Positions 1-64,000 of a stretch of DNA of 64,000 bases are shown in pieces. This stretch comes from Actinosynnema sp. ALI-1.44. Lineage in GTDB: Bacteria > Actinomycetota > Actinomycetes > Mycobacteriales > Pseudonocardiaceae. Numbering within the stretch: the stretch's first letter is position 1; every line of letters starts with the position of its first letter. The notes under the pieces are model-generated. The model saw only the letters and a list, made by a program, of their open reading frames with translations, did no database searches and was not told the origin of the DNA. The stretch is taken from the NCBI RefSeq assembly GCF_001984155.1, contig NZ_MTQO01000050.1:186001-250000 (forward strand), read 5' to 3'. The translations under genes were made by a program, and so were the position numbers.

Positions 1-638
1 CGACGGTTTCCACACAGAGCGCGACCCAGGCTCGGGACCGGTTGCGCCGTCCCGGCGTCGAGGTGATGCCGCGCAGGCAATGGCCGCCGGGCATGGCGGC
101 GCTCGGTGTTCCGTTGTCGGGCAAGATCGCCAAGGAACAACAGGCGCTGCCCGGCCGTGCGCTCGGGCGGTTGACCGACATCGGGTGGGGCAACCGGCTG
201 CGGTCGATGCTGGGGACGGCGGCACCGGACGAGCCCGTGCCGGACGACGTGTTCGACGCCTGCGTGAAGGTGCTGTCGACGTGGAAGTGGGACACGCGAC
301 CGGTCGCGGTCGCCACCCTGTCTTCGGGCACACGGCCCAAGCTCATCCGCAGCCTGGGTGAGCGGCTCGCCGGGATCGGGCGGCTGGAGTTCCTCGGCGA
401 AGTGGAGATCGCCGGGGGCGCCGACCGGCGCGGCAACAGCGCCCAGCGCCTGGCCGGTCTGTGGAACGCCATGCGCGTCCCGGATTCGCTTGCCTCGGGC
501 GTGCGGGCCGCGGGCGGCCCGGTCCTGCTGGTGGACGACCAGATCGACACGGGCTGGACGATGGCCGTCGCCGCGAAGCTGCTGGCGGACGCGGGCGCGG
601 TGGGGGTGTTGCCGTTCGCTCTGGCGACAACGACCTAG
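1..638 (+). CDS. RecQ-family ATP-dependent DNA helicase, C-terminal part (5' end outside window)
   Basis: The frame is open from base 3 with no start in context, so this is the tail (about 211 residues) of a gene entering from the left. The end carries a phosphoribosyltransferase-like VLLVDDQIDTGWT motif followed by an alanine-rich helix and LPFALATTT. I recognise this tail from actinobacterial RecQ helicases, which unwind DNA 3'-5' in recombinational repair; it lies beyond the helicase motifs. The helicase domains themselves are not in the window, so the assignment rests on the tail alone. A stand-alone phosphoribosyltransferase-like protein is the alternative. Confidence 0.6.
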   Translation, partial: TVSTQSATQARDRLRRPGVEVMPRRQWPPGMAALGVPLSGKIAKEQQALPGRALGRLTDIGWGNRLRSMLGTAAPDEPVPDDVFDACVKVLSTWKWDTRPVAVATLSSGTRPKLIRSLGERLAGIGRLEFLGEVEIAGGADRRGNSAQRLAGLWNAMRVPDSLASGVRAAGGPVLLVDDQIDTGWTMAVAAKLLADAGAVGVLPFALATTT

Positions 639-953
639 GAGGATGATCCGCCTCGCTTCGGCGATCACCGCGAGGTGTCATCGCGTCGGCGAGGGCACGG
701 GTGGCCATGGCCTGGAGCGCGGTTCGCGAGCTGCGACCGGCTCCTTGGCGTGAAGTGGGGCGTCCGAGTCGGGACATGACCGGGTCTGGCAACTCGTCGA
801 GCCGACAGGGCGGCCTCCGGGGGCATGAGCACATGGTGTCCCGAATATCCGGGAGGTTCAGCGGAATTTCGCGGTGTGTCGAGAGGCGGTCGCGCAGCGT
901 GAAAGCGGTGGGAAACCTACTCATCGGGCGCGCTGTGTGGTTAGGTCCATCGC
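639..953. other. Intergenic gap before the MFS transporter
   Basis: No convincing gene on either strand. The minus-strand frame crossing this gap is arginine/proline-rich shadow. The only signal is TTAGGT at 941-946, seven bases before the ATG at 954. It could be a poor -10 for a leaderless start, or its AGG could be a weak ribosome-binding site. Confidence 0.4.
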
Positions 954-2234
954 ATGTCGGAGCAGGTGGCAGGGCCGGTTGAGCACAGGTTGCCGGTTCG
1001 CAAGCTGGTCGCGGCGAGCATCGGCAACGCGATCGAGTGGTACGACTGGACGGTCTACGCGACGTTCAGCACCTACATCGCGAGTGCGTTGTTCGCGCCG
1101 GGCAGTGCGGCGCTGATGGCGACGTTCGCCACGTACGCGTTGGCGTTCTTCTTCCGGCCGCTCGGCGGGTTCCTGCTGGGCAGGTTCGCCGACGTGCGTG
1201 GCCGCAAACCCGCGATGATCCTGACCATCGTGTTGATGGCGGGCGGGTCGCTCGCGATCGGGGTGCTGCCGACGTTCGCGGCGGTCGGCTGGCTGGCGCC
1301 GATCCTGTTGCTGCTCGCCCGGATCGCGCAGGGCATCTCGCTGGGCGGCGAGGTGTCGAACGCCTCCGCGTACCTCGGCGAGATCGCGCCGTCGTCCCGG
1401 CGTGGCCGGTATTCGGCGTTCTTCTACATCTCGACCGGGACGGCTGTGCTGATCGCGTCGCTGCTGGGGTACTTCCTGATCAGGATCCTCGGCAAGGCGG
1501 ACATGGTCAGCTACGGCTGGCGGATCCCGTTCATCGTCGGCGGTGTGCTCGGCTTCGTCGGCCTGTGGCTGCGCCGCACGATCGACGAGACCGAACACTT
1601 CGAGAAGAGCAAGGACAAGGCGCGGAAAGTCTCGAACCCGTTGCTGGTGACGCTGAAGAACCACCCGAAGGCGGTGGGGCAGCTCATCGGCTACTCGATG
1701 CTGTCCACGCTCTGCTACTACACGTTCTTCAGCACGCTGACGCCGTTCGCGATCAACGCCAAGAAGGCGGCCGCTGACGACGTGTTCCTGGCGTTGTCGA
1801 TCGGCACGGCGTTGTTCATCGCGTTGCAGTACCCGATGGGTGCGCTGTCGGATCGTTACGGCCGCAAACCGCAACTGTTGATCTGGTCGGCGGCGACGGC
1901 GGTGCTCATCGTGCCGCTGTCCACATTGATCACACCGGGTCTGGGCAATCTCATAGTGGTGTTCTGCGTGGGGTTGGGCCTGTACACGGCGATGACGTCG
2001 ATCGCCCCGGCGATCATGAGCGAGATGTTCCCGACCGAGGTCAGGGCGCTCGGGATCGGCGCCTGGTACAACGTGACGGTCGCGGTCTTCGGCGGCACGG
2101 CCCCGTTGGTGAACACCGCCTTGTCGGACGCGGGCGTGTCGTACGTGTTCTTCTGGTACGTCGCCGTGGGCGCCGCTGTGGCGTTCTTCGTCATCCGCAC
2201 CCTGCCCGAAACCCGGGGAATGGAGCTGAAGTAG
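954..2234 (+). CDS. MFS transporter, metabolite:H+ symporter (MHS) family
   Basis: A 426-residue inner-membrane transporter with about 12 hydrophobic segments. The N-terminus has the MHS signature: GNAIEWYDW, then FFRPLGG and GRFADVRGRKPAM, the MFS loop 2-3 motif. A second copy of that motif is SDRYGRKPQ near residue 300. KgtP, ProP and ShiA belong to this family and move organic acids or zwitterions with protons; the substrate here cannot be read. The ATG lacks a good Shine-Dalgarno. The stop lies six bases from the proB stop on the other strand, leaving no room for a terminator. Confidence 0.85.
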   Translation: MSEQVAGPVEHRLPVRKLVAASIGNAIEWYDWTVYATFSTYIASALFAPGSAALMATFATYALAFFFRPLGGFLLGRFADVRGRKPAMILTIVLMAGGSLAIGVLPTFAAVGWLAPILLLLARIAQGISLGGEVSNASAYLGEIAPSSRRGRYSAFFYISTGTAVLIASLLGYFLIRILGKADMVSYGWRIPFIVGGVLGFVGLWLRRTIDETEHFEKSKDKARKVSNPLLVTLKNHPKAVGQLIGYSMLSTLCYYTFFSTLTPFAINAKKAAADDVFLALSIGTALFIALQYPMGALSDRYGRKPQLLIWSAATAVLIVPLSTLITPGLGNLIVVFCVGLGLYTAMTSIAPAIMSEMFPTEVRALGIGAWYNVTVAVFGGTAPLVNTALSDAGVSYVFFWYVAVGAAVAFFVIRTLPETRGMELK

Positions 2235-2240
2235 GCGGTC

Positions 2241-3359
2241 TCAGAAGTTCCGGACGGGCACCAGGTCGTCGGCGTGTACGACCTCACGGCGTTGCTCCGC
2301 CGGAAGTTCGTGGCTCGACCTGCCGATGAGGGCGGGCAGTTCGACGGCGTCGAACGCGACGACGCCGCGGGCGACCACAGCGCCGGAGAGGTCCACGAGC
2401 TCCACCACGTCACCGGCGTCGAACTCGCCGTCGACGGCGGTGATGCCCGCGCTGAGCAGCGACCGGCGGCGGTGCACCACGGCCGTGACCGCGCCGTCGT
2501 CGAGCCAGAGACGACCAGTCGCGCCGGCGGCGTGACCGAGCCAGAAGCGACGCGCGGACAGGCGGGTCCCGGTCGCGGCGAACGCCGTACCGACGTCGGC
2601 CATGGTCAGCGCGCGTGGCACGTCCGCCGAAGCGGCCAGCAGGACGGGAATGCCCGCGGACGATGCCAGCCGGGCGGCGGCGAGCTTGGACGCCATGCCG
2701 CCGGTGCCGAGACCGGAAGCGCCCTGGGTTCCCGCTCGCACACCGTCCACATCGGAGTCTCCGGTGACCTCGTCGATCCTGCGGGCGGCACCGCGCCGGG
2801 GATCACCGTCGTACAAGGCGTCGACGTCGGACAGCAGGAACAGGCCATCCGCGCCGACGAGGTGCGCGACGAGCGCGGCGAGCCGGTCGTTGTCACCGAA
2901 CCGGATCTCCTCGGTGGCCACGGTGTCGTTCTCGTTCACGACCGGCACGGTGTCCAGCGCGAGCAGCTTCGAGAACGTGCGCTGCGCGTTGCGGTAGTGC
3001 GAACGCCGCACGACGTCGTCTGCTGTGAGCAGGACCTGCCCGACTGTGAGCGAATACCGCCCGAAAGACGCGGCATAGGCGTGCGCCAGCGCCAACTGAC
3101 CGACGGACGCGGCTGCTTGTTGCGTGGCCAGGTCACGCGGTCGGCGCGGGATGCCCAGCGGCGCGAGACCCGCGGCGATGGCGCCTGACGACACCAGCAC
3201 GACCTGGCTCCCGGCCGCGCGGCGCGTGGCCAACGCGTCCACCAGGTAGTCCAGGCGTGCCGGATCCAGGCCACCCGCGGCGGTGGTCAGGGAAGATGAA
3301 CCAACCTTGACGACGATCCTGCTCGCTCCGATGAGAGCTTCGCGGGTCGGTGATGTCAC
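2241..3359 (-). CDS. proB: Glutamate 5-kinase
   Basis: ProB phosphorylates glutamate at the gamma-carboxyl, the first step of proline synthesis. The 372-residue protein has the amino-acid-kinase fold ([10 protein letters not shown] near residue 15, [42 protein letters not shown]) and a C-terminal PUA domain ([16 protein letters not shown] to the end). The length is normal for the PUA-bearing form. The start is GTG, overlapping the obgE stop as GTGA, so it is probably translationally coupled to obgE, as in Mycobacterium. proA, often next, is not here; an opposing MFS gene takes its place. Confidence 0.96.
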
Positions 3360-4795
3360 TCGTCCTCGTCCTCGACAGCAAGGCCGCGGCGCAGCCTGCG
3401 CTGCATCTTGCGCTCCGCCGCGCCCACTCGCTCGTTCTGCTCAAGCCGCACGTCGGTGCCACGCCCGGTCAGCATGGCCGCGACGCCGGGCGTGGACGGC
3501 TCCCAGTCGAAGGTCCACGACCCGATCGTGACGGCACACCCGGGCTGTGCGCCCATGGCAGCCAGCGTGTCCTCGACGCCCAGCCGGTTGAGCCGGTCGG
3601 CGAGGTATCCGACGGCTTCGTCGTTGTTGAAGTCCGTCTGCAGGACCCAGCGGTTCGGCCGCTCCCCGGTGACGATGAAGCCGGTGTCGTCGTCCGGGTC
3701 GGGGATGATCTCGAAACCCTTGTCGTCCACGGCTTTCGGCCGCAGGACGACCCTGGTGGTCTCGACGACCGGCTGGGCGGCCCGGTACTGCTCGACCACC
3801 TCGGCCAGCGCGAACGTCAGCTCCCGCAGGCCTTCCCTGGTCGCGGTGGAGATCTCGAACACCGGCCAGCCGCGTTGCTCGAAGTCCGGCCGGACGATGT
3901 CGGCGAGGTCCCGCGCGTCCGGGATGTCGATCTTGTTCAGCACCACGACCCTCGGCCGCGACGCCAGGTCGCCGCCGAGCGCCGGGGTGTAGCGCTCCAG
4001 CTCGGCCTCCAGCGCGTCCACATCGGACATCGGGTCGCGGTCGGGCTCGTAGGTCGCGCAGTCCACGACGTGCACGAGCACCGCGCACCGCTCGATGTGC
4101 CGCAGGAAGTCCAGGCCGAGCCCCTTGCCCTGGCTCGCGCCGGGGATCAGGCCGGGCACGTCGGCCATGGTGAAGACGTGGTCGCCGCTGGTGATCACAC
4201 CGAGGTTCGGCACCAGCGTGGTGAAGGGGTAGTCCGCGATCTTCGGCCGGGCCGCGGACAGCACCGAGATCAGCGAGGACTTGCCTGCCGACGGGAACCC
4301 GACGAGGCCGACGTCGGCAACCGAACGCAACTCGAGGACGAGGTCACGCCGCTCCCCCGGCTCGCCGAGCAGGGCGAACCCGGGTGCTTTGCGCGCCTTG
4401 GACGCCAGCGCCGCGTTGCCGAGCCCACCGCGGCCACCCGCGGCCGCCACGAACTGGGTGCCGACGCCGACCAGGTCGGCGAGCACTTCGCCGTCCTCGG
4501 TCATGACGACCGTGCCGTCCGGGACCTTCAGCTCCAACGGCGCACCGTTGGCGCCGTCACGGTTGGCGCCCTGGCCGGGTTTGCCGTTGCCGCCGCTGGC
4601 GTTCGGCCGGAAGTGGAAGTCGAGAAGGGTGTGCACACCAGGGTCGACGACGAGGATCACGTCGCCGCCGTTTCCCCCGTTGCCGCCGTCGGGACCGCCG
4701 AGAGGCTTGTACTTCTCGCGGTGCACGGAGGCAACGCCGTTACCGCCGTCACCGGCGGCGACGTGAATCACCACGCGGTCGACGAATCGGGACAC
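3356..4795 (-). CDS. obgE: GTPase ObgE/CgtA
   Basis: Essential GTPase of 50S ribosome assembly and stringent signalling. In order: the glycine-rich Obg fold (residues about 1-160), the G domain ([15 protein letters not shown]-loop, DVPGL, NKID) and a C-terminal OCT domain of about 100 residues ending in acidic EDEDE. I place the start at GTG 4795 (VSRFVDRV) because AGAGG sits eight bases upstream. The in-frame ATG at 4834 lies inside the hairpin at 4821-4850 and lacks a site. That gives 479 residues, the usual size. It is followed by proB with a 4-bp overlap. Confidence 0.96.
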
Positions 4796-4820
4796 GGTGA
4801 AATCCTCTCTGGAACGCACG

Positions 4821-4850
4821 AGGGGGCGGGCCATCTGAGGCCCGCCCCCT
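4821..4850 (-). terminator. Perfect 12-bp hairpin between rpmA and obgE
   Basis: Arms 4821-4832 and 4839-4850 are exact reverse complements around a 6-base loop. On the minus strand it falls 17 bases after the rpmA stop and 25 bases before the obgE start. There is no U-tract, so it may be a partial terminator or mRNA-stabilising element that lowers obgE expression relative to the ribosomal genes. Confidence 0.7.
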
Positions 4851-4867
4851 GGTGATGCTTGGTTCTA

Positions 4868-5131
4868 CTAGGCCGATACCTCGACCGGAACGATGTTCAC
4901 GGTCTTGCGGCCGCGCTTCGCACCGAACTCGACCGCACCGGCGGCCAGCGCGAACAGCGTGTCGTCCTTGCCGCGGCCGACGTTCACGCCGGGGTGGAAC
5001 TTGGTGCCGCGCTGGCGGATCAGGATCTCACCGGCCTTCACCACCTGACCGCCGTACCGCTTGACTCCCAGGTACTGCGCGTTGGAGTCACGGCCGTTAC
5101 GAGAGCTCGATGCGCCCTTTTTGTGTGCCAT
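4868..5131 (-). CDS. rpmA: 50S ribosomal protein L27
   Basis: L27 sits near the peptidyl-transferase centre. The 87-residue protein starts [16 protein letters not shown] and contains the conserved [23 protein letters not shown] block. The N-terminus begins directly at the mature AHKKG form, without the cleaved extension known from Firmicutes. It lies 14 bases after rplU in the same operon, as in nearly all bacteria. Confidence 0.98.
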
Positions 5132-5145
5132 GGCTGGTCAGGTCC

Positions 5146-5460
5146 TTACTTGGTGATGCCGGTGACCTCGACGCGGGTCAGCTTCTGACGGTGACCCTGG
5201 CGCTTGTGGTATCCGGTCTTGTTCTTGAACTTGTGGATGCGGATCTTGGGGCCCTTGGTCTGGGCGACGACCTTGCCGGTCACCGACACCTTGGCCAGCG
5301 CGTCGGCATCGGTGGTGACGTCGCCGTCATCGACAACGAGCACAGCCGGGAAGGTGAGCTCGGTGCCCGGCTCGCCCTCGAGCTTCTCGACCTCGACGAC
5401 GTCGCCCACGGCGACCTTGTACTGCTTGCCGCCGGTCTTGACGATCGCGTACGCGGACAC
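5146..5460 (-). CDS. rplU: 50S ribosomal protein L21
   Basis: L21 binds 23S rRNA domain V and partners L20. The 104 residues start [13 protein letters not shown] after a GTG-encoded first residue and end with [11 protein letters not shown]. The GTG start is supported by GGAGA six bases upstream. First gene of the rplU-rpmA operon; its promoter should lie in the 147-bp gap after rne. Confidence 0.98.
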
Positions 5461-5607
5461 GGAAGTCTCCTGCTTGCTACTCGTTGGTGATGGGGGCCAG
5501 GTGCGCCCAGATCAAAGCTGATCGGGCTGCACACGACGTAGCCCGCTGGAAGGCGGGCCACGTACTAGGTTACAACATGGTCCTGCTCGCCCCCTCCGGG
5601 GGCCTGT
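5461..5607 (-). promoter_or_regulatory. rplU: rplU leader/promoter region with a small hairpin
   Basis: Gap between the rne stop and the rplU start. On the minus strand it contains AT-richer sequence at about 5564-5576 (a TAACCT/TAGTAC stretch that could hold a -10) and then a 6-bp hairpin, GCCCGC with GCGGGC, at 5541-5558. It resembles a ribosomal-protein leader, but I cannot match it to a named motif. Confidence 0.35.
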
Positions 5608-8412
5608 TCAGTTGTCCTGGGCCGCGTTGACCGGAGGTCCGGCCGGACGCGACGCCGACCGCCTGCGCTGACGCCGTGGCGGTGGCGCGAGCACCAGATC
5701 GTCGTCGACGCCCTGCGGCACCTCCGACGAGTCAGGAGCCACCTCGGGCTGGGCCGACACGGCGTGGCCGTTGGTGCCCGGCGTGTGCTCCGCGGCTGCG
5801 GACCTCGGCTCGGGCGCCGTCTCGCCGTTCCCCGACTGCTCGGGCTCCTCGGCCACCGCGGCCTGGGGCCCGGCAGCCTCGACCACCGCGGCAGCCTCGA
5901 CCACCGCGGCAGCTTCGACGGCCTCGGCGACCTGGTCGGCCTCGGCGGCGGCTTCCGCTGCCGCCTGCACAGCCTCCGCGGCGGCTTCGGCGGCCACCTC
6001 GGCGGACTCAGCCGCTTCCGCGGCCTCGGCGGCCTCCGCTGCCTCGGCACGGGCGCGCTCGGCCTTGGCACGGCGCTCCGCCCGGGTCGGCCGCTCCCGC
6101 GTCCGCTCGGCGGGCTTGTCCTCCGCTTTGGCGGACTTCGACGGCTGGTGCTGCTGACCGCCGCCGTTGCCGCCACCACCGTTGGCCTTGAAGCCCAGGT
6201 CGGTCGACACGATCACGCCACGCCCGCGGCAGTGCTCGCAGGTGGCGCTGAACGCCTCCAGCAGGCCGGTTCCGACGCGCTTGCGGGTCATCTGGACCAG
6301 GCCGAGCGAGGTCACCTCGGCGACCTGGTGGCGTGTCCGGTCGCGGCCGAGGCACTCGGTCAGCCTGCGCAGCACCAGGTCCCGGTTGGACTCGAGGACC
6401 ATGTCGATGAAGTCGATGACGATGATCCCGCCGATGTCGCGCAGCCGCAGCTGGCGGACGATCTCCTCGGCCGACTCCAGGTTGTTGCGGGTGACCGTCT
6501 CCTCGAGGTTGCCGCCCGATCCGGTGAACTTGCCGGTGTTCACGTCGATCACGGTCATCGCCTCGGTGCGGTCGATGACCAGGTAACCGCCGGACGGCAG
6601 CCACACCTTGCGGTCCAGCGCCTTGAGCAGCTGCTCGTCGATGCGGAAGTCGGTGAACACGTCCGACGGGCCGACGTGCCGCTGCAGGCGCTCCTGCAGG
6701 TCCGGCGCGACGTGCCGGACGTAGGCGTCGATCGTGTCCCACGCCTCGTCGCCCTGCACGACCAGCGCGGAGAAGTCCTCGGTGAACAGGTCGCGGACGA
6801 CCTTGACCAGCAGGTCCGGCTCCTCGTAGAGCAGCGTCGGCGCGCTGGCCTTCTTGACCTCGTCGGAGCCGTGCGCCTTGTCCTTGATGACCTGCCACTG
6901 CGCCTGGAGCCTGCGCACGTCGCGGGCCAGTTCGTCCTCGCTGATGCCCTCCGAGGCGGTCCGGATGATCACACCGGCGTCCTCGGGGACGATCCGCTTG
7001 AGGATGTCCTTGAGCCTGCGCCGCTCGTTCTCCGGCAGCTTGCGGCTGATCCCGGTGGCGCCGCCGCCGGGCACGTACACCAGGAACCGGCCCGGCAGGC
7101 TGATCTGAGTGGTCAGCCGGGCACCCTTGTGCCCGACCGGGTCCTTCGTGACCTGCACGAGCACGCTGTCCCCGGTGGACAGCGCCTGCTCGATCCGGCG
7201 GGCCTTGCCCTCGAGACCGGCGGCGTCCCAGTCGACCTCACCGGCGTACAGCACGGCGTTGCGGCCGCGGCCGATGTCCACGAACGCGGCTTCCATGCTG
7301 GGCAGCACGTTCTGCACACGGCCCAGGTAGACGTTGCCGACCAGCGAACCGGAACCGGACGCGGTGACGAAGTGCTCGACGAGCACACCGTCCTCCAGCA
7401 CACCGATCTGCGTGCGATCGGTCTGCTCGCGCACGATCATCTTGCGGTCAACGGACTCACGACGGGTGAGGAACTCCGCCTCGGACAGGATCGGCGCGCG
7501 GCGGCGACCGGCCTCACGGCCGTCCCGGCGACGCTGGCGCTTGGCCTCCAGGCGGGTCGAGCCGCGGACACTGCGCACCTCGTCGCGGTCCGACCTGTCC
7601 GGCTTGTCCGCCTTGGGCTTTTCGTCCCGCGCCTCACGGACGTGCACCACCGTGTTCGGCGGGTCGTCCTCGTTGGCCGCGGCCTCGTCGTCGGCCGACC
7701 CCTTGCGGCGGCGACGGCGCCTGCGGCGACGGCTCCCGCCGTCGTCGGCGGACTCGTCGCTGTCGTCCTCGGCGGACTCGGCCGCTTCCGGCTCCTCGGC
7801 GGACGCGGTGGCTGCCGGGGCCTCGTCGTCGTCCTGCTCGTCGCCGGCCTCGTCGTTCTGCCCGCCCTTGCCCCGGCCGCGGCCACGACGGCCACGACGG
7901 CGACGCCGACGGGTCGAGGCGTCGTCGTCCGAGGCGTCGTCGGTGTCGGCCTCGTCGGCCTCCTCCACGGCCTCCTCGGCGGGCTCTTCGACCGGTTCCG
8001 GCTTGGCCACCGGACGCGTCTGCGCCTCCGGCGGCAGGAACAGCGGCGACGCCGAGGCGAACAGCGGCTGCCGCGGGCGCCTGATCCCGGTGGCGGGCTC
8101 CTCGACCGGCTCCGGCTCGGCCGACTCGGCCTCGGCGACCGGCTCCGCCGGCGAGGGCGACTCCGCCGGTTGCGGCGCCTCGTCCTCTTCCACCTGGGGG
8201 GCGAGCGCGTCGACGACGCGCTGCGCCACCTCACGGCTGACGCTGGACTGGGCGCTGCGGACCTCTTCGTCCATGTCCGCGAGGGCCGCCATGACCTCGC
8301 GGCTGCTCGCTCCGAGCAGCTTCGCCAGGGCGTGCACCCTGATCTTCGGCGGCAGGTCGATCAAATCCCGCTCGGTGTTGTCGTCACCGGCGGACGCTGT
8401 CGTGTCCGACAT
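5608..8412 (-). CDS. rne: Ribonuclease E/G family endoribonuclease with IF2-N-like N-terminal domain
   Basis: Processes rRNA and decays mRNA. Of 934 residues, the first 50 resemble the IF-2 N-terminal domain (LPPKIRVHALAKLLGAS), followed by about 250 residues of alternating acidic and arginine-rich low complexity. Then come the S1 domain (GNVYLGRVQNVLPSMEAAF), the catalytic DNase I-like core (VIDVNTGKFTG, IVIDFIDM) and the zinc link CEHC. The tail is Ala/Glu/Val-rich with a tandem 18-bp DNA repeat at 5873-5908. The ATG at 8412 is chosen for its GGAGGAGC; the longer frame starting at 8616 has arginine-rich sequence that looks non-coding. Confidence 0.95.
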   Translation of the reverse strand: MSDTTASAGDDNTERDLIDLPPKIRVHALAKLLGASSREVMAALADMDEEVRSAQSSVSREVAQRVVDALAPQVEEDEAPQPAESPSPAEPVAEAESAEPEPVEEPATGIRRPRQPLFASASPLFLPPEAQTRPVAKPEPVEEPAEEAVEEADEADTDDASDDDASTRRRRRRGRRGRGRGKGGQNDEAGDEQDDDEAPAATASAEEPEAAESAEDDSDESADDGGSRRRRRRRRRKGSADDEAAANEDDPPNTVVHVREARDEKPKADKPDRSDRDEVRSVRGSTRLEAKRQRRRDGREAGRRRAPILSEAEFLTRRESVDRKMIVREQTDRTQIGVLEDGVLVEHFVTASGSGSLVGNVYLGRVQNVLPSMEAAFVDIGRGRNAVLYAGEVDWDAAGLEGKARRIEQALSTGDSVLVQVTKDPVGHKGARLTTQISLPGRFLVYVPGGGATGISRKLPENERRRLKDILKRIVPEDAGVIIRTASEGISEDELARDVRRLQAQWQVIKDKAHGSDEVKKASAPTLLYEEPDLLVKVVRDLFTEDFSALVVQGDEAWDTIDAYVRHVAPDLQERLQRHVGPSDVFTDFRIDEQLLKALDRKVWLPSGGYLVIDRTEAMTVIDVNTGKFTGSGGNLEETVTRNNLESAEEIVRQLRLRDIGGIIVIDFIDMVLESNRDLVLRRLTECLGRDRTRHQVAEVTSLGLVQMTRKRVGTGLLEAFSATCEHCRGRGVIVSTDLGFKANGGGGNGGGQQHQPSKSAKAEDKPAERTRERPTRAERRAKAERARAEAAEAAEAAEAAESAEVAAEAAAEAVQAAAEAAAEADQVAEAVEAAAVVEAAAVVEAAGPQAAVAEEPEQSGNGETAPEPRSAAAEHTPGTNGHAVSAQPEVAPDSSEVPQGVDDDLVLAPPPRRQRRRSASRPAGPPVNAAQDN

Positions 8413-8630
8413 GTAGCTCCTCCGCCCCCGGGCGCGTCCATGCCTGGACGCGGCCGCACAGGGGCCTCTCCTGTTCGGTCCCCGGCTCGCGGCCGCGGAC
8501 GTTGTGTGCCGGTCCCTTCGTCGCCTTCCCCTGACGAGAGCCGGTTCGTTGGTTCTCTGCCTTGCCTGGCCCGCCGCGCGAACGGCGGGAATCCTCGCCT
8601 CACGCCACCCGCCCACACGGGTGACACAGG

Positions 8631-9359
8631 TCAGCTGTGGACGTCGTCCCTTGACGGCTCCGGACCCCGGTCAGGGGCCAGCGGGTCGGCGATGCCACCG
8701 CCATCGTCGAGCCGTCCCTGGGCCATCCGGGTCGCCTTCGCGGGCACCGGCGGTTCCAGAGCGGCGACGACACGGAGCGCGCTCAGCACGTCGTCCGGTC
8801 GCACGACAGGTGTCGTCTGCCGTACAACTACCTCGAGTATCCCATATGGTTCGCCATCCGATGACACTTCACGGGTCCGCGCACGTACAACCGCAGGTCG
8901 GACATCGATTGTCCGCATGCCGCTCTTGGTCAGACGCTCCACTTCGGCCACTTCGGCGGCCAGGAACGCGGCCAGCGCGGCGGTCAGGTCGGCGGGCGTG
9001 ACCCCCGGCACCTCGATCCGCCACTCGCTGGCGTCGATCCGGTCGGCGAGCGACCCGCCGGTGGCCTGGACGGCCTCCAGCAGGTCCAGTCCAGGTGGCA
9101 TGGCCTTGTCCAGCTCGGGCAGCAGGTCAGCCGGCTCGACCACCTCGACCAGCTGGATCTCCACGTACTCGGCCTCGCTGGCCGCGCCGGTCGGCGCCGC
9201 GCCGATCCACGAGATCTTCGGGTGCGGGTTGAAGCCCTGGGAGAACGCCATGGGGACATGCGCGCGTCGCAAGGCGCGTTCGAACGCCCTGGCGATGTCC
9301 CGGTGTGACGTGAAACGCAGTCGCCCACGTTTGGCGTAGCGCAACCTGAGCTTCTGCAC
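8631..9359 (-). CDS. TIGR03936/DUF2344 radical-SAM-associated protein
   Basis: A 242-residue protein with the family opening KLRLRYAKRGRLRFTSHRDIAR, followed by HVPMAFSQGFNPHPK and a YVEIQL strand. These proteins have no iron-sulfur cluster of their own. They occur beside or fused to TIGR03960 B12-binding radical SAM proteins, and their biochemical role is unknown. Here the partner gene lies 1.7 kb away (11043-12965) on the same strand, separated by the opposite-strand subtilase. The start is GTG with only a weak site. rne follows 218 bases downstream, the usual order. Confidence 0.88.
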   Translation of the reverse strand: MQKLRLRYAKRGRLRFTSHRDIARAFERALRRAHVPMAFSQGFNPHPKISWIGAAPTGAASEAEYVEIQLVEVVEPADLLPELDKAMPPGLDLLEAVQATGGSLADRIDASEWRIEVPGVTPADLTAALAAFLAAEVAEVERLTKSGMRTIDVRPAVVRARTREVSSDGEPYGILEVVVRQTTPVVRPDDVLSALRVVAALEPPVPAKATRMAQGRLDDGGGIADPLAPDRGPEPSRDDVHS

Positions 9360-9490
9360 CCCAGGTGGCGACGGATTGGGCTGGTCTTGACGGCTCAGCG
9401 TTACTCCTTCTGGTGGTCTGTGACGGCTCGGCTGGTGCGTACCCGCGTCCGGCTGGCACCGTACCGGCAGACGCGATTGCGTGGATGAAC

Positions 9491-9519
9491 TTGTCTGGCC
9501 GACGCGGCGTGGCTACCGT
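9491..9519 (+). promoter_or_regulatory. Predicted promoter of the subtilase gene
   Basis: TTGTCT at 9491-9496, a 17-bp spacer and TACCGT at 9514-9519 fit a housekeeping promoter. An in-frame GTG lies eight bases downstream at 9528, so either a leaderless start there or a 55-base leader to the GTG at 9582 is possible. Confidence 0.5.
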
Positions 9520-9581
9520 CCCGCAACGTGGACAGCCGGTACCCCCGAGCCGGCCGACGCAATGTATGGAGGTCAGTGGTC

Positions 9582-10973
9582 GTGCCTCTGGTCCGCCGCG
9601 TGAAGGCGGCAGCGGTGCTGACGGCGGTGCTCGCCACCCTGTGCGCGCTGCCGGCCGCAGCCGACCCCACCGACGCCGAGTGCGTCAGCGGGACTCGTAC
9701 GGTATCCCGCTACATCGTCGTGTTCGCCCCCGGCACGCCCTCGGCGCAGGCGCAGGGCGAGATCACCGCCGCCTGCGGCGTCTCCACCGTCTACTACCCG
9801 CAGATCTCGGTGGCGGTGGCGACGTCTGCCGACAGCCGGTTCATCGACCGGATCGGCGTCGACCGCGCCTTCAGCGCGCAACGCGCGACCAGCCGCAAGC
9901 GCAAGGCCGAGGAGACCCCCTCGTCCTCGTCAATCCGCCGTTCGGCGACCGTGCCGTCCACGGACCGCGCGGACGAGCAGTGGGACATGACGATGATCAA
10001 CGCCGACGCCGCCCACGAAGTGACGACAGGCAACCGTGACGTCGTCGTCGGCGTGCTCGACTCAGGCATCGACGCCACCCACCCCGACCTGAAGGACGCC
10101 GTAGACCCCGCGCTGTCCGCAGGCTGCCTCACCGGGCGCCCCGACACAACCCCGGCGGCCTGGGCGCCCAAGAACTCACCGCACGGCACACACGTCGCAG
10201 GCACGATCGCCGCGGCCAACGACGGCAAGGGCATCACCGGCGTCGCTCCGGGCGTCAGCCTCGCATCGGTGCGCGTGGTCGACGACGACGGCCGCATCTA
10301 CCCCGAGTACGCGGTGTGCGGCTTCATGTGGGCCGCGGAAAAGCGCATGAACGTCACCAACAGCAGCTACTTCGTCGACCCATGGCTGTTCACGTGCTCG
10401 AAAGGCGGACAGCGGGTGGTGCTCGAAGCGCTCACACGCGCGGTGAAGTACGCCTACTCGCGAGGCGTGATGAACGTGGCGGCGGCGACGAACGAGAACG
10501 TCGACATGGCCAACCCGCCGAACGCCAACTGCCGCGTGCTCCCGGCGGGATTGCGGGAAGTGCTCGCGGTGTCGTCGGTCGGAGCGGACAAGGTGAAGGC
10601 CGGGTACAGCGCCTATGGGCTCGGCGTGATCGACGTGACCGCGCCCGGCGGAGAACGGCTGCGCGGCACCGGCAATCCCGAGAGCGGCTGCGTTCTGTCC
10701 ACGGTGCCAGGGGGGTACGCGCGGTACTGCGGTACTTCCATGGCGGCGCCGCATGTTTCGGGCGTGATCGCGTTGCTGGCTTCGACGCATCCGAACGCGT
10801 CCCCGGCGAGGCTGACGCGGTTGCTGAACGAGCAGTCCCAGGCCGTGCCGTGCCCGGCGGACTACGACCTCAACAAGACAGGCACCCAGGACGCCTACTG
10901 CGCGGGATACGCGCCGTACAACGGGTTCTACGGGCACGGGTTGGTTGACGCCCTGGCCGCGGTGACGAACTAA
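9582..10973 (+). CDS. Secreted subtilisin-like serine protease (S8)
   Basis: Extracellular endopeptidase of about 463 residues: Sec signal peptide (RRVK, hydrophobic stretch, ALPAAA, cleavage near residue 29), a propeptide of about 100 residues with YIVVFAPG, then the peptidase domain. The triad is visible as Asp in VLDSGID, His in HGTHVAGT and Ser in GTSMAAPH. Several extra cysteines suggest disulfides. The start GTG 9582 has GGAGG nine bases upstream; GTG 9528 is an alternative that adds 18 residues. It lies between two radical-SAM-related genes and on the opposite strand, so it was probably inserted there. Confidence 0.92.
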   Translation: MPLVRRVKAAAVLTAVLATLCALPAAADPTDAECVSGTRTVSRYIVVFAPGTPSAQAQGEITAACGVSTVYYPQISVAVATSADSRFIDRIGVDRAFSAQRATSRKRKAEETPSSSSIRRSATVPSTDRADEQWDMTMINADAAHEVTTGNRDVVVGVLDSGIDATHPDLKDAVDPALSAGCLTGRPDTTPAAWAPKNSPHGTHVAGTIAAANDGKGITGVAPGVSLASVRVVDDDGRIYPEYAVCGFMWAAEKRMNVTNSSYFVDPWLFTCSKGGQRVVLEALTRAVKYAYSRGVMNVAAATNENVDMANPPNANCRVLPAGLREVLAVSSVGADKVKAGYSAYGLGVIDVTAPGGERLRGTGNPESGCVLSTVPGGYARYCGTSMAAPHVSGVIALLASTHPNASPARLTRLLNEQSQAVPCPADYDLNKTGTQDAYCAGYAPYNGFYGHGLVDALAAVTN

Positions 10974-10996
10974 CCTCGACTGCTTGCCGACAAGCG

Positions 10997-11028
10997 ACAG
11001 GGCGGGCTCCGCGTGGAGCCCGCCCTGT
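10997..11028. terminator. Bidirectional hairpin between converging genes
   Basis: Perfect 14-bp arms (10997-11010 and 11015-11028) with a 4-base loop, placed between the stops of the subtilase and the TIGR03960 gene. GC-rich without a long U-tract, typical for actinobacteria. Confidence 0.8.
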
Positions 11029-11042
11029 GTCGTCGCCGCCGG

Positions 11043-12965
11043 TCAGACCGGGGTCAGCGGCAGGAGTTTCTTGCCGGTCGGCCCGACCTCGATGGTCGTT
11101 CCCATGGTCGGGCAGACACCGCAGTCGAAGCACGGGGTCCAGCGGCAGTCGTCGAGTTCCTGCTCGTCCAGCGCGTCCTGCCAGTCGTCCCAGAGCCACT
11201 GGCGGTCCAGGCCGGAGTCCAGGTGGTCCCACGGCAGGACCTCCGTCTCGCCGCGTTCGCGCGTGGTGAACCAGTCGAGGTCGACGCCCAGCGGTTCCAG
11301 CTCCGCCTTGGCCGCGTCGACCCACCGGTCGAACGAGAAGTGCTCGCCCCAGCCGTCGAAGCGGCCTCCTTCGCGCCAGACGCGTTCGATCACGCGGCCG
11401 ACTCGCCGGTCGCCCCGGGACAGCAGTCCTTCGATCAGGCTCGGTTTGCCGTCGTGGTACCGCATTCCGATGTTGCGGGCCAGGCTTCGGTCCGAGTTGA
11501 TCTCCGCGCGCAGCTTGCGCAGCCGGTTGTCCACTGTGTCCGGATCGCACTGCGCCGCCCACTGGAACGGGGTGTGCGGCTTGGGCACGAACCCGCCGAT
11601 CGAGATGGTGCAGCGGATGTCGTTGCGCCCGGCCGCTTTCCGGCCCGCGCGGATGACTTCCTTGGCCATGTGCGCGATCTGCAGCACGTCCTCGTCGGTC
11701 TCGGTCGGCAGCCCGCACATGAAGTACAGCTTCACCTGGCGCCAGCCGTTGGCGAACGCCGTCGACACCGTGCGGATCAGGTCCTCTTCGGACACCATCT
11801 TGTTGATCACGCGCCGGATCCGTTCACTGCCGCCTTCCGGCGCGAACGTCAGGCCGGATCGCCTTCCGTTGCGCGACAGCTCGTTCGCGAGATCCACGTT
11901 GAACGCGTCGACGCGGGTGCTCGGCAGCGACAGCCCGGTGTTCGTGCCTTCGTAGCGGTCCGCGAGACCCTTGGTCACCTGCGCGATCTCCGAGTGGTCC
12001 GCGCTGGACAACGACAGCAGGCCGACTTCCTCGAACCCGCTCGCGTCCAGCCCCTTGCGGACCATCTCGCCGATGCCCTCGATGGAACGCTCGCGCACCG
12101 GCCGCGTGATCATGCCCGCCTGGCAGAACCGGCAGCCGCGGGTGCAACCGCGGAAGATCTCGACGCTCATCCGCTCGTGCACGCTCTCGGCCAGCGGCAC
12201 CAGCGGCTGCTTCGGGTACGGCCACGCGTCGAGGTCCATCGTCGTGCGCTTGGCCACCCGCTCGGGCACGCGGTCGCGGTTGGGGCGGGTGTACGCGAGC
12301 TCGCCCTCAGGCGTGTAGCCCACGTCGTAGAAGCGCGGGATGTAGACGTTGCCGCGTTCGGCGAGCCTGGTCAGCAGCTCGATCCGGCCCCCGGGCCGCC
12401 CTTCGCCCTTCCAGCGCCGGATGACCTCGGTGATGTCCAGCACGGCTTCCTCGCCGTCGCCGAGGACCACCGCGTCGAGGTAGTCGGCCATCGGCTCCGG
12501 GTTGAACGCCGAGTGCCCACCGGCCAGCACCACCGGGTGGTCCTCGGTGCGGTCGGCCGCGCGCAGCGGGATGCCGGCGAGGTCCAGCGCGGTCAGCAGG
12601 TTCGTGTAGCCCAGCTCGGTCGCGAAGCTCACACCGAGCATGTCGAACGCGCCCACCGGGCGGTGCCCGTCGACGGTGAACTGGGGCACGCCGTGCTCTC
12701 GCATCAGCTTCTCGAGGTCCGGCCAGACCGAGTACGTGCGTTCGGCCAGCACGTCCGGCAGCTCGTTGAGGATCTCGTAGAGGATCATCACGCCCTGGTT
12801 GGGCAGGCCCACCTCGTAGGCGTCGGGGTACATCAGCGCCCAGCGGACTGTGGCGGAATCCCAGTCCTTCACCGTCGCGTTGAGCTCACCGCCGACGTAC
12901 TGCACCGGCTTGGCCACCTGGGGCAGCAGCGACTCCAGCTTCGGGAAAACGGACTCGACACTCAC
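11043..12965 (-). CDS. TIGR03960 family B12-binding-domain radical SAM protein
   Basis: About 640 residues. The N-terminal half is B12-binding-like (ALMYPDAYEVGLPNQG, MLGVSFATELGYTNLL, VVLAGGHSAFNPEPM), followed by the radical SAM core with the CxxxCxxC cluster site in FRGCTRGCRFCQAG. A cysteine-rich tail (TPCFDCGVCPTMG) may hold another cluster. The function is unknown; the family travels with DUF2344 proteins, here at 8631-9359. I take GTG 12965 (VSVESVFPKL) as start because the longer frame reaching 13073 would overlap the upstream gene by almost 80 bp. Confidence 0.9.
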   Translation of the reverse strand: MSVESVFPKLESLLPQVAKPVQYVGGELNATVKDWDSATVRWALMYPDAYEVGLPNQGVMILYEILNELPDVLAERTYSVWPDLEKLMREHGVPQFTVDGHRPVGAFDMLGVSFATELGYTNLLTALDLAGIPLRAADRTEDHPVVLAGGHSAFNPEPMADYLDAVVLGDGEEAVLDITEVIRRWKGEGRPGGRIELLTRLAERGNVYIPRFYDVGYTPEGELAYTRPNRDRVPERVAKRTTMDLDAWPYPKQPLVPLAESVHERMSVEIFRGCTRGCRFCQAGMITRPVRERSIEGIGEMVRKGLDASGFEEVGLLSLSSADHSEIAQVTKGLADRYEGTNTGLSLPSTRVDAFNVDLANELSRNGRRSGLTFAPEGGSERIRRVINKMVSEEDLIRTVSTAFANGWRQVKLYFMCGLPTETDEDVLQIAHMAKEVIRAGRKAAGRNDIRCTISIGGFVPKPHTPFQWAAQCDPDTVDNRLRKLRAEINSDRSLARNIGMRYHDGKPSLIEGLLSRGDRRVGRVIERVWREGGRFDGWGEHFSFDRWVDAAKAELEPLGVDLDWFTTRERGETEVLPWDHLDSGLDRQWLWDDWQDALDEQELDDCRWTPCFDCGVCPTMGTTIEVGPTGKKLLPLTPV

Positions 12966-12994
12966 AGGGAACCAGGGTAGCGGCCCGGAGAGCA

Positions 12995-13981
12995 TCACCC
13001 CCGACGAGGGAGTTCGATGACGCCGAAACCCGCCAGCACGCCGGTCAGAGCGAGCGCGGCGAGCACCGCCCACGCCACGGGGTGGCCGAGGTTCATCGTC
13101 CAGCCGATGCCGACGCGTTTGTGCACGAAGACGGCGGAATCCTGCCGGTTGACGTAGACGAGTCCGCCCAGGCGCCAGCGCCGGTCGTCGTCGCGTTGCG
13201 TCAACCCGCTGTCCTCGTGTTCCTCACCGGGCATCGCGGGCAGGCGATGCCCGGCTTGACCCGCCCAAGTCGACCACCCGACGAACACGATGACGACAGC
13301 GGCTGTCGGCACGACCGCCACCGCTTCCCAGCCCGGGGTGCCGTCCAGCAGGATCGTCAGGTTCATCGCCGCGACCAGCAGCATCATCAGCCGGGCGGTG
13401 CCACGCAGGTAGACCCGGTATCTGCGCGCGGAGCCGACGGGCTGGGCGGCGTCCAGGTCGGGCCGGGCACGCACGCTCACCCGGACCGCGAGCGGCACGA
13501 GCACAGTGATCACCACCATCGGGATCACGTCACCCCGACGACCCAGGACCATGGCAACCACCAGCACCACCACCGCGGGCAACAGCCACAACAGCGGTAC
13601 TCGGACGGGATCGGTGCGGAACGTGGTGTCCACGGTCACGCCATAGCGGTGTTCGGCCTGCCACCACTCGGCGCGCTTGATCGCTCGCAGCCGCCGGTGC
13701 GCGAGCGCGTAACAGGCGATGTGGGCGATCACCAGCCCGTTGGCGAAAATCCCGACGACGACGGCGTCGTCGTACGCGACGACGCAGACGAGCACGGCGA
13801 TCGCCGAGACGGCCGCCACCCGGAGCAGGTAGACGCGGCGGACGCCCCGGACCGCCGGGTCCGCCGCGCGGACCGCCGCGACCTGCACACCGAACGGCAG
13901 CGTCGGGCGCATCAGCACCGGCACGGCGAGGGCCAGCCCGGTCAGCAGGACGACCACCAGCAGGGCTGCCGGCCCGGTCAC
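12995..13981 (-). CDS. Membrane protein with DUF1648/DUF5808-like C-terminus
   Basis: 328 residues with about seven hydrophobic segments and a C-terminal soluble piece (DRRWRLGGLVYVNRQDS, then KRVGIGWTMNLG) matching the DUF5808 pattern. Such proteins sit directly after YtrA-type GntR regulators, as here: its start overlaps the regulator's stop by 4 bp. In Bacillus related proteins take part in cell-wall stress or signal-dependent ABC export. The function is inferred only from this company. Confidence 0.75.
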   Translation of the reverse strand: MTGPAALLVVVLLTGLALAVPVLMRPTLPFGVQVAAVRAADPAVRGVRRVYLLRVAAVSAIAVLVCVVAYDDAVVVGIFANGLVIAHIACYALAHRRLRAIKRAEWWQAEHRYGVTVDTTFRTDPVRVPLLWLLPAVVVLVVAMVLGRRGDVIPMVVITVLVPLAVRVSVRARPDLDAAQPVGSARRYRVYLRGTARLMMLLVAAMNLTILLDGTPGWEAVAVVPTAAVVIVFVGWSTWAGQAGHRLPAMPGEEHEDSGLTQRDDDRRWRLGGLVYVNRQDSAVFVHKRVGIGWTMNLGHPVAWAVLAALALTGVLAGFGVIELPRRG

Positions 13982-14379
13982 GGGTGCACGCCCTCGTACT
14001 GATCCAGCAGCACCTTGACGCGTTTGACCAGGTCGGACCGGGTGAAGCCCTGGACGGCCGCTTCGGCGAGGATGACTCGCATCCGGCTGTCCCAGTCGTC
14101 GATGAAGCCCGGCTCCGGCGGGCCGGTGTTCGGGTCCCTGCGCACCACGGCGCCGCTCTTGCGGTTGATCCGGATCACGCCCTGCTGTTTGAGCTGGTCG
14201 TACGCCTTGCTCACGGTCAGGAAGTTGATCCCGAAGTCCGACGCCAGCTGCCTGGTCGACGGCAGCGGGTCGCCCTCCTTGAGCACGCCGTAAGCGATCG
14301 CTTCCAGGATCCGGTCGCGGATCTGCTGGTAGATCGGCACATCGCTGTCCAGGTCCAGTGTCAGCTCCATGACCGGCAT
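13978..14379 (-). CDS. GntR-family regulator, YtrA subfamily
   Basis: 133 residues: a winged helix (PIYQQIRDRILEAIAYGVL, PLPSTRQLASDFGINFLTVSKAYDQL) and only about 50 further residues. That short tail is the mark of YtrA repressors, which control neighbouring ABC transporters. It is divergent from the ABC operon at 14448 with only 68 bp between, and that gap is strikingly AT-rich and carries an inverted repeat. It likely represses both sides and responds to a cell-envelope or peptide signal. Confidence 0.88.
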   Translation of the reverse strand: MPVMELTLDLDSDVPIYQQIRDRILEAIAYGVLKEGDPLPSTRQLASDFGINFLTVSKAYDQLKQQGVIRINRKSGAVVRRDPNTGPPEPGFIDDWDSRMRVILAEAAVQGFTRSDLVKRVKVLLDQYEGVHP

Positions 14380-14394
14380 GCTACCTACAGCGAC

Positions 14395-14423
14395 TATCTG
14401 TTATACATGAACTACTACAGATA
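14395..14423. promoter_or_regulatory. Candidate YtrA-type operator in an AT-rich divergent promoter
   Basis: TATCTGT at 14395-14401 and ACAGATA at 14417-14423 form a perfect 7-bp inverted repeat with a 15-base spacer. The stretch 14383-14435 is far richer in A/T than anything nearby and holds TATAC/TATAA-like -10 elements for both directions. Confidence 0.55.
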
Positions 14424-14447
14424 CAAGTCCTCAATCAGGGGGTGGAG

Positions 14448-15164
14448 ATGATCCGAGTACGACAGCTCCGCAAGGTGTTCGGCACGGCATCCAGTGCGGT
14501 GACGGCGGTCGAAGACCTCAGCTTCGACGTCGAGCCGGGCGCGGTGACGGGGTTCCTCGGGCCGAACGGAGCGGGCAAGACCACGACGCTGCGGATGATC
14601 CTCGGGCTGGTCACACCGACCGCCGGTACCGCGACCATCGGTGAAAGGCGATACGCGGACCTGCCGAACCCGTCCGGCACGGTCGGAGCCGTGCTGGACA
14701 AGTCCGCCTTCCACCCGGGCCGCACATGCCGCGACCACCTCCGCGTGTACGCACGGATGGGCGGCTACCCGGACTCACGAGTGGCCGAGGTACTCGACCT
14801 GGTCGGCGCCACCTCATACGCGCACCGCCAGGCGCGGGGCCTGTCCACCGGAATGCGGCAACGCCTGAACCTGGCGACGGCGTTGCTCGGCGACCCGAGG
14901 GTGCTGATCCTCGACGAGCCCAGCAACGGTCTCGACCCGGAAGGCATCGCATGGCTGCGCCGGTTCCTGCGTGACCTGGCCGAGCAGGGGCGCACGGTCC
15001 TGGTCTCCAGCCACGTGCTGAGCGAAGCCGAGCAGATGGTGGACCACGTGGTGATCATCAGCCGCGGCCGTCTGGTCACGGCGGGCCCCCTCACGGAAGT
15101 GACCAGGCACGGCACCCTCGAACAGACCTACCTCGCACTCACCGGAGCCGGAGCCACCGCATGA
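14448..15164 (+). CDS. ABC transporter ATP-binding protein (exporter type)
   Basis: 238 residues. Walker A GPNGAGKTT, a degenerate signature LSTGMRQRL, Walker B VLILDEPSNGLDPEG and the switch HVLSEAEQ are all visible. It powers the permease that follows with an ATGA overlap. ATG 14448 is preferred over the GTG two codons upstream because the G-run at 14437-14442 then sits at a usable distance. Together with the divergent YtrA-like regulator this resembles the Bacillus YtrBC-type systems induced by cell-wall antibiotics; the substrate is unknown. Confidence 0.9.
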   Translation: MIRVRQLRKVFGTASSAVTAVEDLSFDVEPGAVTGFLGPNGAGKTTTLRMILGLVTPTAGTATIGERRYADLPNPSGTVGAVLDKSAFHPGRTCRDHLRVYARMGGYPDSRVAEVLDLVGATSYAHRQARGLSTGMRQRLNLATALLGDPRVLILDEPSNGLDPEGIAWLRRFLRDLAEQGRTVLVSSHVLSEAEQMVDHVVIISRGRLVTAGPLTEVTRHGTLEQTYLALTGAGATA

Positions 15165-15988
15165 CCACCATGACCACCATGACCAGAGTGACCACGGCGA
15201 CCGCGTTGATGAGCGCCGAGGCACGGCGGCTGTCCAGCACCCGGCTGTGGCTGTGGGGCCTGCTCGGCGCGCTGGCCACGGGCGGACTGGTGTTCCTGCT
15301 GGCGATGGTCGGCCCGGAGAACTTCGACCCGCCGATGCCCGGCCTGGCCACCGCGGCGGGCACACAGATGCTGCTGGGCATGGCCGGCCTGCTGGCGTTC
15401 GTCCCGGCACTGCTGGGTACGACGGCCGTGACAGCCGAGTACCGGCACCAGACGATCACGTTCACGTACCTGTTCGCGCCCCGACGCGGCACGGTCTTGG
15501 CGGCGAAGCTCAGCGTCTACGCCTTGGCCGGGCTCGCGTACGGGGTCATCGTGGCGGTGGTCGCGGGAGCCGGGCTTGTCGTCGCCGCGTCGGTGCACGG
15601 CGTCAGCCTTGGGTTGCCGACAAGCGACGTCGTCGGCTTTCTGGTCCGACTGGTCGCCATGATGACCGTGTACACGTTGCTCGGCGTGGCGTTCGGAGCG
15701 TTGCTGCGCAACCAGGTGACCGCGCTTGTGGTGCTGGGTGGTTACTTCTACATGGGCGAAACGCTCCTGCTGCTGATCCCCGGCGTGAACGCGGTCTACC
15801 CGTTCCTGCCCGGCGGCGCCAGCGCGGGCCTGACCGGGTTCACCTACGTCGCCCAAGCCGTCTCACAGAGCGGCATATCCACGCCGCACCTGTTGTCCGC
15901 CCCGCTCGGCGCGCTCGTCCTGCTCGGCTACGTCGCCGTTGCCGCTGTGCTCGCGTTCGGCACGTCCCTGCGCCGGGACGTCACCTAA
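15161..15988 (+). CDS. ABC-2 type permease
   Basis: 275 residues with six hydrophobic segments, beginning with a repeated MTTMTTMT. It is the membrane partner of the preceding ATPase (4-bp overlap). The conserved stretch TTAVTAEYRHQTITFTYLF with the following FAPRRGTVLAAK is typical of ABC-2 permeases that export lipids, peptides or drugs. Its stop codon interlocks with that of the opposing permease (4-bp tail overlap). Confidence 0.85.
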   Translation: MTTMTTMTRVTTATALMSAEARRLSSTRLWLWGLLGALATGGLVFLLAMVGPENFDPPMPGLATAAGTQMLLGMAGLLAFVPALLGTTAVTAEYRHQTITFTYLFAPRRGTVLAAKLSVYALAGLAYGVIVAVVAGAGLVVAASVHGVSLGLPTSDVVGFLVRLVAMMTVYTLLGVAFGALLRNQVTALVVLGGYFYMGETLLLLIPGVNAVYPFLPGGASAGLTGFTYVAQAVSQSGISTPHLLSAPLGALVLLGYVAVAAVLAFGTSLRRDVT

Positions 15989-16791
15989 CTCAGCAACAGC
16001 TTCCCCAACCGACGACCCGCCACGAGCAGCCCGACGACGGCCATCACCACGAAGTACGCCAAGTGCCCGAGCATCGCCCATTCCAGGACGCCCGCGGTGA
16101 GCCCTCGCATCAGCTCCACCGCGTGGTACAGCGGGGAGAGCCGCACGATCCACTGCAGACCCTCCGGGTAGACGCTCAACGGGTAGAAGGTCGCGGAGAA
16201 CAGGAACATCGGCAGCAGCGCCAGTTGCACGAGGTCGAAGTCCTGCCAGGACCGCATGAACGTCGTGCACGCCATGCCGACCGCGGCGAACGCCAACGCC
16301 ACGAGCAGCACCACCGGCAGCGCCAGGATCGTCCACGGCGAGGACGTCAGGCCGACGACGGAGATCACGGTCAGGAAGCCGGTCGCGTAGATCGCGCCGC
16401 GGATCAGCGCCCACGAGACCTCGCCGATCGCCACGTCGAACGGGCCGAGCGGAGTGGCGAGCATGCCGTCGTAAACCTTGGCGTACTTGAGTTTGAAGAA
16501 GATGTTGAACGTGGAGTCGTACACGGCTCCGTTCATCGCCGACGCGGCCAGCAGCGCGGGCGCGACATACGCCGCGTAACTCATGGTCTGGCCGCCCGGC
16601 CCGACCACGTCGCCGATCAGGCGGCTGAACCCGATGCCCATCGCGAACAGGTAGAAGAACGACTCGAAGAAGCCGGAGAGAACGGTCATCCACGCGCGGC
16701 GGTTGACCAGGTACGAACGCTCGATGACCGCACGGGCGCGACGCGCGTACAACCCGGGAGGCAACACCCGCCAGACAAGTCCGACACTCAC
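15985..16791 (-). CDS. ABC-2 type permease (second of pair)
   Basis: 268 residues, starting at GTG 16791 (VSVGLVWRV), two bases after the stop of the preceding permease. Six membrane segments; the hallmark block is KYAKVYDGMLATPLGPFDVAIGE, with ATFYPLSVYPEGLQWI later, as in DrrB/NodJ-like exporters. The upstream continuation of this frame to 17562 is a shadow of the neighbouring permease. The three-gene set recalls the M. tuberculosis Rv2686c-Rv2688c drug exporter; this is a family-level comparison only. Confidence 0.88.
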   Translation of the reverse strand: MSVGLVWRVLPPGLYARRARAVIERSYLVNRRAWMTVLSGFFESFFYLFAMGIGFSRLIGDVVGPGGQTMSYAAYVAPALLAASAMNGAVYDSTFNIFFKLKYAKVYDGMLATPLGPFDVAIGEVSWALIRGAIYATGFLTVISVVGLTSSPWTILALPVVLLVALAFAAVGMACTTFMRSWQDFDLVQLALLPMFLFSATFYPLSVYPEGLQWIVRLSPLYHAVELMRGLTAGVLEWAMLGHLAYFVVMAVVGLLVAGRRLGKLLLS

Positions 16792-16793
16792 CG

Positions 16794-17573
16794 CTAGACC
16801 TCCAGCCTGCGTCGGAAATACCGGACCGTCAGGAACCACCCGACGGCGGACAGCGCGAGCAGGTACGCCACATGCCCGAGCACCGGCCAGAGTTCGAAGT
16901 TCCAGAAAGCGGCGGCACGGGTGAGCTCGGTGCCGTGCCACAGCGGGGTGATCCACGCGAGCGGGCGCACGACCGCGGGGAGTTCGCTGACCGGGTAGAA
17001 CGTGCCCGCCAGCAGCGTCATCGGCAGCACGATGAACCGGAACACCGGGTTGAACTTGTCCCCCTCGCCCTCGACGGTCGCGGCGAACGCGACCAGCGGC
17101 GCGGCGAACGCCATCCCGGTCAGCACGGCGAACACGAGCGACAGGACGATGCCCGGCCCGGCCGCCGCGCCGAGCGCGGTGCCGATGATCGCGAACACGG
17201 TCAGCGAGAACGTCAACCTGCCCAGGATCCACAGCAGCTGACCGGTGGCGACCTGGGCCGGGGTGATCGGTGTCGCCGTCATGCCCCAGTACACGCGGCT
17301 CCACTTGAAGCCCGAGAGGATCGGGAACGTCGACTCGCCCGCCGCGTTCTGGATCGCCGCGGCGGCCAGCATCGCGGGCATCAGGTAGACGACGTAGCTG
17401 TAGCCGTGGGTGAGCCCGCCGGGCTGGATCTGCGAGCCGAGCCCGAACCCCATGGCCACCAGGAAGAAAACCGGGCTGAGCAGGGACGAGAAGACCGTCG
17501 CCCGCCAGTTGCGGCGGTACCAGGTCCACATCGACTCGACCACCAGCAGCCGGGCCTGCCAAGGGCGCAGCAT
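16794..17573 (-). CDS. ABC-2 type permease (first of pair)
   Basis: 259 residues. Start ATG 17573 overlaps the ATPase stop by one base (TGATG). The block KWSRVYWGMTATPITPAQVATGQ and AGTFYPVSELPAVVRPLAW parallel the second permease, so the two probably form a heterodimeric channel with the ATPase. The membrane-distal part begins with a short charged helix and RNWRATVFSSLLSP. Confidence 0.9.
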   Translation of the reverse strand: MLRPWQARLLVVESMWTWYRRNWRATVFSSLLSPVFFLVAMGFGLGSQIQPGGLTHGYSYVVYLMPAMLAAAAIQNAAGESTFPILSGFKWSRVYWGMTATPITPAQVATGQLLWILGRLTFSLTVFAIIGTALGAAAGPGIVLSLVFAVLTGMAFAAPLVAFAATVEGEGDKFNPVFRFIVLPMTLLAGTFYPVSELPAVVRPLAWITPLWHGTELTRAAAFWNFELWPVLGHVAYLLALSAVGWFLTVRYFRRRLEV

Positions 17574-18496
17574 CAGTCCACCAACGTCCGGCCAGTCAGG
17601 CGCAGGAACACGTCCTCGAGCGTGGAGCGGCGAACCAGGCTGGACACCGGCGTCACTCCCCTGGTGTGCGCCGCGGCCAGCGCCGCCTCGCCGTCGGTGG
17701 TGTAGACCAGGACCCGGTCCGGCAGGACCTCCACGCGCTCGCCGAGATCCCGCACCGGCTCGGGGTCCTGCTCGCCCGGCGGGAACCGCAGTTCGAGGAC
17801 CTCCTTGGTGGAGTAGCGGTCGATCAGCTGACTGGGACTGCCCTCGGCGGCGATCCTGCCCTTGTCCATCACCACGAGCCGGTCGCACAGCTGCTCCGCC
17901 TCGTCCATGTAGTGCGTGGTCACGATCAGCGTGACCCCCTGCTGCTTGAGCCGGAACAACCGGTCCCACAACAGGTGCCGGGCCTGCGGGTCCAGGCCGG
18001 TCGTCGGCTCGTCGAGCAGCAGCAACTCGGGGTCGTTGACCAGGGACCTGGCGATGGTCAGGCGCCGCTTCATCCCGCCGGACAACGGTTCGACCTCGTC
18101 GTCGGCGCGGTCGGCCAGCTGCGCGAACTCCAGCAACTCGGCCGCCTTGTCACGGACGTGTTTGCGGGACAGCCCGAAGTACCGCCCGTACACCTGGAGG
18201 TTCTGCCGGACAGTCAGCTCGTTGTCGAGGTTGTCCTGCTGCGGCACGACGCCGAGCCGGGCGCGGATCTTGGGCCCTTCCACGGTCGGGTCCATCCCCA
18301 GCACACGCAACTCGCCGCCGGACCGCGGCGAGACACACGCGACCATCCGCATGGTGGACGACTTGCCCGCACCGTTGGGACCCAGGAACCCGAACGCCTC
18401 GCCCTTGCGCACCTCGATGTCGATGCCGGCGACAGCCTCGAAGTCCCCAAACCGTTTGGTCAGCCCCTCGGCCAGGACCAGAGGATCAACAGACAC
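17573..18496 (-). CDS. ABC transporter ATP-binding protein, DrrA/NodI-like
   Basis: 307 residues. Walker A GPNGAGKSST, signature LSGGMKRRL, Walker B LLLLDEPTTGLDPQ and THYMDEAEQL are all present. A C-terminal extension of about 80 residues, typical of drug-exporter ATPases, follows. GTG start. First gene of a three-gene exporter operon with two permeases. Upstream lies the gene-free repeat region, so the promoter should be in 18497-18620. Confidence 0.92.
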   Translation of the reverse strand: MSVDPLVLAEGLTKRFGDFEAVAGIDIEVRKGEAFGFLGPNGAGKSSTMRMVACVSPRSGGELRVLGMDPTVEGPKIRARLGVVPQQDNLDNELTVRQNLQVYGRYFGLSRKHVRDKAAELLEFAQLADRADDEVEPLSGGMKRRLTIARSLVNDPELLLLDEPTTGLDPQARHLLWDRLFRLKQQGVTLIVTTHYMDEAEQLCDRLVVMDKGRIAAEGSPSQLIDRYSTKEVLELRFPPGEQDPEPVRDLGERVEVLPDRVLVYTTDGEAALAAAHTRGVTPVSSLVRRSTLEDVFLRLTGRTLVD

Positions 18497-18643
18497 CAGG
18501 GCACCTTAACCGCCACCACCGACAAACGGCGGGTGGATTACCCGCTTCCACCTCACAGGACAGCCCCCACCCGGCAGGCTTCATCAAGGTCGCCGTCGTT
18601 TACCGGTCTTGTTTGTCGGGTCTCGGCCTGGGTTGGTGTGGAG

Positions 18644-18658
18644 TGTGCAGCCTGCACA
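18644..18658. repeat. 15-nt palindrome at edge of the repeat cluster
   Basis: TGTGCAG and CTGCACA flank a single central C: a perfect 7-bp inverted repeat, suited either to a protein dimer or to a hairpin base. Confidence 0.5.
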
Positions 18659-18679
18659 GGGTGGTGCTTCGGGGTTTGT

Positions 18680-18807
18680 CCCTTCCGTATGGCCTGGGCG
18701 CGGCCCAACCACACGTGTCCAGAGGTCCGCCAGCACAACCAGCCCCGACGACAGCGCAACGGACCTCTTGACGCGTGTGGTTGCCTCTGGCAGGCCGTAC
18801 GGAAGGG
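18680..18807. repeat. Long imperfect inverted repeat 1 (arms about 50 nt)
   Basis: Left arm 18680-18729, right arm 18760-18807. Segments CCCTTCCGTAyGGCCTG and AACCACACGyGTCmAGAGGTCCG pair almost completely. Two of the differences are G-U wobbles if the plus strand is transcribed. The loop is about 30 bases. Both arms are homologous to those of the repeat at 19092-19225. Confidence 0.75.
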
Positions 18808-18893
18808 AGAAACCGCGCCCCTGACCCCCGGGGCACTGCGCCACGACCCGGCGCTGAAGCCGACCTGACCCTTTCCCTTTCGGTGGCCTGCCT

Positions 18894-19009
18894 CCCGGCG
18901 AGGGCTTCTTTTCCCCTCTGTGCCCCGGTGGTTCGGACATCTATGCCCTGGGGCACGGTGACGGTCATGCCGCGGTGTCCCCCGGGTGAAAAGAAGGGCC
19001 CTCGCCGGG
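18894..19009. repeat. Long imperfect inverted repeat 2
   Basis: Arms 18894-18916 and 18984-19009 share CCCGGCGAGGGC then TTCTTTTC with a two-base insertion. A smaller perfect hairpin, GTGCCCC/GGGGCAC (18920-18926, 18950-18956), lies inside the loop. Confidence 0.65.
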
Positions 19010-19020
19010 AGCAGACCTCG

Positions 19021-19101
19021 GGGCAGGAGGTCTTCGCGCCATGTTCTTCCCGGCGCATGTTTTTATGACCTGGGGTTTCAGGGCGCGGGCGCCTCCTGCC
19101 C
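19021..19101. repeat. Inverted repeat 3, sharing an arm with repeat 4
   Basis: GGGCAGGAGG at 19021-19030 pairs with CCTCCTGCCC at 19092-19101, but that right arm is also the outer left arm of the repeat at 19092-19225. The two structures exclude each other. A small AGACCTC/GAGGTCT hairpin (19013-19033) competes as well. Confidence 0.55.
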
Positions 19102-19225
19102 GTCGACCTGCCCCAGGGAACCACGGACTGTCAAGAGGATCGGTACCGCTGTCGCTGGCGCCGGTTGTCGTAGGCCGACCTCTGGACAGACCGTGGTTGG
19201 CTTCGCCCAGGCCGACGGGCAGGAG
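19092..19225. repeat. Long imperfect inverted repeat 4 (arms about 47 nt)
   Basis: Left arm 19092-19138, right arm 19179-19225. TCCTGCCCGTCG, CCTG and AACCACGG.CTGTC.AGAGG pair between arms. Aligning all four arms of repeats 1 and 4 gives a shared unit containing GGCCTG, AACCAC and GTC(A/C)AGAGG in alternating orientation. Confidence 0.75.
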
Positions 19226-19586
19226 ACACCCCCGAAGCCCACCTCTGCGCTTGCGCGCGAGCTCGTTGGCGCGCGGCCACCTTGGGCCGCGGTTGCGGGC
19301 AGTGACTGGGTTCGGATCGCGCACCCAGCTCTGCGCCGGGCACAGCCGATCAGACCGGTGCTGATTGGGGCTGGGCATGGGCATACTCACCACGCGCTCT
19401 GGCCCAGATCTTCGCAGTCTCTGAGGCCACATTCTCAACGACCGACCTTGACAGTCCCCCACCCAACCCGGGGGGCGTCCCTGCTCCAGTCTACCGGTGA
19501 TATGGGCTGGTCGAAGGGCTACCGGCGGGTTGTGGACAACTGGATTTGGTGAAGTAACCATGGGCTTGACGAAGTGGTGTCAAGCG

Positions 19587-19618
19587 GAGTGCGTGCGAAC
19601 AGCCGTTCGCACGCACTC
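19587..19618 (-). terminator. ndk terminator
   Basis: Perfect 14-bp stem (19587-19600 and 19605-19618) with loop AGCC, ten bases after the ndk stop codon. Confidence 0.8.
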
Positions 19619-19628
19619 GTGGTGGGCC

Positions 19629-20039
19629 TCAGAGGTTCGGGAACCAGAGGTCGATCTCGCGCTTGGCCGAGTCGGCCGAGTCCGAGCCGTGCACCAGGTT
19701 GTACTGCACCTCGGTGCCGAAGTCGCCGCGGATGCTGCCGGGCACGGCCTTCTCGACGGGATCGGTGCCCCCAGCGAGCTGGCGGAACGCGGGGATCGCG
19801 CGCACGCCCTCGACCACGATCGCGACGACCGGGCCGCCGGTGATGAACTCGACGAGCGAGCCGAAGAACGGCCGCTCCTTGTGCTCGGCGTAGTGCTGCT
19901 CGGCCAGCTCCTTGCTCACGTGCTTGAGCTCGAGCGCGACCAGGCTCAGGCCCTTGCGCTCGATCCGGGAGATGACCTCTCCGACCAGGCCGCGGCTCAC
20001 ACCGTCGGGCTTGACCAGGACAAGGGTGCGCTCGCTCAC
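19629..20039 (-). CDS. ndk: Nucleoside diphosphate kinase
   Basis: Transfers phosphate from ATP to nucleoside diphosphates through a phosphohistidine. 136 residues starting [13 protein letters not shown]; the catalytic His is in NLVHGSDS, with [11 protein letters not shown] and the DP residues of the nucleotide pocket earlier. GTG 20039 is chosen because AAGGAG lies upstream at acceptable spacing and the length is canonical; the long frame above it is a phoD shadow. In mycobacteria ndk follows the folC-DUF4233 pair directly; here phoD is inserted between. Confidence 0.97.
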
Positions 20040-20086
20040 AGCGGTCCGTACTCCTTCGTGCGGGTTTTCACAGAGATGCCAGCAGA

Positions 20087-21610
20087 CTAACGGTCGCGTC
20101 CGGGCCGCAACGTCTTGGTCCACAGCGAGGTGCCGCGGCCGTCGCGCAGCCACACGGTCAGCTCGCCGCTGCGACCGTCCACCGCGACCTCGCCGAAGTG
20201 CTGGTAGCCCAGCAGCGGCGAGGTGTTCGCGGCAGGCGGGGCGTGCACGAACTCCGCGACCGGGCCGAACGTCGGGTCCAGCGTGTTCGGGCCGAACGCG
20301 CCCGCGTGCAGCGGGCCGGACACGAACTCCCAGAACGGGTCGAAGTCGCCGACCGCCGCCCGGTCCGGGGAGTAGTGGTGCGCGGCGGTGTAGTGCACGT
20401 CGGCGGTCAGCCAGACGACGTTGCGCACGCGTCGCTGCGCCAGGGTGCGCAGCACCCACGCGATCTCGTGCTCGCGGCCGCCGGGTTTGCCGGGCAGGCT
20501 GTTGGCCACGCCTTCGATGCCGTCGCCGTCCGGCACCGTCAGGCCGATCGGCAGGTCCGCCGCGACGATCTTCCACGTCGCCTGGCTGCGGGCCAGCGAG
20601 TCGACCAGCCAGCGGGCCTGGCGGGCGCCGAGGATCTGGCCGACGCCGTCCTTGGGCGCGGTGTTCTTGTCCTTGTATGTCCGCATGTCCAGCACGAACA
20701 GCTCCACGCGGCGGCCGAAGCGGAAGCTGCGGTACACGCGGCCGTCGACCGCGCGGGTCTTGTCGACCGGCTGCCATTCGTGGAACGCCTGGAAAGCGCG
20801 CTGCGCCAGCACGTCCACGCGCTTCTCGGTGTACTGCGGCAGGTCCAGGATCTCGCCGGGGTACCAGTTGTTGATTACCTCGTGGTCGTCCCACTGCGCG
20901 ATGACGGGCACCGACGCCGCCAGCCTGCGGACGTTGGCATCGAGCATGTTGTACGCGAACTGGCCGCGGTACTCCGCCAGCGTCTCGGCGACCTTGCTCT
21001 TCTCCGGCGTGACGATGTTGCGCCACACCCTGCCGTCGGGCAGCGTGACCTTCTCGACCATCGGGCCGTCGGAGTAGACGGTGTCGCCGCTGTGCAGGAA
21101 GAAGTCCGGCTTGCGGTCGGCGATCGCGCCGAATCCCGGCATGCCGCCGATGTCCGGGTTGATGCCCCAGCCCTGCCCGGCGACGTCACCCGACCACGCG
21201 AACCGCACGTCGGAGTAACCGAGCGGAGCGGTGCGGAAGCTCCCGGTCAACGGTTCGCTCGTGGTCCTGCCGTCGAGATCCTCGGCGCGCACGCGGTAAT
21301 ACGTCTCACAGCCAGGCAGGACGCCACTCACACGGAGTTTTCCCGTGCCGTCGGTGTCGGGGGTGAGCACGGGGCCACGCAGGCGTCGCGCGTAACGGAA
21401 CGACGGGTCGTGGGAGACCTCGACCAGCATCCGCGACGGACGGTCCGCCCTGGTCCAGACCAGGGCACCGTCCGTGGTCACGTCACCCGTCTGCACACCG
21501 TGTGTGAGAACCGGACGGTCACGGCGTAATACCGCTCCTGCCGGAAGCGCTCCGGCGACAAGCAGTCCGGCGCTGGCCGCACCGGCACGAAGTACTGTTC
21601 TTCTGTCCAT
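20087..21610 (-). CDS. phoD: PhoD-family alkaline phosphatase/phosphodiesterase, Tat-exported
   Basis: 507 residues. The N-terminus [15 protein letters not shown] is a twin-arginine signal, so it is folded before export. A fibronectin-like N-terminal PhoD domain comes first ([21 protein letters not shown]). The metal-binding catalytic domain then shows [34 protein letters not shown] and [11 protein letters not shown]. PhoD enzymes release phosphate from phosphodiesters outside the cell, using Ca and Fe. No Pho box was recognised. The frame extended to 21895 is not used because the signal peptide defines the start. Confidence 0.94.
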
Positions 21611-21645
21611 GTGGGGCGTTGTATCCCGGGCAGGAGAACGGAACG

Positions 21646-22017
21646 TTAACGCTCTTGCTGACTTGGCAGACGTCCCTCTGCCATTCGCTTGGCCACGTCG
21701 CGGCGCAGCCAGAACAGGTACGTCCACACCAGACCGAAGATCAGCCCCAGCACGCCGAGTTCCGGCACCGCGAAGAAGCTGCCGAGCATGACCAGCTGCA
21801 GCGCGAGCACGACGTACATCGACCACTTGTGCCGCAGCAGGCCGCAGGTGACGATCAGGCCGAGCACGATCCCGCCGACCAGCAGGCCCTTCCACGACGC
21901 GAGCCCGCCGCCGGTGCGGTGCACCACGAGCAGCGCCAGCGCGACGACGATCGCCTCGATGATGAGGGCGCCCGCCATCACACCGCGGAAGCCCTTCATG
22001 GGATTGGGAGCCGTCAT
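21646..22017 (-). CDS. DUF4233 membrane protein
   Basis: 123 residues with four predicted membrane helices and a short basic tail. It corresponds to the conserved unknown between folC and ndk in actinobacteria (Rv2446c position). The start overlaps the folC stop (ATGA), so it is translated with folC. The function is not known; the tight linkage hints at a role connected with folate or nucleotide metabolism, but nothing in the sequence proves that. Confidence 0.88.
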   Translation of the reverse strand: MTAPNPMKGFRGVMAGALIIEAIVVALALLVVHRTGGGLASWKGLLVGGIVLGLIVTCGLLRHKWSMYVVLALQLVMLGSFFAVPELGVLGLIFGLVWTYLFWLRRDVAKRMAEGRLPSQQER

Positions 22018-23375
22018 GCGGGGACCTTCCCGAAGAGTGTCCTGGCCTCGCCCGCGGTGACCACCGACCCGGTGACCACGATCCCGCCGCCGGCCAGCGG
22101 TTCGTTCGGGTCGCCGACCTCTTCCACCAGCTGCACCGCCGTCTCCAGCGCGGTGTCCAGTCGCGGTTCGACCACGATCCGCTCGTCGCCGAAGATGTCC
22201 CGCGCGATGCTGGCCAGCTCGTCGACGTCCATGGCGCGCGGCGAGGTGGTGCGCGTCAGGATGATGTCGGTCACCGCCGGTTCGAGCGCTTCGAGGATTC
22301 CCTTGGCGTCCTTGTCGGCCATCATGCCGACGACCCCGATCAGCCGCCGGAACGCGAACTCGTCCTCCAACGCCGACGCCAGCGCGGCCGCGCCGTGCGG
22401 GTTGTGCGCGGCGTCGATGAAAACGCTTGGCGCGGAACGCATCCGCTCGAGTCTGCCGGGCACGACGACCGAGGCGAAGCCTTGCCGGACCGCTTCCACG
22501 TCGAGCTGCCGGTCGGCACCCGCGCCGAAGAACGCCTCGACGGCGGCGAGCGCGCGGGCCGCGTTGTCGGCCTGGTGCGCGCCGTGCAGCGGCAGGAAGA
22601 TGTCGTCGTACACGCCACCGAGGCCTTGCAGCGTCAGCACTTGCCCGCCGACCGCGATGTCCCGGTTGAGCACCGCGAACTCCGAACCCTGGCGGGCCAC
22701 CGTGGCGTCCACCTCGGCCACCCGCTCCAGCAGGACCTGCGTCACCTCGGGCCGCTGCTCGGCGAGCAGCGCGATCGACCCCGGCTTGATGATCCCGGCC
22801 TTCTCCCGCGCGATGCCGGTGATGTCCGGGCCGAGGTAGTCGACGTGGTCGACGGCGACCGGGCCGATCACGGCGATCTCGGCGTCGACGACGTTGGTCG
22901 CGTCCCAGCCGCCGCCGAGCCCGACCTCCACCACCGCGGCCTCGACCGGCGCCTCGGCGAACGCCGCGTACGCCATCCCGGCGAGCACCTCGAACTTGCT
23001 CATCCTGACGTCGCCCGCGTCGTCCACCATGGACACGTACGGCTCCAGGTCGCGGAAGGTCGCGACGTACTGCTCCGGGCTGATCGGGGCGCCGTCGATC
23101 GCGATCCGCTCGGTCACCAGCTGCAGGTGCGGGCTGGTGAACCGGCCGACCCGCAGGCCGATCCTGGTCAGCAGCGCGTCGATCATGCGGGTGGTGGACG
23201 TCTTGCCGTTGGTACCGGTGACGTGCAGCACGGGGTAGCCCTGCTGGGGGTTGCCCAGTACGTCCATCAGCGCCTTGATCCGCTCGAGCGACGGCGCGAT
23301 CTTGGTCTCCGGCCAGCGGGTGTCGAGCTCCGCTTCGACTTCACGGAGAACCTGCAGCGCGTCGGGATCGGTCAC
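22014..23375 (-). CDS. folC: Folylpolyglutamate synthase / dihydrofolate synthase
   Basis: Adds glutamate to dihydropteroate and folates. 453 residues; the P-loop VLHVTGTNGKTSTTRM, the omega loop TSPHLQLVTERI, VEVGLGGGWDATN and DAAHNPHGA are all Mur-ligase/FolC signatures. The GTG at 23375 has no Shine-Dalgarno, but TAGACT lies eight bases upstream (23384-23389), consistent with a leaderless transcript. In most relatives folC directly follows valS; here the flavin module and the two-component system separate them. Confidence 0.95.
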   Translation of the reverse strand: MTDPDALQVLREVEAELDTRWPETKIAPSLERIKALMDVLGNPQQGYPVLHVTGTNGKTSTTRMIDALLTRIGLRVGRFTSPHLQLVTERIAIDGAPISPEQYVATFRDLEPYVSMVDDAGDVRMSKFEVLAGMAYAAFAEAPVEAAVVEVGLGGGWDATNVVDAEIAVIGPVAVDHVDYLGPDITGIAREKAGIIKPGSIALLAEQRPEVTQVLLERVAEVDATVARQGSEFAVLNRDIAVGGQVLTLQGLGGVYDDIFLPLHGAHQADNAARALAAVEAFFGAGADRQLDVEAVRQGFASVVVPGRLERMRSAPSVFIDAAHNPHGAAALASALEDEFAFRRLIGVVGMMADKDAKGILEALEPAVTDIILTRTTSPRAMDVDELASIARDIFGDERIVVEPRLDTALETAVQLVEEVGDPNEPLAGGGIVVTGSVVTAGEARTLFGKVPA

Positions 23376-23383
23376 GTCGACCG

Positions 23384-23389
23384 AGTCTA
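23384..23389 (-). promoter_or_regulatory. folC: Putative -10 element of leaderless folC
   Basis: TAGACT fits TAnnnT and ends eight bases before the GTG start. No clear -35 at the right distance, so moderate support only. Confidence 0.4.
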
Positions 23390-23407
23390 GTGCGGTGCTC
23401 GCGGCCC

Positions 23408-24148
23408 CTATGTCAGGACCGGCAGCTGCGGGGACCGGAACACCCGGTAGTTCGAGTCGACCGCGTGCACGAGGCAGCCCGGCTGCTCGACCGCCCATTC
23501 CACGCCGTCGACGCCCATCGCGAACGCGGCCGTCGCGGTCGCGTCGGCGGTGGCCAGGTCGAAGGCGAAAACCGTCATGCTGAGCAGGCCGAACGCGGGC
23601 ATGCCCGTGCGCCCGTCGATGATGTGGTTACCGCGCTCGTAGGCCGCTGACGTGGCCATGGCGCCGTCGCGCACGGCCACGACCGCGCACACCTCGTGGC
23701 TGTCGTCGGGGTGACGGATGCCAACCCGCCACGGCTCGCCGTCGGCCGGTTCACCGGCTGTGACCACGTCCCCACCGGCGTTGATGCAGAACCTGGTCAC
23801 CCCGGCGGCACGCAGCATCTCGGCGGCCCGCTGCACGGCCCAGCCCTTCACGACCGCGTTCGGGTCGAGGCCACGGCCGGGGAGCTTGGCCTTGAACGCG
23901 CCGCCGGACTGGTCCTCGTACGCCTGGCACAGCGCGAGGACGTGCCGCAGGTCGTCGCTGATCCCGTCGGCGCCGATCCGGCCCTCGTCGTAGCGGGTCA
24001 CCTCGCTGTCCATCCGGAACGGGCTGAACCGCAGGTCGACCTCGTGCAGCCAGGCGAAGACGCGTTCGGCGTCGTCCTCGGTGCCGTCGCGCAGGTCCAA
24101 GGAGACCGGCAGGCCCATCAGCTGGCGTACAGCGGTGAAAGTCATCAT
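23408..24148 (-). CDS. apbE: FAD:protein FMN transferase (ApbE)
   Basis: 246 residues. ApbE attaches FMN covalently to Ser/Thr of target proteins. Seen here: a shortened N-terminus (TAVRQLMGLPVSLDL), FSPFRMDSEVTRYD, the flavin-binding KGWAVQRAAEML, FCINAGGDVVTAG and the conserved HIIDGRTGMPA near the end. No lipobox or signal peptide, so it probably acts in the cytoplasm, unlike periplasmic ApbE lipoproteins. It overlaps the FMN-binding gene by 4 bp, and that protein is its obvious substrate. Confidence 0.92.
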   Translation of the reverse strand: MMTFTAVRQLMGLPVSLDLRDGTEDDAERVFAWLHEVDLRFSPFRMDSEVTRYDEGRIGADGISDDLRHVLALCQAYEDQSGGAFKAKLPGRGLDPNAVVKGWAVQRAAEMLRAAGVTRFCINAGGDVVTAGEPADGEPWRVGIRHPDDSHEVCAVVAVRDGAMATSAAYERGNHIIDGRTGMPAFGLLSMTVFAFDLATADATATAAFAMGVDGVEWAVEQPGCLVHAVDSNYRVFRSPQLPVLT

Positions 24149-24552
24149 GCGCCCTTCGCGTCGATCGCTGCCTGCAGGGAGGCGATGTAGGACTGGCTGG
24201 TCATGGTGGCGCCGGACACCGTGTCGATCGCCGTGCTCTGCGCGCTGAGCGTTTCCTGGACCAGCCGGGGACCGGCCATTCTGGACGGTCCGGAGCTGGG
24301 CAGCTGGAGGAATCTGACGTCGGTGATCCGGTCGCCGGTGAACACCACCTGGACCTGGACGACGCCGTGTTTGTTGCGTTCGGCCGAGCCGTCGACGGTC
24401 CTCGGCGCCGTGGTGCCGCCAGACGGGGCGGGCAGGGACGGGACTGTGTCAGCGGGTGGGAGCGCCGCCTGTGCGGACGTGGTCGGCTCGTACTGCCACA
24501 CGAACGCGAATCCGGCGGCGGTCAGCAGGATGGCGGGTATCGCTCTGCGCAT
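24145..24552 (-). CDS. FMN-binding domain protein, likely flavinylated
   Basis: 135 residues: an N-terminal membrane anchor or signal (IPAILLTAAGFAFVW), a proline-rich linker, then a single FMN_bind domain. The flavinylation motif is SGATMT in DTVSGATMTSQSY, where the second Thr would receive FMN from ApbE. Located between the reductase (15 bp away) and apbE (4-bp overlap). It likely carries electrons on the outer face of the membrane. Confidence 0.88.
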   Translation of the reverse strand: MRRAIPAILLTAAGFAFVWQYEPTTSAQAALPPADTVPSLPAPSGGTTAPRTVDGSAERNKHGVVQVQVVFTGDRITDVRFLQLPSSGPSRMAGPRLVQETLSAQSTAIDTVSGATMTSQSYIASLQAAIDAKGA

Positions 24553-24567
24553 GGTCCGGGGTTCCTC

Positions 24568-25902
24568 TCAACTGGCCAGGCTGAAACGTTCGGCGTGGAT
24601 CTGCTCGCGGGGCACACCCAGCTCGCGCAGGGAACGCGTGACCGCGGCGGTCATCGGTGGCGGTCCGCACACGAACACGTCGCGATCGGTGACATCTGCG
24701 ACCAGGCCACGGACATTGCCCGCGCTGAGCAGTTGGTTGCCGTACGCGTCGCGGGCGGTGACCGGCCCGGTCAGCAGGTGCAGCACGGCACCCCGGGCAC
24801 GGGCCAGGTCGGACAGTTCCCGCAGCAGCACCGCGTCGTCCTGGTTGTTCACGCGGTACAGCACGACGACGTGGCCACGGATGTCCTCCAGCAGCGCGCG
24901 GATCGGCGTGACACCGACACCTCCGGCGACCAGCAACGCGTTCTGTCTCGTCTGGTGCATGGTGGTGAACGCGCCGTAGGGTCCTTCGGCGAACACCCGC
25001 GTCCCCGGCTTGACGTGACGCAGCGACGCGCTGCCACCACCGAGTGCTTTCGCGGTGAGCCGCAACGACTTGCCGTCGGGTGCGGCGGACAGCGAGAACG
25101 GGTTCGCCGCCCACCAACGGCCCTTGGTCAGGAAGCGCCAGATGAAGAACTGACCGGCCTTGGCGGGCAACCGGTCGAGGTCGCGTCCGGTGATGTACAC
25201 CGACACGACCTGGTCCGACTCGGGGACGACCGCGGCCACCCGCAGCCGGTGCCGGGAGTTGCGCCACAGCGGCAGAACCACGCGGCCGAGCACCACGGCA
25301 CCGAGCGCACCGCCCCACAGCGCCCACCAGTAGGCGCGGGCGAACGGGGAGTCCACGAAGGACGAACCGGACAGGATCTGGTGCGAGAACGCCAGGATGA
25401 CCGCGAGGTACGTGTACAGGTGGATGAAGTGCCAGGTCTCGTAGGCCAGTCTGCGCCGGGCGACCCTGGCCGACACCGCACCGACGGCCATGATCAGCAC
25501 GAACGCGACGATCGCCCGCAGCACTCCCTCGGTCGTCTCGGCCAATGTCACCAACTCGCCGACCGGACCACTGCCGGACAGGGCGGCGTACCCGAAGACG
25601 ATGAACACCAGGTGCCCGACCAGCAGCCACAGCACGCCGAAACCGGTCCAGCGGTGCAGGCCGGTCAACCGGTCCATGCCCAGCCGCCGGTCCAGCCACG
25701 GCAGCCGGGCGACGAGCACGAGCTGGAAAGCCATCAGCAGCGCGCCGTACATGCCGAACAGGCGGCCGATCGAGATCAACGGATCGGCCGACGGGCCCGC
25801 GTCGGCATACAGCACCGCGACGAGCGCGACGTTCGCGCCCAGCACGGCGTACAGGCCGGTGCGCGCGAGCACCCGCGGCCGAGTGAGTGACAGGGTCGTC
25901 AT
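24568..25902 (-). CDS. Heme-containing transmembrane ferric-reductase-like oxidoreductase
   Basis: 444 residues. An N-terminal ferric-reductase-like membrane domain has paired histidines (LHRWTGFGVLWLLVGH and ETWHFIHLYTYL, then SHQIL) for heme. A FAD domain follows (NPFSLSAAP) and an NAD(P)H-binding domain (LLVAGGVGVTPIRALLED and VFVCGPPPM) ends in FS near the C-terminus. It takes electrons from NAD(P)H across the membrane, probably to the FMN-binding protein encoded next. Start ATG 25902 is based on the first hydrophobic helix; the longer frame runs into the divergent regulator. Confidence 0.9.
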   Translation of the reverse strand: MTTLSLTRPRVLARTGLYAVLGANVALVAVLYADAGPSADPLISIGRLFGMYGALLMAFQLVLVARLPWLDRRLGMDRLTGLHRWTGFGVLWLLVGHLVFIVFGYAALSGSGPVGELVTLAETTEGVLRAIVAFVLIMAVGAVSARVARRRLAYETWHFIHLYTYLAVILAFSHQILSGSSFVDSPFARAYWWALWGGALGAVVLGRVVLPLWRNSRHRLRVAAVVPESDQVVSVYITGRDLDRLPAKAGQFFIWRFLTKGRWWAANPFSLSAAPDGKSLRLTAKALGGGSASLRHVKPGTRVFAEGPYGAFTTMHQTRQNALLVAGGVGVTPIRALLEDIRGHVVVLYRVNNQDDAVLLRELSDLARARGAVLHLLTGPVTARDAYGNQLLSAGNVRGLVADVTDRDVFVCGPPPMTAAVTRSLRELGVPREQIHAERFSLAS

Positions 25903-26013
25903 GCCACCGAGCTTGGTGAACGAACCTGTGCCGTCGCTGTTGTGAACCTGTCGATCTCCTATCGGCGGCCCGGCCGCCTCGCTGCACGCGCGCGCGTGGC
26001 GCACCATGAACAG

Positions 26014-26712
26014 GTGAACAAGAAAAGCCCGGTGCGGCTGCTGGTCGTCGACGACGAGCCGCACATCGCCGACCTCGTCGCGACGGTCGCCCGTTACGAG
26101 GGCTGGAACGCGGTCACCGCGGGCACGGGCGAGGAGGCGCTGCGCCAGGCGGCGAGTTTCGGCCCGGACATCGTCGTACTGGACCTGATGCTGCCCGACG
26201 TGGACGGTTTCACGGTGCTGGACGGGCTGCGTTCCAGCGGCGCGATGGTGCCGGTGGTGTTCCTCACCGCGAAGGACGCGACCGCCGACCGCATCGCCGG
26301 GCTGACCCGGGGCGGCGACGACTACCTGGTCAAGCCGTTCTCGGTGGAGGAGTTGATGGCCAGGCTGCGCGCGGTGCTGCGGCGCAGCAACGGGCCGACG
26401 TGGAAGCGGTCCGTGCTGGAGGTCGCGGACCTGACCATGGACGAGGACACCCGTGAGGTCAGGCGCGCGGGCGAGCCGGTTTCGTTGACGCCCACGGAGT
26501 TCGAGCTGCTGCGGTACCTGATGCGCCGCTCCCCCGCCGTGCTGACCAAGGCGCAGATCCTGGACCACGTGTGGGAGTACGACTTCGGCGGCCGGTCCAA
26601 TGTGGTCGAACTGGTCGTGTCCCATCTGCGCCGCAAGATCGACGACGGCCGCGAGCCGTTGATCCACACCGTCCGCGGCGTCGGTTACGTCGTGCGGCGG
26701 CCCGCCGGATGA
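26014..26712 (+). CDS. OmpR-family response regulator
   Basis: 232 residues: receiver domain with the acidic pair VVDDEP, phospho-acceptor Asp in VVLDLMLPD and Lys in DYLVKPF, followed by a winged-helix DNA-binding domain (LTPTEFELLRYL, HVWEYDFGG, VRGVGYV). GTG 26014 is the best start I can see; GTG 26032 is possible and neither has a strong site. The kinase follows with an ATGA overlap. Divergent from the flavin-reductase operon, so it is the likely controller of that operon. Similar to the mycobacterial TrcR class. Confidence 0.92.
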   Translation: MNKKSPVRLLVVDDEPHIADLVATVARYEGWNAVTAGTGEEALRQAASFGPDIVVLDLMLPDVDGFTVLDGLRSSGAMVPVVFLTAKDATADRIAGLTRGGDDYLVKPFSVEELMARLRAVLRRSNGPTWKRSVLEVADLTMDEDTREVRRAGEPVSLTPTEFELLRYLMRRSPAVLTKAQILDHVWEYDFGGRSNVVELVVSHLRRKIDDGREPLIHTVRGVGYVVRRPAG

Positions 26713-28118
26713 CCAGCAGGATGAACCGCTGGCAACGGACTCCGCTCGGCACCCGTCTCGCGCTCGCTCTGGGCGTGCTGGCGTTGGTGGTGTTCGGGAT
26801 CGTCGGCACAGTGCTGGTGACCAGCACGCGTGACTACCTGGCGCGGCAGCTCGACGACCAGATGAAGAACACGCAGACCGAACAGTCCAAGTACGGCCGT
26901 TTCAAGTCGAAAGCGCCCTACCGGTGGCAGCAGCTGGTGTACAACACGGCGGACGGCACGATCTCGCAGGTCGGCGACACCGGGCTGCCGCCCGCGCAGG
27001 ACATCGACGAGTTCGTGGCGCTGGCCAGGAAGGTGTCCGGCACCCGGGAGGACCACGCCTACGAGACGATCTTCATCCAGGACCTGGGCCCGTACCGGGC
27101 GCGGGCGTGCCAGATCAGCGGCGGGAACATCCTGGTCAGCGCGGCGCCCATCACCGAGTTGAACAGCACGGTCCGGTGGCTGCTGATCGTGTCGATCAGC
27201 GCGTTCGGCGCGGCGCTGGTGGTTCTGGTCGTCGCGGGCAGGATCGTGCTGCGCCGTGGCCTGCGCCCGCTGAGCGACATGGCGTCCACAGCGCACGACA
27301 TCACCTCCCATGACCTGACCGACTCCAGCCACCTGCCGGTCCGGGCGAAGGGCGTGGGCGGCGGCCCGGAGGTGGAGGAACTGCGGACGTCGTTCAACGT
27401 GATGCTCGACCACATCGACGCCTCGCTGTCGGCGCGAACGGCGGCGGAGCAGCGGCTGCGCCGGTTCATCGCGGACGCGTCACACGAGCTGCGCACGCCG
27501 TTGACGTCGATCCGGGGGTACTCGGACCTGTTCCGCTACGCGGCGGCGAACGAACCGGCCGAACGCGAGGCGCACCTGGCCAAGATCCGCGAGGAGACCG
27601 AGCGGATGAGTGTCCTGGTGGACGACCTGCTCCTGCTGGCCAGGCTGGACGCGGACACCCCGCTGCGGCTGGAGGACGGTGACCTGGTCGAGATCGCGTC
27701 GGCGGCCGCGCAGGCCTTCGTCGCCGCGCACCCGGACTACCCGTTGGACTTCGACGCGCCCGGCCGGGTACACGTGCACGGCGACCCGATGCGGCTGCGT
27801 CAGGTCATGGACAACCTGTTGGCGAACATCGCCCGGCACACTCCGCCGGGAACGAGCGTGGAGCTGAAGGTCAGCAAGGACGCGGTGGTGACCGTGACCG
27901 ACACCGGCCCGGGGATCCTGCCGGAGCACCAGGCCCGGATCTTCGACAGGTTCTACCGGATCGATGACTCCCGCAGCCGCACGATCGGCGGCGGCACCGG
28001 CCTCGGCCTGTCGATCGTGCACTCGATCGTCAGCGCGCACGGCGGCACGGTGAACCTGTCGAGCCAGCCGGGCCGGACGACGTTCATCATCTCGCTGAAC
28101 ACCGGGCAGCTCAGCTGA
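26709..28118 (+). CDS. Sensor histidine kinase
   Basis: 469 residues: membrane helix 1 (about residues 14-36), an extracytoplasmic sensor of about 110 residues, membrane helix 2 (about 135-160) and HAMP. The HisKA dimerisation helix has the phospho-accepting His in FIADASHELRTPLTSI, and the ATPase domain has DNLLANIARHT, DTGPGI and GGTGLGLSIV. Partner of the preceding response regulator. The sensor domain shows no recognisable ligand-binding family; its position next to a transmembrane redox module suggests a redox or metal cue. Confidence 0.93.
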   Translation: MTSRMNRWQRTPLGTRLALALGVLALVVFGIVGTVLVTSTRDYLARQLDDQMKNTQTEQSKYGRFKSKAPYRWQQLVYNTADGTISQVGDTGLPPAQDIDEFVALARKVSGTREDHAYETIFIQDLGPYRARACQISGGNILVSAAPITELNSTVRWLLIVSISAFGAALVVLVVAGRIVLRRGLRPLSDMASTAHDITSHDLTDSSHLPVRAKGVGGGPEVEELRTSFNVMLDHIDASLSARTAAEQRLRRFIADASHELRTPLTSIRGYSDLFRYAAANEPAEREAHLAKIREETERMSVLVDDLLLLARLDADTPLRLEDGDLVEIASAAAQAFVAAHPDYPLDFDAPGRVHVHGDPMRLRQVMDNLLANIARHTPPGTSVELKVSKDAVVTVTDTGPGILPEHQARIFDRFYRIDDSRSRTIGGGTGLGLSIVHSIVSAHGGTVNLSSQPGRTTFIISLNTGQLS

Positions 28119-28147
28119 CCGGTTTCACCACGGCTCCAGCGGCGCAC

Positions 28148-28426
28148 CTAGACCAACAAAAGAAGGAAGGGCAGCGCCAGGTTCAGCGCGAACACCACGC
28201 CATGGACGGCCAGTGCGGACCATCTCCGCCGCGGGATCGCGAGACCGGCACCGATCACCGGCGCCAGGAGCGTCCAGGGCAGCATCACGCGGCTGTCTCC
28301 CGCAAACCCCGCCGCCAAGAACCAGAAGTACGTGACGGCAACCGACATCACCACAAGCACGAAGTGCACGGTCGACACCCTCTCCAGGGAGAACTTGACC
28401 GACTTCGTGTTCTCGTTGGTCTGCAT
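28148..28426 (-). CDS. Small hypothetical membrane protein
   Basis: 92 residues with three hydrophobic segments (near residues 20-38, 47-62 and 70-92) and a charged N-terminus MQTNENTK. I do not recognise a family. Start ATG 28426 is preferred over the upstream in-frame ATG at 28483, which falls in the terminator hairpin. It lies downstream of valS, separated by a strong terminator, and tail-to-tail with the kinase. Confidence 0.5.
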   Translation of the reverse strand: MQTNENTKSVKFSLERVSTVHFVLVVMSVAVTYFWFLAAGFAGDSRVMLPWTLLAPVIGAGLAIPRRRWSALAVHGVVFALNLALPFLLLLV

Positions 28427-28478
28427 ACGTTCAGCTTGCCAGAACCGCTGCTGCGAGCACGTGCGCTCGATCCCTCCA

Positions 28479-28527
28479 CTCACCGGCCCGGCCGCCAGTC
28501 GACGACTGGGGCGGCCGGGCCGGTGAG
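28479..28527 (-). terminator. valS terminator
   Basis: Perfect 18-bp stem (28479-28496 and 28510-28527) with a small inner AGTC/GACT pairing, starting nine bases after the valS stop. The flanks CCCTCC and GAGGG extend the pairing. Confidence 0.85.
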
Positions 28528-28535
28528 GAGGGTGT

Positions 28536-31169
28536 CTACGCCGGGGGCAGCGCGCTGAGGCGGGCGTTGATCCGGTCGATGTCGGCCAGTGCGGTCTCCC
28601 GCCGGACCTTGATCTTGTCGACCACGTCGGCCGGGGCCTTCTCGGTGAACTTCGGGTTGGTCAGCTTGCCCTCGCACTGGGCGAGTTCCTTCTGCGCCAC
28701 CGCGAGGTCCTTCGTGAGGCGCTTGCGTTCGGCCTCGACGTCCACGGCGCCGGACAGGTCGAGCTCCACCACCACCGACGACGCACCGGGCAGGGCGACC
28801 TCCAGCGAGGCGCCTGCGGTGAACCCCTCCTCCGGCGCGGTCAGCCGGGCGAGGGCGGCCACGGCGCTGCGGTGCTCGGCGAGGCCCGCCGCGTCGAGGC
28901 CACCCAGCCGGGCACTGACCTTCTGGCCGGGCTTGAGGCCCTGGTCGCTGCGGAACCGGCGGATCTCGGTGATCAGCTTCTGCACGCCCTCGATCCGCCG
29001 CGTCGCGTCCGCGTCCGCCGCTTCACCGCTGGTCGACGGCCACGCGGCGATCACGACCGACTCGCCGCCGGTCAGCGCGGTCCACAGCTCCTCGGTGACG
29101 AACGGGATGACCGGGTGCAGCAGCCGGAGCACCACGTCGAGCACGTGTCCCAGCACCGCGCGGGTCGCGCCCGTGCGCCCTTCGGCGATCTGGACCTTCG
29201 CCAGTTCCAGGTACCAGTCGCAGAACTCGTCCCACGTGAAGTGGTAGAGCGCGTCGCACGCCTTGGCGAACTGGAAGTCGTCCAGCAGGCCGTCCACTTC
29301 GGACACCAGACCGTCCAGGCGGTCCAGTATCCAGCGGTCGGCGTCGGTGAGCGCGTCGCGCGACGGCACCGGGATCGCGGTCGTCGCGCCGTTCATCAAC
29401 GCGAACCGGCTGGCGTTCCACAGCTTGGTGACGAAGTTGCGCGAGCCGGACGCCCACTCCTCGGCCAGCGCCATGTCGCTGCCGGGGTTGGCGCCGCGGG
29501 CGAGGGTGAAGCGCAGCGCGTCCGCGCCGTAGCGGTCGAGCCACTCCAGCGGGTCGATCACGTTTCCGCGTGACTTGGACATCTTCTTGCCCTGCGCGTC
29601 GCGGATCAGGCCGTGCAGGTAGAGCTGGTCGAACGGCTGCTTGCCGTCCATCGCGTACAGCCCGAACATCATCATCCGGGCGACCCAGAAGAAGAGGATG
29701 TCGTAGCCGGTGCACAGCACGCTGGTCGGGTAGAACTTCGCCAGGTCCGCGGTCTTGTCCGGCCAGCCGAGCGTGGAGATCGGCCACAGGCCCGAGGAGA
29801 ACCACGTGTCGAGCACGTCCGGGTCCTGCGTCCAGCCGTCGCCGGACGGCGGCTGCTCGTCCGGGCCGACGCACACGACCTGGTCGTCCGGGCCGTACCA
29901 GACCGGGATCCGGTGCCCCCACCACAGCTGGCGGGAGATGGTCCAGTCGTGCATGTTGTCGACCCAGTCGAAGTAGCGCTTGGCCAACTCCGGTGGGTGC
30001 ACGGTCGTGCGGCCGTCGCGCACGGCGTCACCGGCGGCGCGGGCCAGCGGCTCGACCTTCACCCACCACTGCATCGACAGGCGCGGCTCCACAACCGTGT
30101 CGCACCGCGAGCAGTGCCCGACGGAGTGCAGGTAGGGGCGTTTCTCCGCGACGATCCGGCCCAGCTCACGCAGCGCGGCGACCACAGCGGGCCGGGCCTC
30201 GAACCGGTCGAGGCCTTCGAACGGACCCTTCACGGTGACCACGGCGCGCGCGTCCATCATCGTGATCGCCGGCAGGTCGTGCCGCTGGCCGATCTCGAAG
30301 TCGTTCGGGTCGTGCGCGGGGGTCACCTTCACCGCGCCGGTGCCGAACTCCGGGTCGACGTGCTCGTCGGCGACGACCGGGATCCGGCGGTCGGTCAGCG
30401 GCAGCGGGATCTGCTTGCCGACTAGGTGCCGGTAGCGCTCGTCGTCCGGGTGCACGGCCACCGCGGTGTCGCCGAGCATGGTCTCGGCGCGGGTGGTGGC
30501 CACGACGATCGACTCGTCGCCGTCGCCGTAGCGGATGGAGACGAGTTCGCCCTCGTCCTCGGAGTGCTCCACCTCGATGTCCGACAGCGCGGTCTGGCAG
30601 CGCGGGCACCAGTTGATGATCCGTTCCGCGCGGTAGATCAAACCGTCGTCGTACATCTTCTTGAAGACGGTCTGCACAGCTTTGGACAGGCCCTCGTCCA
30701 TGGTGAAGCGCTCACGGCTCCAGTCGACGCCGTCGCCGAGCTTGCGCATCTGGTCGAGGATGCGGCCGCCGTACTCGTCCTTCCACTCCCAGACGCGCGC
30801 GACGAACTCGTCCCGGCCCAGGTCGTGCCGGGACTTGCCTTCCTTCTCCGCGAGCGCGCGCTCCACCACGTTCTGGGTCGCGATGCCCGCGTGGTCCATG
30901 CCGGGCAGCCACAGCACTTCGTAGCCCTGCATCCGGCGACGCCGGGACATCGCGTCCATCAGCGTGTGGTCCAGCGCGTGCCCCATGTGCAGGGTGCCGG
31001 TGACGTTGGGTGGCGGCAGCACGATGGTGAAGGGGGGCTTGTCCGAGGTCGCGTCCGCCTCGAAGTAGCCCGCGTCTACCCAGCGCCGGTACAGCCGTCC
31101 CTCTACCTTCTCGGGCGCGAACGCGGCCGGAAGATCGGTAGTTGCCTGGGGGATGGCTGTCTCTGTCAC
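28536..31169 (-). CDS. valS: Valyl-tRNA synthetase
   Basis: Class I synthetase of 877 residues: HIGH-type motif in [13 protein letters not shown], the CP1 editing domain, KMSKS in [10 protein letters not shown], the anticodon-binding region and a C-terminal coiled-coil arm ([21 protein letters not shown]). The GTG at 31169 has no ribosome-binding site but TAAACT lies eight bases upstream (31178-31183), suggesting a leaderless mRNA. The longer frame above it contains no conserved sequence. folC, the normal next gene, is 5 kb away here. Confidence 0.97.
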
Positions 31170-31177
31170 GGTGACAG

Positions 31178-31183
31178 AGTTTA
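31178..31183 (-). promoter_or_regulatory. valS: Putative -10 element of leaderless valS
   Basis: TAAACT (TAnnnT) ends eight bases before the GTG start, and no Shine-Dalgarno lies between. No T-box features were seen in the upstream 260 bases. Confidence 0.45.
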
Positions 31184-31433
31184 CGAACCGCGCGAAGACG
31201 ACTTCACGCGCATGCCCACTCCTACGAATGGGTGACGTCCGGGCGCGAGCAGCAGCCAGCGACCACGCGTTGTGACTCAGCGCATTCGGGCCACTACCCG
31301 TAACCACTAGTTTTACGCAACGTGGCCACGCTAGGCTCACCAGGTCCGGGGTGGACTGCGACGCGACTGCGACGTGTCTGTCCACGGGGCCTGCCGGGCA
31401 CCCCTGTTCTCCGCGAGCACGCGCGAGGGAGAA

Positions 31434-32318
31434 ATGCCCGAGGACCCACGACACGGCACGGATGCACCACGCTCGTTCCTCAAGCGCTACCGCGCCAAGG
31501 TCGCCATGCTCAGCGTCGGCGCCGCGGTGATCGCGGGGATCGTGACGTTCAACGAGGTCCGGGGCACGGCCGAGCCGAGAACAGTCGACGTTACCGCTGC
31601 GGCGCCACCGGTTCAAGTAGATCTCACCCGTCCGTTCACCGGCACCCCGGCCGCGCACTGGCAGGACGGCGAAGCCGGTGTGGTCGCCCCGGTCGCGAGC
31701 GCCGTCGGCCCGTTCACCACGCAGCAGGTCGCGGACGCCTACGCCAAGGTGCGCCAGGCCGTGATCACGTCACGGCTCGACCGGGCGGTGCTCGAACAGC
31801 ACGACGTCGAGCGGTACCTCAAGCTGCTGGCCAGGGACTCGCAGAAGAACATGCGACCGGTGTTCGGCACCGACCCCAACGAAGCGCACGCGTACGCCAC
31901 CAGACTGGCCACCGGGCAGAAGCTGCTGCCCGCCGAACCCAAGGTGCGCGGCCGGATGTGGGCCGAGCAGGGCACCCGGCAGGGCGAACTCGTGGTGCAC
32001 ACGAACTTCGTGTTCGCGTACGCGTTCGACACCCCCGAGCCGGACAAGGTCAGAGACGTGATGGACATCGTCGCCGTCGACCGCTGGGACGTCGACTACT
32101 CGGTGCTGACCGGCAAGTACGCCGCCAGCAGCCTGGGCATCTGGCCGGTGCGCTCACAGGGCTTCACGTACTCCATGGGGTGCGAGGCGCTGCGCGCCGG
32201 ATACCTCGCCCCCGCCGTCAGCGAGCAGCGCTCGGACCCGGACGGCGGCCGCGGCAAGGACCGCACCACCTACTTCGACCCCGGTAGCGACCTGCCCGCC
32301 CAAAGCACCTGCGGCTAG
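31434..32318 (+). CDS. Hypothetical membrane-anchored extracytoplasmic protein
   Basis: 294 residues; not recognised. Cytoplasmic N-terminus ([10 protein letters not shown]... KRYRAK), one membrane helix ([17 protein letters not shown], about residues 22-40), then a soluble domain of about 250 residues with a conserved-looking WDVDYSVL and a terminal cysteine pair (MGCEAL, STCG) that may form a disulfide. ATG 31434 is supported by GAGGGAG. The 264-bp gap to valS holds its promoter but nothing clear. A hairpin terminator follows at once. Confidence 0.65.
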
Positions 32319-32319
32319 T

Positions 32320-32378
32320 TGTGCAACCAATGTGGCCTTTGTTGCGTTTTTGGCTACGAAGGCCACATTGGTTGCACA
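32320..32378 (+). terminator. Perfect 20-bp palindrome directly after the stop codon
   Basis: Arms 32320-32339 and 32359-32378 are exact reverse complements, with a T-rich 19-base loop. Its position two bases after a stop codon suits transcription termination. The AAGGCCACATTGGTTGC wording looks like a palindromic repeat family I associate with Amycolatopsis-type genomes. Confidence 0.75.
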
Positions 32379-32486
32379 GTCAACTCCGGGGTTGACGGCA
32401 GGGTGACGCGTCAGCCCTGGGGCTGAGCCGCGAGATCTGGCCTGGGGCAGATGTGCCGGGCGGCCGGTTCCGGGACCGTCTACGGG

Positions 32487-33248
32487 GTGCGAACATCCAC
32501 CAACAGCCCGGCTGTCCACGGCCGCGATCTGTCCAAAGTGTACGGCTCGGGGTCGTCGGGTGACGTGCGCGTCGTCGCGCTCGACGACGTGACAGTCACC
32601 TTCCCGCGCGAGCGGTTCACGGCCATCATGGGCCCGTCCGGGTCCGGCAAGTCCACGCTGCTGCACTGCCTCGCGGGTCTGGACCAACCGACCAGCGGCC
32701 AGGTCTTCATCGGCGACACGGAGACGTCGTCGCTGTCCGACGCGCAGCTGACCGCGTTGCGGCGTGACCGCGTCGGCTTCGTGTTCCAGGCGTTCAACCT
32801 GCTGCCGACGCTGACCGCGTGGGAGAACATCGTGCTCCCGCTCGACCTGGCCGGGCGGCGGCCGGACCAGGCCTTCGCCGACGCGGTCATCGACGGCGTC
32901 GGCCTGCGGCACCGGCTCGGGCACAAGCCGAACCAGCTATCCGGCGGGCAGCAGCAACGAGTCGCGTGCGCCCGCGCGCTGATCACCAAGCCGGAGGTGG
33001 TGTTCGCCGACGAGCCGACCGGTGCGCTGGACTCCAAGTCCTCCGCGGACGTCCTCGGGTTCCTGCGGCGCAGCGTGGACCACCTCGGCCAGACCGTCGT
33101 GATGGTGACGCACGAGCCGTCGGCTGCCGCGTACGCCGACCAAGTGCTGTTCCTCGCCGACGGCCGGGTGGTCGGCGAACTGGCTGCCCCCACCGCCGAG
33201 CGCGTCCTCGACCGGATGAAGGACCTCGAGACGGCAGTGGCCCGATGA
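32487..33248 (+). CDS. ABC transporter ATP-binding protein, MacB/LolD type
   Basis: 253 residues. Walker A GPSGSGKST, signature LSGGQQQRV, Walker B VVFADEPTGALDS and the switch VTHEPSAA. The Q-loop context FVFQAFNLLPTLTAWENI is typical of ATPases paired with FtsX-like permeases. GTG 32487 is taken as start; ATG 32451 with GGGGC upstream is possible. The permease gene overlaps by 4 bp. The product likely drives mechanical work on an extracytoplasmic substrate (lipid, peptide or lipoprotein). Confidence 0.92.
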   Translation: MRTSTNSPAVHGRDLSKVYGSGSSGDVRVVALDDVTVTFPRERFTAIMGPSGSGKSTLLHCLAGLDQPTSGQVFIGDTETSSLSDAQLTALRRDRVGFVFQAFNLLPTLTAWENIVLPLDLAGRRPDQAFADAVIDGVGLRHRLGHKPNQLSGGQQQRVACARALITKPEVVFADEPTGALDSKSSADVLGFLRRSVDHLGQTVVMVTHEPSAAAYADQVLFLADGRVVGELAAPTAERVLDRMKDLETAVAR

Positions 33249-35704
33249 AGCGCGCGATGCTGCGCGATCTGCTCGCGCACAAGGGAAGGGTCGCGATGAC
33301 CCTCGTCGCCATCACCCTGGGGGTGGCGTTCGTCGTGGCGACGTGGGTCGTCTCGGACTCGGCCGCCGCGACCTCGCGGGGCGAGGGCGTTCGCGGGGAC
33401 GTGGGCGTGTCGGTGCGGATTGCCGACGGCGCCCCTGAGCTCACTGTGGCCGACAAGGACCGGTTGGCGGCTATTGCCGGTGTGGCAAGCGCTTCCGGGT
33501 CGGTGACCGGGTACGCCGGTGTGGTCGGCGCGAACGGCAAGCTCGTCCGGGCACGCCCGGACAAGGCCGGTACTGGCTGGGACTCTTCGGAACGGTTCGT
33601 CCTCAAGGACGGCAGGGCACCGGGCAAGGACGAGGTCGCCCTCGCCGAGCCCCAAGCGAGGGAAGCCGGTCGCAAGGTCGGCGACCGGACGCGGATCCTG
33701 CTGGCCGACGGGCGTTCGGTCGACATGGTGGTCGCCGGGCTGTTCACGTACAGGTCGCTGGGCGAACCGGACCCCGTGGTCGCGTTCGGCGATCCCGGTG
33801 TGCTGGGCGACAGCTACGCGCGGGTCGAACTGACCGCGCGGCCCGGCGCGAACGTCGACACGATCGCGTCCACCGCGCGGGGCCTGTTCGATCACGCCAC
33901 CCGCACGGTCGACACCGGCGCGGACCTCGCGGCGCAGGCGCGGGCCAGGGCGGACGAGTCGGCCCGGTCGAGCCGGGAGGGCCTGCTCGGCTTCGCGGCG
34001 GTGTCCCTGCTGGCAGGCATGTTCGTCATCGCCAACACGTTCGCGATGCTGGTGACGCAACGGACGCGGCAGTTGGCGCTGCTGCGTGCGATCGGGGCGA
34101 CTCGCCGCCAAGTGCGCCGTGCCGTGCTGGTCGAGGCGGGCGCGCTCGGCTTCGTCGGCTCGACGCTGGGTGCCATCGTGGGCATCGGACTGGGCCTGCT
34201 CGGGTTGGTCGTGAACGCTCCCGAGGGCACGTCCATCTCGCTCACGATCACGCCCACCGGGATTTTGATCGGCTACGCGGCCGGTGTGCTGGTCACGATG
34301 ATCTCGGCGTACGCGTCGGCGCGGCGGGCCGCGGCGGTGCCCCCGGTCGCCGCGCTGCGGGCGGACGGTTCCTTTGCCCCACGGTCGTTGCGGGTGCGTT
34401 CGGTGGCCGGGCTGGTCACTGCCGCGGCGGGTGTCGTCGCGATCGCGCTGACGTTGCGCAACGACTTGTCGACCACCGAGCGGATCGTGAACATGGGCGG
34501 CGGGATCGCGATCTGGCTCGGGGTTCTGCTGCTCGCCCCGGCATTGGCCGACGCGGTGCTCCGGCCGGTCGGGCGGCTGCTGAGCCGCCGGGGCGGCCCG
34601 GCGGCGCGGCTGGGCATCCGCAACTCCGTGCGCGACTCACGGCGGACCGCTGCCACGACGTCGTCGTTGGTGGTCGGGTTGGCGCTGGTGTGCGCGTTCG
34701 CCACGCTCGGTTCGTCGATCACGTCGATGCTCGCTTCCTCGATCAGGGCGACGGTTCCCGCCGCGGCGACGGTGGTGACTGCTCCGGTGGACCGGGTCGC
34801 GCTCGGCACGGACGTGCTGGGCAAGGTGAAGTCGGTGCCAGGCGTGGACGTCGTGTCCGCTGACCGCTACGCCTTCGTCAAGGTCACGCACAACGGCTCG
34901 ACCAGCCCGACCACGATGTCCGCCATCGAACCCGACGGTGTCGTGCGGCCGGAAATCCTTGAGGGCACGGGAGATGTGCGTCGTGGCGCGGTCGTCGGCG
35001 AGAACGAGGCGGCGATGATCGGCGCGCGGGTGGGCGACGAGGTGACGCTCGTGCTCGACCCAGCCACGTCGATCACCACCACAATCGTGGGGCTGCACAA
35101 GGGGATGGAAGGCAGGCCACTGTTCTATGTGGACGTGGCGACGGTACCGGCTAAGTTCAGGGACGGCGCCGTCACCACGGTGTACGCCACCGGTGCCGAC
35201 CCCGCGGCGGTACGGGCGGGGATCGCGGCGGCGTTCCAGGACCGGCCGGACGTGGTCGTCACCGATCGCGAAGGCGTGATCGCGGAAGCCACGGAGAGCT
35301 TCGAACTGCTGATGGCGCTGATGTACGCGTTGTTCGGCGCGGCCATCGTGATCGCGGCCTTCGGTGTGGTCAACACGCTTGCCCTGTCGGTGATGGAGCG
35401 GACGAGGGAGATCGGTGTCCTGCGCGCGGTCGGGGCGGGCAGGACGCTGGTGCGCCGGGCGATCCGCGCCGAGAGTGTCGTGATCTGCTCCTACGGCGGT
35501 GTCCTCGGCATCCTCGTCGGCGTGGGCTTCGGGGCCGTCATGCAGCACGCCATGATGGGCCAGTCGTTGTGGGAGTTCTCCGTGCCCTACGGCATCATCG
35601 CCGCCGCGCTGGCGGGAATGGTCGTGGTCGGCGTGCTCGCCGCGCTGTGGCCCGCGAGACGGGCGGCTCGCACGGATGTCCTCGCCGCCATCACCACGGC
35701 CTGA
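33245..35704 (+). CDS. FtsX-like ABC permease with two FtsX modules
   Basis: 819 residues. One N-terminal helix (AMTLVAITLGVAFVVATWVV), a large extracytoplasmic domain, three helices with LALLRAIGATRRQVRRAV, a second extracytoplasmic domain, then three more helices with EIGVLRAVGAGRTLVRRAI. This is the duplicated MacB/BceB-like layout seen widely in actinobacteria. The ATGA overlap with the ATPase indicates a single unit. Substrate unknown; no peptide sensor gene sits beside it. Confidence 0.92.
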   Translation: MKRAMLRDLLAHKGRVAMTLVAITLGVAFVVATWVVSDSAAATSRGEGVRGDVGVSVRIADGAPELTVADKDRLAAIAGVASASGSVTGYAGVVGANGKLVRARPDKAGTGWDSSERFVLKDGRAPGKDEVALAEPQAREAGRKVGDRTRILLADGRSVDMVVAGLFTYRSLGEPDPVVAFGDPGVLGDSYARVELTARPGANVDTIASTARGLFDHATRTVDTGADLAAQARARADESARSSREGLLGFAAVSLLAGMFVIANTFAMLVTQRTRQLALLRAIGATRRQVRRAVLVEAGALGFVGSTLGAIVGIGLGLLGLVVNAPEGTSISLTITPTGILIGYAAGVLVTMISAYASARRAAAVPPVAALRADGSFAPRSLRVRSVAGLVTAAAGVVAIALTLRNDLSTTERIVNMGGGIAIWLGVLLLAPALADAVLRPVGRLLSRRGGPAARLGIRNSVRDSRRTAATTSSLVVGLALVCAFATLGSSITSMLASSIRATVPAAATVVTAPVDRVALGTDVLGKVKSVPGVDVVSADRYAFVKVTHNGSTSPTTMSAIEPDGVVRPEILEGTGDVRRGAVVGENEAAMIGARVGDEVTLVLDPATSITTTIVGLHKGMEGRPLFYVDVATVPAKFRDGAVTTVYATGADPAAVRAGIAAAFQDRPDVVVTDREGVIAEATESFELLMALMYALFGAAIVIAAFGVVNTLALSVMERTREIGVLRAVGAGRTLVRRAIRAESVVICSYGGVLGILVGVGFGAVMQHAMMGQSLWEFSVPYGIIAAALAGMVVVGVLAALWPARRAARTDVLAAITTA

Positions 35705-35711
35705 CGCCCCT

Positions 35712-35766
35712 TTGACGGCGGTGGGCAGCTCGTGCCATAGTGTGGCAACCAACTGGTTGCCACACT
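35712..35766 (+). promoter_or_regulatory. Promoter with perfect ArsR-type operator
   Basis: TTGACG (35712-35717), an 18-bp spacer and CATAGT (35736-35741) form a promoter. Bases 35739-35766 are a palindrome of two exact 13-bp arms (AGTGTGGCAACCA and its complement) with two bases between, overlapping the -10. It lies 10 bases before the AHSA1 gene's ATG; a bound dimer would block transcription. The obvious ligand is the ArsR protein encoded second in the operon. Confidence 0.85.
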
Positions 35767-35776
35767 GGAGGATCTC

Positions 35777-36208
35777 ATGGCATTCCCCGACCGCATCGAA
35801 CGCACTGTCGACATCGCGCACACCCCGGACAAGGTGTGGGCGGCGCTCACCACCGCCGAGGGCCTCGGCACGTGGTTCGGCAACACGGCCACCATCGACC
35901 TGCGCCCCGGCGGCACGGGCCAGCTGAAATGGGACGAAGGGTTCACACAGAACCTCCGGATCGAGCGGGTGGAGGAGCCGACGGTGTTCGGCTTCACCTG
36001 GCAGATCTACGGCCTGCCCGACAACGACCCCCGCCGCACGTACGTCGAGTTCACCCTGGAGCCGGACGGCACGGGGACCCGGCTGACCGTGGTCGAGACC
36101 GGGTTCGCCCAGCTTCCCGACGGCGCCTACGCCGAGGCGTACGACGGGAACACCAGGGGGTGGGCGAGCGAACTGGGCGAGCTGATCGACTACCTCAATG
36201 CCGCCTGA
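35777..36208 (+). CDS. SRPBCC/AHSA1-domain protein
   Basis: 143 residues forming a START/AHSA1 hydrophobic-cavity fold: IERTVDIAHTPDKVWAALTTAEGL at the start, WFGNTATIDLRPGG, then FTLEPDGTGTRLTVVETGF and a long C-terminal helix (GWASELGELIDYLNAA). GGAGG precedes the ATG. These proteins are commonly encoded with ArsR repressors, often overlapping as here (11 bp). They may bind a small hydrophobic ligand or solvent; the exact job is unknown. Confidence 0.88.
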   Translation: MAFPDRIERTVDIAHTPDKVWAALTTAEGLGTWFGNTATIDLRPGGTGQLKWDEGFTQNLRIERVEEPTVFGFTWQIYGLPDNDPRRTYVEFTLEPDGTGTRLTVVETGFAQLPDGAYAEAYDGNTRGWASELGELIDYLNAA

Positions 36209-36566
36209 CATCGAAGCGATCGCCGAACAGGTCTTCGTCGCCCTCGCCGACCCGAGCCGCCGCGCCGTCCTGGCCGCGCTGGCGGCCGGGGGACCCGCCA
36301 CGGTCACCGAACTGGCCGACCGCCTGCCGATCACCCGGCAGGCGATCAGCAAACACCTCACCCTGCTCGCCGACGCCGGACTGGTCACCGCCCAGCCAGG
36401 CGAACGCCGCCGGGTGCGCTACCGGCTCCAGTCCGCGCCCATGCAGGTGGCGCAGCAGTTCCTCGCCGCACTCGCCCGCGACTGGGACAACCCGCTCGGC
36501 GCGCTCAAGGAACATCTCGATCGCGCCGTTGATGCAAGTGAGGGCTACCGAGAGGAGCAGTCGTGA
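36198..36566 (+). CDS. ArsR-family transcriptional repressor
   Basis: 122 residues with the winged helix ALADPSRRAVLAALA, TVTELADRLPITRQAISKHLTLLADAGLV and a basic wing GERRRVRYRL. No metal-binding cysteine box is present, so it belongs to the non-metal ArsR group that partners AHSA1 proteins. It overlaps the gene before it by 11 bp and the one after by 4 bp (GTGA). Very probably it represses its own operon through the palindrome at 35739-35766. Confidence 0.9.
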   Translation: MPPDIEAIAEQVFVALADPSRRAVLAALAAGGPATVTELADRLPITRQAISKHLTLLADAGLVTAQPGERRRVRYRLQSAPMQVAQQFLAALARDWDNPLGALKEHLDRAVDASEGYREEQS

Positions 36567-37315
36567 CCAACGAACCTGCGGACCTCGACACCACCGACGA
36601 AGCACTGCCCCTGGTCGTGGACCGGGAGACGTTCCAGGCCGAACTGGACAAGCTCCGGGTCCGGGAGAAGGCGCACACCAGGGAAGGCGACGCCATCGCG
36701 GCGGCAAGGCGGCGGCTGCCCATGGTGGAGGTGCCCGGCCACCTCGAGCTGACCGGGCCCGACGGCCCGGTCACCCTGCTCGAAGCGTTCGAAGGCCGCC
36801 AGCAGCTGATCGTCTACTACTTCATGTGGCACCACGGCCACACCGCTCCCGACCAGTGTGAGGGATGCACGTGGTGCACGACCCAGGTCGCGGAGCTGTC
36901 CTACCTGCATTCCCGTGACATCACCTACGCGGTCGTCTGCCAGGGCCCGTACGACGAAGGTGTCCGCTACCGCGAGTTCATGGGCTGGGAGATGCCTTGG
37001 TACTCGGCGGAGGAGTCGCTCGACGCGCTCCTCATCGGGCGCCAGGTCGGTCTGATGCACCTGGTGTGTTACGTGCGTGACGGCGACCGCGTCTACGAGA
37101 CCTACTGGACGAACTACCGCGGCGTCGAGGTCATGGACTACAGCTACGCCTTGATGGATCTGACGGTGTTCGGACGGCAGGAGCCGTGGGAGGACTCGCC
37201 GTCCGGCTGGCCCCAGCCGTGGACGGGCAACGCCGAACGCATCCGGACCGACGGCCGCCCGATCGCCCAGTGGTCACGGCTCCACGCCGGGAGATCCGAC
37301 GACCTCACGTCCTGA
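36563..37315 (+). CDS. DUF899 thioredoxin-like protein
   Basis: 250 residues. Family marks are the N-terminal KLRVREKAHTREGDAIAAARRRLPMV, then QLIVYYFMWHH, a cysteine-rich CEGCTWCT and VVCQGPYDE, followed by GWEMPWYS and the closing YALMDLTVFGRQE. DUF899 adopts a thioredoxin-like fold of unknown reaction and often sits with ArsR/AHSA1 genes. GTG start with GAGGAG upstream, coupled to the arsR stop. Its tail overlaps the opposing tetR gene by 11 bp. Confidence 0.88.
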   Translation: MTNEPADLDTTDEALPLVVDRETFQAELDKLRVREKAHTREGDAIAAARRRLPMVEVPGHLELTGPDGPVTLLEAFEGRQQLIVYYFMWHHGHTAPDQCEGCTWCTTQVAELSYLHSRDITYAVVCQGPYDEGVRYREFMGWEMPWYSAEESLDALLIGRQVGLMHLVCYVRDGDRVYETYWTNYRGVEVMDYSYALMDLTVFGRQEPWEDSPSGWPQPWTGNAERIRTDGRPIAQWSRLHAGRSDDLTS

Positions 37316-37910
37316 AGATCCGGTCGAGGTGGGTTTCGAGCACCTCCAACGCCATGTCCGGCGTGTGGTGACCGATCAGCGCGTGGGTGCTCAAGCCTTC
37401 GATCAGACTGAGCAGGAGCCGCGCCTCGGGCTCCGGGTCGACGTCCACGCCCGCGTCCCTGGCTTGGGTGAGCAGCAGCACCAGGAGCGTGTGGAGTTCG
37501 GTGTAGCCGGTGCTGAGCCGGGCGGCGAACTCGCTGTCGACCAGCGCTCGGGCCGTGAAGGCCGTGCCTACGCGTAGAGCGTTTCTGTGCAGGTCGTCGA
37601 TGGGCAGCAGCTCGGTGGCGATGGCACGGATCACCGCTTCGGGCGACGTGTCGCCGGTGTCGGCGAGGCGCTGGCTGACGAACGCGGCGCCGAGTTCGTT
37701 CACGCGTCGGAACGCGGCCTGGAGCATCTGGTCCTTGGTGCGGAAGTAGTGCTGGACCCGGCCGAGTGAGACCCCCGCCCTCGAAGCGACGTCCCGCAGG
37801 CTGATGCCGTCGAGCCCCTGTTCGCCGATCAGGGCGACGACCGCGTCGACGATCTCGAGCTGCCGCTCGTCGTGGGCGGCTCCGACACCGCGGGTCCGCT
37901 GCGTGGACAC
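37305..37910 (-). CDS. TetR-family regulator
   Basis: 201 residues: N-terminal HTH (EIVDAVVALIGEQGLDGISLRDVASRAGVSLGRVQHYF) and an all-helical ligand domain. I start it at GTG 37910, six bases after a TATATT -10 (37917-37922), which implies a leaderless transcript; ATG 37946 lies upstream of that promoter. Divergent from the secreted carboxylesterase, with repeated ATACGG half-sites between them, so it probably controls both. Confidence 0.88.
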   Translation of the reverse strand: MSTQRTRGVGAAHDERQLEIVDAVVALIGEQGLDGISLRDVASRAGVSLGRVQHYFRTKDQMLQAAFRRVNELGAAFVSQRLADTGDTSPEAVIRAIATELLPIDDLHRNALRVGTAFTARALVDSEFAARLSTGYTELHTLLVLLLTQARDAGVDVDPEPEARLLLSLIEGLSTHALIGHHTPDMALEVLETHLDRIFRT

Positions 37911-37915
37911 CTTCC

Positions 37916-37956
37916 CAATATAGCCGTATTGCCCTGCGCCGAGCATTTCGATACGG
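37916..37956. promoter_or_regulatory. Divergent control region of tetR and carboxylesterase
   Basis: Holds TATATT (-10 of tetR, minus strand), a CAATA/TATTG pair around it (37916-37931) and a wider CCGTAT...ATACGG inverted repeat (37924-37929 with 37951-37956). A TetR dimer bound here would cover the tetR promoter and lie just upstream of the esterase. Confidence 0.45.
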
Positions 37957-37986
37957 TTGACTTGTTTTGAGGGAAGGGGTCCCATC

Positions 37987-39483
37987 ATGCGATGGAGGAC
38001 GAGACTCACTGTCGTGGCGGCCGTACTGGCCACGATGGTCGTCATTCCAGCGGCGTCCACCGCGAACGTGGTCCGGGTGGAGAACGGCGTGCTTCGAGGG
38101 GTGGAAGCAGCGGATTACCGCCTGTTCCAAGCAATTCCGTATGCCGCGGCGCCTGTGGGCGAGCTGCGGTGGCGGTCGCCGCAACCACCCGGCGACTGGA
38201 GCGGCGTCCGTGACGCCACCAGACCGGGCGCACGCTGCGCACAACTGGCGTCACAGCAAGGAAACCAAGGCAGCACGGCCGAGGACTGCTTGTTCCTCAA
38301 CGTGACCGTCCCGCGTGGCGGCACGTCCGGCAAACCCGTGTTCGTCTGGCTGCACGGCGGCGGGTTCACCGAGGAAGCGGGCAGCGACTACGACGCACGG
38401 CGGCTGGCGGTCAGCGGCGATGTCGTGGTGGTGACCGTGAACTACCGGCTGGGCATCTTCGGCCTGCTCGCCTACCCCGGCCTTGCCGGGTCCGGCGGAT
38501 TCGCGTTGGCTGACCAGCAGGCGGCGCTGCGGTGGGTGCGGCGCAACATCGCCCGGTTCGGCGGCGATCCCGGCAACGTCACACTGGCCGGGGAATCCGC
38601 CGGAGGCAAGAGTGTCTGCGGGCACCTCTCGTCACCGACGGCGGCGGGCCTGTTCGAACGTGTGATCCTGATGAGCGCGCCCTGCACCGGCACCGTGCCC
38701 GCCGGGGCGATGTTCCCCGGCCTGCCGTCGTTCCCGCAGTGGATGCCGACGGCAGAACGCGAGCCCGACGGAAAACGAGTGGCGAACGAACTGGGCTGCG
38801 TCGACATCACCTGCCTGCGGCGCCTGTCCACGCGGGAACTGCTGACCAAGCACCACGAGTTCATCTCGCCGACATTCGGCAACGCCGTGCTGCCGCGCGA
38901 CCCGGCTGCCTCGATCGCGACCGGGCAGGTCCACAAGGTGCCCGTCTTGTCGGGGATCACCAAGGACGAGATGAGCTACACCGCAACGGTTTTCTACGAC
39001 CTCGCAGGAAAACCGATCACGTCGGCGCAGTACGAATCGCTGGTGGGCACGGCGTTCGGCGACACCAAAACCCTTGTCGCGCAGCGGTATCCGTTGACCC
39101 GGTTCGCCTCGCCGAGCCAAGCGTGGGCAGCCATCACCACGGACGTGGTTTTCGCCTGCCCCACAGCGAGACGAAACCGGGACCTCGGCGCGTGGTCGTA
39201 CGAGTTCGCCGAGCCCAGCCCGCCGGTCCCCGGGTTGACGTTCCCGCCGGGCGCACCGCACGCGTCCGACCTGCCGTACCTGTTCCCCGGCTACGAACAA
39301 CCGCGAAACACCTTGTCACAGCGCATGATCGAGTACTGGGCGAGGTTCGCCCACACCGGTTCCGTCCCGTGGCCGCGCTACCCCACGACTGCTTCGTTGA
39401 CCAGCGGGCACCCGGCGCGGGTCGACCTCGCCGCGACACATCAGTGCGAATTCTGGGACACGGTCGGTCAGGTCCGCAGGTAG
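37987..39483 (+). CDS. Secreted type-B carboxylesterase
   Basis: 498 residues with a Sec signal peptide (RLTVVAAVLATMVVIPAAS, cleavage near residue 25). Alpha/beta-hydrolase motifs follow: oxyanion HGGGFTEEAG, nucleophile elbow GESAGGKS and EDCLFLNV. It hydrolyses carboxylic esters outside the cell; the substrate is not predictable. AAGGGG precedes the ATG. The tail overlaps the SDR stop on the other strand by 16 bp. Confidence 0.92.
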   Translation: MRWRTRLTVVAAVLATMVVIPAASTANVVRVENGVLRGVEAADYRLFQAIPYAAAPVGELRWRSPQPPGDWSGVRDATRPGARCAQLASQQGNQGSTAEDCLFLNVTVPRGGTSGKPVFVWLHGGGFTEEAGSDYDARRLAVSGDVVVVTVNYRLGIFGLLAYPGLAGSGGFALADQQAALRWVRRNIARFGGDPGNVTLAGESAGGKSVCGHLSSPTAAGLFERVILMSAPCTGTVPAGAMFPGLPSFPQWMPTAEREPDGKRVANELGCVDITCLRRLSTRELLTKHHEFISPTFGNAVLPRDPAASIATGQVHKVPVLSGITKDEMSYTATVFYDLAGKPITSAQYESLVGTAFGDTKTLVAQRYPLTRFASPSQAWAAITTDVVFACPTARRNRDLGAWSYEFAEPSPPVPGLTFPPGAPHASDLPYLFPGYEQPRNTLSQRMIEYWARFAHTGSVPWPRYPTTASLTSGHPARVDLAATHQCEFWDTVGQVRR

Positions 39484-40145
39484 GAGGCGCCGTTGAGGTC
39501 CACAACCGTGCCGGACGCCCACTCGGCAGCGGGCGAGGCCAGGTAGACGACCGCGGCCGCGATCTCCTCCGGCCGCCCGACCCGGCCGAACGGGCTCTGC
39601 CGCCGCACGTCGTCGGTCATCATGTCGGCGACGCGATCCGTCGCGACAAAGCCGGGAGCCACCGACGTCACCGCGATCCCGTGCGGCGCAAGGGAGACCG
39701 CCAGTGACTGGCCGAGCGAGTGCAGCGCCGCCTTGCTCGCGCCATAGGCGGGCATACCCGGCTCGCCACGGAACGCGCCACGGGAGCCGACGTTGACGAT
39801 CCGGCCGCTGATCCCCCGGTCGATCATGTGCTTGGCGACGCAGTAGGACATGTTGGCCGCGCCGAACACGTTGACCGCGAACGTCCGCTGCCAGATCGAC
39901 TGCCAGTCCGCGTACGACAGCTCCGGCAACGAGCCGAGCTCGACCAGACCGGCGTTGTTGACCAGGACGTCGATGCGACCAAGGGTGTCCACCGCGTGGG
40001 CAACGGCGCGTTCAACGGCGGCCGGGTCGGCGAGGTCCGCGTCCGCCGAGGACAGCGCGACCACGGAATCGCCCTGCTCGCGGAACGCGTCGGCGATGGC
40101 GGCGCCGATTCCGCGAGCGCCGCCCGTGACCAGGACGCCCCTCAC
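39468..40145 (-). CDS. Short-chain dehydrogenase/reductase
   Basis: 225 residues, classical SDR: cofactor loop [15 protein letters not shown], catalytic Ser in VNVGSRGAF and YxxxK as YGASKAALH, then the C-terminal [14 protein letters not shown] 40145 overlaps the VOC gene stop (GTGA). The residues after the first strand (SSADADL) do not clearly show NADH or NADPH preference. It forms a two-gene operon with the VOC protein, divergent from an FCD-type GntR that probably senses the shared substrate. Confidence 0.9.
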
Positions 40146-40561
40146 TTCGCGAACACCTGCGACTCGTCCTTGAACGCCTTGAACTCCAGCGCGTTGCCCG
40201 CCGGGTCGCGGAAGAACATGGTCCACTGCTCACCCGGCTCGCCTTCGAACCGCAGGTACGGTTCGATCACGAACTCGGTCCCGGCCGCGCGCAGCCGGTC
40301 GGCCAGGACGTGGAACTCGGGGATGGGCAGGAGCAGCCCGAAGTGCGGGACGGGCACGTCGTGGCCGTCGACCGGGTTGCGGCCGGAGTCGGCGCGCGGG
40401 CCGGGCACGACGTGGGTCACGACCTGATGGCCGTAGAAGTTCCAGTCCACCCAGGCGTCGGCCGAGCGGCCCTCGTCGAGCTTCAGCACTCCGCCGTAGA
40501 ACTCACGGGCCTTGACCAGGTCGTCGACGGGGATGGCGAGGTGAAATCCAGGTCGGTTCAT
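40142..40561 (-). CDS. VOC-superfamily (glyoxalase/dioxygenase-like) protein
   Basis: 139 residues. [21 protein letters not shown] and the C-terminal [16 protein letters not shown] define the two beta-alpha-beta-beta-beta halves of the VOC fold. A His in the first strand and a Glu in the last could bind metal. ATG 40561 follows GGGGAGG at good spacing. First gene of the operon with the SDR. Catabolic dioxygenase, isomerase or resistance roles are all possible. Confidence 0.82.
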
Positions 40562-40710
40562 GACTGTTCCGCCTCCCCGACACTTTGACGCTTGGTCACC
40601 TTGGGTGAGCACCGCTCAGTTTCAGTGCGTACCGGTGGCTGATTTGCGCCACGGTCCCCTGAGGTGCGGTTGAGTGCCACACGGCCTGCGTTGGATGTCA
40701 TGGTTCCACC

Positions 40711-40745
40711 TTGACCCGCGGACGTCCTAATGTCAACATTCAGAC
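40711..40745 (+). promoter_or_regulatory. Promoter/operator of gntR (leaderless)
   Basis: TTGACC (40711-40716), 17 bp, CAACAT (40734-40739), then six bases to the ATG at 40746, so the mRNA probably begins at or next to the start codon. AATGT/ACATT and AACAT/ATGTT inverted repeats overlap the -10, fitting autoregulation by a GntR dimer. Confidence 0.55.
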
Positions 40746-41399
40746 ATGTTGCGACCAGCAGGCAGGCGTGGCCTGGCGGAGGAGGCGGCCGACCGGATCA
40801 GGGACGCGATCTTCGGCGGTGACTTCCCACCCGGGTCGGCGTTGCGCGAGGTCGACCTGGCCGCCCAGCTCGACGTCAGCCGCGGTTCGGTGCGCGAAGG
40901 ACTGGCGATCCTGGAACGCGAGGGCCTGGTGCAGAGCGAATGGCACCGCGGCACGAAGGTGATCGACCTGACCGCGCGGGACGCCGAGGAGGTCTACTCG
41001 GTCCGGGCCGCACTGGAAGGGCTCGCCGGGCGCGCCGCCATCGGCCGCGTCGACCTCACGGCCCTCACCAGGCTGGTCGACACCATGGCGGGCGGGCTGG
41101 CTGACGGCGTGCCGAGCGAAAACCTGCTGGCACTGGACATCGAGTTCCACGACACGATCTACCAGGCCACCGCCAACCGGCGGCTGATCGAGGCCTGGTA
41201 CGCCGTGCGGTCACAGGTCTACCTGTTCCAGCTGACCCGCATCCGCTTGGGACACAACGAATACCGTGCTGTCGTCGTGGACGAGCACCGGCAGATGGTG
41301 AAGCTGCTCGAGCGCGGCGAAGCGCACGCGGTCACCCGTTTCGCCGAGGAACACGTGCATTCGGCCTTGCGGGCGCTCACCGAGCAGCTCAGCCCTTGA
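40746..41399 (+). CDS. GntR-family regulator, FCD (FadR) subfamily
   Basis: 217 residues: winged helix (DRIRDAIFGGDFPPGSALREVDLAAQLDVSRGSVREGL) and an FCD effector domain with metal-ligand candidates (LDIEFHDTIY, DEHRQMVKLL, FAEEHVHSAL). FCD regulators sense small carboxylates. It lies between the SDR/VOC operon and the transporter operon and could control either. Its tail overlaps the small MFS-subunit gene by 11 bp. Confidence 0.9.
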   Translation: MLRPAGRRGLAEEAADRIRDAIFGGDFPPGSALREVDLAAQLDVSRGSVREGLAILEREGLVQSEWHRGTKVIDLTARDAEEVYSVRAALEGLAGRAAIGRVDLTALTRLVDTMAGGLADGVPSENLLALDIEFHDTIYQATANRRLIEAWYAVRSQVYLFQLTRIRLGHNEYRAVVVDEHRQMVKLLERGEAHAVTRFAEEHVHSALRALTEQLSP

Positions 41400-41532
41400 A
41401 CAGCTGCGTGACCTTCAGCACCAGCTCGTACACGCCGTAGGCGAACGGCAGCCCCACCCACAACCAGGCGATCGTGATCAGCGGCCTGCGGTCGGCCGGT
41501 GCCTGGTCGGTCTCGGGCGTTGGGCCAGTCAT
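41389..41532 (-). CDS. MFS transporter small subunit
   Basis: 47 residues, one membrane helix (ITIAWLWVGLPFAYGVYELV), ending KVTQLFKG. It matches the short proteins that follow OFA-family transporters and are annotated as a small subunit. Start ATG 41532 overlaps the transporter stop by 4 bp. Probably packs against the transporter in the membrane; the biochemical role is not established. Confidence 0.75.
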   Translation of the reverse strand: MTGPTPETDQAPADRRPLITIAWLWVGLPFAYGVYELVLKVTQLFKG

Positions 41533-42908
41533 CGCGCCACCTCCGCTGCGGTCTTCTCGTGGAACTTGGCGTTGACCGGCCTGACCAGTTCGTTGGCGAC
41601 GAACCCGATGACGAGCAGCCCGATCATGATGTAGATCGACGTGGTGTACAGCGCCGGGCCGCTCTTGCCCGCCGACTTCTGCGCGTCCGCGATCGCGTTG
41701 ACGATCAACGGGCCGAGCACGCCCGCCACCGACCACGCGGTCAGCAGGCGACCGTGGATCGCGCCGACCTGGTAGGTGCCGAAGAGGTCCTTCAGGTACG
41801 CCGGGATCGTGGCGAAACCCGCGCCGTAGAACGACAGGATCATCATCGCGCACAGGATGAACACGATCTTCGCGTCGTTGCCGACGAGCGCGATGATCAG
41901 GTACAGGATCGCGCCGAGTCCCAAGTAGAGCCGGTAGATGTTCTTGCGGCCGATCAGGTCCGACGTGGACGACCACACGATCCGGCCGAGCATGTTCGCC
42001 AGCGACAGCAACGCGACGAAGCCCGCGGCGGCGCTGGCCGTCACCGGGGTCGGCGTCTGCCGGAAGAAGTCGCCGATCATCGGCGCGGCCTTCTCCAGGA
42101 TGCCGATGCCCGCCGTCACGTTGAAGCACAACACCACCCACAGACACCAGAACTGCGGTGTCCTGACGGCGTTCTTCGCCGAGACGTTGGCGGTCGTGAT
42201 CAGGACGTGCGCCTTGTCGTTGGCGGGGTTGTACCCGGCCGGGCGCCAGCCGTCGGCGGGCACACGCACCAGCAGCACCCCCATGGTCATGAACACCGCG
42301 TACGCCAGGCCGTGCACGAGGAACGCCAGCGCGATCGCCCCGTCTTCGACTCCGGTCACCACACCGGTGCTGTTGTAGGTGACGCCGAACGCGTCGAGCA
42401 TGGCGGTCGACCACGGCGTCGCGATCAACGCGCCCCCGCCGAACCCCATGATCGCGATGCCCGTCGCCATGCCGGGACGGTCGGGGAACCACTTGATCAG
42501 AGTCGACACCGGCGAGATGTAGCCAATGCCCAGGCCGATACCGCCCAGGCCGCCGTAGCCGAGCACCACCAGCCAGTACTGCTTGGTGAGCACACCGAGC
42601 GCGGCGACGAGGAAGCCGCCGCAGAAGCAGCAGAGCGACACGAACATCGCCCACCGTGGACCGTTGCGCTCCACCCGCGTACCGAACAGCGCCGCGGACA
42701 GGCCGAGCATCACGATGCCCAACTGGAACGGCAACGCGCTCTGCGCGCCGCTCAGTGAGAGATACTTCTCCAGCGGGGGCTTGAACACGCTCCAGGCGTA
42801 CGCCTGCCCGATCGCCAGGTGAACCGACAGGGCGGCGGGCGGAACGAGCCAGCGACTCCAGCCCGCCGGCGCGATACTACGGGAGCGGTCCAGGAATCCG
42901 CGGGCCAT
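41529..42908 (-). CDS. OFA-family MFS transporter (oxalate/formate antiporter type)
   Basis: 459 residues with 12 membrane segments. Family marks are [41 protein letters not shown] and [19 protein letters not shown] members exchange oxalate and formate or carry related monocarboxylates. Divergent from fdhD, which matures formate dehydrogenase, supporting a formate link. The small-subunit gene follows with a 4-bp overlap. Confidence 0.88.
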
Positions 42909-42981
42909 CGTCGACCTCCCACGCTGCTTGTTGAGTAGGCAAACTAATGGTCTGGACGCATCGCTTCAAGGAGGAGTCCGC

Positions 42982-43815
42982 ATGGGTCGGGTAACCATTC
43001 GCCGACCGGTCGTCAAGTTGTCGCCAAACGGTCGACGCCGTACGCCGGACGTGCTGGCCGCCGAGGAGCCGCTGGAGATCCGCGTCGGCGGCAAGGCGCT
43101 CGCGGTCACCATGCGCACCCCGGGACACGACGTCGAGCTCGCCCACGGATTCCTGCTCACCGAAGGAGTCATCGGTGACAAAGAGGACGTCTTGACGGCT
43201 CGCTACTGCGACAGCGTCGACGACAACGGCCGCAACACCTACAACGTGCTTGACCTGGCGCTCGCGCCAGGCGTGCCACCGCCCGCCACCGGCGTGGAGC
43301 GGAACTTCTACACCACGTCCTCGTGCGGGGTGTGCGGTAAGGCCGCACTGGACGCCGTACGGCTGAAAACCCGGCATTCCCCGGCTGGGGACACCACCAC
43401 GTTCTCCCCCGCCGTGCTGACTGCCCTGCCGGACGCGCTGCGCCAGGCGCAGCGCGTGTTCGACTCCACCGGCGGACTGCACGCGGCCGGACTGTTCCGT
43501 GCGGACGGAACCATGCTCGTCGTGCGCGAGGACGTCGGCAGGCACAACGCGGTCGACAAGGTCATGGGCTGGGCCCTGCTCAACGACCACATCCCGCTGA
43601 CCGGGACAGTCCTGATGGTGTCGGGCCGGGCGTCGTTCGAGCTCGTCCAGAAAGCAGCCATGGCCGGAGTACCCGTGCTCACGGCCGTGTCGGCGCCGTC
43701 GTCACTGGCTGTGGAACTGGCCGAGGAGAGCGGCATGACGCTGGCGGGCTTCGTACGCGGCGACTCGATGAATGTCTACACGGGTATCGAGCGACTCCCC
43801 GATGACCGTGAGTGA
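42982..43815 (+). CDS. fdhD: Formate dehydrogenase accessory sulfurtransferase FdhD
   Basis: 277 residues. FdhD carries sulfur from IscS to the molybdenum cofactor of formate dehydrogenase. Seen here: [12 protein letters not shown], the sulfur-relay CGVCGK (CxxC), [22 protein letters not shown] and [23 protein letters not shown] 42982 sits behind AAGGAGGAG at ideal spacing; the longer frame upstream is not needed. No formate dehydrogenase lies in the window. Confidence 0.95.
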
Positions 43816-43943
43816 CGGACCTAACTGCGCCGAACGGTAATGCCCCGACCCATTCCCCCGATGGTGGCTACGGAAAGCAACTTTCTCGCCCTCAAATACG
43901 TCTGAGTGGTAGAGCATGTGTACGGGCGGGGGAAGGACCAGGG

Positions 43944-44858
43944 GTGGCAGAGACCGAAGAGCCTGAGAAGCGGCGCATGAGCCGCAGGTCGGTGCTCGTC
44001 GCGGGCACGGCCGGGCTGGCCACCGCCGGCCTCGTGCTGAGCACCGCCACCGGCACGCTGCCGGTGGCCAACCTGCTCGGGGACGCACTGGGCACCTCGT
44101 CCGCGCCGGTCGGCCCGGACGAGGTCGTGATCAAACACGAGCGAGTCCACTCCCAGCGGCGCAAGCGCGACATCGACATGGTCACGCTACTGCCCGACCG
44201 GGCCCGTCACCAGAAGCTGCCGGTCTGCCTGCTGCTGCACGGCCTGCACGGCAACGCCCGCCGCGCCGCGCCCACCGGCATGGCCCGCAAGCTGATCGAC
44301 CTGTCGGCCTCAGGAGCCATCCCGCCGTTCGCGATCGTGGCACTGGACGGCGGCGACAACTACTGGCACGAGAACCAGCGCGGCGACAACTCCATGGCCA
44401 TGCTGCTCGACGAGGTGCCTCGCTGGATGCGTGAACGCGGTCTCGGCGGCGCCGACGGCACGCCGTTCGCGTGCGCGGGCATCTCCATGGGCGGCTTCGG
44501 CGCGTTGCTGTACGGGCGCCGCCGCAACGAACAGGGCAACCCGGCGAAGGCCATCGCGGCCATCTCCCCCGGGCTGTTGACGTCCTGGCGTGAGATGAGC
44601 ACCCGCAAGGCGTTCAAGGACACCGCCGAGTGGGCGTCGCTCGACCCGCTGCGCAACGTGGACAAGATGGGCAGCGTCCCGGTCGGGATCTGGTGCGGCA
44701 CCGAGGATCACTTCATCGAAGGCACCCGCAAGTTCATCAAGCTGGCCAAGCCGCAGATCGCGTACACCGGGCCGGGTGGGCACGGCGACCCGTTCTACCG
44801 CCGCATCGTCCCGGACGTCCTGGCCTTCCTGGGCAAACACGCCCCCCGAAACGCCTGA
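43944..44858 (+). CDS. Alpha/beta-hydrolase esterase with Tat-type signal
   Basis: 304 residues. The N-terminus KRRMSRRSVLVAGTAGLATAG is a twin-arginine signal. The hydrolase domain belongs to the esterase D / antigen 85-like group: LLLHGLHGNARR, nucleophile in GISMGGFGALLYG, an acid near GTEDHFIEG and His in GPGGHGDPFYRR. GTG 43944 has AAGGA eight bases upstream. Likely an exported carboxylesterase; mycolyl-transferase activity is possible but not indicated. Confidence 0.82.
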   Translation: MAETEEPEKRRMSRRSVLVAGTAGLATAGLVLSTATGTLPVANLLGDALGTSSAPVGPDEVVIKHERVHSQRRKRDIDMVTLLPDRARHQKLPVCLLLHGLHGNARRAAPTGMARKLIDLSASGAIPPFAIVALDGGDNYWHENQRGDNSMAMLLDEVPRWMRERGLGGADGTPFACAGISMGGFGALLYGRRRNEQGNPAKAIAAISPGLLTSWREMSTRKAFKDTAEWASLDPLRNVDKMGSVPVGIWCGTEDHFIEGTRKFIKLAKPQIAYTGPGGHGDPFYRRIVPDVLAFLGKHAPRNA

Positions 44859-44888
44859 ACGCCTCTGCCCTTTCCAGGGCGGAGGCGT
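44859..44888. terminator. Bidirectional terminator between esterase and clpX
   Basis: 13-bp stem (44859-44871 with 44876-44888) with one G-U pair and a four-base loop, directly after the esterase stop and 38 bases past the clpX stop on the other strand. Confidence 0.75.
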
Positions 44889-44926
44889 CCAAGTGCTGAT
44901 TTCGCGGAGGTTGGTCGTTCCGCCTT

Positions 44927-46216
<1,290 letters not shown>

Positions 46217-46502
46217 GACCGCTGACCTTGTCCCCTCCGGCGTACCGGCTGGTACGCCTGGCTTTGTCTCGAGCGTTTCGCCCGCTCGGGTGTTCGATTT
46301 CAACACCAGTCGGGGTGACTCCCGCGGCGGCGGTTCTGCCCGCGCACCCCTCGACTGTACGTGCCAAGTGCCACAAAGCGGGAGAACCTGACCCGTCCGT
46401 TGCCGAATACCGGTGACAACCCTCGTCACCGACCGTATGCCATCACGGCCCCGCGTGTCGGACGAAACGCGAGATCGGCTGGGACGAGTCAGGTCCGACG
46501 GA

Positions 46503-47132
46503 TCAATTCGCCGCGGAAAGCTTGCGGTACGGCAGAACCTCGTCGATGATCCCGTAGTTCTTCGCGTCCTCCGCCGTGAGGATCTTGTCGCGCTCGATGT
46601 CGGCCTTGATGTCGTCGGCCGACTTGCGGGTGTGGTGCGCCAGCGTGAGCTCCATCTGGCGACGCAGCCTGCCGATCTCGTTGGCCTGGATCTCCAGGTC
46701 GGAGACCTGCCCGTAGACGCCCTCGATCGACGGCTGGTGGATCAGGATCCGCGCGTTGGGCAGCGCCATCCGCTTGCCGGGGGTACCGGCGGCGAGCAGC
46801 ACGGCCGCGGCCGACGCGGCCTGGCCGAGGCAGGTGGTGCGCACGTCGGGACGCACGTACTGCATCGTGTCGTAGATCGCCATGAGCGAGGTGAATGAAC
46901 CGCCCGGCGAGTTGATGTACATCTCGATGTCCCGGTCGGGGTCGACCGACTCCAGGTACAGCAGCTGCGCCATCACGTCGTTGGCCGACGCGTCGTCGAT
47001 CTGCACACCGAGGAAGATGATCCGCTCTTCGAAGAGCTTGTTGTACGGGTTGGACTCCTTGACCCCGTAGCTGGTGCGCTCCACGAAGGAAGGCAGCACA
47101 TACCGGGACTGTGGGAGCTGGAAGTCACTCAC
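46503..47132 (-). CDS. clpP2: Clp protease proteolytic subunit ClpP2
   Basis: 209 residues. Catalytic Ser in [14 protein letters not shown], His in ILIHQPS, Asp in the DLEIQANEI region. GTG start with GAGGAG six bases upstream. In actinobacteria ClpP2 forms a mixed tetradecamer with ClpP1, which then docks ClpX or ClpC. Second gene of the clpP1-clpP2 operon, 30 bp after clpP1. Confidence 0.97.
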
Positions 47133-47162
47133 TGCTACTCCTCGTTATCTTTCAGTCACCGG

Positions 47163-47765
47163 TCAGTTGCGCGCGGACGAGCCGCGGGTGGCAACCTGGT
47201 CGACGAAGCCGTACTCGCGGGCTTCCTCGGCGGTGAACCAGCGGTCACGGTCGGCGTCGGCGGTGATCTTCTCGATCGTCTGGCCGGTCTGCTCGGCCGT
47301 GATCTCCGCCATCTCGCGCTTCCACTTGCCGAACACCTCGGCGCGGATGGCGATGTCGGACGCGGTACCACCGACACCGGCCGACGGCTGGTGCATCATG
47401 ATCCGCGCGTGGGGCAGCGCGTAACGCTTGCCCGGGGTGCCCGACGACAGCAGGAACTGGCCCATGGACGCGGCCAGGCCCATCGCCCACGTCTGCACGT
47501 CGGGCTCGATCAGCTGCATGGTGTCGTAGATCGCCATGCCCGCGGTGACCGAGCCACCCGGGGAGTTGATGTAGAAGACGATGTCGCGCTTGGGGTCCTC
47601 GGCCTCCAGCAGGAGCAGCTGCGCCGTGATCCGGTTGGCGATCTCGTCATCGACCTCGGAGCCGAGGAAGACGATCCGCTCGCGGAGCAGCCGCTCGTAC
47701 ACCGAGTCGTTCAAGGTCAGCCCCGCGGTGCCGGACCGCATCTGGGGCGCGTGGTGTTGCGTCAC
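47163..47765 (-). CDS. clpP1: Clp protease proteolytic subunit ClpP1
   Basis: 200 residues starting VTQHHAPQM at GTG 47765. The longer frame from 47810 starts upstream of the likely transcript and is rejected. Catalytic Ser in [14 protein letters not shown], His in IMMHQPS. Operon with clpP2. A ClgR-like box and a -10 lie upstream. Confidence 0.97.
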
Positions 47766-47813
47766 GTCTGCCTGCCTTCTCCTGAAAGAACTCGAGCTCA
47801 TCTCTCGCAACCG

Positions 47814-47871
47814 ACATTAACGAAGGCGGGCGGCGCCGACTTCCCGACACCGCCCACGTTCGCTCAGAGCG
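47814..47871 (-). promoter_or_regulatory. clpP1: ClgR-like box and -10 element upstream of clpP1
   Basis: CGCTCAGAGCG at 47861-47871 fits the CGC-N5-GCG core (CGCYNANRGCG) of corynebacterial and mycobacterial ClgR sites. TAATGT at 47814-47819 (minus strand) is a good -10 about 50 bases downstream. This is the expected position for activation of clpP1P2 by ClgR. Confidence 0.6.
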
Positions 47872-47874
47872 TCA

Positions 47875-49254
47875 CTACTTGGCCTCGACCGGCTCCGCCT
47901 CGACGACCTCGGGTGCGTCCTCCTCGGCCGGGGAGGCCGGGCCGAACAGCGCGTCGAGGTCGATGGAGTTGCCGCTGGCGTCGGTCACCGTGGCCTGGCG
48001 CACGATGGAAGCCAGTGCCTTGCCGCGGCGCACGTCGGCGAAGATGGCGCCGAGCTGGCCGGACTGCTGGGCCCGCTGGACGTACTCGTCCGGGCTGACC
48101 CCGAAGCGCTGGGCCTGGTAGATGATCCGCTCGGTGAGCTCCTGGTCGGACACGGAGAGGTTCTCCGCGTCGGCGACCGAGTCGAGCACCAGCTGGGTCT
48201 TGACGGCCTTCTCGGACTCGCTGCGGACGTCGGCGTCGAACTCCTCGCGCGTCTGGCCCTGCGACTCGAGGTACTCGTTGAACTTGGCGTCGTCGTGGTC
48301 GAACGCGTGCACGGCGTCGTGCGCGCGCATCTCGACCTCGGCGCCGACCACGCTCTCCGGCAGCGGGACCTCGGTGGTCTCCAGCAGCGCCTCGAGGACC
48401 TTGTCGCGGGCCTGGACACCCTGCTGCATCTTCTTGGCCATCGAGACGCGCTCACGGAGGTTGTCACGCAGCTCGTCGATGGTGTCGAACTCGCTGGCCA
48501 TCTGCGCGAACTCGTCGTCGGCGTCGGGCAGCTCGCGGACCTTGACCGACTGGACGGTGACGGAGATCTCGGCGTCCTTGCCGGCGAACTCGCCCGCGAC
48601 CAGCTTGGAGACGAACGTCTTGGTCTCGCCGGCCTCGGAGCCGATGATGGCCTCGTCGATGCCTTCGATCAGCTCGCCGGAGCCGATCTGGTACGACAGG
48701 CCGGTGGTGGCGGCCTCCGTGACCTCCTGGCCGTCGACGGTGGCGGAGAGGTCGATGGAGACGAAGTCGCCGTCCTCGGCGGGGCGGTTGGCCCCGGTGA
48801 GGGTGCCGAACCGGGCGCGCAGCTCGTCGAGCTGGCGGTCGACCTCCTCGTCGTCGATCTCGATGTCGTCGACGCTGACGGAGAGCTCACCGAAAGCCGG
48901 GATGGTGATCTCCGGGCGGACGTCGACCTCGACGGTGAAGGCCAGGTGGTCGCCGTCCTCGATCTTGGTGACCTCGATGTCGGGGCGGCCGAGGGTGCGG
49001 ACCTCCTCGGCGTTGACGGCTTCCATGTACTTGGCCGGGATGGCTTCGTTGACGACCTCGTCCAGCACGACACCGCGACCGAGGCGGTTCTCCAGCACCT
49101 TCGCGGGCGCCTTGCCCGGACGGAAACCAGGGATGCGCACCTGCTGGGCAAGCTTGCGGTATGCGCGGTCGAAGTTCGGCTTGAGCTCGTCGAACGGCAC
49201 CTCGACGTTGATCCGGACCCTTGTCGGGCTCAGGTGCTCGACGGTGCTCTTCAA
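47875..49254 (-). CDS. tig: Trigger factor (peptidyl-prolyl isomerase chaperone)
   Basis: 459 residues. Ribosome-binding N-terminus with the signature GFRPGKAP, FKBP-type PPIase middle (RPAEDGDFVSIDLSA) and a helical C-terminal chaperone domain, ending in a Glu/Pro/Val tail. The start is a rare TTG at 49254 (then KSTVEHLSPTRVRI). It is fixed by GAGGAG seven bases upstream and by the family's conserved first residues. Upstream of clpP1 as in M. tuberculosis. Confidence 0.96.
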   Translation of the reverse strand: MKSTVEHLSPTRVRINVEVPFDELKPNFDRAYRKLAQQVRIPGFRPGKAPAKVLENRLGRGVVLDEVVNEAIPAKYMEAVNAEEVRTLGRPDIEVTKIEDGDHLAFTVEVDVRPEITIPAFGELSVSVDDIEIDDEEVDRQLDELRARFGTLTGANRPAEDGDFVSIDLSATVDGQEVTEAATTGLSYQIGSGELIEGIDEAIIGSEAGETKTFVSKLVAGEFAGKDAEISVTVQSVKVRELPDADDEFAQMASEFDTIDELRDNLRERVSMAKKMQQGVQARDKVLEALLETTEVPLPESVVGAEVEMRAHDAVHAFDHDDAKFNEYLESQGQTREEFDADVRSESEKAVKTQLVLDSVADAENLSVSDQELTERIIYQAQRFGVSPDEYVQRAQQSGQLGAIFADVRRGKALASIVRQATVTDASGNSIDLDALFGPASPAEEDAPEVVEAEPVEAK

Positions 49255-49376
49255 CGTAAGACTCCTCGTGCGAAATGGCATGTGGGAACACCCGAGCCGA
49301 AAAAACAAGCCGGGAGTTACCAGAGAAGTCTAGGCGAGGTGTGCGGGTCGGACGGGCGGGGGTGGATACTGGCCGG

Positions 49377-49865
49377 ATGCGGGTGGCGATCCTGATCGGC
49401 CTGCAAGCCTCGGGAAAGACGAGTTTCCACCGGGAACACCTGGCGGGAACCCACGATCACGTGAGCAAGGACAACTTCCCGAAAGCCCGCAACCGGCAGA
49501 AACGCCAACTGAGGCTGATCGACGAAGCCCTCACGGCAGGCAGAAGCGTGGCAGTGGACAACACCAACCCCTCACCGGCCGAATGGGCACCCCTCATCGC
49601 ACTGGCCCACTCGTTCGGCGCCCCGGCCGTCGCCTACTGGTTCCCGGTGGACGTCGAAGCCTCCATCGCCCGCAACGCCGCACGGGCCGACCCGGTACCC
49701 GACGTCGGCCTGTTCACCACCCTGCGCCTGATCCGGCAGCCGACCTTGGCCGACGGCTTCGACGAGGTGTACTCGGTGACGATCAACGCCACGGGCGGCT
49801 TCGATGTGACTCAAGACACGCAAGCTCGTGAAGAGCGACCGGCTGGTGACACCACACAGACCTGA
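49377..49865 (+). CDS. P-loop kinase (AAA/polynucleotide-kinase-like)
   Basis: 162 residues. Walker A as GLQASGKTSF, then HVSKDNFPKARNR, VDNTNPSPAEWAPLI and a lid region RNAARADPVPDVGL. This is the layout of small stand-alone kinases related to the T4 polynucleotide kinase N-domain. The substrate is unknown; RNA/DNA 5'-OH or a small molecule are both possible. No ribosome-binding site precedes ATG 49377; a GATACT element six bases upstream suggests a leaderless transcript. Confidence 0.75.
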   Translation: MRVAILIGLQASGKTSFHREHLAGTHDHVSKDNFPKARNRQKRQLRLIDEALTAGRSVAVDNTNPSPAEWAPLIALAHSFGAPAVAYWFPVDVEASIARNAARADPVPDVGLFTTLRLIRQPTLADGFDEVYSVTINATGGFDVTQDTQAREERPAGDTTQT

Positions 49866-50038
49866 CGTCCGGCCTTGTTCAGCGCCATGGGGTGAACGGT
49901 CCATTACGCAGTCCACTCGCTACGCGACTTCCCTGGTCGCAGATGTGGTCCGAGGCGAGCAGCCCGGTCAGTCGAGTTTCGCGACTGCCGAGGTGCACTC
50001 TGTGGCGCTGATTTCGATCCATACAGGCAGGGAGGCTC

Positions 50039-50734
50039 ATGGTGAGCGAGCGAATCTGGCTCGACGTGCCGTTCGGGGAGAAGGAGGAAGCCAAGTCCGC
50101 GGGCGCCCGGTGGGACCCGTCGGCCAAGCGGTGGTACGCCCCGCACGCAGGCATGACGGCCCTGAACCGCTGGACGGCGCTGCCCGAGATACCCGCACTG
50201 CTGCCGGGCGAAGACCGGACTTTCGGGGCGGGGCTGCACGTCGACCTGGTTCCCAGTTCCTGCTGGTTCACCAATGTTCGTTACTGCATCGCCCCACGTG
50301 ATTGGGAACGGCTGCGCCGCACGCTCACGAGCAGGGCGAACCACCGATGCGAAATCTGCGGGCGTGCGGAAGACCGCGAAGCCCAACGTTGGCTGGAAGC
50401 CCACGAACGCTGGTCCTACGACTCGGCCACGTGGACACAGAAGCTGGTCAGACTGATCTGCCTGTGCACGGACTGCCATCGCACGACGCACTTCGGCCTC
50501 GCGCAGATCAAAGGCCATGCCGATGCCGCGTTCAAGCATCTGTGCGCGGTCACAGGAATGACCGACTCCCAAGCGCGACAACACATCGACCGCGCCTTCG
50601 CGATCTGGCGGGACCGCTCAACGCAGAACTGGCACCTCGACCTGAGCATGATCACGAACGCGGGCATCACCCTCGCAACGCCTCCTGCCGCCAACCAGCG
50701 CCCTGGGATAGCAGAAACCCGCCTACGGCGATGA
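50039..50734 (+). CDS. DUF5710 + HNH-type zinc-finger nuclease-like protein
   Basis: 231 residues. The first 45 match the DUF5710 pattern (IWLDVPFGEKEEAKSAGARWD, then KRWYAP), a module I know from plasmid primases and mobile-element proteins. The second half carries an HNH-like zinc site: CEICG, the EAHERW histidine, then CLCTDCHRTTH. GGAGG is three bases from ATG 50039 and six from GTG 50042; either may be used. Sits just before the tRNA-Pro gene in a mosaic zone. Nuclease activity is inference. Confidence 0.7.
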   Translation: MVSERIWLDVPFGEKEEAKSAGARWDPSAKRWYAPHAGMTALNRWTALPEIPALLPGEDRTFGAGLHVDLVPSSCWFTNVRYCIAPRDWERLRRTLTSRANHRCEICGRAEDREAQRWLEAHERWSYDSATWTQKLVRLICLCTDCHRTTHFGLAQIKGHADAAFKHLCAVTGMTDSQARQHIDRAFAIWRDRSTQNWHLDLSMITNAGITLATPPAANQRPGIAETRLRR

Positions 50735-50808
50735 GCACCTCATCGAGCCCGGCACGCACAGTGATCTACCTCACATCAACACAGCGGGTCAAAAACTCCA
50801 AGCCTCGC

Positions 50809-50830
50809 AGGCGTGCCGGGCGGCACGCCT
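50809..50830 (+). terminator. Hairpin after the HNH gene
   Basis: Perfect 9-bp stem, AGGCGTGCC with its complement, around GGGC, about 75 bases after the stop. Confidence 0.6.
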
Positions 50831-50896
50831 GAAACCGTCCAAGCGGAGTGTCACCGAGCACCTGACCAACCGCACACCTCGCCAGGACAACAAAAT

Positions 50897-50921
50897 GGGG
50901 CACCACCAGCGGTGATGCCCC
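50897..50921 (-). terminator. tRNA-Pro terminator
   Basis: 11-bp stem (one G-U) with loop GCT on the minus strand, beginning six bases after the tRNA and followed by ATTTTGTTG: a canonical intrinsic terminator. Confidence 0.85.
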
Positions 50922-50926
50922 GACTG

Positions 50927-51000
50927 TCGGGATGACAGGATTTGAACCTGCGACCCTCCGCTCCCAAAGCGGATGCGCTACCAAGCTGCGCTACATCCCG
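50927..51000 (-). tRNA. tRNA-Pro (anticodon UGG)
   Basis: 74-nt cloverleaf on the minus strand: acceptor CGGGATG/CATCCCG with discriminator A, D-arm GCGCAGCTTGGTAGCGC, anticodon loop TTTGGGA (UGG), T-loop GGTTCAAATCC. CCA is not encoded. Confidence 0.97.
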
Positions 51001-51090
51001 GTACTTCACGACCCCTGATTGCCGGGCCCTGCGTACGTAGCTTAGCGGGACCCGCTACTCTTATTCCGCACCCACCCCCGGTGGGCGCAC

Positions 51091-51164
51091 GCGGGTGTAG
51101 CTCAATGGCAGAGCCCCAGCCTTCCAAGCTGGTCATGCGGGTTCGATTCCCGTCACCCGCTCCA
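51091..51164 (+). tRNA. tRNA-Gly (anticodon UCC), CCA encoded
   Basis: Acceptor GCGGGTG/CACCCGC, D-arm GCTCAATGGCAGAGC, anticodon loop CTTCCAA (UCC), T-arm GGGTTCGATTCCC; the 3' CCA is encoded at 51162-51164. Divergent from the tRNA-Pro gene. Confidence 0.97.
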
Positions 51165-51445
51165 CCTTCCTCCGAGCTGGTCAGGGCCCTACGGTCCCCC
51201 TCCTCCGAGGCTCTGCGAGCCCTTATTCGCCCTACATACTGGCCTGGCCGCGGTCGCCCACCTCTGGTCGATCCGCCCGCGATGTCCTGCACGCGCTCCT
51301 CATGAGCGTGAAGGTGGATCGGCACGGTCCGGCCATCAGCTCGCTGAGCGTCGCGCCCGTTCAGCGGCGACGGCACTGCCTCAAGTCGTGCAGATATAGC
51401 CCACGGGTGGCTGCCGTTCCGCCGGGCTTGGTTCCGAATGTCCAC
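51165..51445. other. Gap between tRNA-Gly and the small XRE gene
   Basis: No gene recognised. I looked for a second copy of the tRNA-Gly 3' end that would mark an integrated element and saw none. Only short repeats of CCTCCGAG are present. Confidence 0.4.
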
Positions 51446-51757
51446 TCAGGAATCGTGAACCTGCGGTTCGACACCCTCCCCATCCTGCTTGTCGCGAGTC
51501 CGGCGAGGCTGCCACGCCTTGTCCACGGTCTCCCGGAGTACAGCCTGTTTCGAGTCAGGAACCTTGTACAGGTCGAGCATCATGCCCAGCTCGTCCGGCC
51601 AGGGCAGTTGTCCCTGTTCGATCCTGTGAATCTTGCTTGCCGATCCGCCAAGCTGTTCGCCGACCTTTTCCTGTGTCAGTCCGGAGTTCTCACGCAGTTG
51701 GCGGAGCTGCCTTGCCAACGCCAGGCCATCAGCAGTCGGCTTCCACGGTCCCCTCAT
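51446..51757 (-). CDS. Short XRE-family helix-turn-helix protein
   Basis: 103 residues: an N-terminal HTH (ALARQLRQLRENSGLTQEKVGEQLG, then SKIHRIEQGQ) and a short helical piece ending MMLDLYKVPDSKQAVL. The long actinobacterial XRE proteins continue here with a DUF5753 domain; this one stops after a polar tail. It may be a truncated member or a stand-alone short regulator. Last gene of a four-gene minus-strand cluster, with a 4-bp overlap to the gene before it. Confidence 0.7.
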   Translation of the reverse strand: MRGPWKPTADGLALARQLRQLRENSGLTQEKVGEQLGGSASKIHRIEQGQLPWPDELGMMLDLYKVPDSKQAVLRETVDKAWQPRRTRDKQDGEGVEPQVHDS

Positions 51758-51978
51758 GACAACCTCCGCAAGCTGTTCGTGAACGCGTCCAATGCCCTGA
51801 GCTCTGAGCCCAACTCGCCGTACAGCTCAGACAATTGCTCGATCACTGCCGCCCGGCAGCGCAGGTGCAGGGCCTCTTCCCAAGCGGCAGCAGCGTTGTT
51901 GTGGTCCGTGTTGGCGAGCACCGCGAACCGCGCCGCTTGACACCGCAACGACCGCACCACCTCTACGGGCGCTGTCAT
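51754..51978 (-). CDS. Small hypothetical protein (74 aa)
   Basis: All-helical, rich in Ala/Leu/Arg (VVRSLRCQAARFAVLA...LHLRCRAAVIEQLSELYGELGSEL). Not recognised. It overlaps the previous gene by one base (TGATG) and the XRE gene by four, so it belongs to the same mRNA. Two cysteines sit in similar LRC contexts. Confidence 0.6.
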   Translation of the reverse strand: MTAPVEVVRSLRCQAARFAVLANTDHNNAAAAWEEALHLRCRAAVIEQLSELYGELGSELRALDAFTNSLRRLS

Positions 51979-52199
51979 CACACCCGCTCCTGACATATCG
52001 CCGCAAGCTCCCGCGCGGCCTCAGCGAGATCCACCAAGAAGGCCGCGAACTCCGCGCGCTTCTCACGATCCGTCGGCGGCACGAGCGTGAGCGAGTAGGA
52101 CGCGTCCGCCAAGAACAACCGGACCGGACCCCATTCGTCCTGCGGGTGCAGGATCACCCGCGTGTCAGACCCAACCTGCCACTCAGTTCCTGCAGTCAT
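51978..52199 (-). CDS. Small hypothetical protein (73 aa)
   Basis: N-terminal beta-rich part (WQVGSDTRVILHPQDEWGPVRLFL) and a C-terminal helix (REKRAEFAAFLVDLAEAARELAAI). Not recognised. AAGGCGG inside the end of the preceding 40-codon ORF serves as ribosome-binding site, one base after its stop codon. Seems co-translated with its neighbours. Confidence 0.6.
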   Translation of the reverse strand: MTAGTEWQVGSDTRVILHPQDEWGPVRLFLADASYSLTLVPPTDREKRAEFAAFLVDLAEAARELAAICQERV

Positions 52200-52200
52200 C

Positions 52201-52323
52201 TCAAGCCGCCTTCGTCTCGCCAGCGGACTGGTTGACCGAGCAGGCACCGCAGCTTGTGGCCAGACCGGTATGCGCACGGTCCTCTTGAGACTGATTGATA
52301 CGAATCACGACGTAGACGCTCAT
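52201..52323 (-). CDS. 40-residue Cys-containing small protein
   Basis: Unannotatable by homology. It begins MSVYVVIRINQ, has a CxxC-type TSCGACS near residue 30 and ends SAGETKAA. AAGGGAGG lies seven bases before the ATG, the best ribosome-binding site in this region, and the next gene starts one base after its stop. First gene of the cluster, divergent from the XRE-TPR regulator. Could be a metal- or redox-active peptide, a signalling peptide precursor or a leader peptide. Confidence 0.55.
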   Translation of the reverse strand: MSVYVVIRINQSQEDRAHTGLATSCGACSVNQSAGETKAA

Positions 52324-52419
52324 CGCCGGGCCTCCCTTCATGCATTCGTCAGACACGAGTCACCCTGTACCGATCAGCATCGGCGCTAGGCTGAGGGAAG
52401 ACGACGATATGAGCGAGAC

Positions 52420-52434
52420 GCGCATGACATGCGC
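52420..52434 (+). promoter_or_regulatory. Palindromic candidate operator before the XRE-TPR gene
   Basis: GCGCATG and CATGCGC around a central A: a perfect 15-nt palindrome, 23 bases before the GTG start of the regulator. Fits self-binding by an HTH dimer and control of the divergent tiny-gene cluster. Confidence 0.5.
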
Positions 52435-52457
52435 ATAAGGAATCGGAGTTGGTCTTG

Positions 52458-53666
52458 GTGGAGGCGTTCGGGGAGGCGCTCAAAGCGCTCCGCACCCGTG
52501 CCCATATAAGCCAGAGCGAGCTCGCTCAAGCCGCTCTGTGGAGTCAGAGTCAGATCAGCCGGGCCGAGGGCGGGCAGTTCCTCCCCGATCTAGCCATGGT
52601 CGAGCGTATCGACGAGGTGCTCCAAGGCCAAGGCCGTCTCACCCAAGCCTTCCACGCCGCCCGCGAACCGCAGCCCAGCTCTCTAGTCGTCGCCAACGGC
52701 AGCGATCCGTGGGATGTCAGCGAGCTACTCCGCAGGATGCGCCGCACGGACGTCGGCAAGGAAACCGTCGAGCAGCTTGAGGTCGTGGTTGAGCAGCTTT
52801 GCTGCGAGTACGCCTGGCGGGATCCCGAGGAGTTGCGCAGCGACGCCAAGAGCTGGTTGCAGTACGTATCCCAGTTGCTCGAAGGCCCCGTGACACTGCG
52901 GGACCACCGCGATCTACTCGTGAGCGCCGGGTGGCTGACCCTCCTCATCGGATGCCTCGATTACGACCTTGGCCGCGTCCGCCAGGCCGAGCTGACCCGC
53001 GTTGCCGCCCAGAGTCTCGGCAAGGAAACCGGCCACGGCGAGATCGTTGCCTGGTCGTTCGAGCTCAGCGCCTGGTTTGCCCTCACCCAGGGTCGCCTCC
53101 GCTCAGTCGGCGAGTACGCCGAGGCAGGCACGAGGTCAGCGCCCAACGCATCGGTAGCCGTGCAGCTCGCAGCCCAGGCCGCCAAGGCTCAAGCCCGCAT
53201 GAACAACAAACAGAGCGTTCAAAGCGCCCTGGACCACGGCTACCGCCTACTTGCCAAGCACGAGCACCCCACGCGACCGGAGAACCACTTCGTCATCGAC
53301 CCGAACAAGTGGGACTTCTACGCGATGGACTGCTACTGGATGGTCGGCGACAACAAGCGAGCCGCGGAACACGCCCACGAGGTGATCCGCCTTTCTCAAC
53401 GGCCAGACGGCACCGAGAAGAGCCCCATGCGCGCCAGCGAAGCGCGCTTCGTCCTCGCCGTCATAGCTGCCCGAACCGGCGACATCGACGCCGCTGCGGA
53501 GTGGACTAGGACTGCCCTGGCGATCAGCCGCAAGTCCATGGGCACACTCTCCATGGTCGTAGAGGACATTATCGGCGAGATTCACCATGCATATCCGAAC
53601 GACCCCGGCGCCCGAGCCATCATCGACGAAGTCCGCACGACTCGAAAATCATTTCCCAACGCGTGA
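52458..53666 (+). CDS. XRE-family regulator with TPR-like C-terminal domain
   Basis: 402 residues. N-terminal HTH (LKALRTRAHISQSELAQAALWSQSQISRAEGG), then about 300 residues of helical repeats (GRVRQAELTRVAAQSLGKE, AWFALTQGRLRSVGEYAEAG, MVGDNKRAAEHAHEVIRLSQ) resembling tetratricopeptide repeats of Rap/Rgg-type peptide-sensing regulators. GTG 52458 has GGAG nine bases upstream. Divergent from the small-ORF cluster that opens with a 40-residue peptide gene. Confidence 0.82.
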   Translation: MEAFGEALKALRTRAHISQSELAQAALWSQSQISRAEGGQFLPDLAMVERIDEVLQGQGRLTQAFHAAREPQPSSLVVANGSDPWDVSELLRRMRRTDVGKETVEQLEVVVEQLCCEYAWRDPEELRSDAKSWLQYVSQLLEGPVTLRDHRDLLVSAGWLTLLIGCLDYDLGRVRQAELTRVAAQSLGKETGHGEIVAWSFELSAWFALTQGRLRSVGEYAEAGTRSAPNASVAVQLAAQAAKAQARMNNKQSVQSALDHGYRLLAKHEHPTRPENHFVIDPNKWDFYAMDCYWMVGDNKRAAEHAHEVIRLSQRPDGTEKSPMRASEARFVLAVIAARTGDIDAAAEWTRTALAISRKSMGTLSMVVEDIIGEIHHAYPNDPGARAIIDEVRTTRKSFPNA

Positions 53667-54114
53667 ACACCAGGCCGCTTGCGCATGGCTGTACACCCAA
53701 TCGCAAGGCTAACGTCACAGAGGTGACCTCCACGCTCTACGTCGCCGCAGGTGGCGGAGGGGCCCCGGAATGGACGGCGAACTCTCCGAACAACAGGTAG
53801 TCGAGCGATGCGATACCCTAACACCGCGAAGTATTGCCAGCGGCATCTTCGATTGGCATCCATCTGAGGCTACCGGGTTGCTAACAGCCGCAGCGCAGGG
53901 CTACAGGGGCCGAGTCGAAATCCGAGATGCAGGAAGCCTGCCTGAACACCACTCGGGGAACAGTCAGGACCCAGCGCCGCGTGTGTGGCACGGGTTCATC
54001 CGGTGAGCCGCCTGGTGGATGCGTTCCGATTGATGAGTTGGCCACCGTGACGGGTCGCGCTGACCGTGCCACAGCATCTCATGTGCAGGTCCTGGGACTG
54101 GCAGAATCGTCGGC
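53667..54114. other. Gap holding gene debris
   Basis: Contains the remnant described at 53723-53930; otherwise no frame with recognisable protein. Confidence 0.5.
53723..53930 (+). pseudogene. Decayed DUF1152-like gene remnant
   Basis: GTG 53723 opens TSTLYVAAGGGGAPEW and meets a stop at 53798. In a different frame, 53842-53930 reads IFDWHPSEATGLLTAAAQG followed by YRGRVEIRDAG. These look like the first strand and the C-terminal end of an actinobacterial DUF1152 protein (normally over 300 residues). They now lie within about 200 bp, so most of the gene was deleted and the rest frameshifted. Confidence 0.45.
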
Positions 54115-54498
54115 ATGGGGCAACACGATGGCGGGAAGCCGAACCCGATTTTCAGCATCGAGCAAATCATGGCGCCGCTGGAACGGAACATGGCGCAAGC
54201 TGGCGACTACAGTTTCGAAAGCATCCGACGGATGGGCAACGCCGTTCCCCTGTGGGTCCATAACAACGGCGACCGTCTGCTGGAGCTGTTTCTCGAACCG
54301 ATCGGGCAGGACTACTGGCTGCGACCTGGCGAGTCCGTCGTGGTCACTTCGTACGGTCACTGGGATGACCATCCGTTCGAGACTGTCTATGAACCGGATC
54401 GAATCACTGTCTGGTGTACGTCCTGGTTCGCCACCGTCACCTACCCCAACGGCCAGGAGGTGCCTGAAGCCCACCAGCGGCCGGATGAGGTTCACTGA
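54115..54498 (+). CDS. Hypothetical protein (127 aa)
   Basis: Soluble beta-rich protein with VPLWVHNNGDRLLELFLEP, then YWLRPGESVVVTSYGHWDDHPFETVYEPDRITVWCTSW. The pattern of His, Asp and Cys is reminiscent of a small beta-sandwich or cupredoxin-like domain, but I cannot name the family. GTC/GGCATG context without a good ribosome-binding site. Precedes the NUDIX gene. Confidence 0.6.
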   Translation: MGQHDGGKPNPIFSIEQIMAPLERNMAQAGDYSFESIRRMGNAVPLWVHNNGDRLLELFLEPIGQDYWLRPGESVVVTSYGHWDDHPFETVYEPDRITVWCTSWFATVTYPNGQEVPEAHQRPDEVH

Positions 54499-54594
54499 CC
54501 TCCGACCGTTGTGCCCGTGATCGACGTGCCAACCGGGTCCACATCGGACGATCGCTGATCGATGGGCCCCGTGCACGTGCTGTTGGATGTTCGT

Positions 54595-55134
54595 ATGGCT
54601 GATCTGTCGGCGGATGAAGTGTTGGACATCGTGGACGAGCACGATCAGGTGGTTGGGCAAGCGCCGCGCAAGGATGTGTACGCCCGTAAGTTGCGGCATC
54701 GCTGCGTGTTTGTGCTGGCAAGCGATGCGGGTGGGCGTGTCTTCGTGCATCGCCGCACTGCGCAGAAGCTTGTTTTTCCGTCGCTGTACGACATGTTCGT
54801 GGGCGGGGTGGTCGGGGCCGGTGAGTCCTACGACGAGGCCGCCTTGCGTGAGGCTGAGGAGGAACTGGGCGTGTCGGGGTTGGCTGCGCCTGTACCACTC
54901 TTCAAGTTTCTCTACGAGACGGCGGACCACTCATGGTGGTCCGCTGTCTATGAGGTGCGGTGCACGCTGGCTGTCGATCCGCAGGTCGAGGAAGTCGCCT
55001 GGCATGCTTTTCTCACCGTCGAGGAGTTGGAATCGCGGCTGCCCGAGTGGGCCTGGGTGCCGGACGGCTTGGAGGCGTACCGCCGTCTGCTGGCTTGGCG
55101 AGCCGTGCAGGCCGACCGGCGAACCACTTCCTAG
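54595..55134 (+). CDS. NUDIX hydrolase
   Basis: 179 residues with the Nudix box in GGVVGAGESYDEAALREAEEELGV, preceded by the IPP-isomerase/YfcD-like opening LDIVDEHDQVVGQAPRKDVYARKLRH. Hydrolyses a nucleoside diphosphate linked to another moiety. ATG 54595 is preferred; ATG 54562 would add 11 residues. First gene of a plus-strand run with AAC(3), cyclase and thioesterase. Codons often end in T, unlike the backbone genes. Confidence 0.88.
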   Translation: MADLSADEVLDIVDEHDQVVGQAPRKDVYARKLRHRCVFVLASDAGGRVFVHRRTAQKLVFPSLYDMFVGGVVGAGESYDEAALREAEEELGVSGLAAPVPLFKFLYETADHSWWSAVYEVRCTLAVDPQVEEVAWHAFLTVEELESRLPEWAWVPDGLEAYRRLLAWRAVQADRRTTS

Positions 55135-55157
55135 CCGGTCACCAGAAGGTTGTTCGC

Positions 55158-55946
55158 GTGCGTGGTTCACTGGAATTCATGGTCGCGGAGCTTGGTGGGC
55201 AGTTGCGGGCGCTCGGTGTTCATGGTGGGGATGTCCTGGTTGTTCATTCGTCCTTTCGGGCCGTTGGGCCGGTTGAGGGTGGTCCGCTTGGTTTGATCGA
55301 GGCGTTGCGTGCTGCTGTTGGTGCTGACGGGACGTTGGTCATGCCGTCGATGACTGGGGGCGGCAGGCCTGAGCCGTACGACCCCGTGCGCACTCCGACC
55401 AGCGACATGGGCGTTCTTGCCGAGACTTTCTGGCGGTTGCCTGGGGTGCTTCGGGGTGATCATCCGTCGTCGACGTTCGCCGCTGTCGGCCGGTTCGCTG
55501 AGCGGATCGTCGCGCCGCAGCCGCTTTCGCCACCGCATGGTTTGGACAGTCCGATCGGTCGGGTCTACGAGCTCGGTGGATCTGTGCTGTTGCTGGGCGT
55601 CGGCCACGACGCGAACACCACCATGCACCTCGTTGAGGACCTGGCTGGGGTTCCTTACCGTGGGGAGCACTGGGCGTTGGTTTCCCATGGCGACGGGGTC
55701 CGCAAGGTCACCATCAGTGAGCCGGATCATTGCTGTCAGGGATTCGACGCCGCTGACGACTGGCTCGGCGACGCACAGCGTCTAGGGACGGTAGGGAACG
55801 CTCAGGCGCGGTTGTTCTCCGCTGCGGATCTGGTGCGGGTCGGTGTACCGAGGGTGACCGCGGATCCCACTGTTCTCCTTTGCCGCCAGGGCAGTGGGTG
55901 TATGGAGTGCGACGTGGCACACGCGAGCATCGTGTCCACGGGATGA
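55158..55946 (+). CDS. Aminoglycoside N(3)-acetyltransferase, AAC(3) family
   Basis: 262 residues. AAC(3) family signatures: VVHSSFRAVGPVEGG, GTLVMPSMTGG, PYDPVRTPTSDMGVLAETFWRLPGVLRGDHPSSTFAAVG, SPIGRVYELGGSVLLLGVGHDANTTMHL. Enzymes of this fold acetylate the 3-amino group of 2-deoxystreptamine; chromosomal homologues may have other substrates. GTG 55158 follows AAGG by nine bases. Codon use is T-richer at third positions than in neighbours, suggesting transfer. The cyclase gene overlaps by 4 bp. Confidence 0.88.
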   Translation: MRGSLEFMVAELGGQLRALGVHGGDVLVVHSSFRAVGPVEGGPLGLIEALRAAVGADGTLVMPSMTGGGRPEPYDPVRTPTSDMGVLAETFWRLPGVLRGDHPSSTFAAVGRFAERIVAPQPLSPPHGLDSPIGRVYELGGSVLLLGVGHDANTTMHLVEDLAGVPYRGEHWALVSHGDGVRKVTISEPDHCCQGFDAADDWLGDAQRLGTVGNAQARLFSAADLVRVGVPRVTADPTVLLCRQGSGCMECDVAHASIVSTG

Positions 55947-56845
55947 CAGTATCGCCTGGTGTCCAGTGGCGAGTGCAGTTCGACGCGGCCGTTACCTTCA
56001 GCAACGGCGGGGCTTTGCAGGCCCAGGAATTCCGGCTCGACATCCCCGGCGACGACATCGACGACGGTGAACTCGGCGAGTTGTTCGTACGGCACCTCGG
56101 GCTGTTGATGGTCGGCTCCGTCACCATCTCCAACAAGTCCCTCGTCCAGGAACCCCACAAGGGCTCGCGCGGCACCGAGACCACCGCCGCCACACAGCGC
56201 CTCATCGACCTCAGCCACGTCATCGAACACGACATGACCACTCACTCCGGGCTTCCCGGGCCGGAGATCAGCGACTGGTTGTCGTTCACCGACTCACAGG
56301 GCCACTATTCGCCCGGCACCGAGTTCCACCTCGGCAAGATCAGCATGGTCGGCAACACCGGCACCTATGTGGACAGTCCGGTGCACCGGTTCCGCGGCGG
56401 GCAGGACGTCTCACAGCTGGAACTCGGCCGCCTGGTCGATGTCGACGGCATCGTCGTCCGGGTCGGCGAGCGGGTGATCGACCGCAAGCTGTTGCTGGCC
56501 TATGAGGTCACGGGCAAGGCCGTTCTCTTCGACACCGGATGGGACAAGCACTGGGGCACCGCTGAGTACACCAGTGGTCTGCATCCGTTCCTCACTGAGG
56601 ACGCCGCGCGGTGGCTCGTCGAACAACGATCCGCTGTCGTGGGCATCGACTCCATGAACATCGATGACACGACCGACGGCAAGCGACCCGCGCACACCGC
56701 TCTGCTGGGCGCGGGCATTCCTGTGGTCGAGCACTTGACCGGGCTCGATGCGTTGCCGCCACATGGTTTCCGATTCCACGCCGCTCCGCCAGCCGTCAAG
56801 GGGATGGGAACGTTCCCTGTTCGGGCTTACGCGCTTGTCGGCTGA
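55943..56845 (+). CDS. Cyclase-family (kynurenine-formamidase-like) protein with extra N-terminal domain
   Basis: 300 residues. Residues from about 90 form the cyclase/formamidase fold (LIDLSHVIEHDMTTHSG, metal-ligand block NTGTYVDSPVHRF, GIDSMNIDD). Residues 1-80 are a separate unit (FDAAVTFSNGGALQAQEFRL, DDIDDGELGELFVRHLGLLMV, EPHKGSRG) that I believe exists as a separate small protein in other actinobacteria. No frameshift at the joint, so it reads as a genuine fusion. ATG 55943 overlaps the AAC(3) stop. Confidence 0.82.
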   Translation: MTVSPGVQWRVQFDAAVTFSNGGALQAQEFRLDIPGDDIDDGELGELFVRHLGLLMVGSVTISNKSLVQEPHKGSRGTETTAATQRLIDLSHVIEHDMTTHSGLPGPEISDWLSFTDSQGHYSPGTEFHLGKISMVGNTGTYVDSPVHRFRGGQDVSQLELGRLVDVDGIVVRVGERVIDRKLLLAYEVTGKAVLFDTGWDKHWGTAEYTSGLHPFLTEDAARWLVEQRSAVVGIDSMNIDDTTDGKRPAHTALLGAGIPVVEHLTGLDALPPHGFRFHAAPPAVKGMGTFPVRAYALVG

Positions 56846-56864
56846 CTTTGCGCAACAATGTGTC

Positions 56865-57269
56865 ATGTTCGTGCACAGGATCAGGGTTCGCTACAGCGAG
56901 TGCGATCAGCAGGGAGTGATGTTCGTCGGGCATTACATGTTCTACTACGACGTCGCGTTGACCGAGTTGTGGCGCGCGCACGTGTGCAGCTATCAGGAGA
57001 TGGTCGAGAAGGGCGCCGACATGATGGTCGCCGAGTCGCGGCTCCGTTACGTGCGCAGCGCCGCGTTCGACGACGAGGTCGACATCGAGATGCCCGTCCA
57101 CCACCTCGGCACCACGAGCATGGTCGTCCTGCCCCGGTTCCGGGTCCGCGGTGAACTGATCACCGAAGGCGAGATCAGGCACGTCTTCGTCGACCCCGCC
57201 ACCAACCAGAAGAAACCGATCCCCGACTTCGTCCGCGCGGCTCTGTCCGCTCTGGACCAGCCTCAGTGA
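56865..57269 (+). CDS. Hotdog-fold acyl-CoA thioesterase (YbgC/4HBT family)
   Basis: 134 residues: RIRVRYSECDQQGVMFVGHYMFYYDVALTELWR opens the fold, with the catalytic Asp in SECDQQG; later SRLRYVRSAAFDDEVDIEM. Hydrolyses short or aromatic acyl-CoA. 19 bases after the cyclase gene, same operon. The ATG has no strong site. Tail overlaps the opposing GNAT gene by 7 bp. Confidence 0.9.
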   Translation: MFVHRIRVRYSECDQQGVMFVGHYMFYYDVALTELWRAHVCSYQEMVEKGADMMVAESRLRYVRSAAFDDEVDIEMPVHHLGTTSMVVLPRFRVRGELITEGEIRHVFVDPATNQKKPIPDFVRAALSALDQPQ

Positions 57270-57793
57270 CGCAGGTGCCGGATGCTGCGGACGTACTCCA
57301 GTTCCAGCACCGGCCTGCCGTCCCCGTAGTCCCATTCCCGCCTGCGCCCCGACTCGCGGAACCCCTCCTTGCGGTAGAAGTGCCGTGAGCGGTTCGCGCC
57401 GGACAGCGTCCACACTCTGATGTCGCGGTGCCGCGCCTCGGCGAGCGCCTCCTGCACGCGCTGCATCAGCGTGGACGCGACGCCGGTCCCCCACGCCGAC
57501 GGGCGTGCGTAACACGCGAAAATCTCACCTTTGCCGTCTTCGCCGGACGTCCCGAAATGGCTGAAGGCCACCACCCGGTGGCCGCGTTCGGCGAGCAGCA
57601 CCGTACCGCGCAGGTCGCCGTCGGCCAGCAGATCCGCCCATTGGCCGCGGCGGATCTCCACCTGCGCGGCCAGGAACCGCGATTCGAACAAGTCCCGGTA
57701 CGCCACACGCCAGGCTTCCGCGTGCACCTCGCCGATGCTCGCCGAGTCCTCGGCGTGTGCCTCTCGCACCAGAGTCAGGGTGTCCAGGCGCAT
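57263..57793 (-). CDS. GNAT-family N-acetyltransferase
   Basis: 176 residues. VREAHAEDSASIGEVHAEAWR start, acetyl-CoA-binding region ARPSAWGTGVASTLMQRV (Q/R-x-x-G-x-G/A type, GTGVAS) and NRSRHFYRKEGFRESGRR. Typical of small-molecule or protein acetyltransferases. Substrate unknown. The start is ATG with no obvious site; divergent from the Eis-like gene at 57900. Confidence 0.88.
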   Translation of the reverse strand: MRLDTLTLVREAHAEDSASIGEVHAEAWRVAYRDLFESRFLAAQVEIRRGQWADLLADGDLRGTVLLAERGHRVVAFSHFGTSGEDGKGEIFACYARPSAWGTGVASTLMQRVQEALAEARHRDIRVWTLSGANRSRHFYRKEGFRESGRRREWDYGDGRPVLELEYVRSIRHLRH

Positions 57794-57899
57794 GGATCCC
57801 TACCCCACGTCATTCCCCGCTCGGCCGGAAATTGCGCACACCATACGTCCACAGGAAACTCAGTGGCAACATCTGGCCGGTTCGATTAGGAATGCGAGG

Positions 57900-59114
57900 G
57901 TGCCAGAGTTCACCGTACGCACCGCCACCGACGCCGACTTCACCACCGTGTTCACCACGTTCATGTCCGCATTCCTGCACGAGATCAAGGACAAGGACGA
58001 AGAGTGGTACCGCCACGAGTGGGACCCCGGCCGGATGCACGTCGCGTTCGACGGCGACGAGTGCGTCGGCACAGCAGCCGTCCTGACCCGGCGGATGACG
58101 CTGCCCGGCGTCGGGTCGCGGCCGTTCGCGGCGGTCACCACCGTCACGGTGAAGGTGGACCAGCGCAGGCGTGGCGCGCTGACGCAGCTGATGCGGGCAC
58201 AGCTGCACGAATTGCACGACAAGGGCCTTGAGCCAGTCGCCGCGCTGTGGGCGTCGGAAGGCGGGATCTACGGCCGCTTCGGCTACGGCGTGGCCTCGCA
58301 GTACACGCGGGCGAGCATTCCGAAGGGCCTGCGGTTCCGGCCGGGCACGGATGTCGGTGAGCACCGGGTCCGGCTCGTACCCCGTGAGCAGGCGCTTCCG
58401 CTCGTCAAAGGGATCTACGACCGGATCGCGCCCCAGCGAACCGGCTGGCTGTCGCGCGACGAGCAGGCATGGACGCTGTACCTGTGGGACGACGAGGCCG
58501 ACCGGGAAGGCTCCTCGGCACTGACCTTCGCTGTCCACCCGGACGGGTACGTGATTTACCGGACCAAGCGCAAAGAGGGCGACCGCGGCCCGCAAGGCGA
58601 ACTCGGTGTGTACGAGTTCGCCGCCGACACCCCGGTGGCCGCGGCCGCGCTCTGGCGTTTCCTGCTCGACTTCGATCTGATCTCGGAAATCGACGCGCCG
58701 CTGCCGGTCGACGATTCCCTGATCCACGTGGTGGCCGACGCCCGCCAGATCGTGCGCAAGCAGCGGGACGCGCTGTGGGTGCGTCTGGTCGACGTGGACC
58801 GCGCGCTCGCCGAGCGCCGGTACTCCGCGCCGCTGGACACCGTGCTCGAGGTGACCGACGAGCTGTGCCCGTGGAATCAGGGCAGGTGGCGGCTGGTCGT
58901 GGACTCGTCCGGCGCCGCGACCGTCGAACGGACCGACGCCGAGCCGGACCTGGCCATGGACGTCGTGGTCCTCGGCGCGGTGTACCTCGGCGGCCCGCGG
59001 CTGACCGAGCTGGCCGCCTCGGGACGCGTCCGCGAGGTCACTCCCGGGACGCTGATTCCGGCATCTCGGGCATTTCTGGCTGACGATCAGCCATTCTGCC
59101 CCGAGGTGTTCTGA
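57900..59114 (+). CDS. Eis-like GNAT acetyltransferase with SCP2-type C-terminal domain
   Basis: 404 residues. N-terminal GNAT (TVTVKVDQRRRGALTQLMRAQL), a second degenerate GNAT with GIYGRFGYG holding the Tyr that acts as general acid in M. tuberculosis Eis, and a C-terminal SCP2-like domain. The protein ends exactly in Phe (FCPEVF), matching Eis, where the terminal carboxylate is the catalytic base. Eis enzymes acetylate aminoglycosides at several amines. GTG 57900 follows AGGA at eight bases. Confidence 0.88.
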   Translation: MPEFTVRTATDADFTTVFTTFMSAFLHEIKDKDEEWYRHEWDPGRMHVAFDGDECVGTAAVLTRRMTLPGVGSRPFAAVTTVTVKVDQRRRGALTQLMRAQLHELHDKGLEPVAALWASEGGIYGRFGYGVASQYTRASIPKGLRFRPGTDVGEHRVRLVPREQALPLVKGIYDRIAPQRTGWLSRDEQAWTLYLWDDEADREGSSALTFAVHPDGYVIYRTKRKEGDRGPQGELGVYEFAADTPVAAAALWRFLLDFDLISEIDAPLPVDDSLIHVVADARQIVRKQRDALWVRLVDVDRALAERRYSAPLDTVLEVTDELCPWNQGRWRLVVDSSGAATVERTDAEPDLAMDVVVLGAVYLGGPRLTELAASGRVREVTPGTLIPASRAFLADDQPFCPEVF

Positions 59115-59192
59115 CGCACATGTCGGGAACCGACACGGTAGCGTTCGACGTTGTCCAATTTGAGGACTTCGAAGCGCTCGAGTGGAGGCGTC

Positions 59193-59942
59193 GTGGGCAC
59201 GGCCATCGTGGTGGTTGTACTGATTGTCGTGGTGGGTGGGCTGATCTTCATCGCCGCCAACAAGCGGGCGACAGCTCGGCGCAACGAGCTGGAGAACGCC
59301 AAGGCCGACGCGCGCCGCTGGGTCGAACGGCTCGGTGGCCAGGTGATGAACCTGACCGGCACCGACGAGGCGTCCAAGCAGGCCTTGGCCGACGCGTCCG
59401 AGCGCTACACCGCCGCCGGATCGCAGATGGACCAGGTGCAGACGGCCGAGCAGGCCAAGCTGGTGACCAAGACGGCGTTGGAAGGCCTGTACTACGTGCG
59501 GGCCGCGCGTGAGGCGATGGGCCTGGACCCGGGGCCCGCGCTGCCGGAGGACCGCGAGCAGGCCGAGGCAGGCCGCGTCACCGACGACCGCCGGGTCAAC
59601 GTCGAAGGCCACGAGTACGCGGCGTCGGCGCGGCCGGGCGAAGGCACGCCGTACTACTACCCCGGTGGTCGCGTCGCGGGCCGTCCGGTGCCGCAAGGCT
59701 GGTACAGCGAGCCGTGGTGGAAGCCCGCGCTCGTCGCCGGTGCTTGGGGTGTCGGTACGTTCCTGCTGTTCGACGCGATGTTCTCGGGCATGCACGGTAT
59801 CCCCGACGCCGCGGCGTGGGAGTCCGGATACGACGCCGGGCAGGCCGACGCCATGGCCGACACGGGCGGTGACGGCGGCGGCGACATGGGCGGCGACTGG
59901 GGTGACTTCGGCGGCGGCGATTTCGGCGGCGGGGACTTCTGA
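59193..59942 (+). CDS. Membrane protein with Gly/Asp/Phe-rich tail
   Basis: 249 residues: an N-terminal helix (TAIVVVVLIVVVGGLIFIAAN), a coiled-coil-like cytoplasmic part (ARRNELENAKADARRWVERLGGQV), an YYYPGGRVAGRP linker, a second short hydrophobic patch and a tail of repeated GGGDFGG units. Homologues occur widely in actinobacteria but have no known role. GTG 59193 has GGAGG four bases upstream, slightly close. A hairpin terminator follows. Confidence 0.75.
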   Translation: MGTAIVVVVLIVVVGGLIFIAANKRATARRNELENAKADARRWVERLGGQVMNLTGTDEASKQALADASERYTAAGSQMDQVQTAEQAKLVTKTALEGLYYVRAAREAMGLDPGPALPEDREQAEAGRVTDDRRVNVEGHEYAASARPGEGTPYYYPGGRVAGRPVPQGWYSEPWWKPALVAGAWGVGTFLLFDAMFSGMHGIPDAAAWESGYDAGQADAMADTGGDGGGDMGGDWGDFGGGDFGGGDF

Positions 59943-59960
59943 TTTCCTGGAGCCAGAGAG

Positions 59961-59986
59961 CGGGCGGTCCGGCGACGGGCCGCCCG
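59961..59986 (+). terminator. Terminator after the Gly-rich membrane protein
   Basis: 10-bp stem (one mismatch) followed by TTTCCC, 18 bases past the stop; also faces the end of the HNH lipoprotein gene. Confidence 0.7.
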
Positions 59987-59991
59987 TTTCC

Positions 59992-60660
59992 CTATGCGCA
60001 GCTGCTGAGTGCGCGTTCGAGGGCGGTGCGTTCGCTGGCTGTCGTGGTCAACGCGTAGTCGGCTTTGACACCGACGTAGATCCGGGCGTACGAGCAGGCG
60101 TAGCCCGTGTTGGGCGGCATCCACTTGTCCGGTGTCTTGTCGCCCTTGGACTGATTGACTTTCCCTTGCACGGCAACGAGGTTGCGCAGGTCGTTGGCGG
60201 CGGTCGCCCGGCGGCCGACGTCCCAGCCCGCCGCGCCCGAGCGCCACATCTCCGCCAGCGGCACCACGTGATCGATCTGGATCTTGGCCACACTGGTGAT
60301 CGTTTCCCCGGTGTACGGGTCTTTCAGCGTGCCCGACGTGACCGAGCAACGCCCTTCCTTCCTGACCACGTCGGCCAGGTCACGGGCGAGGACCTGGCTG
60401 CGCTGGTCGCAGCCGTCGCCGTCGACGTCCAGCCACGGCTGCCCGAACACGCAGGTTTCGCCTTTGTCGCAGGAACGTTCGTAGCCGTTGAGCGACGCCG
60501 GGGCCTGGGCGACCAGCGCGGCGAGTTTCGCCTTCGCGGTCGCGGCGTCCGGTGTGCCGGTGGGAATCGTCTGGACCGGCACGTTCTGGCCGGGTCCCGT
60601 CTGACCAGGTAAGGCGGCGCAGCTCGACAACAGCAGGGCAAGCAACACGACACGGACCAT
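59992..60660 (-). CDS. Secreted HNH-family nuclease-like lipoprotein (DUF1524 type)
   Basis: 222 residues. Short signal with lipobox LSSC (Cys near residue 14), then a spacer and a DUF1524/HNH domain: IQIDHVVPLAEMWRSGA, ANDLRNLVAVQGKVNQSKGDKTPDKWMPP. The DHVVPL histidine and the Asn in RNL fit the HNH metal site. Extra cysteines (ERSCDKGETCVFG, GDGCDQR, GRCSV, YACSYA) suggest disulfides. Probably an extracellular nuclease anchored to the membrane. Confidence 0.85.
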   Translation of the reverse strand: MVRVVLLALLLSSCAALPGQTGPGQNVPVQTIPTGTPDAATAKAKLAALVAQAPASLNGYERSCDKGETCVFGQPWLDVDGDGCDQRSQVLARDLADVVRKEGRCSVTSGTLKDPYTGETITSVAKIQIDHVVPLAEMWRSGAAGWDVGRRATAANDLRNLVAVQGKVNQSKGDKTPDKWMPPNTGYACSYARIYVGVKADYALTTTASERTALERALSSCA

Positions 60661-60716
60661 GCCGGTCGGATACCCGCGCCGCGTCGGCGCGAACGACGCC
60701 GGTCAGCCGAAAGGCG

Positions 60717-61526
60717 TTACTCCGCTTGGCAGGTGGGGCACCAGAAGAGGTTGCGCCCGGCCAGTTCCGTCTTGGCCACCGGAGTGCCGCAGACATAGCA
60801 GGGCAGCCCGTCACGCCGGTAGACGTAGACCTCGCCGCCGTGCGCGTCCTTGCGCGGCTCGCGGCCCATCACCTCGGGCATGTGCTCGGGCCGGACCGTG
60901 TCGATCTGCCCGGCTTTCACGCCGTGGTTCATCAGGTCGACCAGGTCGTTCCAGATCTCCTTGTACAGCGTCTGCTCGAGCTGCCTGCCCGGCAGCAGCG
61001 GCGGGATACCGTGCCGGAACAGGACTTCGGCGCGGTAGACGTTGCCCACTCCGGCGATCACGGCCTGGTCCATCAGCAGCGCCGCCAGCGGCACGCGGGA
61101 GCGGGAGATCCGCTGCCACGCCCGCTCCGGGTCGGCGTCGCGGCGCAGCGGGTCCGGACCCAGCCGCGCGCGCAACGCCGCCACCTGGTCGGCTGTCCAG
61201 AGTTCACACGCGTTCGGACCGCGCAGGTCTGTCCAATGTGTACGCCCGACCAGCCGCATCCTGACCTGTCCGACCGGGTCGAGCAGGGGCAGCTTGCGCT
61301 CGTCGAAGATGCCGAGCAGACCGAGGTGGATGTGCACGACCGCATCCGGCCCGTACACGTGGAACAGGTGTTTGCCGTGCGCTTCGGCGCGCACCAGCTT
61401 CCGCCCGTCCAAAACAGACGCCTGGGCGGCGAACCGGCCCTGTGGGCTGGACACCTCGACCGGGTGGCCCGCGTAGCGGCGGTGGTGCATCCGGGCGTGC
61501 CGGTGCAGCGTGTGACCTTCAGGCAT
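60717..61526 (-). CDS. nei: Endonuclease VIII-like DNA glycosylase (Fpg/Nei family)
   Basis: 269 residues. N-terminal PEGHT with catalytic Pro and Glu, GKHLFHVYGPDAVVHIHLG, helix-two-turn-helix VIAGVGNVYRAEVLF and a C-terminal zinc finger CYVCG...CPTC. Removes oxidised pyrimidines and nicks the strand. Same position as M. tuberculosis Rv2464c, next to rpiB. Confidence 0.94.
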   Translation of the reverse strand: MPEGHTLHRHARMHHRRYAGHPVEVSSPQGRFAAQASVLDGRKLVRAEAHGKHLFHVYGPDAVVHIHLGLLGIFDERKLPLLDPVGQVRMRLVGRTHWTDLRGPNACELWTADQVAALRARLGPDPLRRDADPERAWQRISRSRVPLAALLMDQAVIAGVGNVYRAEVLFRHGIPPLLPGRQLEQTLYKEIWNDLVDLMNHGVKAGQIDTVRPEHMPEVMGREPRKDAHGGEVYVYRRDGLPCYVCGTPVAKTELAGRNLFWCPTCQAE

Positions 61527-61538
61527 TTGCCCGGAAGT

Positions 61539-62006
61539 CTACTCCGGCAACGTGGGCGGGGTGCCCGTGCGCTCGTAGTCCAGGATCAGGTCGATCCGGC
61601 GCTGGTGCCGGCCGCCTTCGAAGTCCGTGGCCAGGAACGCGTCGACGATTCCCGCCGCTTCCTCGGGGGTGTGCATCCGCGCGCCCACCGCCACGATCTG
61701 GGCGTTGTTGTGCTGACGGCCCAGCTTCGCGGTCTCGACGTTGTACGCCAGCGCCGCGCGGCAGCCCTCGACCTTGTTGGCCGCGATCTGCTCACCGTTG
61801 CCGGATCCGCCGATCACGACGCCGAGGCTGCCGTCGTCGCCGACCACGCGCCGCGCCGTCTCGATGCAGAACGGCGGGTAGTCGTCCTGCGCGTCGTAGG
61901 CATGGGGGCCCACGTCGACCACGTCGTGGCCAGCCTGATTGAGGTGGTCCACCAGATAAGTCTTCAGCTCGTAACCGGCATGGTCACTTCCGAGATACAC
62001 ACGCAC
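61539..62006 (-). CDS. rpiB: Ribose-5-phosphate isomerase B
   Basis: 155 residues. MRVYLGSDHAGYELK, GGSGNGEQIAANKV and GRQHNNAQIVAVGARM are RpiB marks. This is the actinobacterial type, in which SGNGEQ supplies a Glu instead of the usual catalytic Cys. Interconverts ribose-5-P and ribulose-5-P. 12 bases upstream of nei in the same operon. Confidence 0.95.
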   Translation of the reverse strand: MRVYLGSDHAGYELKTYLVDHLNQAGHDVVDVGPHAYDAQDDYPPFCIETARRVVGDDGSLGVVIGGSGNGEQIAANKVEGCRAALAYNVETAKLGRQHNNAQIVAVGARMHTPEEAAGIVDAFLATDFEGGRHQRRIDLILDYERTGTPPTLPE

Positions 62007-62047
62007 GCGCCGAAGTGTGCCATGGACGGGCCTGGAAGGCTGGAGGC

Positions 62048-62737
62048 ATGTTCACTCAGGACGGCTTCGGCGTACGGCTGGAATGGGGCATGGACGGCGT
62101 GGAAGCGCTGGCCCCGCACTGCACGGTACTGGTCATCGTGGATGTGTTGAGCTTCACGACCTCGGTCGACCTGATCGTGGGGCAGGGCGCGCGACTGGCG
62201 CTGCGGGCGCCGTCGGCGGAGTCGACCGGGCTGCGGCGTCCCAGCGATCTCAAGTCCGTCCAAGCGGGCACGGAGATCGCCTTCACCTCCCCCAACGGCG
62301 GCAGGCTCTGCGAGCGGGCCGCTCAGCAGACCCGGGTGATGGCGGGGTGCCTGCGCAACGCCGCCGCGGTCGCGGACAAGGCGATCGACCTGGCCGACCG
62401 CGGACCCATCGGTGTTGTCCCCGCCGGTGAGCAGTGGGGCGTGAACATGCACGAGCGGGGCAAGTCCGGCCCGTTGCGGGTGGCGTTGGAGGACTACGTC
62501 GGGGCGGGCGCGATCGTGTCGGCGCTGCTGGCCGAGGGGTACAACCCGGCGTCGCCGGAGGCGGCGTTCGCCGCGACCTCGTACCGCACGGCCGAGCCGT
62601 ACCTGGCGGAGCTGCTGGGCGGCTGCGGGTCCGGCCTGGAACTGGGCGACAAGGGCCTGTCGGAGGACATCGCGCTGGCGGGCCAGGTCAACGTCAGCAA
62701 GGCCACGCCGACGTTGATCAACGGTGTGTTCCAGTGA
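62048..62737 (+). CDS. ComB-like 2-phosphosulfolactate phosphatase family protein
   Basis: 229 residues. VLVIVDVLSFTTSVDLIVGQGA, AFTSPNGGRLCERAA and AGEQWGVNMHE... RVALEDYVGAGAIVSAL follow the ComB pattern. ComB acts in coenzyme M synthesis in archaea; actinobacterial homologues have unknown substrates. ATG 62048 follows TGGAGG. The MBL-fold gene starts within its stop (GTGA). Confidence 0.82.
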   Translation: MFTQDGFGVRLEWGMDGVEALAPHCTVLVIVDVLSFTTSVDLIVGQGARLALRAPSAESTGLRRPSDLKSVQAGTEIAFTSPNGGRLCERAAQQTRVMAGCLRNAAAVADKAIDLADRGPIGVVPAGEQWGVNMHERGKSGPLRVALEDYVGAGAIVSALLAEGYNPASPEAAFAATSYRTAEPYLAELLGGCGSGLELGDKGLSEDIALAGQVNVSKATPTLINGVFQ

Positions 62738-63417
62738 TCGAGGTCGCCGACGGCGTCTACGCGATCCGGCACGAGGAACTGGACCTGACCACAGGTCTGG
62801 TGGTCGGCGACGAGCAGTGCCTGGTGATCGACACCCCGGGCGACCACGTCCAAGGCGCCGCGCTGGCTGACAAGATCATGACTGTCACGGACAAGCCGTG
62901 GCAGGTCGTGTACACGCACAACCACTTCGACCACTGGTACGGCACCGGCCCGTTCATGCCGTGCGAGGTGTGGGCGAACGAGAACTTCCGGTTCGATCCC
63001 GAGGAGCGCATGACCTGGGTTCAGCGCTACCTGGACGACGGCAAGCCCGGACTCGCCACCGCGATGGAGGAATCCGAACTCGTCACACCGACGAGGACCT
63101 TCACCGCCGAGGCCGAGATCGACCTGGGCGGCCGGAAGGTCGTACTCCGTCACTTCGGTCCCGCGCATTCGTTCTGCGACACCGTGATCGAGGTGCCGGA
63201 CACGCGGTCCGTCTTCGCGGGCGACCTGGTCGAGCACCCGCACTACATCGAGGACTCGTTCGGGGACGGCGACGTGACCCGGTGGCCCGCGGCGCTGGAA
63301 GCGTTGCTGGCACTGGATCCCGTCGTCGTGGTCCCCGGGCACGGCGACCCGGTCGACGCGGAGTTCGTCGCCGGGCAGCGTGAGGTCCTTATCGCTGGAT
63401 GGCCTTCAGCTCGGTGA
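62734..63417 (+). CDS. Metallo-beta-lactamase-fold hydrolase
   Basis: 227 residues. The metal site [10 protein letters not shown] (HxHxDH), then GPAHSFCD and VVPGHGDPV, with the bridging Asp in VFAGDLVEH. Generic MBL hydrolase. GTG 62734 overlaps the preceding stop, so it is coupled to the ComB-like gene. The end overlaps the opposing aldehyde dehydrogenase gene by 29 bp. Confidence 0.88.
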
Positions 63418-64000
63418 ACTCCTCGATGCCGTACTTGCCGAGCTCACGGCCGTTGCCGGACTGCCGGTAGCCGCCGAACGGCGCCAGCGGGTTGAACGAG
63501 CCGCCGTTGATGCTGACCTGGCCGGTGCGCATCCGCTTGGCCACCGCCAGCCCGCGCTCCGGGTCGCCGGAGAAAACCGAGCCCGACAGGCCGTACACAG
63601 TCGAGTTGGCGATCTCGACGGCTTCGTCCTCGTCGCGGTACGGCAGCACGGACAGCACGGGGCCGAAGATCTCCTCCTGCGCGATCACCATGTCGGGGCG
63701 CACGTTCGCGAACACCGTCGGCGGCACGTACGCGCCCTTGGCGGGCAGCCCGGAGGTGTCCTCGCCGCCGAACGCGACCGTCGCGCCTTCCTCGACGCCC
63801 TTGGCGATGTAGCCGAGGACGCGGTTGCGTTGCGCGGTCGAGGACATCGGCCCGATGCGGGTGCCGTCCTCGTTCGGGTCGCCCACGGTGTACTTCCCGG
63901 CCGCGGCGGCGGCCAGTTCGACGATCTCGTCGTGCTTGTCGGCGGGCACGAGCATGCGTGTCCAGGCGGTGCACGTCTGGCCGCCGTTGATGTACGCGTT
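63389..64000 (-). CDS. Aldehyde dehydrogenase, C-terminal part (5' end outside window)
   Basis: About 203 residues to the stop, open to the window edge. Contains the catalytic Cys in [13 protein letters not shown], the Glu/Phe motif [14 protein letters not shown] and [17 protein letters not shown] near the end. Oxidises aldehydes to acids with NAD(P)+. The apparent ATG at 63955 is internal. Substrate unknown. Confidence 0.93.

Follow-up and report, generated by a model that had tools for sequence, protein, structure and literature searches.

REP and BIME repeats, which often occur as inverted pairs, are associated with RAYT transposases, and the ERIC and Correia elements are MITEs, non-coding palindromic sequences amplified in intergenic DNA. 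The single-strand origins of rolling-circle plasmids are long, imperfect, strand-polar hairpins in the non-coding DNA of a replicon that has an HUH-type initiator. AICEs are actinomycete integrative conjugative elements, for which tRNA genes are a usual integration site. According to PMC3733652, REPs are 20-40 bp long and tagged by GTAG or CGTC. Within an AICE remnant, SCO3932 is described as KorSA-like, SCO3933 as Pra-like, SCO3934 as TraSA-like and SCO3936 as RepSA-like in PMC8584621, and the AICE gene names used here follow those descriptions. Here we describe a family of large palindromic repeats whose core hairpin also recurs at a constant place in AICEs. In a literature search that was thin for subscription papers, we found no paper on such an AICE hairpin or on this repeat family, and none combining pMEA300 with an inverted repeat.

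The window, a 64,000-nucleotide stretch of the genome of Actinosynnema sp. ALI-1.44, contains one copy of the element (Table 1). Its neighbours, identified with Pfam, are the genes for an ABC-transporter ATPase (17573-18496, minus strand) and a nucleoside diphosphate kinase (ndk; 19629-20039, minus strand), a tandem pair, with the element on the upstream side of the ABC gene. No integrase, RepSA or FtsK-like Tra gene of an AICE was found at the element, and an Rfam search of the window returned two tRNAs only and no family matching the element. A first-pass annotation of the sequence had recognized two large palindromes and a third between them, and an inverted-repeat search recovered all three in place. 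The lateral palindromes pair 18670-18696 with 18791-18817 (89% complementary), 18706-18729 with 18760-18783 (92%) and 19084-19110 with 19208-19234 (85%); the central one pairs 18892-18905 with 18998-19011 (100%) and 18905-18916 with 18985-18996 (92%). The entire 600-odd bp form one imperfect palindrome, 65% over 584 bp against its own complement, and because the whole region is self-palindromic it is one element and not several separate ones piled up. The annotation also saw no protein frame that explains the region. We rejected a coding explanation since the overlapping long frames resemble the usual shadow frames of GC-rich DNA, and since compensatory changes distinguish the arms of the many copies, which does not fit a protein.

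Table 1. Parts of the palindromic element in the window (positions of the window; a point marks features to which no strand is assigned)
Feature	Position	Strand	Basis
Whole composite element: two A-B units, inverted (tail-to-tail)	18640..19272	.	Homology extent in other genomic copies; right-boundary alignment
Hairpin A, left copy (L type), AACCACACGTGTCCAGAGGTCCG	18678..18809	+	Model R2, 109 bits (training member); fold, pairs
Box B, left copy, CCTGCCTCCCGGCGAG	18887..18902	+	Pattern match, 77 nt after A as marked by R2
Central hairpin from two B arms (18892-18916 with 18985-19011)	18892..19011	.	Inverted-repeat search
Box B, right copy	19001..19015	-	Pattern match
Hairpin A, right copy (R type)	19092..19226	-	Model R2, 92.9 bits (training member)
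Outer short-repeat zone, start (CTGCGCTTGCGCGC...)	19246..19300	.	Alignment of the copies' outer ends, by eye

The element is built from a hairpin, A, and a partner box, B. Hairpin A is about 110-134 nt long and consists of an outer stem, one small hairpin per strand (of the GGC...GCC and CCC...GGG types) and an inner stem built on AACCAC..GTCAAGGGG / CCCCTTGAC..GTGGTT, which together give a four-way junction; box B follows the pattern CTGCC..CGGCGAG. Both hairpins of the window belong to the training set of model R2, so that their R2 scores in Table 1 are matches by construction. An example of the extent of the composite is at C19:60973-61586, which in the own-genome search matched query positions 156-771 at 91%.

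Several smaller sequences accompany the element. The outer short-repeat zone is short at the window copy, with longer arrays at other copies, as judged by eye. At locus L018, arrays of units of about 25 nt (CTGCGCTTGCGCGCAAGCCGCAAACC) occupy 1420-1500 and 2130-2290 and point outward on both sides, as do arrays flanking many copies, and in other genomes arrays of a different unit were seen by eye at the corresponding outer places. A second short repeat lies beside the window element at 19447-19560, with a CCCGGGGGG stretch and TTGTGGACAA, the latter of which we take to resemble a DnaA box; it recurs near hairpin-A copies of Kibdelosporangium aridum (L043, L084) and about 100 bp from another own-genome copy (C41:78533-78630). 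A promoter at the TTGACA of the stem was considered as well, and a simple consensus scan found none.

Folding of 18600-19260, which the first-pass annotation had proposed for both strands, gave -404 and -405.8 kcal/mol (z of -12.0 and -16.8), and none of 20 dinucleotide shuffles on either strand was as stable. The covariance analysis it had proposed likewise supported the pairing. In alignment A2, which comprises 29 hand-chosen sequences, 95.0% of cells are paired compared with 85.4% in shuffles; for 18 of the 41 pairs, at least one sequence has both partners changed, a value reached in 1 of 500 shuffles, and 101 cells are changed on both sides against 27.5 in shuffles, a value reached in none of the 500. 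Sliding the structure by 1-3 columns left 37-49% paired, a control that favours the A2 structure because this was drawn from one member, L126. Ten anchored inner-stem pairs, with one sequence per genome from 36 genomes, were 97.8% paired against a shuffled mean of 70% (0/500 as high); the anchored arms come from the 77 of 161 rows that carry a motif fixing the orientation, the other 84 being other-strand readings or forms missed by the motif. Covariation thus strongly supports the four-way-junction fold of hairpin A. It is expected equally for folded single-stranded DNA and for RNA.

The search for further copies, another of the proposed checks, found many in the own genome (11.7 Mb in 54 contigs) and in congeners. 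Searching the genome with the region gave at least 127 alignments, with 40 of the 142 first-look candidates scored, among them four long copies with 88-92% identity. At least part of a hairpin A was present in 39 of the 40 places fetched, which hold 58 hairpins by HMM, and one additional hairpin lies beyond these places at C51:85727. Inverted dimers like that of the window make up 19 of the 39 loci; in the other 20 one A was seen, and contig ends truncate some of these loci. The annotation's notion that separate repeats had accumulated here is therefore set aside in favour of a single unit whose spacing stays the same from copy to copy. Several of the copies lie at contig ends, so that in a few cases two of them may together make up one copy, and palindromes of this kind may be points where assemblies of these genomes break. 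In the congener G005, all 40 loci fetched from among the matches listed contain hairpin A, with 13 inverted dimers, 26 single copies and one other. With hairpins shorter than 90 nt left out, the distance from A to the box B behind it is 87-93 nt for 54 of 56 own-genome hairpins; in G005 it is 61-98 nt for 46 of 52. A-B is a rigid building block, and the window element is two modules of the type found in AICEs joined as mirror images.

DNA searches matched seven of the eight genomes of the genus, own included; the sole exception, G002, is a single contig in which neither the DNA search nor model R1 found the element. The genus of the window genome includes Kibdelosporangium aridum (DSM 43828) and Actinocrispum wychmicini (G007, DSM 45934). 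A genome deposited as 'Rhodococcus rhodnii' NRRL B-16535 (G006; L081, L087 and L088 on JOAA01 contigs) groups with the window's genus and carries its repeats, and its species label looks wrong.

Beyond the genus, model R1, made from 41 hairpins and applied with strict filters and a cut-off of E 0.001 on rough E-values, matched at least 59 of 297 genomes of the family, in 14 of 46 genera. This count is a lower bound, since model R2 found the hairpin beside AICEs in genomes for which R1 had listed none. The highest numbers of R1 hits per genome, at least 12, are in genera g1 and g22, with 1-6 elsewhere. A class-wide search with R2 matched 3 of 394 genomes, the own genome among them; the other two, G371 and G588, belong to other families and match the model weakly, and we do not claim them as members. 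Loci L191, L192 and L194 of these two genomes have long palindromes around GTCAAGGG...CCCTTGAC. Neither the whole region nor one AICE form had a blastn match in plasmids and phages.

Comparison of orthologous sites indicates both old and possibly recent copies. At least seven of the 39 own loci have flanks that match those of the 40 loci listed for G005; in six cases both sides match, and in the seventh the sole testable side does. Ten of the other 32 own loci were chosen, and their flanks were sought in G005 and in K. aridum (G001). Eight of the ten are collinear in G005, where the spacer is shorter in five and longer in three, and two are not collinear; R2 detected no hairpin A in these eight regions or in five G001 regions (13 in total). 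We had to reject the view that such sites are simply empty for five of the eight in G005: a blastn comparison using four whole elements detected fragments that resemble box B or the outer end in the regions L227, L229, L231, L232 and L233, and these may be either remnants or a smaller B-only element. The same search found no element pieces in the five collinear G001 regions. The elements of L010, L022 and L029 have no trace in either congener, although the flanks on each side of the absent stretch can be aligned. In place of the element at L022 and L029, both congeners carry, by eye, short plain GC hairpins between the same genes. The other collinear loci are at least partly old, eroded sites, and loss and erosion explain part of the difference between genomes. 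At the ABC-ndk site, R2 gave only a chance-like match in relatives (L071, 14.7 bits, E 0.086), and blastn found element pieces in G005 (56 bp at 86%, E 3e-13), whereas the other six relatives gave none. The first-pass annotation had spoken of mobile palindromic repeats; the repeat family, with dozens of genomic copies, stands, and movement would account for the three traceless loci, with the remnants suggesting that other sites are older.

In G223, which belongs to a different genus, the core is nearly identical in six copies, and a seventh is a variant. All seven end sharply at CCCGTGAAC (GCCCGTGAAC), and the flanks beyond differ or are partly repeated. Among nine aligned pairs, a 15-bp overlap that could be a target-site duplication was seen for L010 against G005, and the other eight pairs had none. 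Such inconsistency would speak against a plain DNA transposon.

The link to conjugative elements, which the first-pass annotation did not foresee, came from other genera. We fetched 30 loci, a subset of the hits, from genera other than g1 and g22, and sought in all of them AICE marker proteins taken from L121, L122, L124, L126 and L128; as these are five of the tested loci, this marker test alone is partly circular. An FtsK-like Tra was found in 16 of the 30, a Pra-like gene (the SCO3933 family, with a weak NCBIfam match) in 13, and GntR only in three, and 11 had none of the markers used. Counting from these 11 loci alone, five have a tRNA gene within about 1.6 kb. Near the AICE hairpin of L122 lies a gene (5757-7298) encoding a fusion of HTH and peptide deformylase domains.

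A reverse test began from Pra, with 21 loci taken as every fourth row of the Pra list (two picks were shifted by one row, one of these a hit). A hairpin was found within about 9 kb in 11 of these, and the other ten had no hairpin, some of the stretches being cut by contig ends. In all 24 loci where Pra, Tra and the hairpin occur together, the hairpin and Tra are on opposite sides of Pra, with the hairpin 1354-5764 bp from Pra. A Kor-like GntR gene, found in ten of the 24, is between Pra and the hairpin in all ten. The orientation of A is the same in 23 of the 24, the exception being L209, where the motif was not found, and B is on the Pra side of A in 23, the exception being L200, where B was not found. 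The A-B gap in AICEs is roughly 50-75 nt, shorter than in the chromosomal copies. The A-B module is thus a regular part of many AICEs of the family that have Pra-like and FtsK-like Tra genes. Since no Pra-like gene was found in the own genome at E 1e-5, the AICE link there rests on homology and on a congener. Among five AICE loci in the two multicopy genera, the hairpin is present in L200 and L220 and absent from L199, L201 and L202.

The congener locus L200, in G006, is the one complete AICE found with the hairpin and contains an integrase, RepSA (PF20199, 4e-154), FtsK/SpoIIIE, a GntR-UTRA regulator and a Pra-like gene, with the hairpin at 8015-8150. A 15-bp direct repeat at 7842 and 18323, the second copy directly behind the integrase gene, probably marks the ends (att), although a second direct repeat of 16 bp at 8612 and 19736 makes the assignment non-unique. 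The locus thus has the integrase, RepSA, FtsK-like Tra, Kor and, probably, att repeats of an AICE, and it is the one AICE here in which RepSA was demonstrated. Given the probable att repeat, the hairpin is probably about 160 bp inside the integrase-distal end, and in the excised circle it would adjoin attP.

We consider it probable that the module is a cis-acting structure of the AICE end, perhaps a single-strand origin, that has also spread as REP/MITE-like chromosomal repeats. It would have begun as an AICE DNA structure that works while the DNA is single-stranded. PMC3218068 reports that RepSA-like proteins have motifs in common with HUH rolling-circle initiators, and on that account such elements should make single-stranded DNA. 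Our best guess for the role of A-B in AICEs would be a single-strand origin used after RepSA rolling-circle replication, a tentative assignment by analogy, at less than even odds. Detached copies would have been pasted into chromosomal intergenic sites, where they would now act as a REP/MITE-like family that is gained and eroded. Because the module is fixed in the AICEs of several genera and abundant in only two, its descent would more simply have run from AICE to chromosome than the other way.

The positions of the copies among genes could suggest that the palindrome is instead a host-genome two-way transcription end or insulator, which closes off genes and which AICEs carry to shield their outer end. 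Classes of context were assigned with a simple GC3 gene caller, with other spacers in the same fetched regions as background. In G005, 19 of the 38 classified copies are convergent, 17 tandem and two divergent (two of 40 unclassified), compared with 4, 19 and 16 of 39 background spacers of at least 100 bp (Fisher p 1.6e-4) and 21 convergent of 124 background spacers of any length. The own genome has 13 convergent, 14 tandem and three divergent copies among 30 classified (nine of 39 unclassified), but with only three background spacers (p 0.26) its background is too small, and the convergent bias rests on G005. The plain GC hairpins at L022 and L029 and the place of the AICE hairpin beyond kor and cargo genes also fit a terminator. 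Yet tandem copies are about as numerous as convergent ones in both genomes, the window copy itself is tandem and upstream of the ABC gene, and the kor gene of L200 is directed away from the hairpin. The region lacks the GC hairpin with U-tract of an intrinsic terminator (0 U-tract terminators against 0.7 expected), and the conserved blocks, the four-way junction and the partner box would be superfluous for a mere terminator. We regard this explanation as somewhat unlikely.

A bolder variant of the cis-acting reading, which we think unlikely, is that the near-att structure is of a kind not yet described, read as folded single-stranded DNA by rolling-circle or transfer machinery that can also act on the dozens of chromosomal copies. 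These would then be hot spots where a resident AICE starts, captures or pastes chromosomal DNA.

It is quite unlikely that the family is an ordinary MITE of a conventional transposase for which AICEs are merely frequent landing places. Multiple gene-free copies with inverted ends, the loci without trace in two congeners, and the six near-identical cores, variant and sharp right end in G223 would all be expected of a MITE, but random landing would not give the same side in every case and the same polarity in all but one across AICEs of several genera, and a candidate target duplication was seen in only one of the nine aligned pairs. A structured non-coding RNA, a regulator in AICEs that was amplified in two genera, agrees with the complex, covarying fold, its compensatory changes and the sequence blocks conserved across genera, but is very unlikely given the lack of an Rfam match, promoter-like sites numbering 0 against 0.1 expected (weak, as from a simple consensus scan), two strands that fold about equally well, many copies in two genera, and covariation that folded single-stranded DNA would show equally. 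The first-pass annotation had set many copies and covariation against each other as signs of a repeat family or of an RNA; both hold here.

The cis-acting AICE structure that we favor would link a defined part of a conjugative element to a kind of repeat family for which an origin can seldom be given. It would also make A-B a concrete candidate for a cis function of AICEs, as a single-strand origin or a transfer site.

Compared with REP and BIME repeats, the family likewise consists of dispersed extragenic palindromes in many copies, often as inverted pairs, but hairpin A alone exceeds 100 nt and has a four-way junction where the REP unit has 20-40 bp, and a related structure sits in conjugative elements. 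Like the ERIC and Correia MITEs it is multicopy, has inverted ends and is non-coding, as judged from the list of open reading frames and from covariation; it differs from them in the core shared with a fixed part of AICEs and in showing a 15-bp overlap in only one of nine aligned pairs. AICEs of the pSAM2 type carry A-B on the side of Pra away from Tra, whereas the window element is without any AICE genes. With the single-strand origins of rolling-circle plasmids the AICE module shares, in a purely anatomical likeness, a long strand-polar hairpin in the non-coding DNA of a rolling-circle element.
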